A stretch of 64,000 bases of DNA from Stentor roeselii (Eukaryota; Ciliophora; Heterotrichea; Heterotrichida; Stentoridae): NCBI GenBank assembly GCA_006503475.1, contig RSEH01000114.1, positions 1 to 64,000 on the forward strand, written 5' to 3'. Shown piece by piece: positions 1-64,000 of the stretch. The notes beneath the pieces are model-generated. The model was given only the letters and a program-made list of their open reading frames with translations. It did not search any database and was not told the origin of the DNA. A program made the translations under genes and the position numbers. Numbering within the stretch: the stretch's first letter is position 1; the number at the start of each line of letters is the position of its first letter.

Positions 1-516
1 GTATGCGGAACATTGAGAGGTGATATTTTTGTTGTTGATTGTTGTGATCTGAAAGTAAGGAGTCGGTATTTCTTTTTTAAATCTCAGATTGTTTTTGTTT
101 GTTTATCAAAAGATTTGAAAAATCTGTGTTTCTCGAGTGGAAATAAATCAAAAATGATTAATTTGAGATCATCTAAAGTTTTATTCGACTTAGAGCAAAG
201 AATAGAATCAGGGAAGTTTTCATCTAATTGTTTTGTGTTTATGGATTCGAATTTTGATGCTTTTGTTTATGATAAGTTTGATAAACTATTGAAAATAGGA
301 TCTGTTTCAGGTTGTCAATTTTATTTTTGTAAGTGTTTGAATTTTTGGTTGATTAAAGATTTATATTCAAGATACAGTTTGATAGATTTAAGGATAAGAA
401 GAATAACTAAAAGTTGTGAAAGTTTGAAAGTACTCAGGAAAAACAAAAGAGATTTGAAAGTCTGCAAAGAATTCTTGATTTTATCATCATTTAGCTTCAA
501 TTTACCTTTTAACTAA
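1..516 (+). CDS. 3' end of a WD-repeat-like hypothetical protein (partial)
   Basis: The frame is open from the left edge of the window to a TAA at 514-516, so this is the C-terminal part (about 171 codons) of a longer gene. One stretch near residues 34-60 has the hydrophobic-Ser-x-Asp ... Lys-x-Asn-Leu-Arg pattern of a degenerate WD40 blade. The rest is rich in Phe, Leu, Lys and Ser with no clear motif. There is no in-frame ATG near the edge that would make it a complete gene. I do not recognise a specific family. Base composition is AT-rich like the decayed tract that follows, so it could also be part of a degenerating gene. Confidence 0.45.
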   Translation, partial: VCGTLRGDIFVVDCCDLKVRSRYFFFKSQIVFVCLSKDLKNLCFSSGNKSKMINLRSSKVLFDLEQRIESGKFSSNCFVFMDSNFDAFVYDKFDKLLKIGSVSGCQFYFCKCLNFWLIKDLYSRYSLIDLRIRRITKSCESLKVLRKNKRDLKVCKEFLILSSFSFNLPFN

Positions 517-2760
517 GAAGATTTATAGAAATTAGTAATAATCAACTTCTCACAAAATTCATCTATTAATTTGAATGATAAACCTATTCAATTTCTCTAA
601 AATCTTTAAGGCATATATTTACTCAAAGGTTCTAAGATCGAATATTATTAGAATTCTTTGATTTTCATTCACAATAAATTACCCTTTCTATATATTTTCC
701 TAATTTTCATAGTTGACTTAGTGTAATTTATTTACTTTTTGAGGAAATATTATTTAATATGAAATTAGGCTCTTCCATTTTTGAGTAACTATAAATTGCT
801 ATTCTCCCTTATTTATATATCCTAGAAATTACAATATTCAAATGAAGTGAGTTAATTATGAATAAAACCATTAATAATCAAGCCATAGCCACTAAATTAA
901 GGTATTTAACCAATATAATACTTTAATGAATTAATCATATGGAATGTTTCATATAATTATTAATACTTGGTGAGTCTGACTATACAATTTTCTGGTTATG
1001 CAAACTATTTTAGAGGTACTATTATATAAAATAAGAATTATAAGTTACTTTATTAAAGATTATGTTGAAAAAGTTGAAGTTTGATATAATATCAAACTTA
1101 ATATGACTTTCTGAACAAGCTTTTATTAGCTATCCTCCCAGCGAAGTACCTTTTAAGCTCGTTCAAAAACTTTTAAGCAGAATTTTCATTCCAAACATAA
1201 GCTCCAAGCCCTACGTATAACTAACGATGAGCATCAGCTATAATATACTCTATAATTGCAGAAGGGTGAAAATTTTTTCACTGACGTGATTTAACTGTTA
1301 GAGGAATATTCTGCTCTTTCAGTGATGCTTGACCTAGAGTATAGGAAGGTAATTTGGATGATTCCAATCAAGAGCTAAAAGAATCAGATTTCTTTGAATA
1401 TTTTTTGATATTTCTTCCTTAATTTTCTTTGGATATTTTAGATTTTCTTATTAGAAATTTTCAGAATTTGGATGTGCTATATCCTAATGATACCGAAATT
1501 CAAAAATAATTTTTTTTCAAGCAAATCTCTAAAAAAGAATCGTCTCGGGGACAATGATTATTTTATTAATAAATATATGAGTTAAATTATCTGAATTATA
1601 TCATTCTATATATTGAAATTTAATTTAATATGCCGATAATTTGTTTAGACTTACTCTCTAATTTATCTGCAAACATTTTTATAAGTTGAAGTTAAGTGTC
1701 ATATGAAAAACAGTAGTTCCTTAGTCTTCTAAATCTCAAAAAATACCAAAGTACATATAAGATTATTATCGTTAAAAAACTTACATGATATTATGGAAGT
1801 TTATAGATTGGTATCAAGTGAGTGGCATATTAGATCAAAATAATGAAGCTATCTGCTTTAATTAACAGAATTGATAGTACTTGATACTTTTTATAACTAA
1901 TTTGAAGTTAGATTATTTATCAAGAAAAAATTTCAACCACTTTCTAGCTTTAGTCTAACGCATGACAAACTTAATACTATAAATGAAGCTGAAATAAATT
2001 AGGAATTCCACAAAGTTTCACAATGACTTAGCAATCTATTAGTATAATTTAATGTTTTAGATAGTAGAAACTCAAGCATATGTTCATATAATCCTTATTT
2101 CAACCCATTATTAGGAATTTAGTAAAAAATATTTGTGATTAGGTTAAAGTTACAAACATTATCGGATTATAGAGACGATATGAGTTTTTTTGTTAAATTT
2201 ATTTAACGAATATTGTATAATACCTTTTAAATTCAACAAAAAATTTTCTTTATTAGTTTAGTTTACTTATGAGCAGAACTTAGGAACTAATAAGAATTGT
2301 GACTGAATTAAAGAGCAATCGAAAAGCTACCCTTTATATATCAGAATTTGAAGAGTGAATGAGTGAATATAATATTCAAGGCAAAATATATTCTATATAA
2401 GTAATTTTATTACTGAAAACAATCAAAAATTTCAATCTATTTTAATCTACTAGAGGATTTAAAGTACTGATATTGCCCAGTTATGAGTTGATTTAGTTCA
2501 CTTTATAGGCTCACAATCAAATTTTCTGGTGAAGTTGATAATATGATAGTACATAGAAAAGTAATAAATTTTAAACAGTAATGAAGCCCAATGACTATAT
2601 GTAAGTTTAATTAATCTATCATTTGAAAATATATATACTGAATCTACTAAAATAAAAATTTAAGCTTATAAATCGATAGGCTAGACAAAAAATTATCCTA
2701 AACGAATATTTATTAACAAAGAAACATTAGTATTCTTTTTGAATTTTAAACAACCGATAA
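517..2760. other. Long gene-free AT-rich tract with decayed coding islands
   Basis: No intact gene is visible, which is unusual in a window where spacers are commonly under 100 bp. Around 1040-1440 and 1440-1550 the plus strand has short stretches with coding-like codon choice (for example about 36 sense codons from roughly 1110 to 1220). They are separated by stops and frame changes, as expected for a decayed gene. The family cannot be recognised. No tRNA, transposon or terminal repeat was seen. Confidence 0.4.
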
Positions 2761-2763
2761 TAA

Positions 2764-4121
2764 AATCGAATTCCAATAAAATAAGATAGTTTATCACTCT
2801 ATACTTATACGAACTTAGTTCAATTCAATTTCCAATATTACTACCATCCTAAAGAAAACCATTTAATTATTTATAAAACTACTCTTCAAAGTAATTATCC
2901 TATTTACTCAGTCAGTTTTATTAATGATGTTTGATTTATCGCCAGTTCATCAAGTGATAATAGTATCATTATATTGAACTTTAATGAAAGAAGAAGAGAA
3001 TCACACTTAAAGGCCATACATTTACGCTAACTCTGTCATGTTCTCAAATGACGGAAAGTTACTCGCCAGTGGTGCAGGAGATAAAAGCATCAAGATATGG
3101 GATAGGAAAAACAGTGAAGAACTTTTTACTTTAAATGGACATTCAGGAGGAGTAAACTTTGTTTCCTTTTCTCCCTGTAACAGGTACCTCATAAGTGCAT
3201 CAGATGATAAAACTATTAAAATATGGAAATTGGATCAACAGAAAGAGGAAGTTGATATCACAGCCTATTCAGATAAAATCGTGCAATTTTCACCTGATGG
3301 GCAATTAACTGCTAGTGAATCAAAAGATTCCACTATTAAAATCTGGAAGATTCAAGATATTGGTGAAAAAGAGATAATTAATGGTCATTCATATTCTAAA
3401 AATGCATCAAAAGATAAGAATATACTGAAAGTTACTGATGGGAACGCAGAAATCTTGAATTTTATCATGATGAAAATTATCAGGCTAATGTTACTTGTGA
3501 TGGAAAAATCACAATTTGGGATTCAAGAGATGTGGAAAAAGTTAATTTTCAAACACCTTCGGATTCAATAAAAACTCTGACGATCTCATCAGATGGGAAC
3601 TACTTTGCCCTAACAACTTCAAATGTAATATTTTTAATTAAGAAATCGATTCCACAAGAAATTTTTAGAACTATAGAGGTTAATTATAAAATTTCTCATG
3701 TTCAGTTCTCAGTAGATACAGAATACTTGCTGATACTTACCCTTTGGGGATTTGAAGTATATAATATCCTTAATGACATGATTTTAGAGTCATTTTCCAT
3801 CATTGAATACAGAGATCTTGATTTAACTCTTGAAAATTTATCAAGAAATATTACTTTTAAACTAATAAAACCTTTAAAATTGAATCTAGTCTAAGTGAAC
3901 TTCTAGAATTCCAAGAAACTGAACAATATATAATTAAAATCTCAAAATATGATATTGGAACCAATAAAAATTACTTTTATCATCAAACAATTTATAACGA
4001 TGATGAGATATCTTATCGATATGTACGAAATTATATAAACCTTAGCCAACTAAGTGCGATTATTAAGCCTCAATATTATAAAGTCTTTGTATCTAGATAT
4101 TGTCATACACCTCTACATTTA
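2764..4121 (+). pseudogene. Broken WD40/ankyrin N-terminal region of a TRP-like channel gene
   Basis: Three successive frames carry WD40 blades and lead into the ion-channel frame that follows. From about 2790 to 3015 one frame reads coding sequence ending in a blade, with an in-frame TGA near 2931. A frame change near 3020 leads into blades at 3038-3400, including typical motifs such as DKSIKIWD and DDKTIKIW. A second change lies near 3430-3480 and a third near 3850-3890. None of these fits a 15- or 16-nt intron (each needs a shift of -1), so they look like small deletions. From 3861 the frame stays open into an ankyrin-like TPLHL motif and on into the channel. Reading: a host gene of the WD40-ankyrin-channel type whose N-terminal half has decayed. 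Sequencing error is the main alternative. Confidence 0.6.
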
Positions 4122-5732
4122 ATGTCATATAATGGAGAAGAAGAAATATTAAAGCGCATCCTTTTGCCAAGTCAAGAAGTAAAATTTTCTTGCGATTCTT
4201 TCGGAAAATCACCGATTTTTTATGCGATTAAAAGAATGCATTTGAAGTCCGCCCAGGTTTTCTTAAAATATTTTATTGAATGCAATTTGAGTAATGATAT
4301 TCTTTTCATAAACCTATCAAAATTTGAGAATGATTTTCTATTGATTATTCAATCATCTTTTAAAGAACTACCAGCTTTTTTAAATAAGCTTTCTTTTCAA
4401 AATGATTATGAAATGATTCAGGAAAGGAAAGATTTACCTATTCAGCATTTAAAGAATAATAATGTGCCTAACTTTTTAGATTTTCCTCCTGTATCTGCTT
4501 TTAATCAAAAATTAATGCCTGCAATCATAAGGCGATATTGTGTCTCACTGTGGATTGAATCATACTCAGTAGAAAATATTGAAATGCTTGAAATCATCAG
4601 TTCTTGTCTCAATACGAAGATATTTGAAACAAGAATTATAAAAAATATTATAGACTTTAACTGGAATGAAGTGTTAATATGGTTGCAACTTTATTCGGGA
4701 TTAACTTTTTTAAATATTTTACTGTTCACGTTGATATTAGTATATGGAAGAGATGAATTATATTTACTTATAGCTTTTCTGATTTGCAATATAATATTTG
4801 TGTTCTGGGAACTACTTCAGATATATTCATTAGGGTCGAAATATTTTAAAGAGATTTGGAATTTTATAGACATCTTAATGATTTTAATTATAATATATTG
4901 GTTTCTTGCTGGATTTTTGGAAATCGATTCAATATACGAACAATACGCCTTAGCTTTAATAATAACTATCAGAGGTTTTTCAGCTTTCAGAATAATAGAT
5001 GGTACCAGGTATTACACAAGATTAGTAGTTTCAGCATTAAACAGCATAAAATACTTTTTGACCATTTTTTTCTACTCTGTTCTATTTTTTTCAATACTTC
5101 TCTTTATTGCTCAAGGAAATGGAGAAGGGTTATCAAGTTTTGCAGATATTTGGGAAAAAACATGGACTCTGAATTTTACTGGAGAATATGAAAAAGTTAA
5201 TTCAGAAATCTTTTATATAACTGTTGTTTTCGCAACTATTTTAAATGTTATATTAATGCTCAACTTACTAATTTCGATACTTGGTGATACCTATGATTAT
5301 TTTATGATTGAAAAACAGATTTATGATTATAAAGAAAAAATTGAAGCTGCAATTGAAATTCAAAAGACTCTATTTTGGAAAGCTAAAAGTGGAAAAAGAA
5401 AATATTTTCATATACTCACATTGGCTTTTGAAAGTAATGAAGAAGAGCAAGGTGATGATTGGCAAGGAAAATTGGTTTACTCAGAAAAGAGACAAGATAA
5501 GAGACTTGAAGAACTGAATAATAATACTGCAAATTTAAAAATAGAAATTGAGAAAAAGATTGAAAATAAAATTTCTGGAGTTGAAAATTACATTGACAAA
5601 AAACTAGACAGAGTAGAAAATAAAATTGAAAAAAAGATAGATGGAGTAGAGAATAAGATTATAAATGTTGAAAACAAGATTGGAAATCTAGAAGAAAAAA
5701 TTGGTGCGATTTTAGAATATATTAAAAAATAA
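4122..5732 (+). CDS. TRP/polycystin-like cation channel, C-terminal part
   Basis: The frame is open from 3861 and its first ATG is at 4122, giving 536 residues. Residues 1-60 look like ankyrin-type repeats. Residues about 185-425 hold six hydrophobic segments with a TRP-like layout: a re-entrant pore region after the fifth segment, and a sixth segment containing LNLLISILGDTYDYF, close to the S6 of TRPV and polycystin channels. The last 90 residues form a charged coiled coil with repeated VENKI/EKKI units, probably for multimerisation. Expected role: non-selective cation channel in a membrane. Upstream WD40 sequence in other frames suggests this is the surviving part of a larger damaged gene, so it may itself be non-functional. 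Confidence 0.65.
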   Translation: MSYNGEEEILKRILLPSQEVKFSCDSFGKSPIFYAIKRMHLKSAQVFLKYFIECNLSNDILFINLSKFENDFLLIIQSSFKELPAFLNKLSFQNDYEMIQERKDLPIQHLKNNNVPNFLDFPPVSAFNQKLMPAIIRRYCVSLWIESYSVENIEMLEIISSCLNTKIFETRIIKNIIDFNWNEVLIWLQLYSGLTFLNILLFTLILVYGRDELYLLIAFLICNIIFVFWELLQIYSLGSKYFKEIWNFIDILMILIIIYWFLAGFLEIDSIYEQYALALIITIRGFSAFRIIDGTRYYTRLVVSALNSIKYFLTIFFYSVLFFSILLFIAQGNGEGLSSFADIWEKTWTLNFTGEYEKVNSEIFYITVVFATILNVILMLNLLISILGDTYDYFMIEKQIYDYKEKIEAAIEIQKTLFWKAKSGKRKYFHILTLAFESNEEEQGDDWQGKLVYSEKRQDKRLEELNNNTANLKIEIEKKIENKISGVENYIDKKLDRVENKIEKKIDGVENKIINVENKIGNLEEKIGAILEYIKK

Positions 5733-5818
5733 TAGTTTAGGTTATCTTATCTTTTGAATGACTCTTATAAATTAATAAATTGAGATTAATCGAAGTTCTT
5801 CTAGTAAGCTATTTTTTA

Positions 5819-6202
5819 ATGCTATTTAAAGCTTTTATATATTCTATAATTATTAAAGTTCAACTAAGAAATAACTTTGGTAAACTTCAAACTCAATATA
5901 GACATAATATAATGGAACGAACTCTTAAAGAAGGTCATCTAGAAAATCAGGATAAAATTAACACACTTCAAAGTAATTTAAAGAATTTAGAGTTAAAGCT
6001 GAAAATTAAATCAGAAAAATTGAAAGAACTTGGAAACAGAAGAAGATTATTACTTGAAAGAAATGATTCAATTTTACAATCAGATCCTACAAAGAAAAAC
6101 GGCACCAATTCCAAAGAATTCATGATGAATACCGAAGAAGCACACCTTTGTAATATAAAAGAAATCGAAATTCGCCAAAAAATAGAATCTCTTATGAAAT
6201 GA
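5819..6202 (+). CDS. Small coiled-coil ORF, doubtful
   Basis: An ATG at 5819 opens about 127 codons ending in TGA. The first 20 residues are hydrophobic. The middle (about residues 30-75) is a Leu/Lys/Glu-rich coiled coil. The frame is open upstream of the ATG to about 5767, and after the TGA it continues open for another 30 codons. It lies directly behind the damaged channel gene in an AT-rich area. It could be a remnant of a decayed gene rather than a real one. No family is recognised. Confidence 0.25.
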   Translation: MLFKAFIYSIIIKVQLRNNFGKLQTQYRHNIMERTLKEGHLENQDKINTLQSNLKNLELKLKIKSEKLKELGNRRRLLLERNDSILQSDPTKKNGTNSKEFMMNTEEAHLCNIKEIEIRQKIESLMK

Positions 6203-6415
6203 TTCAAGAAATATCTAAAAATTCAATCTATCTTCGAGAAGGTATATTTGAAGATGATCATACAAAAGGAAACTTTGAATAAAAACAATAGTAAGAATTA
6301 AAATATAAGATTATCATCGATTTAAAGAGTGAATTTTATGTTAATATACTTTTAAACCCACAGATTTATTATCTATAAGGCTAAGTTATTAGACCCAAAA
6401 GTAAAATTCTTATAA

Positions 6416-8452
6416 ATGGAGTGCGAGAACTGTTATTCCTATCCTAATTTTCACTGTTTCTATGAAAATATTGATGTTTGCACAGTTCACATAGGAGAAC
6501 ACATGCTTTCAAATCATCCTTATGAAAAGCTAGAAATGTTTCCCTGCTGCAATGAAGAACTTAAAAAGAAACTAGACACCATGATTTACGAATTAAGAAA
6601 TCTCGAGATATTTATCATCAGCGAAACATCTAACCTAATTCAAACAATTGAAGAAAATTCCAGATTTCTCTTAATTCAAATAAATCATCTGATCGCTCAT
6701 TACCAAAGACAAAAAAATTTAAAATCATTATCTCGACCTCAACTTGAAAAAATCGAATCAATCTCCGACATAGTATTTAAAATAAATCAATTTACCTTCA
6801 GTGATTTACAAGAAGCAGTAAAACTTAAATACTTCAAAATCTCCAAAGAAACAGAACTTTATGAAAAATCAAGAAAAAGAAGGTTTCTTGAAAGATTTAA
6901 TGGAGGATTTAAGTGTCTCGCTCTTACAAGTGATGGACAGACTTTAATAACCGGTTCTCAAGACACATCAGTAAGACTTTGGGACCTTAACAGCAAGTCT
7001 CAAGTTGCATGCCTTCTTCAACATAATGCTGATGTCTTGTGTTTAAGCATCACGAGTACAAATCAATTGGTAGCCTCTGGGTCTATTGATAAGACTATCG
7101 TAGTCTGGGATATTTACGGTAAAAATTTTTTGAAAGTTCTTAGAGGACACTCAGAAGCTGTTAATATTGTTAACTTTAACAGTAACTCGGATTTGATTGT
7201 ATCTGGAAGTAGTTCAAATGAAATATTTTTGTGGAATGTGCAGTCTGGAGAGATTATTAATAAATGTTATACTGGAGGGATTGTGAGATGTGGGTTGATT
7301 TATGAGGATTTGTTTTTTGCAGGGATTAATAATTTCTTTGAGATCTGGGAATTAAAATCTCTAAAAAGAATCTCTCGACTAAAAGCCCATAAATCTCTAA
7401 TCAGATCAATCGCAGTATCAATAACACATAAGCTTCTAATTACTTGTTCAAACGATACACTTATTAAAGCAAGAAATATCGGTTCTTTAAAATTATATTC
7501 AAAATTTACAGGTCACACGAAAAAGGTGACATCAGTCACGGTATTTAATTCTCTCATCATTTCAGCTTCTGAAGACAAGTCGATTATCATATGGAACATT
7601 GACCTGAAAAAAGAAATTCACAGATTTTCTTATCATGAAGATCACATATACGGAGTAATCGCCTTTAATGACTTAATCTTCTCCGCTTCCAGAGATTCCA
7701 GAATAGGCATAAGTAGAATATCTTCTCAATCTTTAGAAACTTTTATGAATTTGCAAAGATTTCAAACACCTTCAGAAGTCTTTAAAAACGATTTCATTGC
7801 CTTTGGCAGTCTTAATGATGTGATTCTTTTTAACTTCAGTTCGATTAATGAGGTTGTGACTTTAAAAGGCCATTCAGGGCAAGTTAAAGCAGTTTGTATC
7901 TCTTCCGATATGAATTTAATGCTAAGTTCATCGAGTGGATCGAAAGATAACCTGATTATTTGGGACCTTAGGTCCAAATCTCTAAAAAGTTTTTTAAGAG
8001 GACATGAAAATAAAGTACTTTGCCTCGATATTTCAAAAAACGAGAAATTTGCAGTATCAGGAGATAGTATTGGAAAAGTTATTCTTTGGGATCTTGTTGA
8101 AATTAAAAAAGAATTCATTTTTGAAGGGCATTCTGGAGTTGTTTACTCTGTTAAATTTTCAGGAAATTTTAGGTACTTTGCTTCTGGAGGGAATGATAAA
8201 GGGCTTCTTTTATGGGATTTATTTGAAAAGGTTTGTGTTCGTTCTTTTGAGGGACATAAGCAAACAATTTGCAAGATATTCAGCACTGATGATGATAAGT
8301 ATTTTGTTTCGGCTGATAAGTTTGATGGGATTAAGGTCTGGAATATAGGGCTTCAAATTTTAGAATTTTCATTTAGGGATTTGAGTGAAGCAAAAGGCTG
8401 GATCCAAAATTATAGATACCTTAAGGAAGGATTAACTCGATATTTATTTTAG
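6416..8452 (+). CDS. B-box-like zinc finger and 12-blade WD40 protein
   Basis: The 678-residue protein starts with a Cys/His-rich B-box-like finger (residues 1-45: CENC, then CxVHxxEH). A coiled-coil segment follows (about 46-150), as in TRIM proteins, then twelve WD40 blades to the C-terminus. Good blade motifs include DTSVRLWDL, DKTIVVWDI, DKSIIIWNI and GKVILWDL; blades 4, 5, 7 and 8 are degenerate. Twelve blades fit two propellers of six or seven blades. The layout suggests a scaffold, possibly an adaptor for ubiquitin signalling, although no RING is present. The ATG at 6416 is the first in frame and the stop is TAG. The next gene on the same strand has a similar B-box-like N-terminus, so the two may share an origin for that domain. 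Confidence 0.8.
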   Translation: MECENCYSYPNFHCFYENIDVCTVHIGEHMLSNHPYEKLEMFPCCNEELKKKLDTMIYELRNLEIFIISETSNLIQTIEENSRFLLIQINHLIAHYQRQKNLKSLSRPQLEKIESISDIVFKINQFTFSDLQEAVKLKYFKISKETELYEKSRKRRFLERFNGGFKCLALTSDGQTLITGSQDTSVRLWDLNSKSQVACLLQHNADVLCLSITSTNQLVASGSIDKTIVVWDIYGKNFLKVLRGHSEAVNIVNFNSNSDLIVSGSSSNEIFLWNVQSGEIINKCYTGGIVRCGLIYEDLFFAGINNFFEIWELKSLKRISRLKAHKSLIRSIAVSITHKLLITCSNDTLIKARNIGSLKLYSKFTGHTKKVTSVTVFNSLIISASEDKSIIIWNIDLKKEIHRFSYHEDHIYGVIAFNDLIFSASRDSRIGISRISSQSLETFMNLQRFQTPSEVFKNDFIAFGSLNDVILFNFSSINEVVTLKGHSGQVKAVCISSDMNLMLSSSSGSKDNLIIWDLRSKSLKSFLRGHENKVLCLDISKNEKFAVSGDSIGKVILWDLVEIKKEFIFEGHSGVVYSVKFSGNFRYFASGGNDKGLLLWDLFEKVCVRSFEGHKQTICKIFSTDDDKYFVSADKFDGIKVWNIGLQILEFSFRDLSEAKGWIQNYRYLKEGLTRYLF

Positions 8453-8639
8453 TTAAGATTTAGATTATTTTATCAGGCTTCTTATAATAAATGTTTTCTT
8501 AGTTTCTTTATACATATTCTTTGAAAATGATAAGAACAATTCATTGCACTAATGAATATTTTTTTCAGTTCTTTAATTATTCAAATCATCCAAAATATCC
8601 TATTACTATTTATATTTGACTGGAATACTTATATTAACT

Positions 8640-9608
8640 ATGGCAGAGTACATCATCTGTTCTTGTGGACAAATCTCCGAGTTTATGTGTAAAAGCTGTC
8701 CAAACGTCATTTGTTTTTGTGTTGTTCATATGGTATCTCATTTGAAAGAAACCGCTCATCCTGTTCAGCCAATCGATCAAGTATATATTCAAGAATATCT
8801 GAAAAAATTAGCGAAAATCCAGATCCAAACCACAATAAAAGAAATAATCATAAATACAGAGATTCTAATCAGTGATATCATAAGTATATCTAACACTTTC
8901 ATCAAACAACTCAACGAAATGAATTTAAATTATATCACTTCAGACCATCTGAAATTCATCAGATTTCAAAGAGAAAAAATTACTCAAATTTCAAAAGAGG
9001 CTAGAGTTATCATTGAAGAACTGAAAAATCCAAAAGCTGATAAAACATTTAATCATAACAAAAATAATTCAAGTTTTAATCACAAACAACCATCAAACTG
9101 TGAAAATTTCGATTATTCTTATCGGTCAGGGTTCTCAACTATTGAACCCTCTTCTCACAACGAAAAACCTACTCATATTCTTCGTTCGTATTCCACTGTT
9201 CATGATTATCAGTCTTCCACAGTAATTTCTTCAGAATCAAATCCACCATTACTTCCTCGTCCACCATCACACTCTACTCTTTCATTGTTGCATCCGAGTA
9301 ATGGCACTTATGTTGATGTGGTGAATCCTACTGTTCCAGTTGATACTTATAGTAACTTATTGGCATTTCCACATTCATCATTTAATGTTAAATCAAATGA
9401 ATCTTCTCAAAATTTATACCTTGATGATAGAATCAAAATGAATTCATCTGTACCCAAAGACTTAAAAGGATCAGAGGGGTTAAAGGCTCCTCGATTATTG
9501 AATAAAAAAGATCCTATTTTCAATGATGTAGGCAATAAGCATCCTCATGATAGCTACGATTTTGAAGACGAAAGAAAGTGTGGTGGAAATAAGTGCTTCA
9601 TTTTTTAG
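8640..9608 (+). CDS. B-box-like protein with C-terminal CaaX box
   Basis: The first ATG in frame is at 8640, giving 322 residues. Residues 1-45 contain paired Cys and His (CSCG, CKSC, CFC, H-x3-H) resembling a B-box. A helical coiled-coil stretch follows to about residue 135. The remaining half is Ser/Pro/Asn-rich and probably disordered. The protein ends in CFIF, a Cys-aliphatic-aliphatic-X box; Phe at X is typical of geranylgeranyl transferase I substrates. Inference: a membrane-tethered adaptor. It lies behind the B-box WD40 gene on the same strand with a 187-bp gap. The N-terminal similarity of the two supports a related role, but no enzyme activity is visible. Confidence 0.65.
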   Translation: MAEYIICSCGQISEFMCKSCPNVICFCVVHMVSHLKETAHPVQPIDQVYIQEYLKKLAKIQIQTTIKEIIINTEILISDIISISNTFIKQLNEMNLNYITSDHLKFIRFQREKITQISKEARVIIEELKNPKADKTFNHNKNNSSFNHKQPSNCENFDYSYRSGFSTIEPSSHNEKPTHILRSYSTVHDYQSSTVISSESNPPLLPRPPSHSTLSLLHPSNGTYVDVVNPTVPVDTYSNLLAFPHSSFNVKSNESSQNLYLDDRIKMNSSVPKDLKGSEGLKAPRLLNKKDPIFNDVGNKHPHDSYDFEDERKCGGNKCFIF

Positions 9609-10300
9609 TTAGGTTTTAAGTTAGATTATATTTTATATACTTGTTAATTTGATGTTGGTTTATATCTCAAATCTGATTAAATTCCTAGCATAACTTTTAT
9701 TTACTTAAATAGTATGGACTATATAGTTTTTATTAATCTTAAACCCTTGATATTTTTATATCGAGATAGTAGCAAACACTAATAGTTCTGTTGGACTTTA
9801 AGGTTACATTGATTAGGCTTAAATAATGGATTGATTAAAATTTTTTCTGTAAAAGTTATCAACTTAGATTAGTAGATTAGATACAATTGAAGATGCTTTA
9901 ATAATCTTAATTTTTCAACATTTTCTTAACTTTATTTTCAATACCTAAGTCAAACCAAAATACAATTAAAAAGTATCAACATAAAAGGAAAACAATAAAA
10001 ACGAAATCTATAAATGAGAACAATAAACAAAAAGAGAAGAAGGAGAACTAGAATAATCTTATATAAATATTACAGCGTGCATCAAAATTAAGAGTATAGT
10101 TGATCAATTAACTTTAATTGCTGAACCAATATTCTGATTAAACCTCACTCAATTCCTTTTCATAAGATTATTAACCTTTCTCATAATTATTTATTTAAAG
10201 AGTAAGATAAACCTCCTTATATAAAAAATTCAGAAAATCCATCACGAGCAGAATCAATAATTCATCAATCTAATATCTCCTATCTTCCATCAATCTGTAA
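9609..10300. other. Gene-free AT-rich spacer
   Basis: About 690 bp with stops in all frames and long A and T runs. I see no coding island, tRNA or repeat. It presumably contains the 3' end of the B-box gene transcript and the promoter of the RING gene that starts at 10301. Confidence 0.5.
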
Positions 10301-11509
10301 ATGATTTACTTAATATTACAGTCATCCCTAACCTTGGCCTGCAAGAACATTTGCGAGGCCTGCTCCGCAGAAGGTATTCTAGTAATCCGGTAAATTATAA
10401 AAAGAAATGACTGCACTTCAGGAATAAACACGACATACCATCAAGACGACCTAAAATGCCAATCATGTATTCTAAGCAACAAAGAACTTCCTTGTAAAGA
10501 AATAATAATGACAAGCACTCCTTGCACAAGAAGCAAAAGTTGTGGCAATCTTCTTTCATACAAAAGAGACCAAGAAGTATCAGTGAAAAACTTAAAAAAT
10601 TCCGAAATTTGCACGTGGAACATTGACTTAAGAAGTTCAAAAGACACAACTCGTTACCTAGAAATCGATTTTTCTTCAGGAAAAATAGGAAAACTGATAA
10701 TCTTCACTTATTTCCTTCCATCAGAATACCAGCCTAGTAGTCAATGGAAGATAGGAGAACTAGAAATCGACGAGTCAAACTACAGCAAGTTCAAAAGCAA
10801 GAAATTGAAAAATACGAACTACATCATAGCTGTTTACTATTCTTTCAACGAAAAGATCGAATACGCCGGAGTTACAGTAAACTGGACTGGAAACAACAAC
10901 AGTGAAGTAAGCAATCTCGGCACAATTCTTCAAATAGTGGCTCTTTGTCTTTCCATCTTCTTCTGCATAGGCTGCTGCTCTTTTCTATGTAGAAGAATCT
11001 ACAAAAGTACTCGCTCTTCTGCCAGGGTCTATGACAGAAGAAGTGCACTTCAAAGACTTCGAAACACTTCTTATAACCAAGTACCTGAATCTACCATTAT
11101 TTCAGAAAATGACTTGGAAAGACTTTTCCCGAAACAGGTTTTTGAATGTGGAATGATCGAAGTTGGAGAAAAAGTTTGCAGTGTTTGTTTTGATGAGTAA
11201 AAATCATTCAGGATCTATGAAAGAGAAATTATTCGAAAACTCTTTTGCAAACATGTCTTTCATGCTGGATGTATTGATAAATGGTTCATCGGGAAATCGA
11301 ATCAGGAAAAATGTCCTCTTTGTAAAAGTAATCCTTTTGATATTCAGGTTCAGGAACTTGTTGAAAGAGTTGAAGGCTTAGATGAACAGAGGGAAGTTTT
11401 GGAATCTGATAATAGGTCTGCTGCTTCGGATATGAGACTTCAGCATGGACTTAGGAGTGAAGCTGTGGAATTTGAAATTTTTGAGAGAGGAAGAGATTTG
11501 AGAGATTAG
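10301..11509 (+). CDS. Membrane-anchored RING-H2 E3 ubiquitin ligase
   Basis: Three exons (10301-10389, 10405-11196, 11212-11509) joined over two 15-nt introns give 392 residues. Exon 1 supplies a short hydrophobic start resembling a signal peptide (MIYLILQSSLTLA) and a Cys-rich beginning. A lumenal or extracellular domain of about 190 residues follows. One transmembrane segment lies around residues 210-235 (LQIVALCLSIFFCIGCC), then a basic juxtamembrane stretch. The RING-H2 is near residues 295-345: CSVC, then CKHVFH, then CPLC. The second intron splits the RING just after its first Cys pair; removing it gives the correct C-x-H-x2-H spacing. The C-terminal tail is a charged helix. Probable role: ubiquitination at an endomembrane or the cell surface. 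Confidence 0.85.
10390..10404 (+). other. 15-nt intron
   Basis: GTAAATTATAAAAAG. It contains an in-frame TAA. Removing it joins the signal-peptide exon to the rest of the RING-H2 gene. A is at position 10. Confidence 0.85.
11197..11211 (+). other. 15-nt intron
   Basis: GTAAAAATCATTCAG. It contains an in-frame TAA inside the RING finger. Removing it restores the zinc-ligand spacing. A is at position 10. Confidence 0.95.
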
Positions 11510-12301
11510 AGGAGGGCTTAGATTATTTATTAGTATTCAGTTATTTTATTGTGGGTAAATTTGATTATGGAGGTGAATTTTTTATGATGTGAGATTAAGT
11601 TTTTTATGAAGTTATAGTATTTTATAATGTTTCTTTTAAGTTGGATAGGTGATAAGTTTTTGAATGGTTTTTGATATTTTATATTCAAGTTTAGATGAAG
11701 ATATCTTCAAGAACTTCGAAGCTTCTCAAAATATCATCAGTGCTTTAATAGACCGACTAGCTCAATTCATATGGTTGATTTAAATGAAATCCAGGAAAAT
11801 GGTTATTTATCTTTGGTGTGAAAAACTTTGTATTTAATTTAGTGATAATGACACTATCAGGATAAATAAAATTCATTCAAAAAATTTGAATCAATATCCG
11901 AAGGTTAAATAAATTTGATTTTTGATACTATACCAAAAACTTAAAGATCACTAAAACCAAAAGGTTACTATAGACTAACAAGATAATATCATAGAAATTT
12001 ATATTGAAAGTATATCCTATATAGATAAAAAAATAACAAAATTCAATATACTATATATTCTAAAAACAATATTCAATGAGAAATACTGAGAGTCTTAAAA
12101 TAATTTTTCTTTTCTAATTTGCTCTTCATCTCCTAAGTGTTGAATCAGAAGAAAAAAGCTATTAAGTACTAAAAAATTATTCAAATTAGAGAAATTCTTC
12201 AATATTTCTATCGAATATTGAAATTAATAGATTGAAATTTATAAAGTGAATTTAAATAAAAAGACAAAATTATTTTGATATATTTATCTTACATTACTCC
12301 T
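11510..12301. other. Gene-free spacer with one 39-codon coding-like ORF
   Basis: About 790 bp between the RING gene and TBCA. The only coding-like piece is an ATG at 11664 followed by 38 further codons to a TAA at 11781-11783. It has an acidic/aromatic composition (for example MVFDILYSSLDEDIFKNFEA) and codon use like nearby genes. It may be the N-terminal remnant of a decayed gene or a very small gene. The rest is AT-rich with nothing recognisable. Confidence 0.35.
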
Positions 12302-12634
12302 CTAGTATGATGATATCTCTCTTCCCTTCGATAAGACCTGCAAAGCACTAATCCAATCTTCCGATTGCTCCAAATTCACATTTTGATTAATAATCTCTTC
12401 AAGACCTTCCAGTGCCTTATTAAGTCGTCGTCTTGTTTCAGGAATCATAGAAATCGTTTCATTCAGGACTTGTTCTTGTTTTTTTACTGAATGTTCACTT
12501 CTATCAGTTTTTTTAAATTTTTCAATTCTTTCCTGGTCCAAAGCAACTTCTTTCTGATAAGACTCAAGTTCCTTGACAGTTCTTCTCACAATTCCCGTTT
12601 TGATCTTCAGGTTTCTCTTAGTTTCAGTATTCAT
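12302..12634 (-). CDS. TBCA: Tubulin-specific chaperone A (cofactor A)
   Basis: The 110-residue protein matches TBCA/Rbl2p in length and pattern. It has an N-terminal LKIKTGIVRRTVKE helix (animal TBCA has IKIKTGVVKRLVKE), a central QERIEKFK segment, then KKQEQVL and the MIPETRRRL motif near residue 80. The family forms a three-helix bundle that captures beta-tubulin released from the chaperonin and passes it on for alpha/beta-tubulin heterodimer assembly. It acts in the cytosol. The ATG at 12634 is the only sensible start. It follows the macro-domain gene on the same strand with a 70-bp gap. A ciliate with large microtubule arrays would be expected to need this cofactor. Confidence 0.93.
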   Translation of the reverse strand: MNTETKRNLKIKTGIVRRTVKELESYQKEVALDQERIEKFKKTDRSEHSVKKQEQVLNETISMIPETRRRLNKALEGLEEIINQNVNLEQSEDWISALQVLSKGREISSY

Positions 12635-12704
12635 TATTAAGAAATAGATTACATCAGGTTAAATAAAAATGGAAAAAGGAGAAATTATTCATTTCTGATA
12701 AAAA

Positions 12705-13613
12705 TTAAAAAACTAAACAGGTGCATTTCTTTTTATTTAAATTTCCTGGGTTTCCAGCCTTTTTTCCTTTTGAGTTGATTGTTGAAGAAATTCCTGTTTT
12801 TCCGAGAATTACTGAATTTTCTGGCTTTTGAGACCTTGGATTTTGAAGAGAGCGAGTTCCGCTGTTTTTTTCAATGAGAATTAGTTCTTCTTTGGACTTT
12901 AAGAGATTGTTGCCGGTTTTAGATATAGGTCTTGATTTAACTTCTTCACTAGTCTCTCTATCAATCCTATCCAAGCTCAAGTCTTCAACATCCTGACTAA
13001 GTTCTTTAACCAGTTCCCTTCCATCCTGTGTCAAGAACCTCAAATACAACTTTTCATTCTCAATGAATTTATTAAGTTCAACCTGAAAGATATTCGCAGT
13101 CAAAGAGTCAAAATTAACAAACCTGATTTCATCAATACAACTTCTCTCCTTAACAATAAACTCAACCGCAGCTTTGACCATGACTTCCGCACAAGCATTT
13201 TTAGGAAACCCGAAAATTCCACTAGAAATCGCAGGAATTGAAATACTTTTCAAAAAGTGTTTTTCAGCCAACAAAAATGAGCTAATCACCGCTTTTTTCA
13301 GCAGTTCAGAATCAGCATTTAAATTCCCTTTAAACACAGGTCCAACAGCATGAATGACAAACTTACAAAAGAGTTTTCCAGCTCCAGTAATAGCAGCATC
13401 TCCAGTCTTAACAATTCCATTCTTCCTGACAAGTTCATCACTTTGATCCTGAATGGTCCTTCCACCTTTCTTTACAATAGCGCCAGCGACTCCTGCTCCA
13501 TGAGAAAGATGCACATTCGCTGCATTGACAATAACATCAACTTTTTCATTAGTCAAGTCACCTTGACAGACACTTAACAAAACTCCTCTGAAGTTTTTCG
13601 AGGCTTTTAACAT
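12705..13613 (-). CDS. Macro-domain protein with C-terminal prenylation box
   Basis: Residues 1-185 of 302 form a macro domain. Visible elements are the start of strand one (LLSVCQGDLT), the NAAN motif (VIVNAANVHLSHGAGVAGAI), and the second ligand loop near residues 125-135 (IPAISSGIFGFPKNACAEVM). These are the ADP-ribose-binding segments of MACROD/PARP14-type macro domains. The second half is Ser/Lys-rich and probably disordered. It ends in KKKCTCLVF, a polybasic stretch followed by a CLVF CaaX box. Inference: an ADP-ribose reader or eraser anchored to a membrane by geranylgeranylation. It is divergent from the coiled-coil gene at 13630, with only 16 bp between start codons. Confidence 0.9.
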   Translation of the reverse strand: MLKASKNFRGVLLSVCQGDLTNEKVDVIVNAANVHLSHGAGVAGAIVKKGGRTIQDQSDELVRKNGIVKTGDAAITGAGKLFCKFVIHAVGPVFKGNLNADSELLKKAVISSFLLAEKHFLKSISIPAISSGIFGFPKNACAEVMVKAAVEFIVKERSCIDEIRFVNFDSLTANIFQVELNKFIENEKLYLRFLTQDGRELVKELSQDVEDLSLDRIDRETSEEVKSRPISKTGNNLLKSKEELILIEKNSGTRSLQNPRSQKPENSVILGKTGISSTINSKGKKAGNPGNLNKKKCTCLVF

Positions 13614-13629
13614 ATTTCAATCGAATATA

Positions 13630-14982
13630 ATGTACGCTGAAGAAAGACTGGAGCAAGTCGAGCAAATAATTGACCAGCTGGTATCCTCAGAAGATCAATA
13701 CTCCCCTCTTAAGTCCTTACTCGACAGTTTGCCAACCTTGTTAAAAGTAGACGAAGCGATTTTGAACTACAGGAAAAAAGCGAAAGAACTTAAAGAACAA
13801 CTGAAACAAAACAAAGCGATGATAAAAAAGTGTAGTGATAATCTTAACACCTATGAAGCCAGAGCTAAGTCTCAACTTGAAGCGGCTACTTTGAAGAGAG
13901 ACAAGGACAACAGAACTTTGTCGACTCGACTTGCTGCTGTTCAGAACTCGATCACTCAGATGAGCCTTGATAATCAACTTGCAGTAAAATCTCAGGAAGT
14001 TCATATTAAACAAGAGTCAAACTCGATTATTCAACAGGTCGATAATCAGCTTAAGTCTCAAATTTCTGGATTAGAGGCAAAACTTAAAAGCACTAGAGAA
14101 GATGGGAAAAAATTTTACTCTAGACTTACTGAAGGATCGAATAAAATCATTGAAGAAATCAAAAGTTTTGAAGAAGTTAATCGCATTCGAATTGAAACTA
14201 TGCAGAAACAAGGAAGGGGAAATGATATTACCAGGTCTAGTGGAAAAGATAATCTTAGGAATTGGCTTTTTAGGGAAATTTCAGCGAGACTTGATAAAGG
14301 TATTGAAAATTGCAAAAAGACTTTTGATAAGAAGTTTAAGAATCTGAATTTAGAGTATAATCAGAAACTTTTGTCGCTGAGGAGTGATGTTGAAATTATG
14401 AGGGAAGGAATACCGAAAAATGAAACTTCTCTTTCACTAGTCAGCAAAGCAGAGCAAATGTTAGAAGCATCACGAAAAATGATCACTCAACTAGCAGGAT
14501 TCTTCGCTGAAGGACACCAAAAGATCGACACTTCACTTTCAGAGCACGACAAAGCAGCAGAGGCAAGCAAAGAAATAGAAGAAATAAAAGACTTTCGTGA
14601 TCAAAGATTCGAATTCTTTCAGACCAAAAGAATGATCAAAGACTTAGAAGACCGAGTCGATGCTGACCTTTACATGATTCAAGACAACCTCAAAAAAGCT
14701 GGTCTTCTTGCAAAGGAGACTGACATGAAAGCAGACAAGTCAAGGGAAGAGTTGCAGAAAGTCAAAAGAATTCAAAGTTCACTTGATATGAACAAGAAAA
14801 GCTTCAGGGATAAAATCAAAGCTATTAGTGATAAAGCTACTGCTATTGAAATTAAATTCGCAGTTATTGCAAGGCAGAAAGGAATTGATGTTAAGGAAAC
14901 TGATGATAAGTTTGTGAGAGTTTCAGTTATCAGTAAAGATGAAATGTCGAGTTTTGACCCAAGTTTAATTTCAGCGATTTAG
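13630..14982 (+). CDS. Coiled-coil protein, uncharacterised
   Basis: 450 residues, almost entirely alpha-helical heptads rich in Lys, Glu, Gln and Leu from about residue 40 to 420. There is no signal peptide, membrane segment or recognisable domain. The length and character fit a structural or cytoskeletal filament protein, as is common in ciliates, but no family is recognised. It shares a 16-bp divergent promoter interval with the macro-domain gene. The ATG at 13630 is the first in frame and the stop is TAG. Confidence 0.85.
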   Translation: MYAEERLEQVEQIIDQLVSSEDQYSPLKSLLDSLPTLLKVDEAILNYRKKAKELKEQLKQNKAMIKKCSDNLNTYEARAKSQLEAATLKRDKDNRTLSTRLAAVQNSITQMSLDNQLAVKSQEVHIKQESNSIIQQVDNQLKSQISGLEAKLKSTREDGKKFYSRLTEGSNKIIEEIKSFEEVNRIRIETMQKQGRGNDITRSSGKDNLRNWLFREISARLDKGIENCKKTFDKKFKNLNLEYNQKLLSLRSDVEIMREGIPKNETSLSLVSKAEQMLEASRKMITQLAGFFAEGHQKIDTSLSEHDKAAEASKEIEEIKDFRDQRFEFFQTKRMIKDLEDRVDADLYMIQDNLKKAGLLAKETDMKADKSREELQKVKRIQSSLDMNKKSFRDKIKAISDKATAIEIKFAVIARQKGIDVKETDDKFVRVSVISKDEMSSFDPSLISAI

Positions 14983-15115
14983 GTAAGGTTTAAGGATTTT
15001 CTTGATAACTTCTTGAAATTAGATAAAAATGGATTTATAGAGAAGATTAATTAGCATTGATTACAATTATTCTTTATTTTCTCAAATTTTGTTTAGTCGA
15101 TAAAAACTGTTATTA

Positions 15116-16435
15116 ATGGGATCTTGTTGCACAAGACAGTCAAACCTAGTCCATAACCCAGATCCAGTATCAGAGGCCTACATCGACCGAAACTTCACCT
15201 ACAAGAAAATTAAAACAAACATCAACATAATTCCCGCAAGCCCAGAGAGAAACTCAATTAACGATGAAAGCCATTCAGAGCCTGCGAGTTTTATTTCAAT
15301 CCAGCGCCAGCCTCGTTCCTCAACAGTGAAGCATCTCAACCTTGTAGACCGAGTTCGTTCAGGTCAAAGTTCAATCCGTTCTTCTCATTCTTCTCAATCT
15401 CACAAATCCCTTCGCTCAAACATGAGTCATTCAAAGTTCCCTAATCACAAAAGTACCTCTCCAGCAAATGAAAGTGAAAGTGACTCTGAAAACTCTTCAA
15501 TGTTCTCGTTTTGTTCAAGACTTGATTTTTCTCATTCATTCTGCAAAGATGAATCTGGATTCAGCAGGTCTTCTAATCGAAGCCCGACTGTGCCAGTCAC
15601 GAATACGATTAAAAAAGCGAAAAGTTTTCAGGGAAAGACTAAAGTTAATCAGTATACTTTGGATCTACTTCTGGGAAGAGGAGCTTTTGGAAGGGTTTTC
15701 AAAGGAGTTGATGATCGGGGACAGGCCTTTGCGATTAAGGTTTATAATAAAAAGGTTCTTAGGAGCAAATGGATTGGCAAGCGAAAAACTGCTATGGATT
15801 GTGTTAAGACTGAAATTGAAGTCATGCAAACTCTTGACCATCAGAATATTATTAAATTGATTGAAGTTATTGATATGGAGACCAGCAAAAAGATTTACCT
15901 TATTTTAGAACTAGTCGAAGGAGGAAACCTTCAAAAAAAATGCCCAATGGATGAACTCTCTGCAAAGAGCTACTTCAAATCACTACTAACCGCAATAGAC
16001 TACCTTCACAACAAGAAACAAATAGTCCATCGTGACATAAAGCCTCAAAATTTACTTATATCCAAAACCAACTCTCTTAAAGTTTGCGATTTCGGAGCAG
16101 CTCAGTTCCTAAGCGACGAAAACGACGAGTTAAACAACTCAGCAGGAACTTTTATGTTCATGCCTCCAGAAGCCCATAAAACTGGTTCTTTTCGAGGTCG
16201 TCCAGCAGACATCTGGGCATGCGGAATAACTTTATATTACATGGTAATCGGCCGTAGTCCTTTCGAGAAAAAGTCCTACTCAGCATTACTTCAAGAAATG
16301 AGTGAAAACGAGCTGAAAATCCCAGAAAAGCTTTCAGATGACTTAAAAGACTTGATAAGAAAAATGACTTGTCTTGAACCTGAAGATCGAATCGATGCTG
16401 AATCGATTTTATCACATTCTTGGCTGATATGCTAA
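15116..16435 (+). CDS. CaMK/CaMKK-like Ser/Thr protein kinase with dual acylation signal
   Basis: 439 residues. The N-terminus MGSCCTRQ fits N-myristoylation at Gly2 with palmitoylation at Cys4/Cys5, so membrane targeting is likely. Residues 10-175 are Ser-rich and disordered. The kinase domain spans about 180-438. It has the glycine loop GRGAFGRVFKG, the lysine in FAIKVY, the catalytic loop HRDIKPQN, DFG (CDFGAAQF), an APE equivalent PPEA, and DIWACGITLYYMVIG. The pattern after the glycine loop (long KKVLRSKWIGKRK insert before helix C) and the activation loop resemble CaMKK/LKB1-pathway kinases. All catalytic residues are present, so it should be active. Its stop is 14 bp from the stop of the convergent kelch gene. 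Confidence 0.92.
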   Translation: MGSCCTRQSNLVHNPDPVSEAYIDRNFTYKKIKTNINIIPASPERNSINDESHSEPASFISIQRQPRSSTVKHLNLVDRVRSGQSSIRSSHSSQSHKSLRSNMSHSKFPNHKSTSPANESESDSENSSMFSFCSRLDFSHSFCKDESGFSRSSNRSPTVPVTNTIKKAKSFQGKTKVNQYTLDLLLGRGAFGRVFKGVDDRGQAFAIKVYNKKVLRSKWIGKRKTAMDCVKTEIEVMQTLDHQNIIKLIEVIDMETSKKIYLILELVEGGNLQKKCPMDELSAKSYFKSLLTAIDYLHNKKQIVHRDIKPQNLLISKTNSLKVCDFGAAQFLSDENDELNNSAGTFMFMPPEAHKTGSFRGRPADIWACGITLYYMVIGRSPFEKKSYSALLQEMSENELKIPEKLSDDLKDLIRKMTCLEPEDRIDAESILSHSWLIC

Positions 16436-16449
16436 ATTAACTAATGTAA

Positions 16450-19400
16450 CTAGTCTCGTATTCTGTCTTCTTCTGTTGTCAGCTGGTTTAATGGAAGTTT
16501 TCTGTTGTCTTGAAGGGATTCTAGCTCGTTGTTCCGTTTTATTTTTGATTTTTGCGTCAGGTAATTACTTTCGAGGAATGACATTGCCCCTCCGATTAGC
16601 TTCATGATTCCGACGACACTTCCGATAAGTGCCATGATTAGAAGAATTTCGGTGTAGATCGTGTATCTTAAAATATAAAGAGCGTTTATGTCTTGGGTCA
16701 AAAGAAGGGTGATTGATTGGAAGTCGTTTATTGAATAGTCTTGTGGGTCGGTTGTTGATCCTATTAAAGGGTTGCTTTGAAGGGCAACATGGTATCCAGT
16801 CTTTTCTTTCCCATCATAATCAAATAGTGAAGGGGTTAAAGTGTAAGAAAATACAGTCGGTTCACTTCCTCTAAACACTTTTCCTTCTTCAGCAACGATT
16901 TCAGCAGTTATAGAACTAGTCTTATCAGGAATAGAAGATTCAGACTGGAACTTGACTTTAATTGAACTTGAAAAAGCATTCGGGTCTTTCATAAGTAAAT
17001 CAATTCGGCTTCCAGGACTTGTCTCACAATTAGAATACTTAAATTTAATGGTGCAGGTATTCAGGTCCTGCTCACACTGAACCTTTCTTCCATCATAATT
17101 AAGATTTGAATCACTCAATAAGAAAAAACTAGAACAATCATAATTTTCAAGACATTTTCCTCCATAATTATACAAAGTGACATCAACTTCCATATCAGCA
17201 TAAAAATTATCAACCTTTTCCTCTAAAATCACCATTGGAATCAATGACTTTTCCTCAGCAGTATTATCCATAAAGTACAAAATAAGAGTTTGAATAAGCA
17301 AAATCAATGCAAGAATAATAAAAACCATGCTAAAAACCGATCCAAAGAAAGTCTTTCTAAAATACATCCAAACATCCAACTCATAATTATGAAGTTGATT
17401 GAAAATATCAATAGTGATTACAATTTTTCTAGTTTTTTCAGTAGTGAACAGTATTAAAAGCACGACAATTCCAATAATAATAACTGCTATTTGAATCAAG
17501 GCACCTAATCTATTCGCTTCCTTTGTTTTCCTACTCAAAGCTCCTGGTTGATCAGTTGTGATTTTTTCAACGCGATAACTTTCAAAGAAATCAGAAGAAC
17601 CGACAGGACACGCCATTGATTCCGGGCATTTCAGACAATGTTCTTGCCCTGTCAAGTTAGAATAAAACCCTTGCTGGCAAGGGCGACACTGACATCTTGA
17701 AGTACCTGCTAAGAACTGGTTTTCTGTTCCTCTTGGGCAAGAATTACAAGAAAATTTTCCGTAGTCTTCGTTGTATGCCCCGAAAGGACAGAATTCGCAT
17801 TTTCCTGAAGTTGAATAAGTCCCTGGAGAGCAAAAAGAAGATTTGAACTTTCCCTCAATGGCTGAAAGGTTTATATAGAGAAATTGACTTGATGATGAAG
17901 AAGGGATGACTGTTCCTCCGACTTGCTGACCTCCTCCATATATAAAGAGCTGGTTTTTTATATAACAACTTGCTGATGAAAAGACTGAAAGACTTGTGTT
18001 TAGATCAAAGTCAGTAAATTTCGAGGTTTTTATATCAACCACTGTTATTTTTGAATGGACTTGAGAACCCCAGGACTGTCCTCCAATGATAAAGACCTGG
18101 TTGTTAATGATTTTTATAACTGCTTGTGACCTGTTCATCCCTGAGTCTTCAAATTGAAAGACTTTCATCCAAGAGTTCCTGGAAAAAGAGTATTTTTCAA
18201 TAGAACCCAGTGGCCGGTCATAGTCAGAAGTACCAAAAACAACATACAAGAAAAGTTCATTTGATTCTAAAACCAACTCACAATGCTGGTTGTACCCAGG
18301 TAAGAACTTCACCCTTTCTTCAAGTTCTTCATAGTTCTGAGTTTCAAAACTATAACTCCACAAACTACCTTCAGCCCCATCATAAGAACTCCCTCCAAAA
18401 ATATACAAAATTGGAAAGTTCAAAGCTAAACAAAGGCCGAACCTTTGGTTCGGCCTAAAAAACAAAGACTCAAGTTCTTTCCAAGTATTTGTCGAGAAAC
18501 TATAAGAAAATGCGTCGTTTAGATAAGATCCAGTCCCTTGTCCACCCCAGATAACAAGCACATCGCCTTGACAAGCAATACCTGAATGAGAACGTGGAGA
18601 AGGGGTGTTTCCTTTAGGCTGGACTAAAGTCCAGCTTCCTTTAATTAGGTCGTATTTCCACAGATTACTCGACTTTTGACCTTTCCAAGACCCGCCGAAT
18701 AGAAATAAGTTATTCGAGATCTGAACTAAACTCGCATCTGATAAACTTCCTGGATTCGGGTAGTCTGGGGATAGTTCTTTGAAATTACCTGAAAGTGCAT
18801 CGAATGATTTCAGGGAATTCGTTATTGATAATGAGTTTCTACCTCCGAAGAGATAGAATGTTGAATTGTTTTGAATGAAGGAATAATCGACTAGATCTAG
18901 TTGTTGTGATTGAGATGGAGACCAGGATTGGAAATCGCGGAAATAGTGAATTTTTTTGTTTAGAGAATGGTTTGATGGGTTTAGACCTGAGAAGACGATA
19001 AGTCCTGAATCGTTTACAAAGGTGCCTGGAGAAAGCTTGTGGATTTCGTTGATTCCTTTTATGCTTGACCAGCTGTGACTATCAAGAGAAAAGGTAAAAG
19101 TTGAATTATTAATTTGCTGGTCTTGAGTTTTAATCCCAGCAAAAATATAAACTTTTTCATTATACTTTGCAAGACTGGCATAAGAAAATGGTCCAGAGTA
19201 AGCAGTATAACTTTCCCACTTCAAATTTTCGATTTCTAGTCTTTTTAATCCTTACAAGTAAATATTTTTTGAACTACTCATCTGATAAGCAGGTAAGACA
19301 CAAAGATAATTCAGCCCATTATAATCAAAAGCAGTCATAGCTGAGTTCAAGTAATTTCCAGGTTTATCACCAGTAGTCTTTACCACATTCCACCTCATTC

Positions 19401-19765
19401 GATTCAAGCTAAACTTCCAAACTTGGTCACTTATCATATCCTTCTGCACAACACCCGCAACAAAAACATCATCTTGAACTGCAAAAGCGACTCCAGAATG
19501 AAAAAAACCTAAAATAAGCCATACCAGGTCCCTGATTAACAGAAAAAATCTCAGTCCAACTCCCACTCAACAAGTCAAAGGCCCAGATATCATCAAACCA
19601 CAAGTCCTGGTCCTGCATTCCTCCAAATACCAAAAGTTCTTCATCCTTAAAGACCATCAACGCCTTTTTCCTTGGCTGAGGTGCAGTGCCAAAGCTTTTT
19701 TCATAGTTCACAACAGAAGCAGCAGTATCAAAAACAAGTAAAAATCCCCAAAAACTTAAAAACAT
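16450..19765 (-). CDS. Large secreted/membrane kelch-repeat protein with Cys-rich module
   Basis: Three exons (19525-19765, 19256-19508, 16450-19240) give 1,094 residues after removing a 16-nt and a 15-nt intron. Residues 1-20 are a signal peptide (MFLSFWGFLLVFDTAASVV). About ten kelch motifs follow, marked by repeated FGG or FGGS turns and W spacing, covering roughly residues 40-590. A Cys-rich GCC2/GCC3-type module comes next (CPRG, CRPCQQGFY, CLKCPES). A transmembrane helix lies near residue 740 and a second near 800, then an extracytoplasmic-looking domain, and a last helix near 1040 with a short charged tail. This suggests a surface receptor or adhesion protein. Its ATG is only 8 bp downstream of the stop of the preceding same-strand gene. 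Confidence 0.85.
19241..19255 (-). other. 15-nt intron
   Basis: GTAAGGATTAAAAAG on the minus strand. It includes an in-frame TAA. Removing it joins two kelch exons. A is at position 10. Confidence 0.9.
19509..19524 (-). other. 16-nt intron
   Basis: GTATGGCTTATTTTAG on the minus strand. Removing 16 nt corrects the reading frame inside a kelch blade (PGFFHSGVAF). A is at position 10, and the extra base lies between that A and the terminal AG. Confidence 0.9.
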
Positions 19766-19773
19766 TTACTAGA

Positions 19774-20646
19774 TTAAATATTGTAAAGCGCCTTCACAGA
19801 GGGCTTATACATAAAACCTACTTCAGGGTGATCAATATCAGGCCGCATTGAAAGTTTTCCAGAGTCTTGCATCATGACTACTTCTTGATGGCTCATCTTC
19901 AAGAGTCTCATCTGTTGAGTTTTTTTAAAGAGCTGCGCGTTTAAATGCATCGCTTTTTCCTTAAGCCCGGCCAGTTCTTCCTCTAATTCTCCAATTCGGA
20001 CCTCATCTTTATTGACGTTAGTTTTCCACGAGATGTTAATAGTTTCTAATTTTTTCTTTAAATACTCAAATTTCGAATCTGGATGTGCAGGGACATATCC
20101 TCCTAATTCTTCATTCAGCGTTTTTATCTTTTCAGTAAGTTCCACCCCACGATCTGAAAGGACTTTAAAGGTTTTTTGTCCATCATCTAGTTTTTTTTCC
20201 AAGTCCTTTACTGAATCTTTTAAATTTCTTAAAATTCTGAGGTTTTCTTCCAGGTCAAGTCTTGGAGAATTATGAGAGACGAGACTTGGAAGCTTGGGAA
20301 GTTGACGTTGTGATGAGTTGAGTCTTTCGTTTTGCTTTTCAAGGACTAAGACTTTATTTTTCAGGTTTTTCACGTGACGTTCTAAGTCGACTTCTGAGGT
20401 TTGTGGCTGAGTGATGCGGAGAGATAGCTTTTTGTGCTCGTTTTCGTAGACTTTTAGTTGGGTTTCAAGTGATTTCAGCCAGGATCCACTTGATTTCAAG
20501 TCAAATGAACTGTTTTTTAAAAGGTTTCGACTTGATATGCTTTTAAACCTGGCTTTCAGTTCTTCGTATTCTTTTGACTTTATCATCAGGCTGGTGAAAG
20601 AGCTGAGGTTGGAAAGTGAAGAGGTGTCTTTAGAAGAGATAAGCAT
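19774..20646 (-). CDS. Coiled-coil protein, uncharacterised
   Basis: 290 residues, Ser-rich for the first 30, then mainly heptad-repeat coiled coil from about residue 30 to 265 with Leu, Lys and Glu at regular spacing. No domain is recognised and there is no signal peptide. The C-terminus (GFMYKPSVKALYNI) is non-helical. It is tandem with the kelch gene on the same strand, with only 8 bp between its TAA and the next ATG. It is divergent from the coiled-coil gene at 20794. Confidence 0.8.
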   Translation of the reverse strand: MLISSKDTSSLSNLSSFTSLMIKSKEYEELKARFKSISSRNLLKNSSFDLKSSGSWLKSLETQLKVYENEHKKLSLRITQPQTSEVDLERHVKNLKNKVLVLEKQNERLNSSQRQLPKLPSLVSHNSPRLDLEENLRILRNLKDSVKDLEKKLDDGQKTFKVLSDRGVELTEKIKTLNEELGGYVPAHPDSKFEYLKKKLETINISWKTNVNKDEVRIGELEEELAGLKEKAMHLNAQLFKKTQQMRLLKMSHQEVVMMQDSGKLSMRPDIDHPEVGFMYKPSVKALYNI

Positions 20647-20793
20647 GATTATAGTTAAAATGATTTATTATTGGATTTAATGTGAATCTTAGAATGAAAA
20701 GAGTCGAGGTGCTTATTAGTCAAGAGGTCCAAGACCATTGATATATTATCCTTTTTTAGCACTTATAATGTCTAATAAAATCCAAGTCTATCC

Positions 20794-21744
20794 ATGGAAT
20801 CTCGCAGTTTTAGCCTGAATCGACCTTTATATGGTCTTCCTAAAATCAGTGAAATCAAAGGCCTAGAACGAAGAGGGTCTCTTTGGCAAAACCAGAACTT
20901 GCAAGTATCAAATCGAGTCAATATGTCCAAATCTCCTCAAAACAAAAATTTTTTTCTTCCCTCAGAAGTCAGTTCCCAGTCTCCCCTAACAATGAGACCA
21001 TCCTTCATGAAAATTCGTCCCGATTTTTCCAGAATTCGTGAAAAACAACTAAAACAACTAGAAAGCGACTTAGACCAACACGAGATAAGATTGAAAGTTT
21101 CAGATAACGTGAAGTCCATTGAGCAGCTCTTTCAAGCCTACATGGATTTCTTTGAAGGAACGATTCAAAGTATTTCCAGTCTTTCAAACGTATACAAAAC
21201 TGCATTAAACCGAGCAAAAAACGGTTTTTCAGGCATTTTCAAGAAAATCTTTCCAAAAGTAAAACATTTAAGTGCAGAATTCGACGAAAAACACAGTCAA
21301 ACCTTAATGACGATCACCCCAGGGAAGTACTCCGTGATCCTATCGAAACTCGGAGACATCATCAACGAAGAAGTCGCTGGAAGTGACCGTCTCGAGAAGT
21401 TCATCCAGAAAAACTTTATCTTAAACAAAAGAAAGCAAAGAGTAAACAACGCAGGGGTTCAAACAGAGTACAAAGTAAACAACGACGGAGTCATCAGCTA
21501 CGAGTTTAAAAGCTATGAACAAATGTCTGTCGAACTTGACAGTCTCAGAAAAATCAACGAAGCACTGACGCAAGAAAAAGAAATAATGGAAAAAAACCTA
21601 GAAAATTTAGGAGATACTGAAAAACTCGTCAGAAGAAATAAAGTCCTTGAATCAATTGTGATAAAAATGAGAAATTCCGGAGGGTATAAAATCGAAGATT
21701 TTCATTTAAATGACGATGAAAACCAGATGTTAAATAACTCTTAA
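20794..21744 (+). CDS. Coiled-coil protein, uncharacterised
   Basis: 316 residues. The first 80 are basic and Ser/Pro-rich. Helical segments follow at about 85-130 and 230-290 with a Lys/Glu-rich coiled coil. No conserved domain is recognised. The ATG at 20794 is the first in this frame. It is divergent from the gene at 19774-20646 (147-bp shared upstream region) and convergent with an MFS gene whose stop is 11 bp beyond its own. Confidence 0.8.
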   Translation: MESRSFSLNRPLYGLPKISEIKGLERRGSLWQNQNLQVSNRVNMSKSPQNKNFFLPSEVSSQSPLTMRPSFMKIRPDFSRIREKQLKQLESDLDQHEIRLKVSDNVKSIEQLFQAYMDFFEGTIQSISSLSNVYKTALNRAKNGFSGIFKKIFPKVKHLSAEFDEKHSQTLMTITPGKYSVILSKLGDIINEEVAGSDRLEKFIQKNFILNKRKQRVNNAGVQTEYKVNNDGVISYEFKSYEQMSVELDSLRKINEALTQEKEIMEKNLENLGDTEKLVRRNKVLESIVIKMRNSGGYKIEDFHLNDDENQMLNNS

Positions 21745-21755
21745 GGTATTTATGT

Positions 21756-23102
21756 TCATTCTGTGTCAATCTTCTGATCCTCTTCCAAGTCTTGTCGTCT
21801 AAAGTTCACCTGCGGTCCAAGGCTCTTCCAGATAAAAAATCCATTCACAACCAGAACCATTCCATTAAAAACAAACAAAATCGAGTAGTTCAAAAAAAAG
21901 TGATTTTCACAGATCTTCCCAAAAGCAGCAGAAGAGGTCGAAGCTGCGAGAGTCCGAAGTACTGCAACGACTGTTTGAGCAGCAGCGACTCCTACCCCGG
22001 AGCAGTCTGGCCTTACGGAATTGCTGATGGCGATTGATACAAAAGAGATAAAAACAATGGAAAAGCAAACATTGAGTCCATTCGTCAAACTTAAAACTAA
22101 CAAAAAACTGAGTCCTGAGAATATCTTAGACAATAAAGGAAGAACCATAAAAATACCCAAAATGAACTCAAGTAAAAAAAGACTACGAAAAACTCCAAAA
22201 TTATTTGAAAGTCGAGGAGTTAACCAAAAAGGTAGTAAGGCAACAATAAAGCCACTTAAAAAATTCATAGTCCCTGCATTTTTCTCTTCTTTCCAACCTA
22301 CTCCTCCTTGATTTTCATCAAGATGCAGCCACAAGGGCATCAAAGCTCGGAATGAAAACTGACAAAAAGCATGAACTGCAAAAATCGCTGTGCAAATCAA
22401 AAACTGCTGATTTACCCAATTTTTTTCTTGATTTTTTTCCCTCTTCAGTTTTTTTTTCCCTGGTACATAAAAAAGGACAAAAATGACTCCAGCTAAATCA
22501 ATAAAAGCGCTGATTGAAAGTTACTTGATTAAAAAAGGTAAAAAATAAGGATATGACTGAAAAAATGAAGAGTTTTGAAAAATCGAAAAATTTTTCGATG
22601 GACTTGAAAAAAATCCTGCAAGTAAAGGACCGAGAATTGAAGCGACTCCGAAACCTGCACTGAAAAATTTGTAAAGTTCTGAAATGTTTTCGTCTGTTGT
22701 CAGGTCAGGAATTGTTGCTTTTAAGATGTTGATGCTTCCTGAACTTAGTCCTGAAAAGACTCTCCAGAAAATCGCTGATTCTAGGCTGGAGGAAAGCCCG
22801 AATCCGAGAGAAGTGAGTGAAAAACAGGTGATTGATAAAGCTAGACAGAATTTTCGGTTTGTTTTGTCTGAGAGGTAACCCCATATAAGGCCTCCTATTA
22901 TAATAAATCCACGGTTTAAGCCTTCGATTAAAGCGAGGTAGTTTCCGATTAGTTCCGGGGTTGTTTCTATTTCGGAGATTTTTGTTAGGTGGTCTATCAT
23001 GTAAATGATCAAGGATGGAATTATGAAGAGGACTGTTTGTTCGGAAAGAACTACTAAAAGGACCATTATTTTCAACCCGAATGATAAACGAGTTTCATTC
23101 AT
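21756..23102 (-). CDS. Major facilitator superfamily transporter, copy 1
   Basis: Two exons (22525-23102 and 21756-22509) give 443 residues. It has twelve predicted membrane helices in two halves. The loop 2-3 motif reads GLIWGYLSDKTNRKFCL, a clear version of the MFS signature G-x3-D-(R/K)-x-G-R-(R/K). Helix 5 has FGVASILGPLLAGFFSS. The substrate cannot be told. The 15-nt intron sits after YFLPFLI, at the same place as in the two other MFS copies downstream, so the three are paralogues. The stop is TGA, one of only two intact genes here that appear to use it. It is divergent from MFS copy 2 across a 319-bp interval. Confidence 0.9.
22510..22524 (-). other. 15-nt intron
   Basis: GTAACTTTCAATCAG on the minus strand. 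The TAA inside it would end the frame. It occupies the same protein position as in the other MFS copies. A is at position 10. Confidence 0.95.
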
Positions 23103-23421
23103 TTTTTATTATATGAATGAGGTGAAGTTTTTTAATTTATGAAGGTTTAGTAGGGTATTGAGGGATGAAATTTTATTCTTTCTCTGGCTTTCAAACTTTC
23201 ATAAATAAAGTGAAAAACAATCATTTAAATAAATAAAAATAATCACCTTGATAAAATTTAAATTTAAACGATAATCAAAAATCATTAAATATCATCCTAA
23301 TTCTCAACCCACCTCAAAAATCATTAAATCAATAATCTCTCAAAACCACTTAAAAAATATCTAAAATTCCCCAAATATCAAAAAAAAATTCTAACATTCC
23401 AAAAAAATCCCATATTTATAC
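23103..23421. promoter_or_regulatory. Divergent intergenic region between MFS copies 1 and 2
   Basis: The 319 bp between two divergent start codons is strongly AT-rich with A-tracts close to the plus-strand gene. It presumably holds both promoters. No specific element is recognised. Confidence 0.4.
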
Positions 23422-24771
23422 ATGTCATCAAGTCCCATTCCCTCAAGTCTAAAACTCACAGTTCTAGTGGTGATCATGTCAGAGCACATAATTTCCTTCC
23501 TAATGCCAACAATCGTAGTCTACATGATCGAGAGACTGGGTGGCTACAACACCAGCAACCCAGACGAAATCCAAACAGTCTCAATCTGGGTAGGTCTTCT
23601 GGAAGGTGGAAACCGTCTTTTCGCCCTATTCGGAGGAATATCCTGGGGAATGATATCAGATCGAATAGGGCGCAAGAAGAGTCTGTTGATGATATTGATA
23701 GGAGTAAGCATCAGTTCATTGGGCATCGGTCTTTCCACTTCCCTTTACACAGTTCTTCTCTGGAGAGTCGTAGGTGGATTTCTCGCAGGAACAATTCCAA
23801 TCACAAAAGCCCTGATGCGGGACCTAAGCGACGACAGCAACTTAAGCATCCTTTACAGTTACTTCGGAACCGGTTACGGAGCAGCTTCAATCCTAGGTCC
23901 ATTATTCGGAGGATTATTCTCAAATCCTGATATTTTCCCTCTAAAATGGTTTTTCAATACATTTCCTTACTTTTTACCTTTTTTTCTTCAGTAACACCTA
24001 CCTAGCTCTACCTTTGCCCTTCTAGCATCAATAATGGTGTTAAAGTTTATTCCAGCGAAATCGACAGGACAATCTTCAGGAGTTAAAAAATACTCGTTTT
24101 TGAAAGAAAAGGACTTTCTAGCTTCAACTTTTATTTTTATCCTTATTGCAATTGTCCAGTTTTCCTATCGCGCCGCTGTTGCCCTTTGGTTGAGACTTGA
24201 CAAGAGTGAAGGAGGCATCGGTTGGAACTCTGAAGTCGACCCAGGCCTGATGAACTGTTTAAGTGGCTTCTTTGTCATGTTTTTTCCTTTGATGTTCACT
24301 GACAGTCTTCAGCAAAAGTTCGGAATTCGAAAGGCCTGCTGGATGGTTTCGCTTTTTTTGATGTTTCCTCAGGTGTTGATTACTTTTGCTTCACTTTTCG
24401 AAGGAGTCTTTATGTGGACTTGGCTTGTCGTCATGAATGGACTTGCTGTTGCACTTGTGACTATCATGGTTTCTATTATTTCTATTGCCGTGTCGAACTC
24501 GGTCTTGAGCAATGTCGCGGGAACTGCCATTGGAATCACTCAAGCAGTTGTGGCGTTTTCGAGAGCTTTTGGAAATGGAGGGTCTGCTTTGATGTTTGGA
24601 AGTCTTCAGACTGCGGAGTTTGGGTTTCCTTTTGACTTTCATTTGCTTTTTGCTGGGAATTGTTTGGTCTTGGCTGTTGTTGTTGTTATGATTAACTGTC
24701 TACTGGATGAAAATATTGAGAAAAGGAAAAAACAAGAAGTTGAAATACCGTTGTTGACCAAGAGTACTTAG
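23422..24771 (+). CDS. Major facilitator superfamily transporter, copy 2
   Basis: Two exons (23422-23990 and 24006-24771) give 444 residues. It has twelve predicted membrane helices. The loop 2-3 signature is GGISWGMISDRIGRKKSL, with the canonical D-R-x-G-R-K. Helix 4-5 contains RVVGGFLAGTIPITKALMRD and YGAASILGPLFGGLFSN. It aligns along its whole length with copy 1 and with the broken copy at 24817-26181, including the intron site. Substrate unknown. GC content is higher than in copy 1. Its stop is 45 bp from the end of the convergent pseudogene. Confidence 0.92.
23991..24005 (+). other. 15-nt intron
   Basis: GTAACACCTACCTAG. The first four bases bring an in-frame TAA that would truncate the transporter at helix 6. 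A is at position 10. Confidence 0.95.
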
Positions 24772-24816
24772 TCTTATTCAAATTTAGTAATAAACTATTT
24801 TAGCTTTTCAGCTTTT

Positions 24817-26181
24817 TCATCTTTCGAGAAGACTTTCTTCTATGCTTTTCACTTCTTGCATTTTGACTCGCTTTTCTATTCTTTTGCTTAGAAAACAAAT
24901 GATTAAGAATACTATCAAAATCAAGTAAAAGTTGCTCAGATGGAAGATAAAGTGCTCACGGGTTGGTAGGTCGAAATCACTATTTTGTAAAGAACTGAAT
25001 AAAAATGCGGTTCCTGACGTTGCTGTTACTCTTGAGAATGATACAACTGCTTGAAAAAATCCTATCGCTGTGCCAGGTGCGTTGGTTTCTACACTATTGG
25101 TCACAGCTATTGAAATAATGGATAAATAAATTGTGAATAAAGCAATGCATAGCCCATTGCAAATGACCAGCAACGGATATTCAAAGAATCCTCCAATTTG
25201 ACCTGTATAAGAAATCAGTGTATTAGGGAAAATCACCCATATACTGAGCAAAATACAAGAAGTCTTAATCCCAAACTTTCTTTTCAGAGTATCAGTAATC
25301 ATCAAGGGCAATTCAACCGAGATAATCCCACTAGTTGCATTCATCTTGCCACTAATTCAGGTACTTTCCAGCCCATTCCCCCTTTAGACAGATCAAGTCT
25401 AAGCCAAAGAGAAATAATTGTCCGAAAGCAGTACTGAATGAAAATCGATACAAAAAGAATAAGAGATGAAGACAAGTAATCCTTACTTTTAACAAACGAT
25501 TAAAGCTCACAATTAAACTTCGGTGCTTTAACTTCTTTCTTAGGCACATAAATAATAATCATCACCAAAGTGATCAGAGCTAATAAAACACTAAATAAAT
25601 TTTACTGTACAAAAAGAGGTAAAAAATAAGAAAAATCATCTAAAAAAAGACTTTTTCTGAACCCGGATATAATTTCGAACTTTTTGATAATACAGCTCCA
25701 AACAATTGACCTAAAATGGAAGCTGCACCATATCCTCCTCTGTAATAAGAATAAAAAATACCGATATTTGAATCGTCAATAAGGTCAATAATCAGAGTTT
25801 TCGTCATAGGAATGATACCTGCGCAAAATCCTGCAAGGATTCTTGAAAGTAAAGCCATTTCATAATTTGGAGCCAAACCGAATCCGAGGGATGTGACGAA
25901 AACTCCAGATAAAATTATTATCAGACTGGTCTTTCGGCCGATTTGGTCTGATATTAGCCCCGAGAGAACTCCTCCGATGACAGCGCAGATTCCGAAGCAT
26001 CCTTCAAGTATTCCCATTTTTACTGAAATTTCTTGAAGATGTGTTCCGTCAGTTTCTGGGTTGTCTAAAAGGTCTTCAAGGTAGTAAACGATGATGGTCG
26101 GTATCATGAAGGAGATGTATGCTCCGTGATCATGAGAAGAAGGATTGTAATCCTAAGACTGTATTCAACTTTCTTAACCAT
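24817..26181 (-). pseudogene. Decayed major facilitator superfamily transporter, copy 3
   Basis: It is similar over its full length to the two neighbouring MFS genes, from an ATG at 26181 (MVKKVEYSLRI) to a TGA at 24817. The loop 2-3 motif GVLSGLISDQIGRKTSL and the helix 5 region YGAASILGQLFGAVLS are preserved. At least four lesions break the frame: frame changes near 26125, 25655 and 25345, and an in-frame TAA at about 25500. A 15-nt intron-like element is still present at the shared MFS intron site (25591-25605, GTAAAATTTATTTAG). Decay is recent enough that all domains are readable. The longest intact pieces are 156 and 176 codons. Confidence 0.85.
25591..25605 (-). other. 15-nt intron relic in the MFS pseudogene
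   Basis: GTAAAATTTATTTAG on the minus strand, directly after a YFLPLFV motif that corresponds to the intron site of both intact MFS paralogues. A is at position 10. Confidence 0.8.
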
Positions 26182-27125
26182 TGTTTTAATTGTTCTAAAG
26201 TTGACACTTATTTAATTTTAACTAATAATGAAATCTCAGGTCAGATATAACCAGGTTTATTTTAGAAGGAGTTTAAACCGGGCAAATAATAAATTTTCAT
26301 CACTCTTTCTCTATATTATATGAAAATTTACCTTTTGGTATCAGAGTGTCTGCCAATTTTACTAGAATAGGAATAAATCCTGCTAAAATGTAAGACTCTT
26401 CACGAGTACAGACTATAAGGATACTCATCCCTAATCCCATTCTTTTTCTCTTTATCAACATCTCTGAGCCTTTCAAAAAGGCTTAAGAAAAAAATAGTCC
26501 TTCTGTCAGATGATCAATTCCGCTATGAAGACTGAAGCGATTAACTGATAGAACTTATAATGACCATCAAGTTAAAACAATCTGCAGAAACCTCTAAACT
26601 CATACCAAGAAGAACTACCGACGAGTTTGAGTCTTCTAAAATTTGAATTTTTTAGCCATTATTTAAATCATTCAAAGACTGAAGCTAATTAAATTTTAAT
26701 ATATTCGAAAATCTAAAGTCAGTCATATCCAGTCACAAAATTCTAAAAGACTTAAACTTGTAAAAATAAATTCAACAAACTTTCTCTAAACTAAATGAAA
26801 ATTGACCTTCTGATATCAGAGTGTCTGTCAATCTGATTAGTTGGATAGGGATTAACACTCCTACAATTGAAAGTACTCCTGCCAAGAGCAGGACTATCAA
26901 GGACACTCGCCCGTAGTCCTCAATCTTTTTCTTGATGTAAAAAATCCCTGAGCCTGACCCCAAAATGCTCAGAGTAAAAATAAGCAGTCCTTCCGGCCAG
27001 TTGATTGATCCTGCTATGATAAACTGAAGTGAAGAACTGATAGAACTGCTAAAGACCATCAAATTGCAGCAAGCTGTAGAAACCTCGATGTTCATTCCAA
27101 GAACAACAAGCATCGGGTTCAATAC
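26160..27125. repeat. Diverged tandem duplication, period about 475-478 bp
   Basis: 26160-26640 and 26640-27120 are two diverged direct copies. Paired landmarks lie 475-478 bp apart. They are the CCATT of an MFS start (26179 and 26657), the ATGAAAATT stretch at the TauE end (26320 and 26795) and the shared GTGTCTG (26346 and 26821). The unit contains the first codons of an MFS gene, the spacer, and the 3' third of a TauE gene, all on the minus strand. Confidence 0.75.
26310..26655 (-). pseudogene. Decayed 3' fragment of a TauE/SafE transporter gene
   Basis: It aligns base by base, with many substitutions and indels, to the 3' end of the intact TauE gene just downstream (26772-27120). Only about the last 110 codons are represented and no reading frame survives. 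It is one arm of the local tandem duplication. Next to it, near 26659, about 25 bp still resemble the start of an MFS gene (MAKKFKF against MVKKVEYS). The ancestral unit was therefore probably an MFS-TauE pair. Confidence 0.75.
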
Positions 27126-27983
27126 AAGTCCTCCACCGATGCCGAGAGTCCCTGAAACCACTCCAGTTATGTAAGATAAGAGTGAAAGTTTTACAATATT
27201 TCCTCTACTTGAATAAATTTCCTCCAACTCTTGATTTTCAAGAGTCTCTTTAGTTAGTACCCCGCAATACCAAATAATTTGAAATATTGTCATCAGATGG
27301 TAAATCCCTGAAAGGACTAGAAGTTCAAATACACAGTTTTCCCAAAAGTGAAAATATTTGAAAAATATTTTACTGCAACTGTAGAGGACTAGCATTAGAA
27401 CTGAGAAAAAAATTCCGAGATATGCTGAAGAAAGACCTTTTGGCTCTTTTTCATTATTTTTTATTGGGTTTGGAATTGGCTGATATCCTTTTTTCTTTTC
27501 TGTTTCGAGCTTGTAAAGATTTAATCCTTTGTTTAAAGTCACTCCGATGATGACCCAGACAAGAAGTGATAGTAAAGAAAGAAGAAACCAACTTGGAAAC
27601 ATTTTAGTGAATAACGAGCCATAAGAAGCTCCAAGCATCAGAGTTGGAGCCATCAAAGCACATAATTTGTAGTCAATTAGAGGATATTTTGTGTAAATAG
27701 GATGCTTAAATCTCATTTTTATGATCATCGCGATGACGCTGCCTCCGATTATTGAAATCTGACTCAAAGCCAGAGCATCATTACCACTGAGTTGAAACAA
27801 GTAAAGCAAGATACTCACAGTGATCGGCCCTCCTCCAATTCCAGCAGAGTTGCTAAGCATTGTGTTAAAAAAGATAAAAATCCATCCCAAGACTTGATAA
27901 GGAGAAGCGAATAACTTTTCTAGAGATGATTCATCAACTTGAAAATTCTGAATATCCGTAGTTGTTAGATTCAGCGAAGCCAT
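26772..27983 (-). CDS. TauE/SafE-type membrane transporter, copy 1
   Basis: 403 residues, eight or nine predicted membrane helices in two homologous halves, as in TauE/SafE (DUF81) permeases. Each half opens with the glycine-rich signature: SNSAGIGGGPITVSILL near residue 45 and GVVSGTLGIGGGLVLNP near residue 275. The family exports sulfite and organosulfur anions in bacteria; eukaryotic members are poorly characterised, so the substrate is unknown. A hydrophilic loop around residues 155-185 separates the halves. The start is aligned with its paralogue at 28071-29285. The stop is TGA; that paralogue ends at the same residue with TAG, so TGA is read as a stop. Confidence 0.88.
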   Translation of the reverse strand: MASLNLTTTDIQNFQVDESSLEKLFASPYQVLGWIFIFFNTMLSNSAGIGGGPITVSILLYLFQLSGNDALALSQISIIGGSVIAMIIKMRFKHPIYTKYPLIDYKLCALMAPTLMLGASYGSLFTKMFPSWFLLSLLSLLVWVIIGVTLNKGLNLYKLETEKKKGYQPIPNPIKNNEKEPKGLSSAYLGIFFSVLMLVLYSCSKIFFKYFHFWENCVFELLVLSGIYHLMTIFQIIWYCGVLTKETLENQELEEIYSSRGNIVKLSLLSYITGVVSGTLGIGGGLVLNPMLVVLGMNIEVSTACCNLMVFSSSISSSLQFIIAGSINWPEGLLIFTLSILGSGSGIFYIKKKIEDYGRVSLIVLLLAGVLSIVGVLIPIQLIRLTDTLISEGQFSFSLEKVC

Positions 27984-28070
27984 TATTATTTTCAGGTATC
28001 AAAAAAGCAATTTAAATTTAAAATTAAAACAATTCAATCGCTAAAAGTTATCTAAATAAGTAAGTTTCAT

Positions 28071-29285
28071 CTAGCAAAACTTTTGAAATTCAAATGAAAA
28101 CCTTCCTTGGTCCACAAGAGTCATCACAATTTGAATCAATTCAACTGGGATCAGGACACTCACTAAAGCGAATACAATGAAAAGAAGAAAAGCGATGATG
28201 GAGAGTCTGTGTGACTTTTCAATCCATTTCTTAAGTAAAAAGACTCCAGCACATGACCCGGCCAGACTGAGGACAAGGACCAAGATTCCATTAAAAACTC
28301 CAACAAATCCTGAAAGAAGGAAATTCAATGCTGAACTAGAGGAAACTGTTAAAATCATCAAATTGCAAGAAGCTGTAGAAACTTCTGCATTCATTCCAAA
28401 CATTAAAAATATAGGATTTAAGATCAGTGTTCCACCGACTCCTAGAGTTCCTGAAAGGATTCCTGTTAGATAAGCCAAGATTGTGATTTTTATGATGTTT
28501 GACTTGGTGGAATAGATTTGGGTTGAGTAGTTGAATTGGTCTTTTACTTCGTTTAAGAGACTTTTGCTGTAAAAGATAGTTAGAAGGAGAGATAATAAAT
28601 GATAGATGCCTGATAATAACAGGAATTCCAAGAAGCAGTTGCCTAGGACTTCTCCTTGAACTAGAAGTCTTTTACCTGAACTGTAAACTAGTAGGATCAG
28701 ATATGAAAAAATAATCATCATGTAGGACAAATTTAAATTTTCAGGAAAGCTTTGGTCTCTTATGTCTTCTATTGTTAGTCTTTTGTAACCTTTTTTAAGT
28801 TCAGACTCGTCCTTGTACATTTGAATTGCTTTAAACAGAGTTAAAACAGTGACAACCCAAACAAGTACTGACAAGGCGCCTAATACACTCCAAGTAGGAA
28901 AGACTTGAGCTAGCTGTGAACCATTTGAAGCTCCAACCATAAGCATTGGAGAAGCCAAAGCACAGAGTTTAAAGTCAATCAAAGGCCAGCAAACCTTGAT
29001 GGGATGTCTCATTGACAATTTTAAAGAAGTAGCTATTATACTTCCTCCAAATAATGAAACTTGCGCCAGGGCCAAGGCTTTTGACCCTTGCATGTTAAAC
29101 AAGTACAGCAGGATCATCACGATGATGGAACCGCAGCCGATACCTACTGAGTTGCAGAGCATTGAGCTTAGGAATATAAGAATGCATCCTGTCACTTGCT
29201 GAATGCCAAGGTCTTCAAATGAGAGTAAATCAGGATTTTCTAAGAAATTTTCTGGTTTTGTTGGTATATTCTCTGCGGAATCCAT
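28071..29285 (-). CDS. TauE/SafE-type membrane transporter, copy 2
   Basis: 404 residues, collinear with copy 1 along the whole length. It has the two glycine signatures CNSVGIGCGSIIVMILL and GILSGTLGVGGTLILNP. The first has Cys in place of the middle Gly seen in copy 1, which could change the transport site. About nine membrane helices are predicted. It is 87 bp upstream of copy 1 on the same strand, so the two arose by tandem duplication. It is divergent from the acid phosphatase gene across 180 bp. Confidence 0.88.
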   Translation of the reverse strand: MDSAENIPTKPENFLENPDLLSFEDLGIQQVTGCILIFLSSMLCNSVGIGCGSIIVMILLYLFNMQGSKALALAQVSLFGGSIIATSLKLSMRHPIKVCWPLIDFKLCALASPMLMVGASNGSQLAQVFPTWSVLGALSVLVWVVTVLTLFKAIQMYKDESELKKGYKRLTIEDIRDQSFPENLNLSYMMIIFSYLILLVYSSGKRLLVQGEVLGNCFLEFLLLSGIYHLLSLLLTIFYSKSLLNEVKDQFNYSTQIYSTKSNIIKITILAYLTGILSGTLGVGGTLILNPIFLMFGMNAEVSTASCNLMILTVSSSSALNFLLSGFVGVFNGILVLVLSLAGSCAGVFLLKKWIEKSHRLSIIAFLLFIVFALVSVLIPVELIQIVMTLVDQGRFSFEFQKFC

Positions 29286-29465
29286 TATAAATATCTATAA
29301 TCTATAGTTAAAGTTGCCAGTGATATGTTAGTTAAAATAATAATATGAGTTTATTTAATGATGGTTTATAGAGATTAAAAATTGAAGCTTTTGAGGTTAT
29401 ATGGTATTAAAAATATACCAAATCTAAAAATGATTTTTCAGTGACTTAGATTTCATTAATATATA

Positions 29466-30896
29466 ATGATTGTTAATAGAATGATCATTTTTATGCTTCT
29501 GACACGGATGAGCATGGTCTTCGCAGGCTACATGACACCCGAGCAAGTCCGTTTATCATGGACAAACAAAACAGACGAGATGAGAATAACTTGGGTAATC
29601 TATTCCCCTATCTCGAATTACCTTTACTACCGTGAAATTCTATGCGAGAACCGAAATGATGACTTAAGCGATGATAAGGATGATTCAAAAAAATCATCTA
29701 ATTCAAAGTTTAAGTCTGTTCGTTCCACTGTCTACTCATTTCATCAAGGAAGCTCTATCCTCCCCAAGGTTCAGTATATTCACTCAGCAGTCATCAAAGT
29801 GAGAAATGAATGCGTTTATGAGTATTATGCTGGGTCTTGGATTGGATGGACTCCTAAAAATCATTTTTCAGGAAGAACTCCTAGTGATTCGGACTTGAGG
29901 TATACTGATATCATAATTGTTGCTGATTGGGGAGGAGGGTCTCAAGGCCAATACACTAAAAACACTTTAGAAAACCAATTAAAACTCAACAAATTCGACG
30001 CAATTCTCCACGCAGGTGACTTCGCATACGACCTAGACGGTCTAGACGGTTTAGTAGGTGATTCCTGGTTAAAAATGGTAGAGCCTTTAACATCCAAGTT
30101 GCCATTCATGACCCTTCCAGGAAACCACGAAAATTTCCAAAACAGTTCTCACTACAAGAATCGTTTCATAATGCCTTACAACGAAGCAAACGAGGGCAGT
30201 GGTTATTTTTACTCATTCAACCTGGGAAGGGCTCATTACGTGATGATCAACACAGAGATCTACCTTGACGGAAAGTTCTACAACGAAGCCAAGACTCAAA
30301 CGAACTGGTTGCGAAAAGACTTAAAAAAAGCTTCTAAGCAGCGAAAAGACCGTCCTTTTATAATAGTCTTAACGCATCGGAACCTTTACTGCTCAATTGA
30401 CTGGACAAAGCCTCTTAAGAAAAACGAGGACTGCGCAGTGAGTGCTGCTGCGATAAGAATGCATTTAGAAAAGTTACTCAATGATTATCATGTTGATTTG
30501 TTCATGCAGGCTCACGTCCATCAATATGAAAGAACTTTGCCGATTTCTTTCGGAGTGCCCAGCTTAACTGACTGTACCGATAAAGAATGCCAAGAAACTT
30601 GTAAAAAAAAAGTAAAGTGTAAAAATCAGTGCAAGGAAAAAGAAGACTGCATGAAAAAATGTTTTAATATCTGCAGAAATCCTAAAGCTCCGATTTATGT
30701 CACTAATGGGAATGCAGGAAATAATGAAGGACATAATGACCCTCTTTCAACTACTAGAGAGAACTGGTCAGTTGTGAATATTGACAGGTATGGATATGGA
30801 AGACTTATCGTTTACAATGAAAGTCATCTTTACTACGAGCAATATAACTCGAAATCCGCTTGGGTCATTGACAAGTTCTGGATCATCAAAGAATAG
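29466..30896 (+). CDS. Secreted purple acid phosphatase (metallophosphoesterase)
   Basis: 476 residues. A hydrophobic signal peptide occupies residues 1-20. Residues 22-140 resemble the N-terminal fibronectin-like domain of purple acid phosphatases. The catalytic domain follows with the five metal-binding blocks: ADWGG near 155, GDFAYD near 184, GNHEN near 220, VLTHR near 283 and AHVHQYERTLP near 350. These bind the Fe-Fe/Zn centre that hydrolyses phosphate monoesters. A Cys-rich insertion at about residues 372-400, with roughly ten Cys in 34 residues, sits just after the last metal block and is not typical of the family. Likely lysosomal or secreted. Its stop is 7 bp from that of the convergent WD40 gene. 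Confidence 0.92.
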   Translation: MIVNRMIIFMLLTRMSMVFAGYMTPEQVRLSWTNKTDEMRITWVIYSPISNYLYYREILCENRNDDLSDDKDDSKKSSNSKFKSVRSTVYSFHQGSSILPKVQYIHSAVIKVRNECVYEYYAGSWIGWTPKNHFSGRTPSDSDLRYTDIIIVADWGGGSQGQYTKNTLENQLKLNKFDAILHAGDFAYDLDGLDGLVGDSWLKMVEPLTSKLPFMTLPGNHENFQNSSHYKNRFIMPYNEANEGSGYFYSFNLGRAHYVMINTEIYLDGKFYNEAKTQTNWLRKDLKKASKQRKDRPFIIVLTHRNLYCSIDWTKPLKKNEDCAVSAAAIRMHLEKLLNDYHVDLFMQAHVHQYERTLPISFGVPSLTDCTDKECQETCKKKVKCKNQCKEKEDCMKKCFNICRNPKAPIYVTNGNAGNNEGHNDPLSTTRENWSVVNIDRYGYGRLIVYNESHLYYEQYNSKSAWVIDKFWIIKE

Positions 30897-30903
30897 TTTA
30901 ATA

Positions 30904-31824
30904 TTAAAATTCCACTTCAGGATGCAGATCTAGCCATTCTCCATTCGGGTAAAACATGGAGTTGTAGTCATTTTGAACTCTAACTTCAACCACCTTCGCA
31001 TCCTGATTTTCTCCAATAAAAGCCAAGTACTCAGAGTCATTAGTGAACAACACCTTCTTTATTTGCATCAAGTTAAACCTGAAGATTTTTAAGGTCTTTT
31101 TTTTGTTCAAGTTCCAAAGAAAAATGTTTCGGTCAACAAGACCTGCCATTACGAATTGACAGTCATTTGAAATTGCTACTGCAAGTACTGTTGAATGAAG
31201 ATCTGCGAATTGATGGTAAAGTTGAAGGGACTTGTTGTTGTAGATCTTTACTTTGTCGTCTGCCCTGCCGATTACTGTATAAAGCCCGTTGGGTGAGATA
31301 GTGATGTCCATGATACTCTGTAAGTTTTCTTTGATCCAAGGAAAAAGAGTAAAAACGAAACCTTTGGCTTCGTGTAAGGTGTTAGGAATGCGGAACTTCT
31401 CGATAAAAAATTCATTTTTATAAAATTCGAAGGGTTCTTTAAAGGAATAGTAAATTGTTTCTAGTTTCTTTTTGGATAAGTTGAATACTAGATGTTGACT
31501 TCCAATTTCATTTAAAATCGACATGTTGGTTAAGAGGTATTGATAATCTTTTATATGTTTGTTTAGTTCTGATATCTTTTCTTTGCATGCTAATTCTACT
31601 TGTTGTAGATATGATTTGGTTTTTTCCATTATGTAGAACTTGGCTTGCTGATATTGCTTTATTCTCTTGTATATCTCGTATTTTATGTTGAAGTTATCTG
31701 GAGGGCTGTATCTGATTTCGAGAGAACCCCTGCCAGATCTGTAGTCTACATCGTAACAAGAGGATTCTGAATTTATAATTGAAGAACTGTTTAAAAGGAA
31801 TGAAGATGATGCTGAATTTCTCAT
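30904..31824 (-). CDS. Coiled-coil and WD40-repeat protein
   Basis: 306 residues. Residues 1-40 are Ser/Asn-rich, 45-110 form a coiled coil, and three WD40-type blades occupy about 165-290 (ITISPNGLYTVIGRADDKVKIY, then AVAISNDCQFVMAGLVDRNIFLWNL, then a degenerate one). Three blades cannot close a propeller, so it may pair with another protein. The order coiled coil then WD40 resembles the B-box WD40 proteins elsewhere in the window without the zinc finger. A decayed copy of its middle lies just upstream at 32120-32700. Confidence 0.75.
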   Translation of the reverse strand: MRNSASSSFLLNSSSIINSESSCYDVDYRSGRGSLEIRYSPPDNFNIKYEIYKRIKQYQQAKFYIMEKTKSYLQQVELACKEKISELNKHIKDYQYLLTNMSILNEIGSQHLVFNLSKKKLETIYYSFKEPFEFYKNEFFIEKFRIPNTLHEAKGFVFTLFPWIKENLQSIMDITISPNGLYTVIGRADDKVKIYNNKSLQLYHQFADLHSTVLAVAISNDCQFVMAGLVDRNIFLWNLNKKKTLKIFRFNLMQIKKVLFTNDSEYLAFIGENQDAKVVEVRVQNDYNSMFYPNGEWLDLHPEVEF

Positions 31825-32119
31825 ATTAAATATTATTTAACTTATTTTAGATATTTTAGAGTATCTAATTTAATCCTTTTCATATGGATAATAAGAAATC
31901 AATAATTAATGTAGTCTAACATCGAAGTTATCTTGATGATTCCAGTTTATAAATGATACAAATAATTACAATAGACACTAGATACGTCTTAGTAATTTCG
32001 ATATATTCATAAATTGCAAATAAAAAAGATATTTGGCATAAATTCAGTCTAAATAATAAAACAATTACCTAGTAAATATTTCTGGATATCTTGAAAGATA
32101 ATTTGAACAATCTAATCCT
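31825..32119. other. AT-rich spacer
   Basis: About 295 bp with stops in all frames and no recognisable element. It lies between the WD40 gene start and its decayed tandem copy. Confidence 0.4.
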
Positions 32120-32700
32120 TGAAAACTTCTTCAAAATTTTTTTTCTTCACTTCAACAACAATTTCAGTTAAATATTTAAATCATTCGTGAAAGTAACTCA
32201 ATTAATTTTCAAAGATCGTGATCTATATAGCTTTATTTTGTTAATCGAGCCTAAATTCTAGATATTTACACTCTGATCAAACAACCAGCCATGATTACCT
32301 GACAGTCATTTGAAATAACTACTGATAGGTCAGTTGCACTAAGTGCATTCTACTGTTGGACCATTCGAAGTATTATTATCAAAAACTTTTACTTTTTTAT
32401 CAGCCCTTCCAATTACTGTATATCGACCTTTAATCGATACAAAAATGATTGATTTTTAGATAACCCCTGAAACGTTTATCTTTTAGAATTATATCTTGCT
32501 ATATCTTATAGAAAATATCTTTTAAGATTATCTAATTTTGTGAGTCTATCAATAATTTCCTTTTCCATCTCTTAACAATCATACTCGTAGTAGTATTGCC
32601 TAAGAGAAAATGCCGTAAATTCTCATTTTTACGATAAACTTCATATCACCCTCCCTAGTTCCATAAAATTCAGGCTCAATCCGCCTCTATATAAATCCTA
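32120..32700 (-). pseudogene. Decayed tandem copy of the WD40 gene at 30904-31824
   Basis: Blocks such as GACAGTCATTTGAAAT, AGCCCTTCCAATTACTGTATA and the stretch around it match the intact gene at an offset of about 1,143 bp, in the same order and strand. Many substitutions and indels have removed the frame. The upstream part of the copy is missing where the EF-hand gene now stands (32812-33114). It is an old, heavily decayed tandem duplicate. Confidence 0.7.
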
Positions 32701-32811
32701 TCATTACCCAATCAACTTAATTGATATTTTTCCATGATATCATAAAATACATCAAAACCCTAACAAAAGCTACATAAAAACAATAACCCTGCCAATCTTT
32801 ACTTTAATACC

Positions 32812-33114
32812 TTACTGAGAATGACGATACCTTATCATGATTTCACTAAACTCAGTATATTCAATATTTCCGTTTCCATTCGCATCAGCTTCATCCATCA
32901 TCTGCCTGACATCCTCATCAGTGAAACGACTTTGAGTGAGTTGTTCCATGACACTTCTAAGTTCAACACAATCAATCCTTCCATTCTTGTTTCTATCAAA
33001 CATATTGAAAATCTGTCTCAATTTCGAGTTATCCCCTTTTCTAATAAACTCATCCATCAAGTTCCTCAAAAGTCTCAATTGAAAAGAGTTAAGCACCAAG
33101 TCTTCTTTTTCCAT
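32812..33114 (-). CDS. Small calmodulin-like EF-hand protein
   Basis: 100 residues with two canonical EF-hands. The first calcium loop is DRNKNGRIDCVE near residue 40 and the second is DANGNGNIEYTE near residue 77. Both have Asp at position 1, Gly at 6 and Glu at 12, so both should bind calcium. It corresponds to one lobe of calmodulin or centrin. Likely role: calcium sensor regulating a partner. It is divergent from the gene at 33145, with 30 bp between start codons. Confidence 0.9.
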   Translation of the reverse strand: MEKEDLVLNSFQLRLLRNLMDEFIRKGDNSKLRQIFNMFDRNKNGRIDCVELRSVMEQLTQSRFTDEDVRQMMDEADANGNGNIEYTEFSEIMIRYRHSQ

Positions 33115-33144
33115 TTATTTCAAAGTTAGTCTAAGAAGGTAATA

Positions 33145-33822
33145 ATGACTGACATTCGAGAAAAGTGCCTGAATAACTGGAGAAACAGTGGCCATCGTGG
33201 CAGAATTGAACAACATTCATTTGTTTTAGAAGTTGAAGGAATCGATGTTTATTTAGACAAAGACCTCAATTCATCGAGTATCAACATTTACGTTGTTGAT
33301 TCTTCAGAAAACTACTCAAAATACAGTGATCGTTATGTTCAGAAGATATGTGGTGAGAGGTTTGCTTATTTTAAGCCGAATAAGTTTATTTATTCGAAAT
33401 CGTTGCCTGAGCCTGATGTTATCTCTTTGTTGGAGATGGTAAGTGACTGCAAGACTGACTTTTTCAAGTATCGGGAACATTTCAGAGGAAAAATGAGTTA
33501 TCTTGATGAACTGATGAACATGCCGAAGAATAGAAATCTTGATTTGGCTAAAGAAGCTTTTCCGAAGAATATTTTTATGGAAATTACTAAGGAAGAGTAT
33601 TGTAGAATTGTTGGAAGAGAACTTCCACAGGATTTTAGGGAGTTTGTTATCTATGGAAAGGTTATTAATCAAGATTATATTCATGTTGAGGTGTATATTC
33701 TAGGAAATGGAGAAAGGTTGAGTCATGTTAAAACTAATGGAAATGAAGCACTTACTTCTTTGCAGGATTTGGTTGTTACTTGTGGAGATTATGTCAAGAA
33801 TTTTACCTTAAATTTAGAATAG
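33145..33822 (+). CDS. Hypothetical protein
   Basis: 225 residues, mixed alpha/beta character with no membrane segment or signal peptide. I see no catalytic motif and recognise no family. The composition is that of a normal globular protein and codon use matches neighbouring genes. It shares a 30-bp divergent interval with the EF-hand gene, so the two may be co-regulated. The stop is TAG. Confidence 0.75.
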   Translation: MTDIREKCLNNWRNSGHRGRIEQHSFVLEVEGIDVYLDKDLNSSSINIYVVDSSENYSKYSDRYVQKICGERFAYFKPNKFIYSKSLPEPDVISLLEMVSDCKTDFFKYREHFRGKMSYLDELMNMPKNRNLDLAKEAFPKNIFMEITKEEYCRIVGRELPQDFREFVIYGKVINQDYIHVEVYILGNGERLSHVKTNGNEALTSLQDLVVTCGDYVKNFTLNLE

Positions 33823-33962
33823 TCTTAGCTTGAAGAGGAGTAGAAGATTGATGAGTTTTAGGTTGTTTGTAGGAGTTGCTGATGATGATTGTTCATTAAT
33901 AAAAATCTTCAGATCTAATCAATCCTCCCAATACCCATAATTCATTCTAAAACCCTAATAAA

Positions 33963-34802
33963 ATGTTCGAATTCTTCTCTTACTTTCTTCTTTACTTGAT
34001 AAACAGCGCTATAATCCCACGGCTATTCCCAGCGCCAAAGTCTCTCTCCCGACAAGACCAAAAAAACTACGAAAATAATTTAGTAGCGATGTTCCATTCA
34101 ACTTTAAGCATAATCCTAGGACTTTACAGTCACTACAACATATCAGGTGCGACATACACGTCACCCGACGACCCATTTCAAAGAAGTTTAATAAAAGTAA
34201 CAAAAACTCAGCACACAGTGGCTTATTTAACCTACGACCTCCTCCTGGGTTACTACAACCAAATCCTAGATGCAAAAATGACAGCGCATCATCTTTTTGG
34301 CATAGTCGGCGGTTTATCAATATTATCTGAATCAGAAGCCGCATCAGCAGGAATCAGTAATTTTCACTTAGTCGCTTTAATGACAACTGAAATCACGAGT
34401 CCCATGTGGCAATTGAAGAACCTTTTCAAATATCTAGGAAAAGACTCGACAAAAGCCGCAAAAATTAACGAGGCTGTTTTTGGTTTGACTTTTATCACGA
34501 TAAGGCCTTTTTTTTGTTGGATTCTTTGGTACAACATGATGGTCGCTCGGTTTAACTGGGTTATTATCTTCAATAGTATGGCGGTTTATGTGTTGGGTGT
34601 TGTTTGGAGTTATACTATTGTCTGTATTTTAAGGATAAAGGTGCTCAAGATTCCCCCTGGGCGGTTTGAAAAAATTAGAGATTCTCCGTTTTTAGCTGGA
34701 ATTATTTTAACTATTTTGACTGCGGTTCTGCCTTTCGCTGTCGGGCAACAGAGGGATTGGAAGTTCATTCATTTGAGAATCGCTGGGTTTGCGGTGATTT
34801 AA
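33963..34802 (+). CDS. TLC-domain membrane protein (TLCD/TMEM56-like)
   Basis: 279 residues with about seven membrane helices. The TLC pattern is visible: YLTYDLLLGYYN near residue 90 followed by TAHHLFGIVGGLSIL near 105, with the paired His of the family, then STEIT-like residues TTEITSPMWQLKNLF and the final RPFFCW helix. TLC proteins include ceramide synthases and membrane-lipid regulators; the TLCD subgroup affects membrane composition. No homeobox or Lass motif is present, so a ceramide synthase is less likely. It is 51 bp upstream of the DHHC gene on the same strand. Confidence 0.85.
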   Translation: MFEFFSYFLLYLINSAIIPRLFPAPKSLSRQDQKNYENNLVAMFHSTLSIILGLYSHYNISGATYTSPDDPFQRSLIKVTKTQHTVAYLTYDLLLGYYNQILDAKMTAHHLFGIVGGLSILSESEAASAGISNFHLVALMTTEITSPMWQLKNLFKYLGKDSTKAAKINEAVFGLTFITIRPFFCWILWYNMMVARFNWVIIFNSMAVYVLGVVWSYTIVCILRIKVLKIPPGRFEKIRDSPFLAGIILTILTAVLPFAVGQQRDWKFIHLRIAGFAVI

Positions 34803-34853
34803 CGATATGAAGATGTTGGAGCTTTCGCTGGAAGGGAATAGTTTATTAACATT

Positions 34854-35714
34854 ATGAGGAAAAATGGGTTCTATCCTCCGTATAACAGGCTGCAAGTTTT
34901 TTCTTGGGTGCTAATTGCGTTTTTAATTGTTTTTTTTTACACATGCCAAATACCTGCCTTATCTGATACTGGAAAAATTGTTTGTTTGATTACTTTTACT
35001 GCGAATTCGATTTTTGTTGTATTTATTGGCTTCAAATGTACGGCGATTGATCCTATTGACCGAGCGTTGATACTATATTCTTCTAATGAATCTTTTACTT
35101 CAAAATTCTGTACAATATGCCAGGCGGCAGTCCATGAAAATTCAAAACATTGCGGAGAATGCAATAAATGCGTAGAACTCTTCGATCATCACTGCAAATT
35201 ACTAAACAACTGCATCGGCCAGGCGAATTACAAGTATTTTATAGTCCTGGTAGTGAGTTTAGAGGCAATTTCGATAATTTTTATTATAGTAGACTTGTAC
35301 ATCTTGGCTTCAATAAGTAGAGGAAAGGATGCAGAAGTTCGATTAAGAGAGAGATTTAATTTAGGAGATGAAGGAATAAACGGTTTTGTTGGAGCTTTTT
35401 CTTTTGCCCTTGTGCTTGGATTAATTGTCTTTGTTTTTAACAGTTATTTGATAGGGCTTCATTCTTGGTTAAAGGCAAATAACTTGACGACTTATCAATA
35501 CATTTTAATTCTTCGAAAGCGAAAAGCTGAAGTATCTTGTATTTAGAAAGAAAAAAGAATCAGTCCTGAATGTAATTACAGTGGAGCTGATGACTCCATG
35601 AAAAGGTACTTCGAACCTTATCTAAGGAATAATAATGCTGTCGAAGAAACTGTTCTGATACAGAGAAATCCTAATGTTTTGAAGAAAAATGAAGCTGAAG
35701 GAAATGCAAATTAG
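34854..35714 (+). CDS. DHHC-type protein S-palmitoyltransferase
   Basis: Two exons (34854-35531 and 35547-35714) give 281 residues. Four membrane helices flank a Cys-rich domain at about residues 83-130 with CTICQ, KHCGECNKC and the catalytic DHHC followed by KLLNNCIGQANYKYF. The residue after DHHC-K is Leu where the family usually has Trp. The TTxE-like motif appears as NLTTYQYIL near 215. The enzyme attaches palmitate to Cys of membrane proteins. The last exon adds about 55 hydrophilic residues after a 15-nt intron. Plausible substrates include dual-acylated proteins such as the MGSCC kinase here, but that link is only a guess. Confidence 0.9.
35532..35546 (+). other. 15-nt intron
   Basis: GTATCTTGTATTTAG, phase 0. 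Its own TAG lies in frame, and removing it extends the DHHC protein by 55 residues to the next stop. A is at position 10. Confidence 0.85.
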
Positions 35715-36180
35715 AAATTAATTAACACTAATCAGAGAAGGCTTTTTTTGTTGATTTTAACTCTTTTTGAATGGGTATTCAAAAAAATTATTTTCTTTTT
35801 GGAGGAGTTTTTAAATTTTTATAATGGGAGATTTGGCTTGAAAATTTACAAAAAAGCTTCTTTGAGTTATATAAACAAAACCACTCTTCCATCCAAGTCC
35901 ACCCCCATCCTCGATAACTAATTTTCTTTTTCCAGCCAATTCAAAACAATATAAAATCAGCACTTAAACATTAAAAATGACAAAAAATCCTCAGGTATAA
36001 AAATCACTTTACCAAGCCAGTTACACAATCTAAACTATTCTTCCAACACACAAAAATCCTTCATGCTTCTCTCCATATTCAAATTCCAACCCATTCCAAT
36101 TTTTTTTCAAATCAGTTACTAGAACCATAATCCTTCCAATCCACTTCAAGCTCCATCCATCCTAAATTAAAACCTGTCAA
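35715..36180. other. Spacer without recognised features
   Basis: About 465 bp between the 3' ends of the convergent DHHC and C2H2 genes. AT-rich with several C-rich patches. No coding potential, tRNA or repeat recognised. Confidence 0.4.
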
Positions 36181-36660
36181 TTAAAATATTGAGCTAAAAC
36201 TCGGCAACAAAACTCCAACATCCGGAGATCTAATTGGTGGAAGAGTAACTTTAATATTCCCCTTCAAATTGAAAGAAATCTTCTGTTCCTGATTTTTTCC
36301 CTCCTGATTGAATACCTTTAATCCTTTTCTCTGTTTTTCAGCCTGTCTTTTAAGCATCATCCTGGCTTCTTTATGAACTTTTCGATGATTACAAAGCTGG
36401 CTGCTCTGTCTAAAGGTTTTTCCACAGCCGACTTCAGTGCATCTGAAGGGTTTTTTCCCAGAGTGGGTGTAAGAATGTTCTTTTAAGCTCTGCTTGGTGG
36501 AGAGCACCCGATCGCATTTAAGACATTTGAACTCTTTAGCGATATGAATGACTTCTTCAGCTTCTTCTTCATGGCTAAGCTCTTGACTGTCAAGAGCTTC
36601 TTCTTCTTTGAAGGACTTGCAGTTGTCGTCTGTTGTGCACGTGTGGGTCCTGGTTTTCAT
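36181..36660 (-). CDS. C2H2 zinc-finger protein, two fingers
   Basis: 159 residues. An acidic N-terminal half (residues 15-40 rich in Glu) precedes two adjacent C2H2 fingers at about residues 45-97. The first is C-x2-C with H-x3-H (FKCLKCDRVLSTKQSLKEH), joined by a TGEKP-like linker (THSGKKPFRC) to the second (C-x4-C with H-x3-H). A basic tail follows. This fits a DNA- or RNA-binding regulator. The second finger has the C-x4-C spacing of YY1/GLI-type fingers, also seen in the gene at 54810. Confidence 0.85.
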   Translation of the reverse strand: MKTRTHTCTTDDNCKSFKEEEALDSQELSHEEEAEEVIHIAKEFKCLKCDRVLSTKQSLKEHSYTHSGKKPFRCTEVGCGKTFRQSSQLCNHRKVHKEARMMLKRQAEKQRKGLKVFNQEGKNQEQKISFNLKGNIKVTLPPIRSPDVGVLLPSFSSIF

Positions 36661-36989
36661 TTTTAATATGCACCAATGAAGAATATGGCTTAATTAACTT
36701 ATTTGGAGGAAAGTTAGGCTTTGGAAGGACTTGGGTGGAGGACTCTTTAGATTGACTTGTGAATGATTATGGGTTTCTGGAGAAAGGACTGAAAAATTCT
36801 GAAAAAGATTTGAAAAGATTCAGGATTTTTCTTTGGGAAAGTCCTGATCAGGATGTTTAAGGTTGCTGAGGTTTTTTTACTTTTCCAGTCTCTTTATCGA
36901 TGATTTGAATCGAATCGTGTCATCTGATGTTCATATTTGTTACATACGCTGAGATCGTAATTTAAATAAGATTCACCTATTTGATTAAT
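36661..36989. other. Spacer without recognised features
   Basis: About 330 bp between the start of the C2H2 gene and the stop of the next gene on the same strand. It must hold the C2H2 promoter. No element is recognised. Confidence 0.4.
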
Positions 36990-37391
36990 TTAAAGGTTCC
37001 GGAAAACCAGGTCTTGTATTATCGGGTTCGAAGACGACTTTAAACTTAAAACTCGCTTCATCTCTTGAGTTTCAACTGAAACTTCAAGTTCTCCATCAAA
37101 GAATTCAAAGTTATCTGAAGTAGAACTTCTGATTTTTTTTATCTCTTCAGAACATTTTTCCAAACTTTCATATACTGCAGTGGAAGGAGTGCTCATCAGT
37201 TTCTGTTGAATGAGGTACTTGAGTTCTAATAGTGCTATCAGTTTGTTTAGTTTATCTTGGGAAAGCTTTGGCTCGCCGAGCATTTCGCGAACTTCTACTT
37301 CTTGTTTTACGATGAGTCTTATTAGCTTTAGCTTGTCGGGACACTTGACGATTTCGTTCATTGATTCAGTCCACCATGCGTAAAAGTTCAT
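36990..37391 (-). CDS. Small helical hypothetical protein
   Basis: 133 residues, predominantly helical and charged, with heptad-like Leu/Ile spacing from about 20 to 70. No motif is recognised. The ATG at 37391 is 8 bp from the ATG of the divergent Na+/H+ exchanger; a later Met (residue 11) would widen this to about 38 bp. Coding character is moderate. Confidence 0.65.
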   Translation of the reverse strand: MNFYAWWTESMNEIVKCPDKLKLIRLIVKQEVEVREMLGEPKLSQDKLNKLIALLELKYLIQQKLMSTPSTAVYESLEKCSEEIKKIRSSTSDNFEFFDGELEVSVETQEMKRVLSLKSSSNPIIQDLVFRNL

Positions 37392-37399
37392 TTATTTGA

Positions 37400-39184
37400 A
37401 TGATCCGCGGATTTAGAGGATTTCTTATATTAGATATGTTTTTAGGGATCTTTATACCTATTGTCTTGTCTACATCCGTCGATTTGAAGAACTGTGAAGA
37501 ATCTTGTAGTAAAAGTGGAGAGTGTCATGAGGTTTATATGGAAGCTACTTATTTTAATGACTCTTCCAGGGCTGAGTTCATTTGTAAGTGCTTTGAAGGG
37601 TACTCTGGAAAAATGTGTGAAGATTGCGAATTTGGAAGGTATGGCTCTGAGTGTGTTAGTTGTCCAGTCCAAAACTCACAAATCTGTGCAGGTCACGGTG
37701 TCTGCGACATGGGAAAAGAAGGTTCAGGTCTCTGTGCATGTTTCCACGGCTACGATTCAGAAGCCCACTGTTTCTCCGAATCAAATTTCATGACCCGGTG
37801 GCATCTAGAAGCAAAATTCATGAGTTGTTTCCTTCTTTCCTTAGTATTCTGCGTCCTATTCATGCACCTGATCCAAAAGCTCCCGCGTCACTTCCTCCCG
37901 TCCTCTTTAGGCGCAGTAATAACAGGTATAATCCTTGGGCTTCTATTAAAATACGAGTTTCCAAAGACCGAGATCTCTTCAGGAGTATCATTCGACCCAC
38001 AAGTAATATTTTTAGTGATTTTGCCTCCAATAATGTTAGAAGCAGGTTTAAATCTAAGCCATACTTCTCTATTAAACAACCTTGGAACAATCATGATGTT
38101 CGGTATTCCAGGAATGATAATCAGTGCCCTTCTCTTCGCAGGAGGACTTTTCGCGATTTGTTACTTTTTAGAGCTTTATTCATTCAGCCTTATTGAATGT
38201 CTTCTCTTTGGCACCCTTGTCTCCGCGTTGGACCCAGTCGCGACTCTCAGTATTTTTAGAGCGATGGGACTTGACAGTAACTTGCAGTGCATTGTCCTGG
38301 GCGAAAGCGTTTTTAACGACGCCGTGGCAATCACTATGTTTAAGATCTTGCAAAGACAGAACTCGCTTTATTTACCTGCGGTTTCTTTTGAGTTTGTTTA
38401 TGTCCTTCTGGGGTCAGCTTTTGTTGGGATACTGTTTGGAATGATTAGTACTTTTATTTTCAAGTTCTTTAGATTTAGAGAAGAGTCGACTATTGAGTTG
38501 TCGCTTTTTATTTTGATTAGTTATCTGCCGTTTCTTTTATGTGAAACTTTTGGACTTTCAGGAATTCTTGGATTGCTTTTTGTCGGGATGACTGGATCGA
38601 TTTATACAGTGAAATGGATGTCAGAGAAGGCGAGAAATGCTGTAAAAGAAGGGTTTTCGATATTTTCTTACCTGGGGGAATGTTTTTGTTTCATGTATCT
38701 GGGAATAGGAATATCTACTCAGTTCTCTGAAGTAATTGTGCCACTTGTCATCACGTGTATTGTCCTTATGCTTCTTTCTCGAGGACTTGTCGTGTTTTTA
38801 TTCGCGTCTTTGAACAACCGTTTCAGAGATAACAAGATTTTGTTCAGTCATCAATGCATCATCTGGGTTTCAGGTATGCGAGGAGTGGTGGCTTACTCCT
38901 TGGCACTCAGTTTTCCGTATGGAAATCCAGATGCAGTGATTTCAACTACTCAAGTCATTATTTTATTCACTTTGCTTTGTGTTAGTTTTGGGATTTACCC
39001 CATTTTGAAAGGACTCAGGTTCATCGATGAACTTGCTCCGATGATACGAGTTAGTGTCTCGAGTCAGGGCATCCCTGAAGTCTCGAATAAGGAAATGAAC
39101 TGGTTTGAGTCTTTTCAAGCGAATTACCTAAAAAAATATTTATCTCCTGAAAAGTTGATCGATGAAAATAGTTCTGGTTCGTAA
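37400..39184 (+). CDS. Na+/H+ exchanger (CPA1/NHE) with N-terminal EGF-like domains
   Basis: 594 residues. Residues 1-26 hold a hydrophobic signal segment; a start at Met13 (37436) would give a more typical signal peptide. Residues about 32-123 contain two EGF-like, Cys-rich modules (CKCFEGYSGKMC and CACFHGYDSEAHC). From about 140 there are twelve membrane helices of a CPA1 exchanger. Signature blocks are PPIMLEAG, LVSALDPVATLSIF, GESVFNDAVAITMF with the transport Asn-Asp pair, and GMRGVVAYSLAL. The EGF modules would face the outside and are not usual in NHEs. The cytoplasmic tail is short (about 50 residues), so a long regulatory domain is absent. Expected role: proton-cation exchange across plasma or vacuole membranes. 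Confidence 0.93.
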   Translation: MIRGFRGFLILDMFLGIFIPIVLSTSVDLKNCEESCSKSGECHEVYMEATYFNDSSRAEFICKCFEGYSGKMCEDCEFGRYGSECVSCPVQNSQICAGHGVCDMGKEGSGLCACFHGYDSEAHCFSESNFMTRWHLEAKFMSCFLLSLVFCVLFMHLIQKLPRHFLPSSLGAVITGIILGLLLKYEFPKTEISSGVSFDPQVIFLVILPPIMLEAGLNLSHTSLLNNLGTIMMFGIPGMIISALLFAGGLFAICYFLELYSFSLIECLLFGTLVSALDPVATLSIFRAMGLDSNLQCIVLGESVFNDAVAITMFKILQRQNSLYLPAVSFEFVYVLLGSAFVGILFGMISTFIFKFFRFREESTIELSLFILISYLPFLLCETFGLSGILGLLFVGMTGSIYTVKWMSEKARNAVKEGFSIFSYLGECFCFMYLGIGISTQFSEVIVPLVITCIVLMLLSRGLVVFLFASLNNRFRDNKILFSHQCIIWVSGMRGVVAYSLALSFPYGNPDAVISTTQVIILFTLLCVSFGIYPILKGLRFIDELAPMIRVSVSSQGIPEVSNKEMNWFESFQANYLKKYLSPEKLIDENSSGS

Positions 39185-39349
39185 TTAGAGTAATTTTTTT
39201 TTGAGGTAATGAATTATTTAATTAGAAAGATTTGAATTGAAAATGATGAGAATTTAAAGGATCAACTCTTAGCTTAGAAAATTTCAAGAATTTGATTAAA
39301 TGATTAAGAAATTAATTTGAATATAAACCGCATTATCAGATCATATAAG

Positions 39350-40174
39350 ATGTCCGATTCAAATTCGTTTCTTACTCGAAGTACCAGTGAAGACAGTGAC
39401 TTAAAAAACACCATCATTGCGCCTGTTCCTCAAAAACATTTCAGGACGTTTAATAAAATTTATTTGATCGCCCCGAGTTATGACCAGAGATCTCTGGAAC
39501 TCAAATACAAGAGTGAACAAGCCAGCTATGAATTCACTCCTCAGATGAAAGTAATGCTACTTCGAATGCTAAATTATTCAAATTTCTCGCCAGACCTTCA
39601 GTCTTATCCCCTGGCAAAGATTTTTACTGATCTTTGTCAAGAATTAATAATGACAGAATTAGAAATTTCAGGTTTCGTAATCAACCTGAGTCGTTTTTTT
39701 TGGCCGATGTACAATCAAAGTATGATGCTCTTGCTTTATTCTGTGGCTTTTGTCACTAAAGTTCAATTCAATCACGACACGGATCCTTTACTTAATCATT
39801 TATGTTCAAAAATTCCAAGTTTTATTACTTTTTTTAATAGTTGGATGCAAAATAATGACGAGTATTTTGAAGTAAATCTTAAAGACTTGAATAGGACTTT
39901 TGAGACTTTGACAAAAAAACCTTTTAATGATGTGGAAATGAATCACAACTTTTATGTTGATCATATTCTGGAAATCGCACCTGCGAGTACTTATGAAAAA
40001 AAGTGGTGGCAAAATGAATTGAGTGCTCCTGTTGAACAGGCATTTCCTGATCCTCCTGCTATGATTAAGCTTGATAGTGTCTTTTGTGATATGCCTGTTC
40101 TTGGATTTCAAAGAAATATCAGTGTTGGTTCTGCTTGTAGTGGGTTTACTTTGTTAGAATTTCCGGAAATTTAG
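39350..40174 (+). CDS. Hypothetical protein
   Basis: The first ATG in frame is at 39350, giving 274 residues. An N-terminal Ser-rich stretch is followed by a helical region at about residues 60-190 rich in Leu and Phe, loosely similar to a cyclin-like fold, and a C-terminal non-helical part with Pro-rich loops. No signature residue of cyclins could be confirmed, so no function is assigned. It is followed on the same strand by the RBR/RCR ligase after 92 bp. Confidence 0.7.
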   Translation: MSDSNSFLTRSTSEDSDLKNTIIAPVPQKHFRTFNKIYLIAPSYDQRSLELKYKSEQASYEFTPQMKVMLLRMLNYSNFSPDLQSYPLAKIFTDLCQELIMTELEISGFVINLSRFFWPMYNQSMMLLLYSVAFVTKVQFNHDTDPLLNHLCSKIPSFITFFNSWMQNNDEYFEVNLKDLNRTFETLTKKPFNDVEMNHNFYVDHILEIAPASTYEKKWWQNELSAPVEQAFPDPPAMIKLDSVFCDMPVLGFQRNISVGSACSGFTLLEFPEI

Positions 40175-40266
40175 AAGGTTAATAATTCACATTTAAAGTT
40201 AAATATTCTAATTTTTTTATGAACTGATGAAAGACCGGAAAATTATTATAATCGAACCTTCTATAA

Positions 40267-41979
40267 ATGGACTATTTAGAATGCTACTGTGGCAGCTATT
40301 TACATATGTCAAACGCAGTCGAGCACCTCATAGTATGCCAATCATGGCAAAAAAAATCCGATCTATTCAAAGCAGCAAGGCGAATGTCAAGATCCTCCGA
40401 GCACTTATCCCTAATGCGTTTAGAATGTGAAGCACTGATGCAATTTCCATTCGAGGGCCAAGGTGACTGTGAAATGGATGCAGAGACGGCTCTTCTAATA
40501 AAGCAGATGCAAGTAGAAGACGAGCGAGGTCCATGTGAAGAAGGAGTCCAATGTCAAGTGTGCGGGCAGAAGTGGCCAGATTTCGCGAATCTTCAATTTC
40601 TAAGCTGCGAGCATATCGTATGCAGCGACCACATAAAAAAAGAAGTCCATTCAAAGCACCCTAAGTCAGAGCGAGCGATGTGCAAAGTGAAGGGTTGTTC
40701 ATACGCGTTGTCAATGGAAGAGATAAGACAGGTGGTCTCAGAGGAAGAGCTTAATCAGCTGGAGCCTTCCCTTGATAGTATTTTGAAGAATCAAGACGGG
40801 ATAAGGGCCCAGTGTCCTTGCGGCAACGTCAGTTGGCTTGAACCTGGCAGGCCTGACTACGGGTACAAGGGCGATGACGGTAAAGTCCTTTCAAGGGTCC
40901 ATTGTGAACATATGGCTCAGTTTCGATTTAGATGCCCATGTTCCAAAGTCACTTGTGCTGGGTGTAATGCTGAACCTTATCATATTGGAAAGACTTGTGA
41001 AGAGTTTAAAGCTTTTAAAGAGTCTAAACATTGCCGCTTCTGTGGAAAAACTATCAGTAGCACTGCGAATCACTGTCGAGATGATGAGTGTAAACAAAGG
41101 TATCGGAATTCTTGTAAGAAAATTTTACATTGTGGACATCGGTGCTCGGGAACTAATGAAGAACTTAGTTGTTCTGAGTGTTTGGATGAGGAATGTGGGG
41201 AAAGAGGCTCGGAATATTGCACTATTTGTTATACGGAAAGTTTGGCAAGTGCACCTTGTGTTTTTTTGACATGTTCTCATGTTTATCATTATCATTGTCT
41301 GATTAAAACACTGCAAAATCGATGGCCTGGACCGAGAATTACTTTCAAATTCGCTCATTGTGCTGCTTGCAACTCGTGGATTGAAGCGCGGTTTAATCCT
41401 TCTATTCAGCAGGAGTTGGGAACTGTCTTTATTTTGTATGAAGAAATCAAAGATAAATCTCTTAAACGGCTTAAGTTTGAAGGCAATGAACAACACCCGA
41501 AGTTGGTTACTAAAGAAAGCCAGTATTATAATAATCCTGAAAAATACGCCCTTGATACTTTTTCTTATTATCAGTGCTTCAACTGCAAAAAGTCTTATTT
41601 TGGAGGAAAAAAAGACTGTGAGCAAAATAATGATCCAGCGAAATTTGACCCGAAAGAACTGGTCTGTCCATCTTGTGCAGCGATCGGAAAAGAAGGCGCT
41701 GACTGTCCGAAGCACGGAAAAGACTACATCGAGTTCAAATGCAAATTCTGTTGCGGAGTAGCAGCTTGGTTCTGCTGGGGAACGACTCATTTCTGTGACG
41801 CTTGCCACACAAGGCAGAACAACGGTGACTACCTCTCAAAAAAGAACAGATCAGAGTTACCAGTGTGCCCTGGAGCAGTCAGTTGTCCTTTAAAAGTTGC
41901 CCACCCTCCAAACGGTGAAGAATTCGCTTTGGGGTGTTCAATATGCAGGAACTTGGTGATTAACTCTAAAGATTTTTAG
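40267..41979 (+). CDS. RBR-like plus MYCBP2-type RCR E3 ubiquitin ligase
   Basis: 570 residues, very Cys-rich. Residues about 98-145 form a RING-like finger (CQVC ... CEHIVCSDH). About 180-270 resemble in-between-RING modules of RBR ligases (CPCG ... CPCSKVTCAGC ... C-x-F-CG). About 317-370 is a RING-H2 (CTICYTE ... CSHVYHYHC ... NRWPGPRITF ... HCAAC). About 430-570 is a tandem-cysteine domain as in MYCBP2/Highwire (YFGGKKDC, CPKHGKDYIEFKC, CFGT-like FCWGTTHFC, CPLKVAHPPNGEEFALGC). The RING plus tandem-cysteine pair defines the RCR mechanism, which relays ubiquitin through Cys and esterifies Thr/Ser in the human enzyme. Having both RBR-like and RCR parts in a protein this small is unusual. 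Confidence 0.88.
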   Translation: MDYLECYCGSYLHMSNAVEHLIVCQSWQKKSDLFKAARRMSRSSEHLSLMRLECEALMQFPFEGQGDCEMDAETALLIKQMQVEDERGPCEEGVQCQVCGQKWPDFANLQFLSCEHIVCSDHIKKEVHSKHPKSERAMCKVKGCSYALSMEEIRQVVSEEELNQLEPSLDSILKNQDGIRAQCPCGNVSWLEPGRPDYGYKGDDGKVLSRVHCEHMAQFRFRCPCSKVTCAGCNAEPYHIGKTCEEFKAFKESKHCRFCGKTISSTANHCRDDECKQRYRNSCKKILHCGHRCSGTNEELSCSECLDEECGERGSEYCTICYTESLASAPCVFLTCSHVYHYHCLIKTLQNRWPGPRITFKFAHCAACNSWIEARFNPSIQQELGTVFILYEEIKDKSLKRLKFEGNEQHPKLVTKESQYYNNPEKYALDTFSYYQCFNCKKSYFGGKKDCEQNNDPAKFDPKELVCPSCAAIGKEGADCPKHGKDYIEFKCKFCCGVAAWFCWGTTHFCDACHTRQNNGDYLSKKNRSELPVCPGAVSCPLKVAHPPNGEEFALGCSICRNLVINSKDF

Positions 41980-41980
41980 T

Positions 41981-44191
41981 TTATTTCTTCCTTTTGTTTA
42001 AGTCATAGCCTCCTCCTGTCTTCATTTCAAGTTTCTGCTTTCTTTCACGTTCTTTTTCTTCTTTTTCCTTTTCTTGCTTCAAACGATGTGATTTCAAAGT
42101 TTCTGCTGCGCGTTTGTCAGTTTCTTCTTTTTTCTTTTTGTTTTGTTCTTCTAAGGCTTGCTGGGATTTTTTTTTCTCGGATTCTAATTTTGCTTGTTTT
42201 TCTTGACGTTCTTTTTCTTTTTGGGCCTCTTGCTGCCTTAGTGACTCTACTTGACGAGCTGACTCTAGCTCGTCTTCGCTTGCAAGGACTTGGATTTGTG
42301 GAGGGGAAGGGATTGGAGAGGAGTTTATTAGGATGTGCAGGTAAAAGGAACCGAAACCCAAGGGAACTATTTGAAGCGTTGTTGGCGTATCGCTTACGCT
42401 TAGTTGATATGAGATTGATGAGTTACTTGGTTTCTGCTCATCCTTCGAAAATAAAATCGAAATCGGCGGTGCTTTATACTCAACAGGTCCAAACTGATCA
42501 AACAACTGCAACTGAACACTAAAAGGTTCTCCAGACCTAGAAGTCTTAGGACAAGCCACAACCTGAGTCATCTGTGGAATAAGGACTCCTTCAACAAACA
42601 AATGCATAGACCTTCCAAGAGCAATTTGCCTGACATTATGAAGAGCTCGATAGTCCTCATGAGTCCTTTTAAACCTTCTAGCAAACTTGATATCCCAGAT
42701 ATAAATCTGTTGATCAGCAGCGAAAACAAACATCTCATGAGTACTAAGTCCAGCAGTGACAACATCAGAAGGCAAGACCAGTGCCAAGGGGGTCCATTCA
42801 ATAGCTGTTTAAAACTTACAACTTGCACTTTCAAGTTCTTCAGGGTTGATGAATCCCCAGACATAAACAGTCGATCCACTAATAGCGACACTAATCTGCC
42901 CATGACTCAAGACCTTAGAACATCGAGGAATAGACACCTTGCTGAAGGACTCACAAAACAACACAGAAGTGCCTTGGCCTAATTCTCCCTTCTGCCCATG
43001 TCCAAACGAGTAAACCTGCCCTTCGACGTCAAGGGCCAAAGCATGAGCAAGTCCAGCGGCGAGTTCAGCGACATTGAAAGAGCCGACGAGTCTCAAGTCA
43101 GTGGCTTGAGTCCCTCCTTCATAGCTGCATTCGCCCCAAAGCAATATTTGAGACCCGTCGAAAATCACGACGAAATTCGACCCACAGGCAAGAGTTTCTG
43201 CTTTTATGTTTAAGACCTGATTCACGTCTCCCCAAATTTTCACGCCGGACTTGCAGGCGGCTGCTGAGAGATGCTTGTAGGTGCTGATTATTCTCGTTTC
43301 GAGACCTACTAAATCTTCAATTGCGAGAGGTTTTTTTACTATTTCCTGTTTTTTTGTTACTATTTCTAAGACTCCTAAGACCTGACCGTGACTGTTCTCT
43401 CCCCAGGCTAGGACGTCTAAACCTCCTGAACATTTCTGGAAATCGGATGGACAGGGATCGCCTTTTGAAATATGGACACAGCTTGAGGCTAGAACTAAAG
43501 AATGAAATTCACCGCATACAGCTTGGAGTACTGTACGGCCTTTTAGTTCTGGTAAAAATTTCAGACGTTGGCTGGAGTCTTGAGTACCGTCGCCTAAGGT
43601 GAAGTTAATGTTTGAACCTTGAATTGCCAGTGTCTGAACCAAGTTCGCTTTCGCTAGTTGCGAGATGAGACTATTATAAAGTTCAGTAACAGCCACTTCT
43701 TCACAAGGAATCTGGCATCTAAGCAGCTGAGTCATTGAGAAAAAAGGGTCCTTTTTGCGGTTGAGAATACGAGAGTAAAGCAGTCGATGCTTGCTATTCG
43801 CCTGAAGTCCAACAAGCGACTTAACATCATTTTCCGCTTCCGATAATCGATTCTGCTCCAGTAAAATATCAATTTTCAACATCAAAAATTCAGCCTTTTC
43901 TTGTCCAGCTGCCTTGGAAGTCAAAGTCTCTAAAATACTCAATTGAAGAGACTGGTTTCCTTTCGCTTTCTGCAGTTCTCGCTTTAGCTCCGCGATGGAA
44001 GCCATGGCTTGGTTGGGCAGCATCGCTGTTTTCTTCTGGTCTTTATTTAAATGAGCCAAAGCCTGCGCGCGCATGCTGTTGATGTCTTGTACTTCGTCTT
44101 GGTCTTTCAAGAAGCCCTCGATGAGGTCAGTGTTGATCATGTATTTATTTTTATGTTCTTCTTCGTTGTCTTCAGTTTTTTGCTTTCGCAT
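41981..44191 (-). CDS. RCC1-repeat protein with charged coiled-coil tail
   Basis: Two exons (42820-44191 and 41981-42804) give 731 residues. Residues 1-150 are helical. RCC1-type repeats run from about 190 to 500, recognised by WGENSHGQ, ALALDVEGQVYSFGHGQKGELGQG and VYVWGFINPEE. Residues about 515-640 form a beta-rich domain with filamin/Ig-like character. The last 90 residues are a Lys/Glu-rich single helix (EKERQEKQAKLESEKK). RCC1 propellers act as exchange factors or scaffolds; no specific partner can be named. Its TAA is 1 bp from the TAG of the convergent RCR ligase gene. Confidence 0.85.
42805..42819 (-). other. 15-nt intron
   Basis: GTAAGTTTTAAACAG on the minus strand. Its in-frame TAA would end the protein within the RCC1 propeller. 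A is at position 10. Confidence 0.9.
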
Positions 44192-44324
44192 TTATCAAGA
44201 GTGAGATTATTTGAAGCTTTGAAAAAATTGGATTTTTTTAGAAATACTGAAAAAAAGTGAAATTTCTGTGATTGAGTAGAGAAATGGAATTTTTAGGATT
44301 TTTAAGTAAAAGTTGCGGAAAAAG

Positions 44325-44392
44325 TCTCCTGTGGAAGCTTCGAACTTCCTCCTCATTTATGACCTAAAGTGTGCTCTATACACCACCAGGAG
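44325..44392 (-). ncRNA. tRNA-like RNA polymerase III gene candidate
   Basis: On the minus strand, 68 nt fold in a tRNA-like way. The acceptor is CTCCTG/CAGGAG (6 bp plus one mismatch), a D-like stem is GTGT/ACAC, and there is a canonical T arm, GGAAG-TTCGAAG-CTTCC. A match to the B box (GTTCGAAGC) is present, and a run of five T follows one base after the putative discriminator A. The anticodon arm is weak (four pairs, two of them wobble) and would expose CAT after a T. The variable loop is too short. It could be a degenerate tRNA-Met, a tRNA pseudogene or a tRNA-like small RNA. The segment is richer in G+C than the surrounding spacer. Confidence 0.35.
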
Positions 44393-44437
44393 TAAGACTT
44401 AGTGTGGGTGCCTTTAACAAATTTAAATTTAAATAGA

Positions 44438-45154
44438 TTAACACCCATTCAACACGAAGTCAACAAAAGATCTGCAGTTCAAAAAACACATCTTTGCATA
44501 AATCTCTTCGATTTTCCTGGAGTTTTTAATTCCTAAATCGAGATGTCTCATTCTCTGAACCATGAATTTATTTTCAACTTTTCTTACTTTCCAAACATCA
44601 AAAAAATTTGAGATATTTCTAGTTTTCTGTTTACTTCGAAAACTAGTAACTTCGAATCCATTATGATTTTCTTTGATTCCTAAAAAATCCTGAAGTTTTT
44701 TGTTTTTAAATGGAAATCTGACAGAATACTGTTCAATGACAAGGCTATCTTTATAGATTCTGATAAGGTCAGTTCTCTGGTCATCCCAACATCTGACTTT
44801 TTCAGGGCTGGTTAAACTTTCAAAGATACTCCGAACTTCTTCTTGTGATTCAAACTGAAAATTAACTCGAACGACTGGGACGAAATCACTCCAGGGGGAT
44901 CCCTGCTTAAGACATACACAAAAAGTTTCAACGAGGATTTCAGGAAAAGGATGAAGTGACCAGGCTTTTGAGTTTTTTATCTCGTTGCAGTACTTTTCGA
45001 TCTCTTCTAATTGACTCACTGGCTCGTAAGGCGGGGGGTCAAAGTTGATTGTTTCGTACTTTTCGAAAGATAAAGACCCTGAAAACTCTTCAACAAAAAA
45101 AGCTTTTAATTTTTCTTTGTCTCTTGATATGCCAAAAGTTTCAGCATTTCCCAT
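44438..45154 (-). CDS. Hypothetical START-like protein with N-myristoylation signal
   Basis: 238 residues. It starts MGNAETFG, which fits the N-myristoylation consensus (Gly2, small residues, Thr6). Residues about 70-220 have an alternating strand and helix pattern with a WKVRKVENKFMVQRM motif, loosely like START/lipid-binding domains, but the assignment is weak. No membrane segment. The RRM-like gene on the same strand ends only 10 bp upstream of its ATG. Confidence 0.65.
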   Translation of the reverse strand: MGNAETFGISRDKEKLKAFFVEEFSGSLSFEKYETINFDPPPYEPVSQLEEIEKYCNEIKNSKAWSLHPFPEILVETFCVCLKQGSPWSDFVPVVRVNFQFESQEEVRSIFESLTSPEKVRCWDDQRTDLIRIYKDSLVIEQYSVRFPFKNKKLQDFLGIKENHNGFEVTSFRSKQKTRNISNFFDVWKVRKVENKFMVQRMRHLDLGIKNSRKIEEIYAKMCFLNCRSFVDFVLNGC

Positions 45155-45164
45155 TTTTCATTAT

Positions 45165-46178
45165 TTAATTAGAACTTTTAGATTTCTTTGATAACGGCTC
45201 TGATGGTGAGTCCGAATATCGCTTTAGTTTGGAGATTGATGGGAAAAGGCTGTAGTCTCTTTGGTTGTACTGGCCCTGAGTGATCGCCTTTAAGATTTCT
45301 AAAGAGTCTTTTTCATGTTTTTGAGAGATGTCATCTGCACCCTTTGTAATAACGTCAAAGATTTCTCTTGAGTGCTTCACAAGAGTCAAAGGATGCAAAG
45401 TGACTTTAATAAAATTTCCAAAAGAATCCCTTCTCCGGTCATATCTCACACAAATCGCACAAACATCAGAAGCACATTGAAAAACAAAAACTCCACAAGC
45501 GACTCCATCAACAACTCTAATTTCACATCTTTGAAACCTGACACAAAATAAACGATTCAACTCTTTCGGCTTCAAAGCTTTACTAAACCCTCGAACGATA
45601 ACAGCGTAAAACTTAACATCCTTGTCAAAAACGCGATAATCGACCCACTTGACAGTCCTTACCAAGTCAAAAGTATCATCTTTTGAGATTTCAGCTCTTT
45701 CGAACCTAAAAAACTCTTTTTTTGCTTCACCTTCGAAGTTAAACCATAAAAAAGCTGCTTTTCCCAGTTTTGAGTTCAGGTCGACTATCTGAACATTTTT
45801 CACTGGGACTTGACTTTTCTGGCAACTCTCGAAAATTTGAGATTCTTTCACGTGGGGGGGCAGCGGAGCCAGTAAAAAGCAGGGCATGTGCTGCGTTTGG
45901 ACAAAGTTGTCGGAAAGTGCTAAGGAACTTGTGTCTATTACTCTTGATGATACTTTTAAGGTTGATGGCAAACGACTGTGGTCCTCGAAGTCTTCGTCTG
46001 AACTGGCTGGATCTAGAGGTGTTTGGATTGAGGATCCGAAGGAATCTAAGTGCTCGAATTGATCTCCCATGATTCGGTTTCTGTCTTTGCTATCTTTCAC
46101 TCTGGCCTGCAAATCGACCGGGTCAATAAGTTGACAATACCTCAGAGAAATATCAAGGAACCTATTAAACTCGATCAT
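45165..46178 (-). CDS. RRM-like RNA-binding protein (probable)
   Basis: 337 residues from the first ATG at 46178. Residues 40-90 are acidic and disordered. About 95-165 and 185-250 look like two RRM-type folds: MPCFLLAPLPPHV start and KAAFLWFNFEGEA; then KFYAVIVRGFSKALKPKEL and GVACGVFVFQCASD. RNP1/RNP2 are degenerate. The C-terminal tail ends LSKKSKSSN, a possible nuclear localisation signal. Predicted role: nuclear RNA binding. Start codons of this gene and MCM6 are 48 bp apart in divergent arrangement. Confidence 0.55.
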   Translation of the reverse strand: MIEFNRFLDISLRYCQLIDPVDLQARVKDSKDRNRIMGDQFEHLDSFGSSIQTPLDPASSDEDFEDHSRLPSTLKVSSRVIDTSSLALSDNFVQTQHMPCFLLAPLPPHVKESQIFESCQKSQVPVKNVQIVDLNSKLGKAAFLWFNFEGEAKKEFFRFERAEISKDDTFDLVRTVKWVDYRVFDKDVKFYAVIVRGFSKALKPKELNRLFCVRFQRCEIRVVDGVACGVFVFQCASDVCAICVRYDRRRDSFGNFIKVTLHPLTLVKHSREIFDVITKGADDISQKHEKDSLEILKAITQGQYNQRDYSLFPSISKLKRYSDSPSEPLSKKSKSSN

Positions 46179-46226
46179 AATAAGGGGGAGTCTCCTCACC
46201 AATCTCTTAAAAATCCACCATTAATA

Positions 46227-48551
46227 ATGTTAAGCGCCGAAGCAACCACAGAAGCAGAAGGCGAGGCAGTGCAAGCCCGTTTTTTAGAATTTCTGGAAAC
46301 TTTCCGGCTCTCAAACCAAGAACATTACTTCCAAAAAGCCCAGGACCTCGTGATATCCGAAAAAACGACCTTAATAATCGACATGCATCATCTTCAAGAC
46401 TTCGAAGACCTTTCCCTCGCAATCTATTCCGACTACTACAAATACGAGTCATACCTCGAAAGAGCCGCTCAAAGATTTATGTTCCGTCTATTTCCCGAAT
46501 ACGCAAAAGAGCGGGAAGTCCACGTGGGCTTCACAGGTCTTCCCACAGTCGAAACAATTCGCGACTTGAAAACCGCTCGAATTGGAAAATTACTGAGCGT
46601 CTCAGGAACAGTCACCAAGTCAACTGAAGTCCGCCCTGAACTTCGCTTCGGGTCCTTCCGATGCATGGCCTGCGGGTACGAAGTGAAAGACGTGGCTCAA
46701 CAGTTCAAATACACCCCGCCACAGGTCTGTCCTAACGGGCACTGTGGGAACAAGAATCAATGGGAGTTGATGCTTGAGAACTCGAAATTTTCTGACTGGC
46801 AAAAAATCAGGGTGCAAGAACATTCATTTGAAATACCTGCTGGAAGCATGCCTAGGAGTATTGACATGATTTTAAGAAATGAACTTGTTGACTTTGCAAA
46901 ACCTGGAGAAAGGCTGGTTTTTTCTGGAACTCTTGTAGCGGTTCCAGATATTGTCTCTTTTTTAACACCTGGAGAAAGGCAACAGGTTTCTTTGAAGCAT
47001 GAAGGAGGAAGGGCAAGGGATAGGTCGCTTGATGCGGTTACCGGGCTGAAGGCTTTAGGAATTCGAGAACTTAATTACAAACTTGTGTTCATGGCATGTT
47101 CTATTTCCAAGTTCTCTGCTTTTAACTATAGAGATGAAGATGAAATGGCAGAGCTCAGTGCAGCTGAGAAGGAAGCTATTGATAGACTTCGCCATGAACA
47201 AGACCTGTACTCAAGAATGGCCAAGTGCATCGTTCCCACCGTCTTCGGACATGAAGAAGTCAAAAGAGGAATTTTGCTGATGTTGTTAGGAGGTGTCAAT
47301 AAAAAAACTCCTGAAGGGATGAAACTTAGAGGCGATATCAACATCTGCATTGTAGGAGACCCGTCTACTGCAAAGTCGCAATTCTTGAAATATGTTTGTA
47401 ATTTTTTACCTCGAGCCATTTACACATCAGGAAAAGCCTCAACAGCCGCTGGACTCACTGCAGCTGTTCAAAGAGACATTGAAACTGGAGACTTCTGCAT
47501 TGAGGCTGGTGCTTTGATGCTCGCTGACAACGGAATCTGCTGCATCGACGAGTTCGATAAAATGGACTTGAAGGACCAGGTGGCCATTCATGAAGCGATG
47601 GAGCAACAAACGATTTCCATCGCGAAGGCAGGAATTCAAGCCACTCTTAATGCGAGATGTTCTGTCCTGGCAGCAGCGAATCCGAAATACGGAAGATATG
47701 ACAAGACTCTTGATTTAAGGAAAAATATTGACATGAGTCCTCCTTTGATGTCGAGGTTTGATTTGTTTTTCGTGGTAGTTGATGAAGGCGATGAAGGAGT
47801 TGACTACGCGATCGCCACTCATATAGTCAATCTCCATGCGAAGGGCGACCGAGCGTTAGAACCGGAGTTCCCAATTGAAATCATGCAGAAGTACATCATG
47901 GCCGCTCGTCATGTAAACCCAAGTTTCACGCAGGACTCTGCCGAGTTACTTCGAGAACAATACAAAATCTTAAGACAAAACGACTCTCTTCATGAAAGAA
48001 ACGCTTATCGAATCACTGTTCGACAACTAGAAAGTCTTATTCGTCTTTCTGAAGCTATTGCAAGACTGAACTTTGACCAGCAAGTCAGAAGAGAATACGT
48101 CATCGAAGCTTGTCGATTACTGAAAAAGTCCATCATTCATGTTGAAAAACACGACATCGACATGGAAGAAGAACTAAACGAAGAAGCGATGAATAAATAC
48201 CGGCAGGAACAAGCGAAAATAGATAAAGAAAAACGTGAGAAGGAAAAAGCGAGTGGTCCTCGGAAGACAACGATTAGCTTTGAAGAATATGACAGAATGG
48301 CGAAGTGGATCGCGATGTTCTTGAGACAGAATGAAAATGAACTGGGAATCAAGCAGCAGATTATTGTGGACTCGTATGTTGAACAGCATATGCATGAAGT
48401 CACTGGACGAGAAGATACCGTCAAAATGATTGAAGTCGTCTCGGGAGTCATTCAGAGACTTGTCACTCGGGATAGCATCTTGGTCGTCATTGAGGATCAC
48501 CCTGATAGGACTCAGAGGACTTTGAAAGTCCACTGGAACTATGTGCCTTAA
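46227..48551 (+). CDS. MCM6: MCM6, replicative helicase subunit
   Basis: 774 residues from ATG 46227. The frame is open upstream, but the family start fits this Met, and the divergent gene begins at 46178. The N-terminal domain has the MCM6 zinc site (CMACG ... CPNGHCG) and QQFKYTPPQVC, nearly the same as animal MCM6. The AAA+ domain shows Walker A GDPSTAKSQFLK, Walker B CIDEFDKM, the sensor AANPKYG and the arginine finger MSRFDLFF. The C-terminal winged-helix region follows a Lys/Glu-rich linker. MCM6 is one of the MCM2-7 ring subunits that unwind DNA at replication origins in the nucleus. Confidence 0.97.
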   Translation: MLSAEATTEAEGEAVQARFLEFLETFRLSNQEHYFQKAQDLVISEKTTLIIDMHHLQDFEDLSLAIYSDYYKYESYLERAAQRFMFRLFPEYAKEREVHVGFTGLPTVETIRDLKTARIGKLLSVSGTVTKSTEVRPELRFGSFRCMACGYEVKDVAQQFKYTPPQVCPNGHCGNKNQWELMLENSKFSDWQKIRVQEHSFEIPAGSMPRSIDMILRNELVDFAKPGERLVFSGTLVAVPDIVSFLTPGERQQVSLKHEGGRARDRSLDAVTGLKALGIRELNYKLVFMACSISKFSAFNYRDEDEMAELSAAEKEAIDRLRHEQDLYSRMAKCIVPTVFGHEEVKRGILLMLLGGVNKKTPEGMKLRGDINICIVGDPSTAKSQFLKYVCNFLPRAIYTSGKASTAAGLTAAVQRDIETGDFCIEAGALMLADNGICCIDEFDKMDLKDQVAIHEAMEQQTISIAKAGIQATLNARCSVLAAANPKYGRYDKTLDLRKNIDMSPPLMSRFDLFFVVVDEGDEGVDYAIATHIVNLHAKGDRALEPEFPIEIMQKYIMAARHVNPSFTQDSAELLREQYKILRQNDSLHERNAYRITVRQLESLIRLSEAIARLNFDQQVRREYVIEACRLLKKSIIHVEKHDIDMEEELNEEAMNKYRQEQAKIDKEKREKEKASGPRKTTISFEEYDRMAKWIAMFLRQNENELGIKQQIIVDSYVEQHMHEVTGREDTVKMIEVVSGVIQRLVTRDSILVVIEDHPDRTQRTLKVHWNYVP

Positions 48552-48560
48552 TCACAGTGG

Positions 48561-49178
48561 CTAATTAGACAAGTTAATTAAAGGATGAAGACATCTTGGA
48601 AGCTTTTTTGAAAGCCATTTGGGAGAAAGGGATAGCTTTAGGAGAGTTGTGAGAAAAATACAGCAGGTTGAACGGTAGTCAACTACTTCTGTTGATGTGA
48701 ATTTTAGAATTTCAGGGAATAGGGAAGAGTGTAGAAAAGTTGATGATTGGATTGGGCTGAGTTTAGTTAAAAGCTTCAAAATCGCCATTTGAGACCATCT
48801 GTATTTTTTCCAGGTTGCTTGAAGAACTTTAAAGGTTTCTTCGAGATTCACTTTTTCATTAAAAATCTTTCCGAGAATGTTGATCGCTGGAAGGATTAAG
48901 GCTTCATCGTTTCTTTTGAGCAGTTCTAAGGCTTTTGATAGGATTTCTTCTGGGTTTTCGGATTTTTTTAACCCACAACAAGATTTAAATAATTGTTTCA
49001 GTTCGTCATCACGATTTTTATTGGAAATTTTAGAATCAGATTCAATTTCTTTCGAGACTGAATCAAAATTTGCGTAAACTCGGAAAATTGACTTTTTTTT
49101 CCAAGAGGTTTGATTTGACTTTTGCCAAATCTTTAAAATACCTTCTTGAGAGTTGGCCTGATGTTTGAGTTTTCGCAT
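48561..49178 (-). CDS. Helical hypothetical protein
   Basis: 205 residues with HEAT/ARM-like helical hairpins at about residues 65-200 (for example LPAINILGKIF and MAILKLLTKLSP). The N-terminus is basic. No specific family is recognised. It lies 47 bp downstream of HSP60 on the same strand, and its stop is 9 bp from the MCM6 stop. It might share transcription with HSP60, but nothing proves that. Confidence 0.65.
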   Translation of the reverse strand: MRKLKHQANSQEGILKIWQKSNQTSWKKKSIFRVYANFDSVSKEIESDSKISNKNRDDELKQLFKSCCGLKKSENPEEILSKALELLKRNDEALILPAINILGKIFNEKVNLEETFKVLQATWKKYRWSQMAILKLLTKLSPIQSSTFLHSSLFPEILKFTSTEVVDYRSTCCIFLTTLLKLSLSPKWLSKKLPRCLHPLINLSN

Positions 49179-49225
49179 TGTTATTGAAAAGGGGGTTTAA
49201 AAAATCGATAAGTAAATAATCTAAA

Positions 49226-50947
<1,722 letters not shown>

Positions 50948-51273
50948 TTATTATGAGGAAAAAATGGAATGGTTAGCACCCCCGATTTAGGAATTCTAGT
51001 AAGGAAGAGAATATTCGTTTTAGGATTTAGGAGTGAGCAGGTGAAATTCAAGTTTAATTAATAACGATCTCAATATCATCTACTATCTGAACAAATTTCA
51101 ATATATTTAGATGAAAGAAATCCACTCCAATTTCTCTAAAAATTCAAAATCCCATAAAAACAACCAAAAAACAATCCCTTTATCTCCAACCTATTCTTTG
51201 TGGTTTACTGATCATTATTCGTTATCCATCCTATCAAAAAGCCATAATCCATGCCTATTTCTTATAACTAGTA

Positions 51274-52499
51274 ATGATTTCCAATTCATTCCCAGCTCAC
51301 CTTTCCCAAGGAAAGACAAGAGACGAGATTCTAAAATCACTGACGAAATGGTCAATCCTCAAAAAAGAGTTCTCAAGCATGAGCAAAAAATCTGACCGTC
51401 CAACTTCGAGAAGTCCGACAATTCCAAGGTCAATAAAACCAGAAATCCCTGCCAACACTTTTTCTACAAATTCAGTCTTTATCAGAGTCCAGGAGACTCC
51501 ATCTTACTCCTTCGGCAAAGAGTCTCGTTTCGATAACTCAATATTTGAAAAACTTAAAAGTAAAAATAAACAGACAGGGTTTTTTGCTCATCTTCCAAGT
51601 CGGCTAAAGATAAAACAAGCAAATTAATGAAAATTAGTCAGAATAAAGACATGAGCAGATTCTCACCTATTAGAAAACAGCAGAAAATAGAAGAAAATAG
51701 TCAATCACTTCGATTTAGTAGTGCAGTTGTAAGGATTACTAGAAATAATATTATTGAAATGAAAAAACTAGAAAAGGAATCGAAACTTAAGTTAAAAAAC
51801 AGTCGACTTGAAATCCGAATGAAAAAAGGAGTAATCACTAAAAAGATGATGAATGATGTCAAGTCAGCTTGGGTCTTGCTCACTATATCCTGCTCCCTCG
51901 CATCATCCTTTCACTCATTCCTCTTATCCAAGAAAATCCTGAAACATCGAGTCTCAACCATGACTCGCAAATTAAGAATCTTCTCAAGAGTGATAGGAAA
52001 ACTAAACATAATGCTATACCGTTACAAAAAACAGTCAAATCTCCAAACAATCTACCAAACAATCACAAAAAAATCAAAAACTCTTCTAATTTCCACTAAA
52101 ATCATGAGAGCCCTTCTCTCCTCATTCCTCGAGCGTTCATTAGGCCTGATGGTAATTTCAAAAGCGATTCATTCAATTCACATAAAAATCCAAAAAGCCC
52201 AGAAAAACGTTCGTTTTTTTTTATTATATCGACAAAACCTTTACATTTCTCTTCTTCGTCATTGGAGCTCAATCGAGAAAACATTTCAAAAGCGTACAGG
52301 TCGAGGTCGTCGCAGCATAATTCAACCAACAAAAGCCTTGTCCGACATTTCAAAGATCTTCATGATCAGGTCCTTCATCAACGCGAAGATCAAAGAGTCG
52401 ATCAGACAACAAGCTGCTGGGGTGTCTCTTCAGTCGATTCTTGTTCAAGAGTTTCATTTAGACCCGTCATTCTTTACTTTTAATTACATTTCAACTTAG
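51274..52499 (+). CDS. Hypothetical basic protein (possible 14-nt intron)
   Basis: Two overlapping frames (from 51274 and through 52499) look like parts of one coding region. Joining them over GTAAAAATAAACAG at 51560-51573, a 14-nt intron candidate, gives 403 residues with a continuous basic, Ser/Lys-rich protein. The second half has amphipathic Arg/Lys-rich helices with IQ-like spacing (about residues 330-370). A start at 51379 is also possible. The 14-nt length is outside the 15-16 nt seen elsewhere here, so a frameshift or sequencing error is an alternative. No family is recognised. The stop overlaps the stop of the next convergent gene. Confidence 0.5.
51560..51573 (+). other. Candidate 14-nt intron
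   Basis: GTAAAAATAAACAG. Removing it joins two frames into one open frame of 403 codons. It has GTA at the start, AG at the end and A at position 10, but is one base shorter than every other intron seen. Confidence 0.3.
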
Positions 52500-53050
52500 T
52501 GAAGCTGCATTTTCTTCATTATCGAGCTTTCCCACTCGTTAAACTCTTCGGTTCCTGATAAGTCGTCGTCTTGGTCGAATAGTTCGGACTTAAAATTGAG
52601 GTTTGGGGCTTGTTGAATTAGTTTTAAGTACTGCTGCTTCAACTCGAGAAGGTCTTTGTCGTCGTCTTCTGTCTTTTCCTCGTTTGGAGGGTCTCCGTGA
52701 AGAGAATTGTCTGGAACCACTGGACTTCCGGCTGGGAAAAAAAACTTTTGAGTTTTTTCAGAGACTGCCAGCACGTCTTTTGGAGGCGAGATACTCCTTG
52801 CCTTGCGTTGGTACGGAAACCTAGCACTTGGGGAGCCAGATGGGGAAAACTTGGTCTTTACTGGGTTCTGTTCGAGAATAGTTAAGTTTTTAATACCGAT
52901 TTTGCTGAGTTCTCTTAAAAAACTCTGGTCTTGTCCTTGCTTGAGGTAAGACGAAGATGTTGAGCATTCGTCTTCCTCAGTTGCTCTGTTTGAGAATAAG
53001 AAAGGATGAGGTGCCTTGTCTTTCGAACTTTGAGTTGAATGCTTTTTCAT
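52496..53050 (-). CDS. Disordered hypothetical protein
   Basis: 184 residues, Ser/Lys/Glu/Pro-rich and probably disordered, with an acidic C-terminal helix (EDDDKDLLELKQQYLKLI). No domain recognised. Its TAA overlaps the TAG of the convergent gene (52496-52499 shared). Codon use is similar to neighbours, supporting a real gene. Confidence 0.7.
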   Translation of the reverse strand: MKKHSTQSSKDKAPHPFLFSNRATEEDECSTSSSYLKQGQDQSFLRELSKIGIKNLTILEQNPVKTKFSPSGSPSARFPYQRKARSISPPKDVLAVSEKTQKFFFPAGSPVVPDNSLHGDPPNEEKTEDDDKDLLELKQQYLKLIQQAPNLNFKSELFDQDDDLSGTEEFNEWESSIMKKMQLH

Positions 53051-53208
53051 TTTATTTTAAATTGAATGAAAAGTGAGTAATGAATTTCGAAAGATAATAA
53101 AATCTTGAGTAAAAGTTTTATATGACACTTTATTGAATGGATAAATTTTAAGGAATGGAAAAATACTATTGTTTTTTTATTATCTGTAATAATTTAAGTA
53201 TCAATTAT

Positions 53209-54717
53209 TTATTGGTTCCAACTCAGTTCTTCTAAAAGAGAAGCTGAACATTGTAAAAAATTTAGCAAGTCTGTTGAAGTTATCTCTGAAATTTTTTTAT
53301 AGTCAGGGTTTTTTGAATCTTTCTTGGGAGATGGAGAGGATTCATATTCAAATCCTGAAAAACTGACTCTTTTTCCTAACTTTTGTTCCCTTTTTTCTCT
53401 ATCAAGTCTTTTTTGTGTCTTTTTCTCGATTTTTTTCTCAAATAGAAGAAGCTCATAGTTCCTAATTTCCGCCTGCAAAGATTTTATCCTGTTCTGAGAA
53501 ATCAAGAAAAATTCTTCAAAACCATCTCCAAAGATCCTTTTTAGTAAATCCTGTTTAAATCTTACCTCAAGTACTTCAAAATTTGCATTCCAGATCTTGC
53601 ACAAGCAGGCCTGAAGGATCTTTTTATCCTCATAGCTTCCAACCTTATCAAAAATAGCTTCTGCAAGGTCTTCAGCTTGATTTTCCTTTATTTTTTCCTT
53701 TATTTCAGCTTCACTTTTCAGTCTTTTTACAGCATTTTCAAGTTTTGAATTATTTTCATGAAGTATTTTCAGATTTTTTTTATATTTTTCGATATTTTCT
53801 TGAAATTCCTGATGTTTTTCTTTACATTTTTCATGAATCATTTTTAAAGTTTGAAGTTGATCCTGTAATTCATTGACAAAAACAACTAATTTTTCATTTT
53901 CTGATTGAAATTTCAGTAAGTTTTTTTCATATCTTTCTTCAAGGTCTTTCAATTCTTGATGTAAATTTTGAATTTCTGCATTTTTTGTTTGTATTTGAGA
54001 CAAAAAGAACTGAGTGGATTCTTCTGGGTCTAGATATTTATTCAGTTGATCATTTTTTGATTTTTTTGCAGAATTTTCAGTTTGAACCTCAATTTTTTTC
54101 TCGAAATTTGAACTTTCACTGATTTTTAGACTTTCGGAGGAAACTTGGCATTCGAAGTCTTTTTGAAGTTTTAATGTTTTGAGGTTGTGAGACTCTTTTG
54201 AAAATTGATTGTCTAGGTCTAATGACCTGGTTTTGTGAAACGGTTGAAATGAACTTAAGCTGTTTGTTTCAGTTGATGAGTCTGGGTATTGAAAAGGGTT
54301 GCTTGGAGCACTGAGTAAGGACCTTATCTTTTTCTTTATAATCTGAAGTGTTTTCATGTGACTTTTACTTAATTCTACTTGTTTTGCCTTCTCATCTTGT
54401 AGTTTTAAGTATTGAGATTCAAGTGTTGAGTACCCTGATTTTAAAATCTCAAGATCTTCCTGAAGTTTTGATTTGTTTTTAGTATCTATTTGAAGAGAAA
54501 AATTCACTTTTTCTTCTTTGCTGTATCGCAAGTCTTTATTTTTTATACAAGCCTTTCCAGACCCTTTGATGACTTTTTTCTCCTGAAGTCTTTTCAAACA
54601 TTGAAGCGAAAGTTCTTCACTAGACCTGGTACTTCTTTTGATTTTTTCTTGAAAATTTCCTTTTTTTTCACTAGAAAAACTGACCAAAGAGTATCCTTGA
54701 GTCTCTTTATCATTCAT
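53209..54717 (-). CDS. Long coiled-coil protein
   Basis: 502 residues. After a Ser/Lys-rich N-terminus (residues 1-75), most of 75-450 is heptad coiled coil (for example SKSHMKTLQIIKKKI, QIQTKNAEIQNLHQEL). No globular domain is recognised. Likely a structural, basal-body or cortical protein, but this is only inferred from composition. It is divergent from the C2H2 gene at 54810 with 92 bp between starts. Confidence 0.8.
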   Translation of the reverse strand: MNDKETQGYSLVSFSSEKKGNFQEKIKRSTRSSEELSLQCLKRLQEKKVIKGSGKACIKNKDLRYSKEEKVNFSLQIDTKNKSKLQEDLEILKSGYSTLESQYLKLQDEKAKQVELSKSHMKTLQIIKKKIRSLLSAPSNPFQYPDSSTETNSLSSFQPFHKTRSLDLDNQFSKESHNLKTLKLQKDFECQVSSESLKISESSNFEKKIEVQTENSAKKSKNDQLNKYLDPEESTQFFLSQIQTKNAEIQNLHQELKDLEERYEKNLLKFQSENEKLVVFVNELQDQLQTLKMIHEKCKEKHQEFQENIEKYKKNLKILHENNSKLENAVKRLKSEAEIKEKIKENQAEDLAEAIFDKVGSYEDKKILQACLCKIWNANFEVLEVRFKQDLLKRIFGDGFEEFFLISQNRIKSLQAEIRNYELLLFEKKIEKKTQKRLDREKREQKLGKRVSFSGFEYESSPSPKKDSKNPDYKKISEITSTDLLNFLQCSASLLEELSWNQ

Positions 54718-54809
54718 TTATAATTCCAAATTATTCCAAACCTCCAAAAACCCTAAGTCCTAAAATCCTAAAACAATAAAAAAAACCCAATTTTCCCTCA
54801 TTCTTTAAA

Positions 54810-55514
54810 ATGTCCAATACAAACATGGGAGACTTAAAAATAAAACTTTCCCTGTCAACCCCAAAGCAAACCCCTTCGAGAAAGCCAGAAAAAAAACCAT
54901 CTGAAAAAGAAATAAACAAAGACCCGAAGAAGAAGCCCAAGCCAATCCTCGAGAAGCCGAAAGAGCCAATGCTTGACTTGATGAACCGAGCGAAACATTG
55001 GGAAAAAAGATGGGTTCTTTACCCGAATGTCTTAGACCATGGAGGCGAGATCTGGCTTCAGAAATGGGTCGCTTTAGACGAGATTGAAGAAGAAATGACT
55101 TTAGAAGAGGAAAAAATCACTCCAAAGATTTATAAGTGCAAAATTGAAGACTGTGGCAAAGAGTTCAACGATGCTGGGTCCTTGAAAAAACATGCAAGCA
55201 CTCATGGTGAGAAACAGTTTTTATGTAATTATGAAGGATGTGGAAAAAGGTTTTTAGATAACTCAAAACTCAGACGACATCAACTTGTTCACACTGGTGA
55301 AAGGCCTTATGAATGTCAGTATTGCGGGAAAAGGTTTAGCCTTGACTTTAACTTGAGAACGCATCTTAGGACTCACACTGGAGACAAGCCTTATCAATGT
55401 TCGTATCCCGGTTGTCTTAAACGATTCACACAGTCTAGCAACTTAGCCGCTCATGAAAAAAACCATATGATGAAGCAGGCTCCAAAGAAAGAAGAAGAAG
55501 AAGTAAAAATTTAG
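54810..55514 (+). CDS. C2H2 zinc-finger protein with four fingers (YY1-like)
   Basis: 234 residues. Residues 1-105 are basic, Pro/Lys-rich, with an acidic patch near 95. Four tandem C2H2 fingers occupy about 108-222. The first, second and fourth have C-x4-C spacing (CKIEDCGKEF, CNYEGCGKRF, CSYPGCLKRF) and the third C-x2-C. Linkers are TGERPYEC and TGDKPYQC. The arrangement resembles YY1/ZFP42 and TFIIIA-type fingers, so sequence-specific DNA or RNA binding is expected. The protein ends with a basic/acidic tail after H-x4-H. The ATG at 54810 is the first in frame. Confidence 0.9.
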   Translation: MSNTNMGDLKIKLSLSTPKQTPSRKPEKKPSEKEINKDPKKKPKPILEKPKEPMLDLMNRAKHWEKRWVLYPNVLDHGGEIWLQKWVALDEIEEEMTLEEEKITPKIYKCKIEDCGKEFNDAGSLKKHASTHGEKQFLCNYEGCGKRFLDNSKLRRHQLVHTGERPYECQYCGKRFSLDFNLRTHLRTHTGDKPYQCSYPGCLKRFTQSSNLAAHEKNHMMKQAPKKEEEEVKI

Positions 55515-55595
55515 TTAAGGTTAGAAATATGACTGAAGATAATAACCCTGATTATTCAATTATACCTTTTCCTTATTAACTAACTTCACATATCG

Positions 55596-56825
55596 CTAAA
55601 GTCTAAACCTTCTTTTAAAAACACCTAAATCGCCTCTCACATCCTCAATAGAAATCTTTACCCTTGCATTTAAAAGTTCAACAAGACAAGCTGTAATATT
55701 CCTAACATCGTCAATCCCACTATGATGCCTTCCAACATGTTCAATCTCCAACAACTTCAACATCTCCATCATCCCTCCTTTAAATCCAGGAACCAAGAAC
55801 TTAAAATTGACCCAATTGGCGAAATACTCAGGCAAGTCGATTTTCTTATAGCTGGCTTCACTAGCAAGACAAGTTTTCAAGTCCCAATCTCCACAAGTGG
55901 CAAAAATCCACTTCGCCTGGTCAAGTCGATTTTCCATCAAAAAACTTTGAAATTCATTTAAAACCTGCCGAATTCCGAGTTGTCCCGAGACCATTTCTTG
56001 CCGAATTCCAGTTAAACCTGTGCAAAACTGAGAAAGTTCAGGTACCACTTCAGGTTGTACGTATTTATGAAAAGAAAAATCGACATTCCTAGTCCTCAAG
56101 TTTAAAACCTGAACAGGAAACTCGATGATTTCTTGACAAGGAAGACTTCCATGTTCGACACAGTTCGCTTCGAAATCAAGAACCAGGAAATAATCAAAGT
56201 CAATCGGGGAGTAGCTCAAAGGATGTTCAACTCGCTGAATAAGGACTTTTGAGAAGTACTCCGGGGAGATAAAACCTTGAAAACCTGAGGAAAGGACCAC
56301 GCGGTTCTGAGAAATGAAGAATTTCATTCCGTCGTTTAAACATTTTTCAAGGTCGATGAAAATAAAGACCTCGCAATTGACCCTTGCCCCGCTGATGACT
56401 TCTTTGTTGCCTGGCAAGTTGACTGCGAAGTGGATGTGATTTCGATTCATTCGGTAAAGTCCTCGGTACTTTATTTTGTTCCAGCTTGATTTGTTGGTAC
56501 CGTGAAGAACTGTCGCGAATTCCCAGGGGTTTAATAAGGGAGTTAGTAGTTCTTCTTCTTTGACGTCGGGCACTGTATGGCCTTGGTTTGCACGAATCAT
56601 TAACTCTCCTTCGATTTCTTTTAAGTCGAATCTTTGCTTTTCACATGATTTTACGATTGTTTCTACTTGGTTCTGAGAAATTGATTTGAACTTTGGATGA
56701 GATAACAGATCGAAAAGCTTCACGTAACCTGCTGGGTTCATTGTTAAATGCAGGTCTTTGATACCGTGACGAAGGGCCCAGCTGAGCTTTTTAGAGTTTT
56801 TTGTCAGGTTCGTGGTTCTTTCCAT
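55596..56825 (-). CDS. Fusion of tRNA 2'-phosphotransferase (Tpt1/KptA) and ERI1-like exonuclease
   Basis: 409 residues from ATG 56825. Residues about 10-205 are a Tpt1/KptA domain: KLSWALRHG (catalytic Arg-His), LMIRANQGH (Arg), RMNRNHIHF (Arg-x-His) and GFISPEYFSKVL. These four residues match the Arg-His-Arg-Arg set that moves an internal RNA 2'-phosphate to NAD+. Residues about 208-409 are a DEDDh 3'-5' exonuclease of the ERI1/3'hExo type: LVLDFEANC (Asp, Glu), EIIEFPVQVLNLRT, FCTGLTGI, CGDWDLK (Asp) and GRHHSGIDDVRNI (His, Asp). All five DEDDh residues appear present. The ERI1 family usually has a SAP domain, absent here. One polypeptide thus couples 2'-phosphate removal and 3' trimming. 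Confidence 0.93.
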   Translation of the reverse strand: MERTTNLTKNSKKLSWALRHGIKDLHLTMNPAGYVKLFDLLSHPKFKSISQNQVETIVKSCEKQRFDLKEIEGELMIRANQGHTVPDVKEEELLTPLLNPWEFATVLHGTNKSSWNKIKYRGLYRMNRNHIHFAVNLPGNKEVISGARVNCEVFIFIDLEKCLNDGMKFFISQNRVVLSSGFQGFISPEYFSKVLIQRVEHPLSYSPIDFDYFLVLDFEANCVEHGSLPCQEIIEFPVQVLNLRTRNVDFSFHKYVQPEVVPELSQFCTGLTGIRQEMVSGQLGIRQVLNEFQSFLMENRLDQAKWIFATCGDWDLKTCLASEASYKKIDLPEYFANWVNFKFLVPGFKGGMMEMLKLLEIEHVGRHHSGIDDVRNITACLVELLNARVKISIEDVRGDLGVFKRRFRL

Positions 56826-56830
56826 TTCAG

Positions 56831-58045
56831 ATGAGATTATCCAGAACAAACATGGGAAAGATTAAAGATCTTGAATTATTTCATTTGGTTATAATGAATA
56901 TTTGTCAGTACTGCTACTTTAATTTTGATGGCAGGAAAAGAATCCCGCATCATTTGAAATGTGGACATCTCCTTTGCAAAGCTTGCATTAGCATGATGAA
57001 TAATAAGGAGATTCGAGCGTGCCCGTTTGATTTTAGACCCTTTGAATACCAAATTGTAGATAATTCTCTGACACAAACAAAGAAATTTATCTGCAAATTG
57101 CATAATTTCGCTATAGCCTACTTCTGTCAGAGTCATTATGAGTTACTCTGCAATGAATGCCATTCTTTTCACACAAGTTGCATTGTTATTAAAGTCTCGA
57201 CTGAAAAACAATTACATCAAATTTTGAAAACGAATATCAACAACTTTAAAACTACTAAAAGCAAATTTGTCAGCAATTCTTCTTTAAATCTCTTTGACTG
57301 CATTAAGAACTCTTTTGAACTCGCTGATTGTTTATTAAATAACCTGGATGATTGGTCTTCGGAGATTGAAACTCCTTTTTTTTCTAGAGATAATGAAAAA
57401 TGTAATGAAGTCCTTTCTAAATACGATTTTTTGAATCACTTCTTGATACAAACAATGAAAAATGAAAATGAAGTTCTGAGTGAATTGATAAGGACAGGTA
57501 ATTCTGAATCTACTGAACTTAATACCCAGTTTCACCCTGTTCTTGAGAAAAGTATTGAAGACTTGCCTGAAAATCCTCTGATCGCTCGAACGATTTCGAG
57601 AGAAAAAGGAATTGAAAAACTTTTTAATGAAGTTGACATCAATAAGGAATTTGAAAGGAATTATGAGTGCTTGGTGGTTAATGAGTCGAGTAATTTGATA
57701 AGAATTCAAGAAATAGGATTTGGAACACTTAGAGATACAGATGGTCAGGTACAGTACTCGCATTTTCAGATCAATTATATCATTATGAAATCAAGTCAAA
57801 ATGAACAGGTTATTGCCTCGAATTTGATAGTAGAAAATAAGGAAAAATCTATGATTTCCTTCAAAATTAGAGTACAGCCCCCATATGAACTTGGGCCTAA
57901 AATCTCTAATATTTTAAGTATTCAAACAACTGGCTTGAATAACTACGTATTTTTTTCTCAAGCATCGAGTAAAATCAAATTGAAGTTATCAGACTCAATT
58001 GATTATTTAGGGGATTTACCAATATTATACTTTAAAACAGCTTAA
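56831..58045 (+). CDS. RING and B-box zinc-finger protein (TRIM-like)
   Basis: The longest ATG frame starts at 56831 (404 residues); Met18 (56852) or Met32 (56894) are also possible, the last beginning just before the RING. The RING-like finger has CQYC, then CGHLLCKAC and CPFD. A B-box-like finger follows (CKLHNFAIAYFCQSH, then CNECHSFH), then a coiled region. The C-terminal half is unassigned. This resembles an animal TRIM protein without a known C-terminal domain, so E3 ligase activity is plausible. At 56831 the start codon is only 5 bp from the ATG of the divergent fusion gene. Confidence 0.75.
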   Translation: MRLSRTNMGKIKDLELFHLVIMNICQYCYFNFDGRKRIPHHLKCGHLLCKACISMMNNKEIRACPFDFRPFEYQIVDNSLTQTKKFICKLHNFAIAYFCQSHYELLCNECHSFHTSCIVIKVSTEKQLHQILKTNINNFKTTKSKFVSNSSLNLFDCIKNSFELADCLLNNLDDWSSEIETPFFSRDNEKCNEVLSKYDFLNHFLIQTMKNENEVLSELIRTGNSESTELNTQFHPVLEKSIEDLPENPLIARTISREKGIEKLFNEVDINKEFERNYECLVVNESSNLIRIQEIGFGTLRDTDGQVQYSHFQINYIIMKSSQNEQVIASNLIVENKEKSMISFKIRVQPPYELGPKISNILSIQTTGLNNYVFFSQASSKIKLKLSDSIDYLGDLPILYFKTA

Positions 58046-58152
58046 TAAGCAGTTAATTAATGATTTGGCAGTCAATCCCAATAATACTACCAATTATCCT
58101 TTAAAAACACAGAATCTCATCCACAAACATAAACCTTAACTACAATAAAAAC

Positions 58153-61100
58153 TTAACTCGAAGGATCAGTGATAACCGTCATTTCTCCATCAGCACAACA
58201 AGCCAACAAAAACCTCAAATCACTTGTAAGCATGAGGCTCAAAACAGGAGCAGCCGCTGTAAGCGCGATTCTTCTAACAAGTTCCAAAGTTCCTGCATGT
58301 CTAATAACAATATCTCCAGTATCAGTTCCATAAACCAAAAAATCTTTCCTCATCAAATCCTTGACAACCAGTGCAGAAGAGACCCATTTGAACTTATCCT
58401 GAACCCTACAAAGTTCAGCTCCATTGACAGAATAAGTGAAGACCATGCTTTGCCCTGCAGTAAAAAGAATGACTTTGGCAGGTTGGGCAGTGCTAAGTTT
58501 AACCATTGCACAAGGTGCAGCGAAAGGCAGATGAATGACTCTAACAAGTCTGCCTTTTCGAAGACTGTACAAGTTGCAAGTCCCATCAAGTGAGCAGCTT
58601 GCGAACAAGTGCAACTGAGAGCTGATAGTGACTGAAGTGACTTGGTCGTCATGGTCGATGAAGTTCCACCTTGGATGCAGGTGTTCTCCTTCGACCTGCC
58701 ACAAGAAGACGTCTCCATCTTTTCCTCCAGTGATTGCGTACTTTTCTGAATCATCTACTTCAACACAAGTAATCGTACTGTGATGGTTCCACCTGCAGAT
58801 ACTCTCTTCTTTCGAGTGAGTCTTTTTTATTCCCAGTCTTCCATCCCAGTACCCTCCTCGAATTATGACCTTGCCTTGCTGAATTATCTCAACTGGAGCG
58901 CAGAGACCCTCGACTGACCTGTCGAAGCACTCGATGACGTTTGACTTGTGCTCTGAAATCATCTGGATCTCGATGTTGCTCGCACAAGTGAAAGGCGTGC
59001 GTGAGTCACCCATCGGCTCAGACCACCAGCTGAACTTGACAATGTTCCCGTTGTTCCTTATCGCCACGATTTCTTTATCTTTAAACATCTTCGTCTTGAC
59101 TATCGCCCTTTCAGGTAATTCGTAAAAATTCTTGTAAGATGGAAGTCTCATTAAACTTTTACGATGCGCTGGAAGGTAAATTTTAAATTGTGCGTCTTTA
59201 TTCGTGATAAGAGAACCATTTAGCATTTTTGATAAAGGCTTTCGTGAAGGATGAGGTTTTGTGAACAGCTGTGAAGGAGTCTTTCCGAACTGCACGATTT
59301 GAGTTTCGATTCCTCGACGTAGGGCAGGATCTGAAGCTTTTTCCAAGTCGACAAGGTTTTCATATGTGAGGTAATAAAAGGAGTTGATGGAGGACTCAGC
59401 CTCTGCACCTTGTTGCTTGTAGCCAAAGATTAAATCGATCCATTTGTGCAACTGCTCCGAGACGAACTCACTTTCAAGAGCTTCTTTTTGGATGCGGATA
59501 AAGTCGTAGTGGTCTTTGCACCATCGAGGAAGTTCCACGTCATTCACCCGCTCGCCTTGTTGGGTCTTGCCGAAGTCCAGCTTGTCACGATTGACGAGAA
59601 ACTCAGGAAGGAAAAAGAACTCGGGGGTCAGTTCTCGTACATCTGAAATATCATCAGTGCATGAAGACCATGCTTCTTTCACACTTTTAAATAAACGGTC
59701 AGGTAAGTCGAACCTTCCACCCTGCAGTTCTTTTGCACCTTCTGAGTAAGGAAAAAGTCGAACTAAAAAGCTCAGGACTATCCCTGGGTTGCTGTAATGC
59801 GAGCCGAAGTGAAAAGGCGGTTCTGAAGTTTCATGTGAAAAAGTAGAAAATCGGTCTTTGAAGTACTTTGTTCTTTCAGCTGAACCTTGACATCCCATGT
59901 TTCTAGACAAGTCGCGGTAAGGTGAACGTGAGTTCAGGTCGATTGTTTCGGAGACGTAGTCGTTTAACACCCAGGGAAAAACAGGATATTGAGCAAGGTC
60001 GTGGAAGCTCCGGCCACTGACGAAGTTTAAAAACATGAGGTACTCGAAATTGCTGATTTGCCAATTAAGCCATTTTTCAGTGTAGCCACTTTCACTTAAT
60101 ATCTTGCCTGGGCTGTGAGCTTTGAAGTAAGAAAGTTTTCCGAATGATGAACTTCGGCATTTTTTTATGTTTGAGACGAATTGGTACCTGTCTGATGATG
60201 ACTGGAACTGAACCAGCACTGTTCGACCATCGTCGAAAAAGAACTCAGCTGCTGTATGTTGCATCACGAAAAGATGGGGAATTATGTTGACTAAACTTTC
60301 AAGCTTCCATTCTTTTACACCTGATTTTGTGATGCTTGGGATGTACTCGAATAACTCGGTTTTTGTCTCGAATTGGTCTTTTAATTGATCGTTTAGCTGG
60401 AATTTCAGTTTTTGGTCTTTTTTACTGGCGTATAGAGATAATGTGCCGTATTTTGTAGTTAAAGCTTGCATTATACCCACGGTTACCTGGATTAGTAAAG
60501 ACTCTTTTGGCTCGTTTAACTTTAGAGAGTTTCGGTTTGTTTCTTCGTCTAGGGTGTCCAGCTCTTCTTCTAGTTCTTTTGTTGGAGAGTTCTGGGCTAG
60601 GATTTCGGCCTTGAAGGATAATTGTGGGTTCACTCGGGTTGTGTGGCTTTTTAGGTATTCGTAGTTTTCTGAGGAGATTTTTAGAAGGGGGCGTGCTCCT
60701 TCGGAGTCGATTATTTGGAATGGCTCAAATTTGTGCTCTGTTGCTACATGCCAAACTCCTCTCCATTCTGAAAAAATCTTTTTCCTTTTAGTCCACATAT
60801 GACTCCTCTGTTTCCTCTGTTCATTCCTTTCACTTTCCCTATTTTTTTTCCTATTTTCCTCCTCAGACACCTTTTCATTACTTTTTTCCTGCAAGATATC
60901 CGCGATTTTCAAGTTAGTTTCTTCAAGATGCTTCCTCTGCTCATCTCTTTCTTTCACTAATTTTTCAGCAACTTTTTCCCTAGACTGTTGAATTGCCCTA
61001 GCTTTTGACTTGTTTTCGAACTGTCCCTGAACGGGTAAAAAGACGTCAAGAACATCAGCCTGCCATTGTTTATCAGTGACTTGATCATAAAGTGCCATGA

Positions 61101-64000
61101 AGCCGCTGTCCATTAAGTTTGCCAAGTTATTGAGTTCCATTTCTTCTCCAAGAGTTTCAGTCAGAGCCAAGACGACTTCTTCGCAGACGTTCATGCTTTG
61201 GAAAGGCTTTTTGATCATGTTTGAGATGATTCCTTGTGAATATCGACGACTTGAGTGCACGTATATGCTGAAGATGTACTTAAAGATACGCACTAAGGTC
61301 TCTTGAACATTACCTGACTCCTCGTAAACTAAGTTGATTAGGAAACCGACACTGTAGATCACGCAGGATGTGAAAACTTTTACGGATGAATTGCTTAGTT
61401 GCTTTTTACTTGATTCGGAAACGAGAAGGATGAATTTTATTAAACGCTCGATCACGGATAACCAGGGGGATATGTTTTTTGTTGTTTTTAAGGCGATGCA
61501 GGTTAGGTGGACCAAGGTCTTGATGAACCAGCCTCTCTGCTTGAGTTCTCCAGGAGGTTCAAAAATAAGGATCTGAATATCCGCCTTAAACCCTCCCTGA
61601 TCCTTGCTTTCAATACACCTGAGCAGCTGCAAATGTTCCTCATCGCCACGAGTGCCTTCAAAGAGAACCTCAGGCCAGATGGGGTCAAGAAGTTGAACAA
61701 AAGTGAGCAGCAATGACGATTCATCAGGGTTGATTGCGAAGTCATCACTATACAAAAGAAACTCTTCAATTAAAAAAGCAGTTGCGATAAGATTTTTCCA
61801 AAAAGTACTTTCCAAGCAAGGTCTACATCCCATGCTATTACTTTTGAGTATTTCACTAAGTTTTTCCAGTAAATTCTTGACAATACCTCTCGGTTTTTCC
61901 TCATTTTTCTTACTTTCAAGCCAATAAATAGTCCTTCTGAGGTACTTCCACCCGTCTTCATCATTTAAAATTGCTTGTTTCATGACAATAGTATGTAGTC
62001 TATGACCAATATCACTGATAACAACTGCAGTATCCTGTGATTCTCCAGTTTCCAGCAACAGATCAAGAAGCCAATAATGCCAGTCACTATTCTTCGAAAG
62101 AATCTTAGCATTTTCCGTATTCCACTTGGTCAACATCATCAAATCCTGCATGACTTTATGTTTCAAGTCGCTGCTAGCCCTCATGACCACATCTTGCAAA
62201 ATACTTAACCCAGCAGTGCTCTGTATAAAATCAGAGTCATCTAAAATATCAGCTCCTTCAATACTTCTCTTCAAAACCATTTCCAAAACCGCATGATAGA
62301 CCTTTTCCTCTTCCTTTTTCCTGGGAGAGGTGAAAAACGAGCTAGAACTCATATCTAGACTGACTTCTTCAATGATTTCCTGACATTTTACAGCGACGGT
62401 GTTAAAGTCCATCTTTCGATTCCCTCTACAGCTTTGAGGAGGAAAGTTTCCAACAGGTAAAAAAAAGTCTGAAGGCTTTTCAAGTTCTCCTCGCATGTAC
62501 TTGACGCAGTCCTTTGCAAGTTTCGCTACTTCTTTTATTAAGTTCTCGTCTTCTGTCTGTTCAGCGACGATTGACCCGTGCTCGCCGCCTGTCGGGTACT
62601 TGTTGTTGATGGCGTCTGTGTCGATGATGAGTCCTTCGGTGAACTTTGGAGGCTTTTTGCGAGTCTGGCTGAAGGACTTCACGTTTCTTTTCGGGTTTTG
62701 AAGGGTCAGGTTGAAGTCTTCTCGTTTTTCTTCTTCGCTTTCTCGGCTTCGCTCGGTTAGAGAGGCGAGACTTGGCTCGTCTTCTTCTTTGATCAGGTCG
62801 AAACTGAAGCCTTTTTTTGGCTTTTCTGTCACTTTTGTCTCGGTTTTTAACTCTAAAGCTTTTTTTACTAGCGTTGGACCGGATTTACCAGCATCTGGAA
62901 AACTGAAGGAAATCTTTTTCTTTGAGGATGGAGCTGGAGGAGGGTTGATTCCTAAGTCTTCTTTTGGACTTGGAAAACCGAATGAACGGGGAGGCTCTGG
63001 AACTTTTAGGGATGGGAATTTTTTGCTGAAATCTTCTTCTTCTTCTGGCTTGTCTCCGAAACTAGAACCCAGGGAGAGTTGAAGGGGTTTGAAACTTCCG
63101 CTTAGAAGTTTTGGGTTTTGGTTTGGAAGAATGACTGAACTGATATAATTGAAAATATCAGATTTGTTACTGAAAAGCGACATTTTCTCCGATGACGACA
63201 AAACAGAGTCGATCAAAGAAAGACACACACTCCTTATCTCAATATTTCCAGAGTTAAGCAAAACCAACAGCATTTCCAATCCACAAGCCTCCACAAAATA
63301 CTTCAAAAAAACCGAAGAAGGTGCTCCAACAATATCTCCAGGCCGATCATTAAGTACTTTTTTAAGAACCATTAACAAAGCAGCTTGAACAACATTAGAA
63401 GTCTTTCCAAATAGTGCTCCAACAACATGAACAACAGAATAAGCAATATTTTCCCCATTTCCAAGTAAAATAACTTCAACAATCGACACAATTTCTTTCA
63501 CATGAAGTTCATTTTCCGGGTAAAACTCAAGAAGAATCTCTAAAATCTTCTGAACCCCGACAGTTTTCGACACTTGCTTCGTAGCTTTCGTATAAAGAAC
63601 CTTAATAAACTTGTACAACTTGCTTTGAACTGCATCACTAGACTTACTCCAGAACTCAGGCAGCCAAAGAAGATGAAGAAGCAGCTGATCTCGAAGCTGG
63701 GGCATGATAAAGTTGTTCAGGTCTTCAATTAAGTCAATTATTGGCTCTTTTAAACCTGCAGGTGTTATTTTTGATAGGATTTCTGCTAGGGCTTTGAAAA
63801 ATTTCATCTTGCATGCCTCGATTTGGTTTTCTGGACGGTCTTTCAGGCATAGGACTAGAAGACGGAACCACTCTAAGGTTAGTTCGTGGAAAAATTCTGG
63901 AAATTCTGAGATCTTTTCGACGATTGGTAAAAATGCGCAGATTCCTCCTAGGTAGGACATTCGTAGGTTTCCCATGTGCTTGAAACCGCTTAGGCCTAGA
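58153..64000 (-). CDS. BEACH-WD40 protein, neurobeachin/LRBA-like (partial, N-terminus off the window)
   Basis: The frame is open to the right edge, so the true start lies outside; at least 1,948 residues are in the window. Residues about 1-1000 are helical armadillo-like with low-complexity Ser/Pro/Lys stretches around 320-430. A charged coiled coil lies near 1000-1060. A PH-BEACH module is at about 1061-1230 (KIFSEWRGVWH, LLKISSENYEYL). The BEACH domain is at about 1288-1578 (YTEKWLNWQISNFEYLMFLN, YPVFPWVLNDY, HYSNPGIVLSFLVR, ELTPEFFFLPEF). C-terminal WD40 blades run about 1625-1940. The family controls vesicle traffic and lysosome-related organelles. A single open frame of about 5.8 kb without introns is notable. 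Confidence 0.95.
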   Translation of the reverse strand, partial: LGLSGFKHMGNLRMSYLGGICAFLPIVEKISEFPEFFHELTLEWFRLLVLCLKDRPENQIEACKMKFFKALAEILSKITPAGLKEPIIDLIEDLNNFIMPQLRDQLLLHLLWLPEFWSKSSDAVQSKLYKFIKVLYTKATKQVSKTVGVQKILEILLEFYPENELHVKEIVSIVEVILLGNGENIAYSVVHVVGALFGKTSNVVQAALLMVLKKVLNDRPGDIVGAPSSVFLKYFVEACGLEMLLVLLNSGNIEIRSVCLSLIDSVLSSSEKMSLFSNKSDIFNYISSVILPNQNPKLLSGSFKPLQLSLGSSFGDKPEEEEDFSKKFPSLKVPEPPRSFGFPSPKEDLGINPPPAPSSKKKISFSFPDAGKSGPTLVKKALELKTETKVTEKPKKGFSFDLIKEEDEPSLASLTERSRESEEEKREDFNLTLQNPKRNVKSFSQTRKKPPKFTEGLIIDTDAINNKYPTGGEHGSIVAEQTEDENLIKEVAKLAKDCVKYMRGELEKPSDFFLPVGNFPPQSCRGNRKMDFNTVAVKCQEIIEEVSLDMSSSSFFTSPRKKEEEKVYHAVLEMVLKRSIEGADILDDSDFIQSTAGLSILQDVVMRASSDLKHKVMQDLMMLTKWNTENAKILSKNSDWHYWLLDLLLETGESQDTAVVISDIGHRLHTIVMKQAILNDEDGWKYLRRTIYWLESKKNEEKPRGIVKNLLEKLSEILKSNSMGCRPCLESTFWKNLIATAFLIEEFLLYSDDFAINPDESSLLLTFVQLLDPIWPEVLFEGTRGDEEHLQLLRCIESKDQGGFKADIQILIFEPPGELKQRGWFIKTLVHLTCIALKTTKNISPWLSVIERLIKFILLVSESSKKQLSNSSVKVFTSCVIYSVGFLINLVYEESGNVQETLVRIFKYIFSIYVHSSRRYSQGIISNMIKKPFQSMNVCEEVVLALTETLGEEMELNNLANLMDSGFMALYDQVTDKQWQADVLDVFLPVQGQFENKSKARAIQQSREKVAEKLVKERDEQRKHLEETNLKIADILQEKSNEKVSEEENRKKNRESERNEQRKQRSHMWTKRKKIFSEWRGVWHVATEHKFEPFQIIDSEGARPLLKISSENYEYLKSHTTRVNPQLSFKAEILAQNSPTKELEEELDTLDEETNRNSLKLNEPKESLLIQVTVGIMQALTTKYGTLSLYASKKDQKLKFQLNDQLKDQFETKTELFEYIPSITKSGVKEWKLESLVNIIPHLFVMQHTAAEFFFDDGRTVLVQFQSSSDRYQFVSNIKKCRSSSFGKLSYFKAHSPGKILSESGYTEKWLNWQISNFEYLMFLNFVSGRSFHDLAQYPVFPWVLNDYVSETIDLNSRSPYRDLSRNMGCQGSAERTKYFKDRFSTFSHETSEPPFHFGSHYSNPGIVLSFLVRLFPYSEGAKELQGGRFDLPDRLFKSVKEAWSSCTDDISDVRELTPEFFFLPEFLVNRDKLDFGKTQQGERVNDVELPRWCKDHYDFIRIQKEALESEFVSEQLHKWIDLIFGYKQQGAEAESSINSFYYLTYENLVDLEKASDPALRRGIETQIVQFGKTPSQLFTKPHPSRKPLSKMLNGSLITNKDAQFKIYLPAHRKSLMRLPSYKNFYELPERAIVKTKMFKDKEIVAIRNNGNIVKFSWWSEPMGDSRTPFTCASNIEIQMISEHKSNVIECFDRSVEGLCAPVEIIQQGKVIIRGGYWDGRLGIKKTHSKEESICRWNHHSTITCVEVDDSEKYAITGGKDGDVFLWQVEGEHLHPRWNFIDHDDQVTSVTISSQLHLFASCSLDGTCNLYSLRKGRLVRVIHLPFAAPCAMVKLSTAQPAKVILFTAGQSMVFTYSVNGAELCRVQDKFKWVSSALVVKDLMRKDFLVYGTDTGDIVIRHAGTLELVRRIALTAAAPVLSLMLTSDLRFLLACCADGEMTVITDPSS

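Follow-up and report, generated by a model that had tools for sequence, protein, structure and literature searches.

The window, by which we mean the whole 64,000-nt stretch of Stentor roeselii DNA analyzed here, encodes on its minus strand a protein of 409 residues (P0001) in a reading frame without an in-frame stop. Two enzyme domains follow one another in this chain, and their coordinates are collected in Table 1. The N-terminal domain covers positions 4-177 of the 177 in the Pfam profile of Tpt1/KptA RNA 2'-phosphotransferases (PF01885), with a score of 186.2 bits against a cut-off of 26, and the C-terminal domain covers positions 1-162 of 164 in the exonuclease profile PF00929 (RNase_T). 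That both matches lie in one frame is far beyond chance. Sequence searches against solved structures paired the N-terminal half with mouse TRPT1 (7yw2, residues 9-204) and human TRPT1 (E 2.2e-36), and the C-terminal half with ERI3 (7k05, residues 202-381), followed by ERI1 chains (E 2.3e-27 to 2.5e-26) and ERI2 (E 3.2e-24). Because the TRPT1 match ends at residue 204 and the ERI3 match starts at residue 202, the domains appear to be joined without a linker. The sequence-only reading had proposed a Tpt1 enzyme and a nuclease in one frame, which is what a single open reading frame with two complete domains bears out. It had called the nuclease ERI1/3'hExo: the assignment to the DEDDh exonucleases stands, and the ERI1 type gives way, since by these scores the nuclease half is closest to ERI3 (8.7e-46, versus 2.3e-27 for ERI1).

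Table 1. Features of the fusion locus and of related loci discussed in the text.
Feature	Position	Strand	Remarks
Tpt1-ERI3-like fusion protein (P0001), 409 aa	55596..56825	-	ATG at 56825, stop TAG
Tpt1/KptA RNA 2'-phosphotransferase domain, residues 8-181	56283..56804	-	PF01885 7.3e-55; TRPT1 structure 7yw2 8.9e-42
Tpt1 tetrad Arg19-His20	56766..56771	-	Identical in 120/120 compared Tpt1 loci
Tpt1 tetrad Arg78 (IRANQGH)	56592..56594	-	Arg in 120/120 loci, many pattern-picked on this Arg
HGT motif 108-110, NAD+ adenosine contact	56496..56504	-	HGT in 119/120 loci, HGA in L203
Tpt1 tetrad Arg128 (MNRNHIH)	56442..56444	-	Arg in 119/120 loci, His in L139
Domain junction, residues 186-216	56178..56270	-	19/31 (61%) identical to C89 copy
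ERI3-like DEDDh 3'-5' exonuclease domain, residues 214-379	55689..56186	-	PF00929 2.9e-22; ERI3 7k05 8.7e-46
Exonuclease motif I, Asp217-x-Glu219	56169..56177	-	Residue alignment
Exonuclease Asp315 (CGDWD)	55881..55883	-	Residue alignment
Exonuclease His368 ... Asp373 (HSGIDD)	55707..55724	-	Residue alignment
Intron-bearing tRNA-Tyr-like genes	Contigs C131, C142, C421 (L043-L045)		10-nt anticodon-loop intron each
Viral contig IMGVR_UViG_3300009504_000946 (L203 = L082)	Tpt1 gene L203:2480-3025; ERI-like DEDDh nuclease 3179-3937	same strand	

The fusion gene is open under the standard genetic code, which Stentor coeruleus uses (PMC9505925, in part). UGA is read as Trp in Blepharisma stoltei (PMC9942806, in part); a code of this type is disfavoured here by a 1948-codon standard-code reading frame in the window. 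S. coeruleus has introns of 15-16 nt, and in those of 15 nt the branch-point A is mostly at position 10 (PMC9505925, in part). Candidate introns joining two open frames in the window numbered six at 15 nt, four at 13, five at 24 and five at 27; with counts so alike at other lengths, a length of 15 nt is not telling by itself, and the weight falls on the GTAA start and the A at position 10 that five of the six 15-nt candidates share, the sixth being unlike them. This pattern, matching that of S. coeruleus, points to a Stentor-like heterotrich ciliate. Within the fusion frame, a 16-nt GTA...AG stretch at codon 109 was rejected as an intron, its removal breaking the frame.

A divergent reading frame (window 56831-58045), with RING-type and B-box matches below the Pfam cut-offs, has an ATG only 5 nt away from that of the fusion gene, which may leave the two genes with very little upstream sequence in common. 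Farther along, at window 58153-63975, lies a 1940-residue reading frame that appears to encode a BEACH-WD40 protein.

Both active sites were compared residue by residue with related loci. Tpt1 is defined by an Arg-His-Arg-Arg tetrad (PMC6333775, in part), and P0001 has it complete as R19, H20, R78 and R128, with Arg128 equated with Arg121 of CthTpt1; the catalytic set ascribed to the domain from its sequence alone is thus present. H132 and R148 are likewise identical in all 120 bacterial and viral Tpt1 loci compared (80 from genomes, 40 viral), and every Tpt1 residue tested is retained in the window copy. These loci were partly picked by patterns containing RANQGH or SK.LS, so the conservation figure for R78 is biased; Arg19, His132 and Arg148 lie outside the patterns. 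In the nuclease half, D217, E219, D315, H368 and D373 were all found, as had been claimed for the DEDDh set. D315, H368 and D373 are invariant in 38 of 38 viral ERI-like loci, and D217 and E219 are kept in 37 of them, with one gap, the figure for motif I being biased by pattern-based selection of loci.

Among known enzymes, the fusion shares with TRPT1/Tpt1/KptA (7yw2, 7yw3, 6e3a, 7kw8) the complete domain, the tetrad, HGT and the near-full profile. The solved chains of that family are 177-253 residues long and consist of Tpt1 alone, whereas here a nuclease directly follows, and a second copy in the same genome has an altered RNA lobe. The nuclease half resembles ERI3 (ERI1 exoribonuclease 3; 7k05, 2xri) in all DEDDh residues but is fused behind Tpt1, and the second copy has Asp in place of the motif I Glu. 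ERI1/3'hExo (1zbu, 1w0h) belongs to the same DEDDh family and is more distant than ERI3 (E about 3e-27). ERI1/3'hExo proper carries an N-terminal SAP domain that binds an RNA stem-loop; in the fusion protein no SAP match was found in Pfam at E up to 0.1, and the N-terminal half is Tpt1. The nearest architectural parallel in the literature searched is a KptA-Nudix fusion in Bodo saltans virus, whose Nudix domain is thought to process the ADP-ribose product (PMC9503650, in part); KptA is fused there to an enzyme too, yet the partner is Nudix and not an RNA exonuclease.

The predicted structure of the whole protein, built from an alignment with 30 of the 120 Tpt1 loci and 2 of the 38 nuclease loci, has a mean pLDDT of 75, parts of the nuclease half being weakly predicted, and a pTM of 0.51, so the domain arrangement was not read from the model and only fold matches were used. 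In the fold comparison, the modelled halves match TRPT1 and ERI3 structures (42% identity over 195 columns for ERI3), and none of the 50 fold matches listed is a structure with both domains.

The genome offers a plausible client for the Tpt1 half. A tRNA-Tyr pattern allowing up to three mismatches gave 18 matches, versus 3 for a control pattern. Three of the 18 are perfect, and in each of these ARAGORN finds the anticodon loop enlarged by a 10-nt insertion, typing two as Tyr and one as Asn. Among the 30 of 63 scored tRNA matches that were typed, none is Tyr, which covers intronless tRNA-Tyr in part. The splicing endonuclease profile PF01974 has two matches in the assembly. RtcB-type ligation leaves no 2'-phosphate, and RtcB gave no match in the assembly, with 9 of 14 control genomes positive, an absence that is provisional. 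The fungal-type ligase profiles PF09511, PF08302 and PF08303 gave none either, with no control genome positive, and PF09414 gave none with 5 of 14 positive. From tRNA-Tyr introns, endonuclease matches and the lack of an RtcB match, the window protein is probably the genome's tRNA-splicing 2'-phosphotransferase, and a splicing route that forms a 2'-phosphate is likely present, although none of the ligase profiles searched gave a match. The same three observations make this ciliate a place to seek a tRNA ligase. Should ligation instead be of a 3'-5' type that was missed, the Tpt1 half would have to act on something else.

Tpt1 and ERI-type genes appear to be few in this genome. In the assembly that contains the window (522 contigs, 44.4 Mb in all), PF01885 matches two places only, the window and contig C89. 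The whole of P0001 as query returned the same two, the sequence being sensitive enough to find ERI1 (2.3e-27) and mouse TRPT1 (8.9e-42). PF00929 matches six places: the two fusions and four others carrying WIDLELTG, ALDCEM, SIDCEM and GIDCEM, presumably motifs of the oligoribonuclease, REXO4/ISG20 and REX1 types. A further Tpt1 or ERI-type gene gave no match in the 44-Mb assembly, an absence that is likewise provisional.

The gene on contig C89 encodes 408 residues, again with both halves in one frame, and is 40% identical overall to the window copy. Its PF01885 match is confined to profile positions 90-177 (43.1 bits); nothing else in the assembly but the window copy matches the full profile. 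In the C89 copy Ile replaces R19 and, varying with how the sequences are aligned, Lys or Thr replaces R78, so that the Tpt1 tetrad is broken; Phe stands in place of H130 and H132, and Lys in place of R148. H20, HGT and R128 are retained. Since the KptA of Bacillus phage G has Lys at the Arg78 position in a small alignment, the loss of Arg78 is weaker evidence than the losses of Arg19 and His132. The C89 copy has probably lost 2'-phosphotransferase activity. Its nuclease motif I has Asp (codon GAT) for the Glu found in 37 of 38 viral relatives, the remaining one having a gap.

Our preferred reading, to which we give a rough probability of 0.45, is a bifunctional enzyme of stable-RNA maturation, with a Tpt1 half for tRNA splicing and an ERI3-like half that trims 3' tails. 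The N-terminal half would be the cell's working Tpt1, removing in an NAD+-dependent reaction the 2'-phosphate left at ligated tRNA exon junctions, with tRNA-Tyr at least among its clients. The C-terminal DEDDh nuclease would trim short 3' tails from stable RNAs, precursors of tRNA or rRNA for instance, a role suggested by its family: in maturation of the 5.8S rRNA precursor, the final 3' nucleotides are likely taken off by ERI1 (PMC6315592, in part). One polypeptide would thereby hold two housekeeping clean-up activities near shared clients, with no need for the two to work in turn on a single molecule; the C89 copy, with its altered Tpt1 residues and retained nuclease domain, argues that no strict sequence is needed. 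Both activities, the RNAs they act on and whatever advantage the fusion brings are inferred. If the cell has no Tpt1 and no ERI-family gene besides this pair, as the search results indicate, the clean-up of tRNA splicing and 3'-end trimming are physically joined, which would give a handle on the RNAs that ERI3-type nucleases act on and on the role of Tpt1 outside fungi.

The fused arrangement was sought elsewhere. With the whole protein as query, no relatives were found in the viral and genome contig collections, and although 94 phage and 64 plasmid records gave matches, not one of these reaches 80% coverage of the query; among the 20 matches listed, each falls within one half, except one that begins at the end of Tpt1 and continues across the nuclease. 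Open reading frames with both domains are absent from the 120 Tpt1 loci and 38 viral nuclease loci, taken with flanks of up to 2.5 or 3 kb. Ten of 29 bacterial genomes have both kinds of match, and in none does a match span both. In a Chloroflexaceae genome the two lie 2.7 kb apart on one contig, with long opposite-strand reading frames between them, and this case was set aside. Among the papers listed, literature searches found no description of a Tpt1/TRPT1/KptA fusion with an ERI-type or other exonuclease, and the parts available of PMC9503650, PMC6333775 and PMC9458441 contain none. The statement that no such fusion has been described therefore holds for the literature, phages, plasmids and bacterial loci searched. 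Both parts belong to known families and their combination is apparently new, eukaryote proteomes lying outside the comparison; public ciliate genomes may already contain it, so far unnoticed.

A different use of the same pairing is possible, with the odds against it: the Tpt1 half might remove a 2'-phosphate that hinders the nuclease, which would then digest the RNA, the targets being mis-spliced tRNA or RNA ends with 2'-phosphates in decay or quality control. Such coupling would suit two domains that abut within one chain. When position 47 of a tRNA carries a 2'-phosphate, the RNA resists nuclease, as probed with RNase I, and KptA/Tpt1 erases the mark (PMC9095486, in part), yet the nuclease used in that study is an endonuclease and not an ERI-type exonuclease. 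A subset of Tpt1 enzymes reportedly removes terminal 2' and 3' phosphates from RNA, as the title of Munir 2019 has it, and this too would favour the clearing of ends. Genomic association points the same way in a single case, the viral contig of Table 1 with its neighbouring Tpt1 and nuclease genes, but no Tpt1 locus of the 120 is fused and one near adjacency may arise by chance. Against obligate coupling, the C89 copy keeps its nuclease domain despite the altered tetrad. In that viral contig the two genes are 153 nt apart, and the Tpt1 carries HGA rather than HGT.

The uneven divergence of the two ciliate copies bears on the remaining readings. Identity between them is 22% (18/82) in the RNA lobe, 40% (36/89) in the NAD lobe and 46% (85/184) in the exonuclease, and the junction is the best conserved region of all. 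As the C89 copy is fused too and the boundary is where the copies are most alike, the fusion appears to predate the duplication. An RNA lobe so diverged, with R19, R78, H132 and R148 replaced and the rest of the fusion kept, is what one would expect if the Tpt1 half were mainly an RNA-binding or scaffold module, its catalysis secondary and the copies nucleases of different specificity. We consider this unlikely, given that the window copy has every tested Tpt1 residue and matches the entire profile. Still less probable is a ligand-sensing role for the C89 copy after duplication, in which bound NAD+ or ADP-ribose would gate or position the ERI nuclease. It would account for residue losses in the RNA lobe together with an NAD lobe that keeps HGT and the fourth tetrad Arg, with Lys replacing the Arg equated with the NAD-caging Arg139 of CthTpt1. 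If true, it would be a new tie between RNA turnover and the NAD+ state.

That the locus encodes two separate proteins, or reflects an error of gene model or assembly, is very improbable. The frame runs open through the junction in both copies, which lie on separate contigs, and no start codon lies between the domains: methionines stand at positions 1, 29, 76, 126, 167, 278 and on in the window copy, leaving none between 167 and 278, and at 1, 13, 122 and 339 in the C89 copy, so that neither copy has a start for a separate nuclease including its first catalytic Asp, unless inside Tpt1. With a second fused copy and a conserved junction besides, transcripts of two proteins, which the sequence-only reading had named as its possible refutation, have become unlikely, and on these comparisons the pairing of Tpt1 and nuclease is real and kept. 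Acquisition of the ready-made fusion from a bacterium or virus, in which both domain families do occur (bacteria, and phages or viral contigs), is hardly credible, since in the PDB each half finds its top match in an animal enzyme (TRPT1 or ERI3) and neither the phage and plasmid records, the 29 bacterial genomes nor the 120 Tpt1 loci yielded it.

Two minor observations concern relatives and neighbours. The viral IMG/VR contigs L061 and L062 encode ERI3-like nucleases that share 42-44% identity with the nuclease half of the ciliate protein, which places them nearer to it than the remaining viral relatives found. Both fusion loci adjoin a C2H2 zinc-finger reading frame (window 54810-55514; L002:275-685, identified by eye); the orientation differs between the two, and the association may be due to chance.
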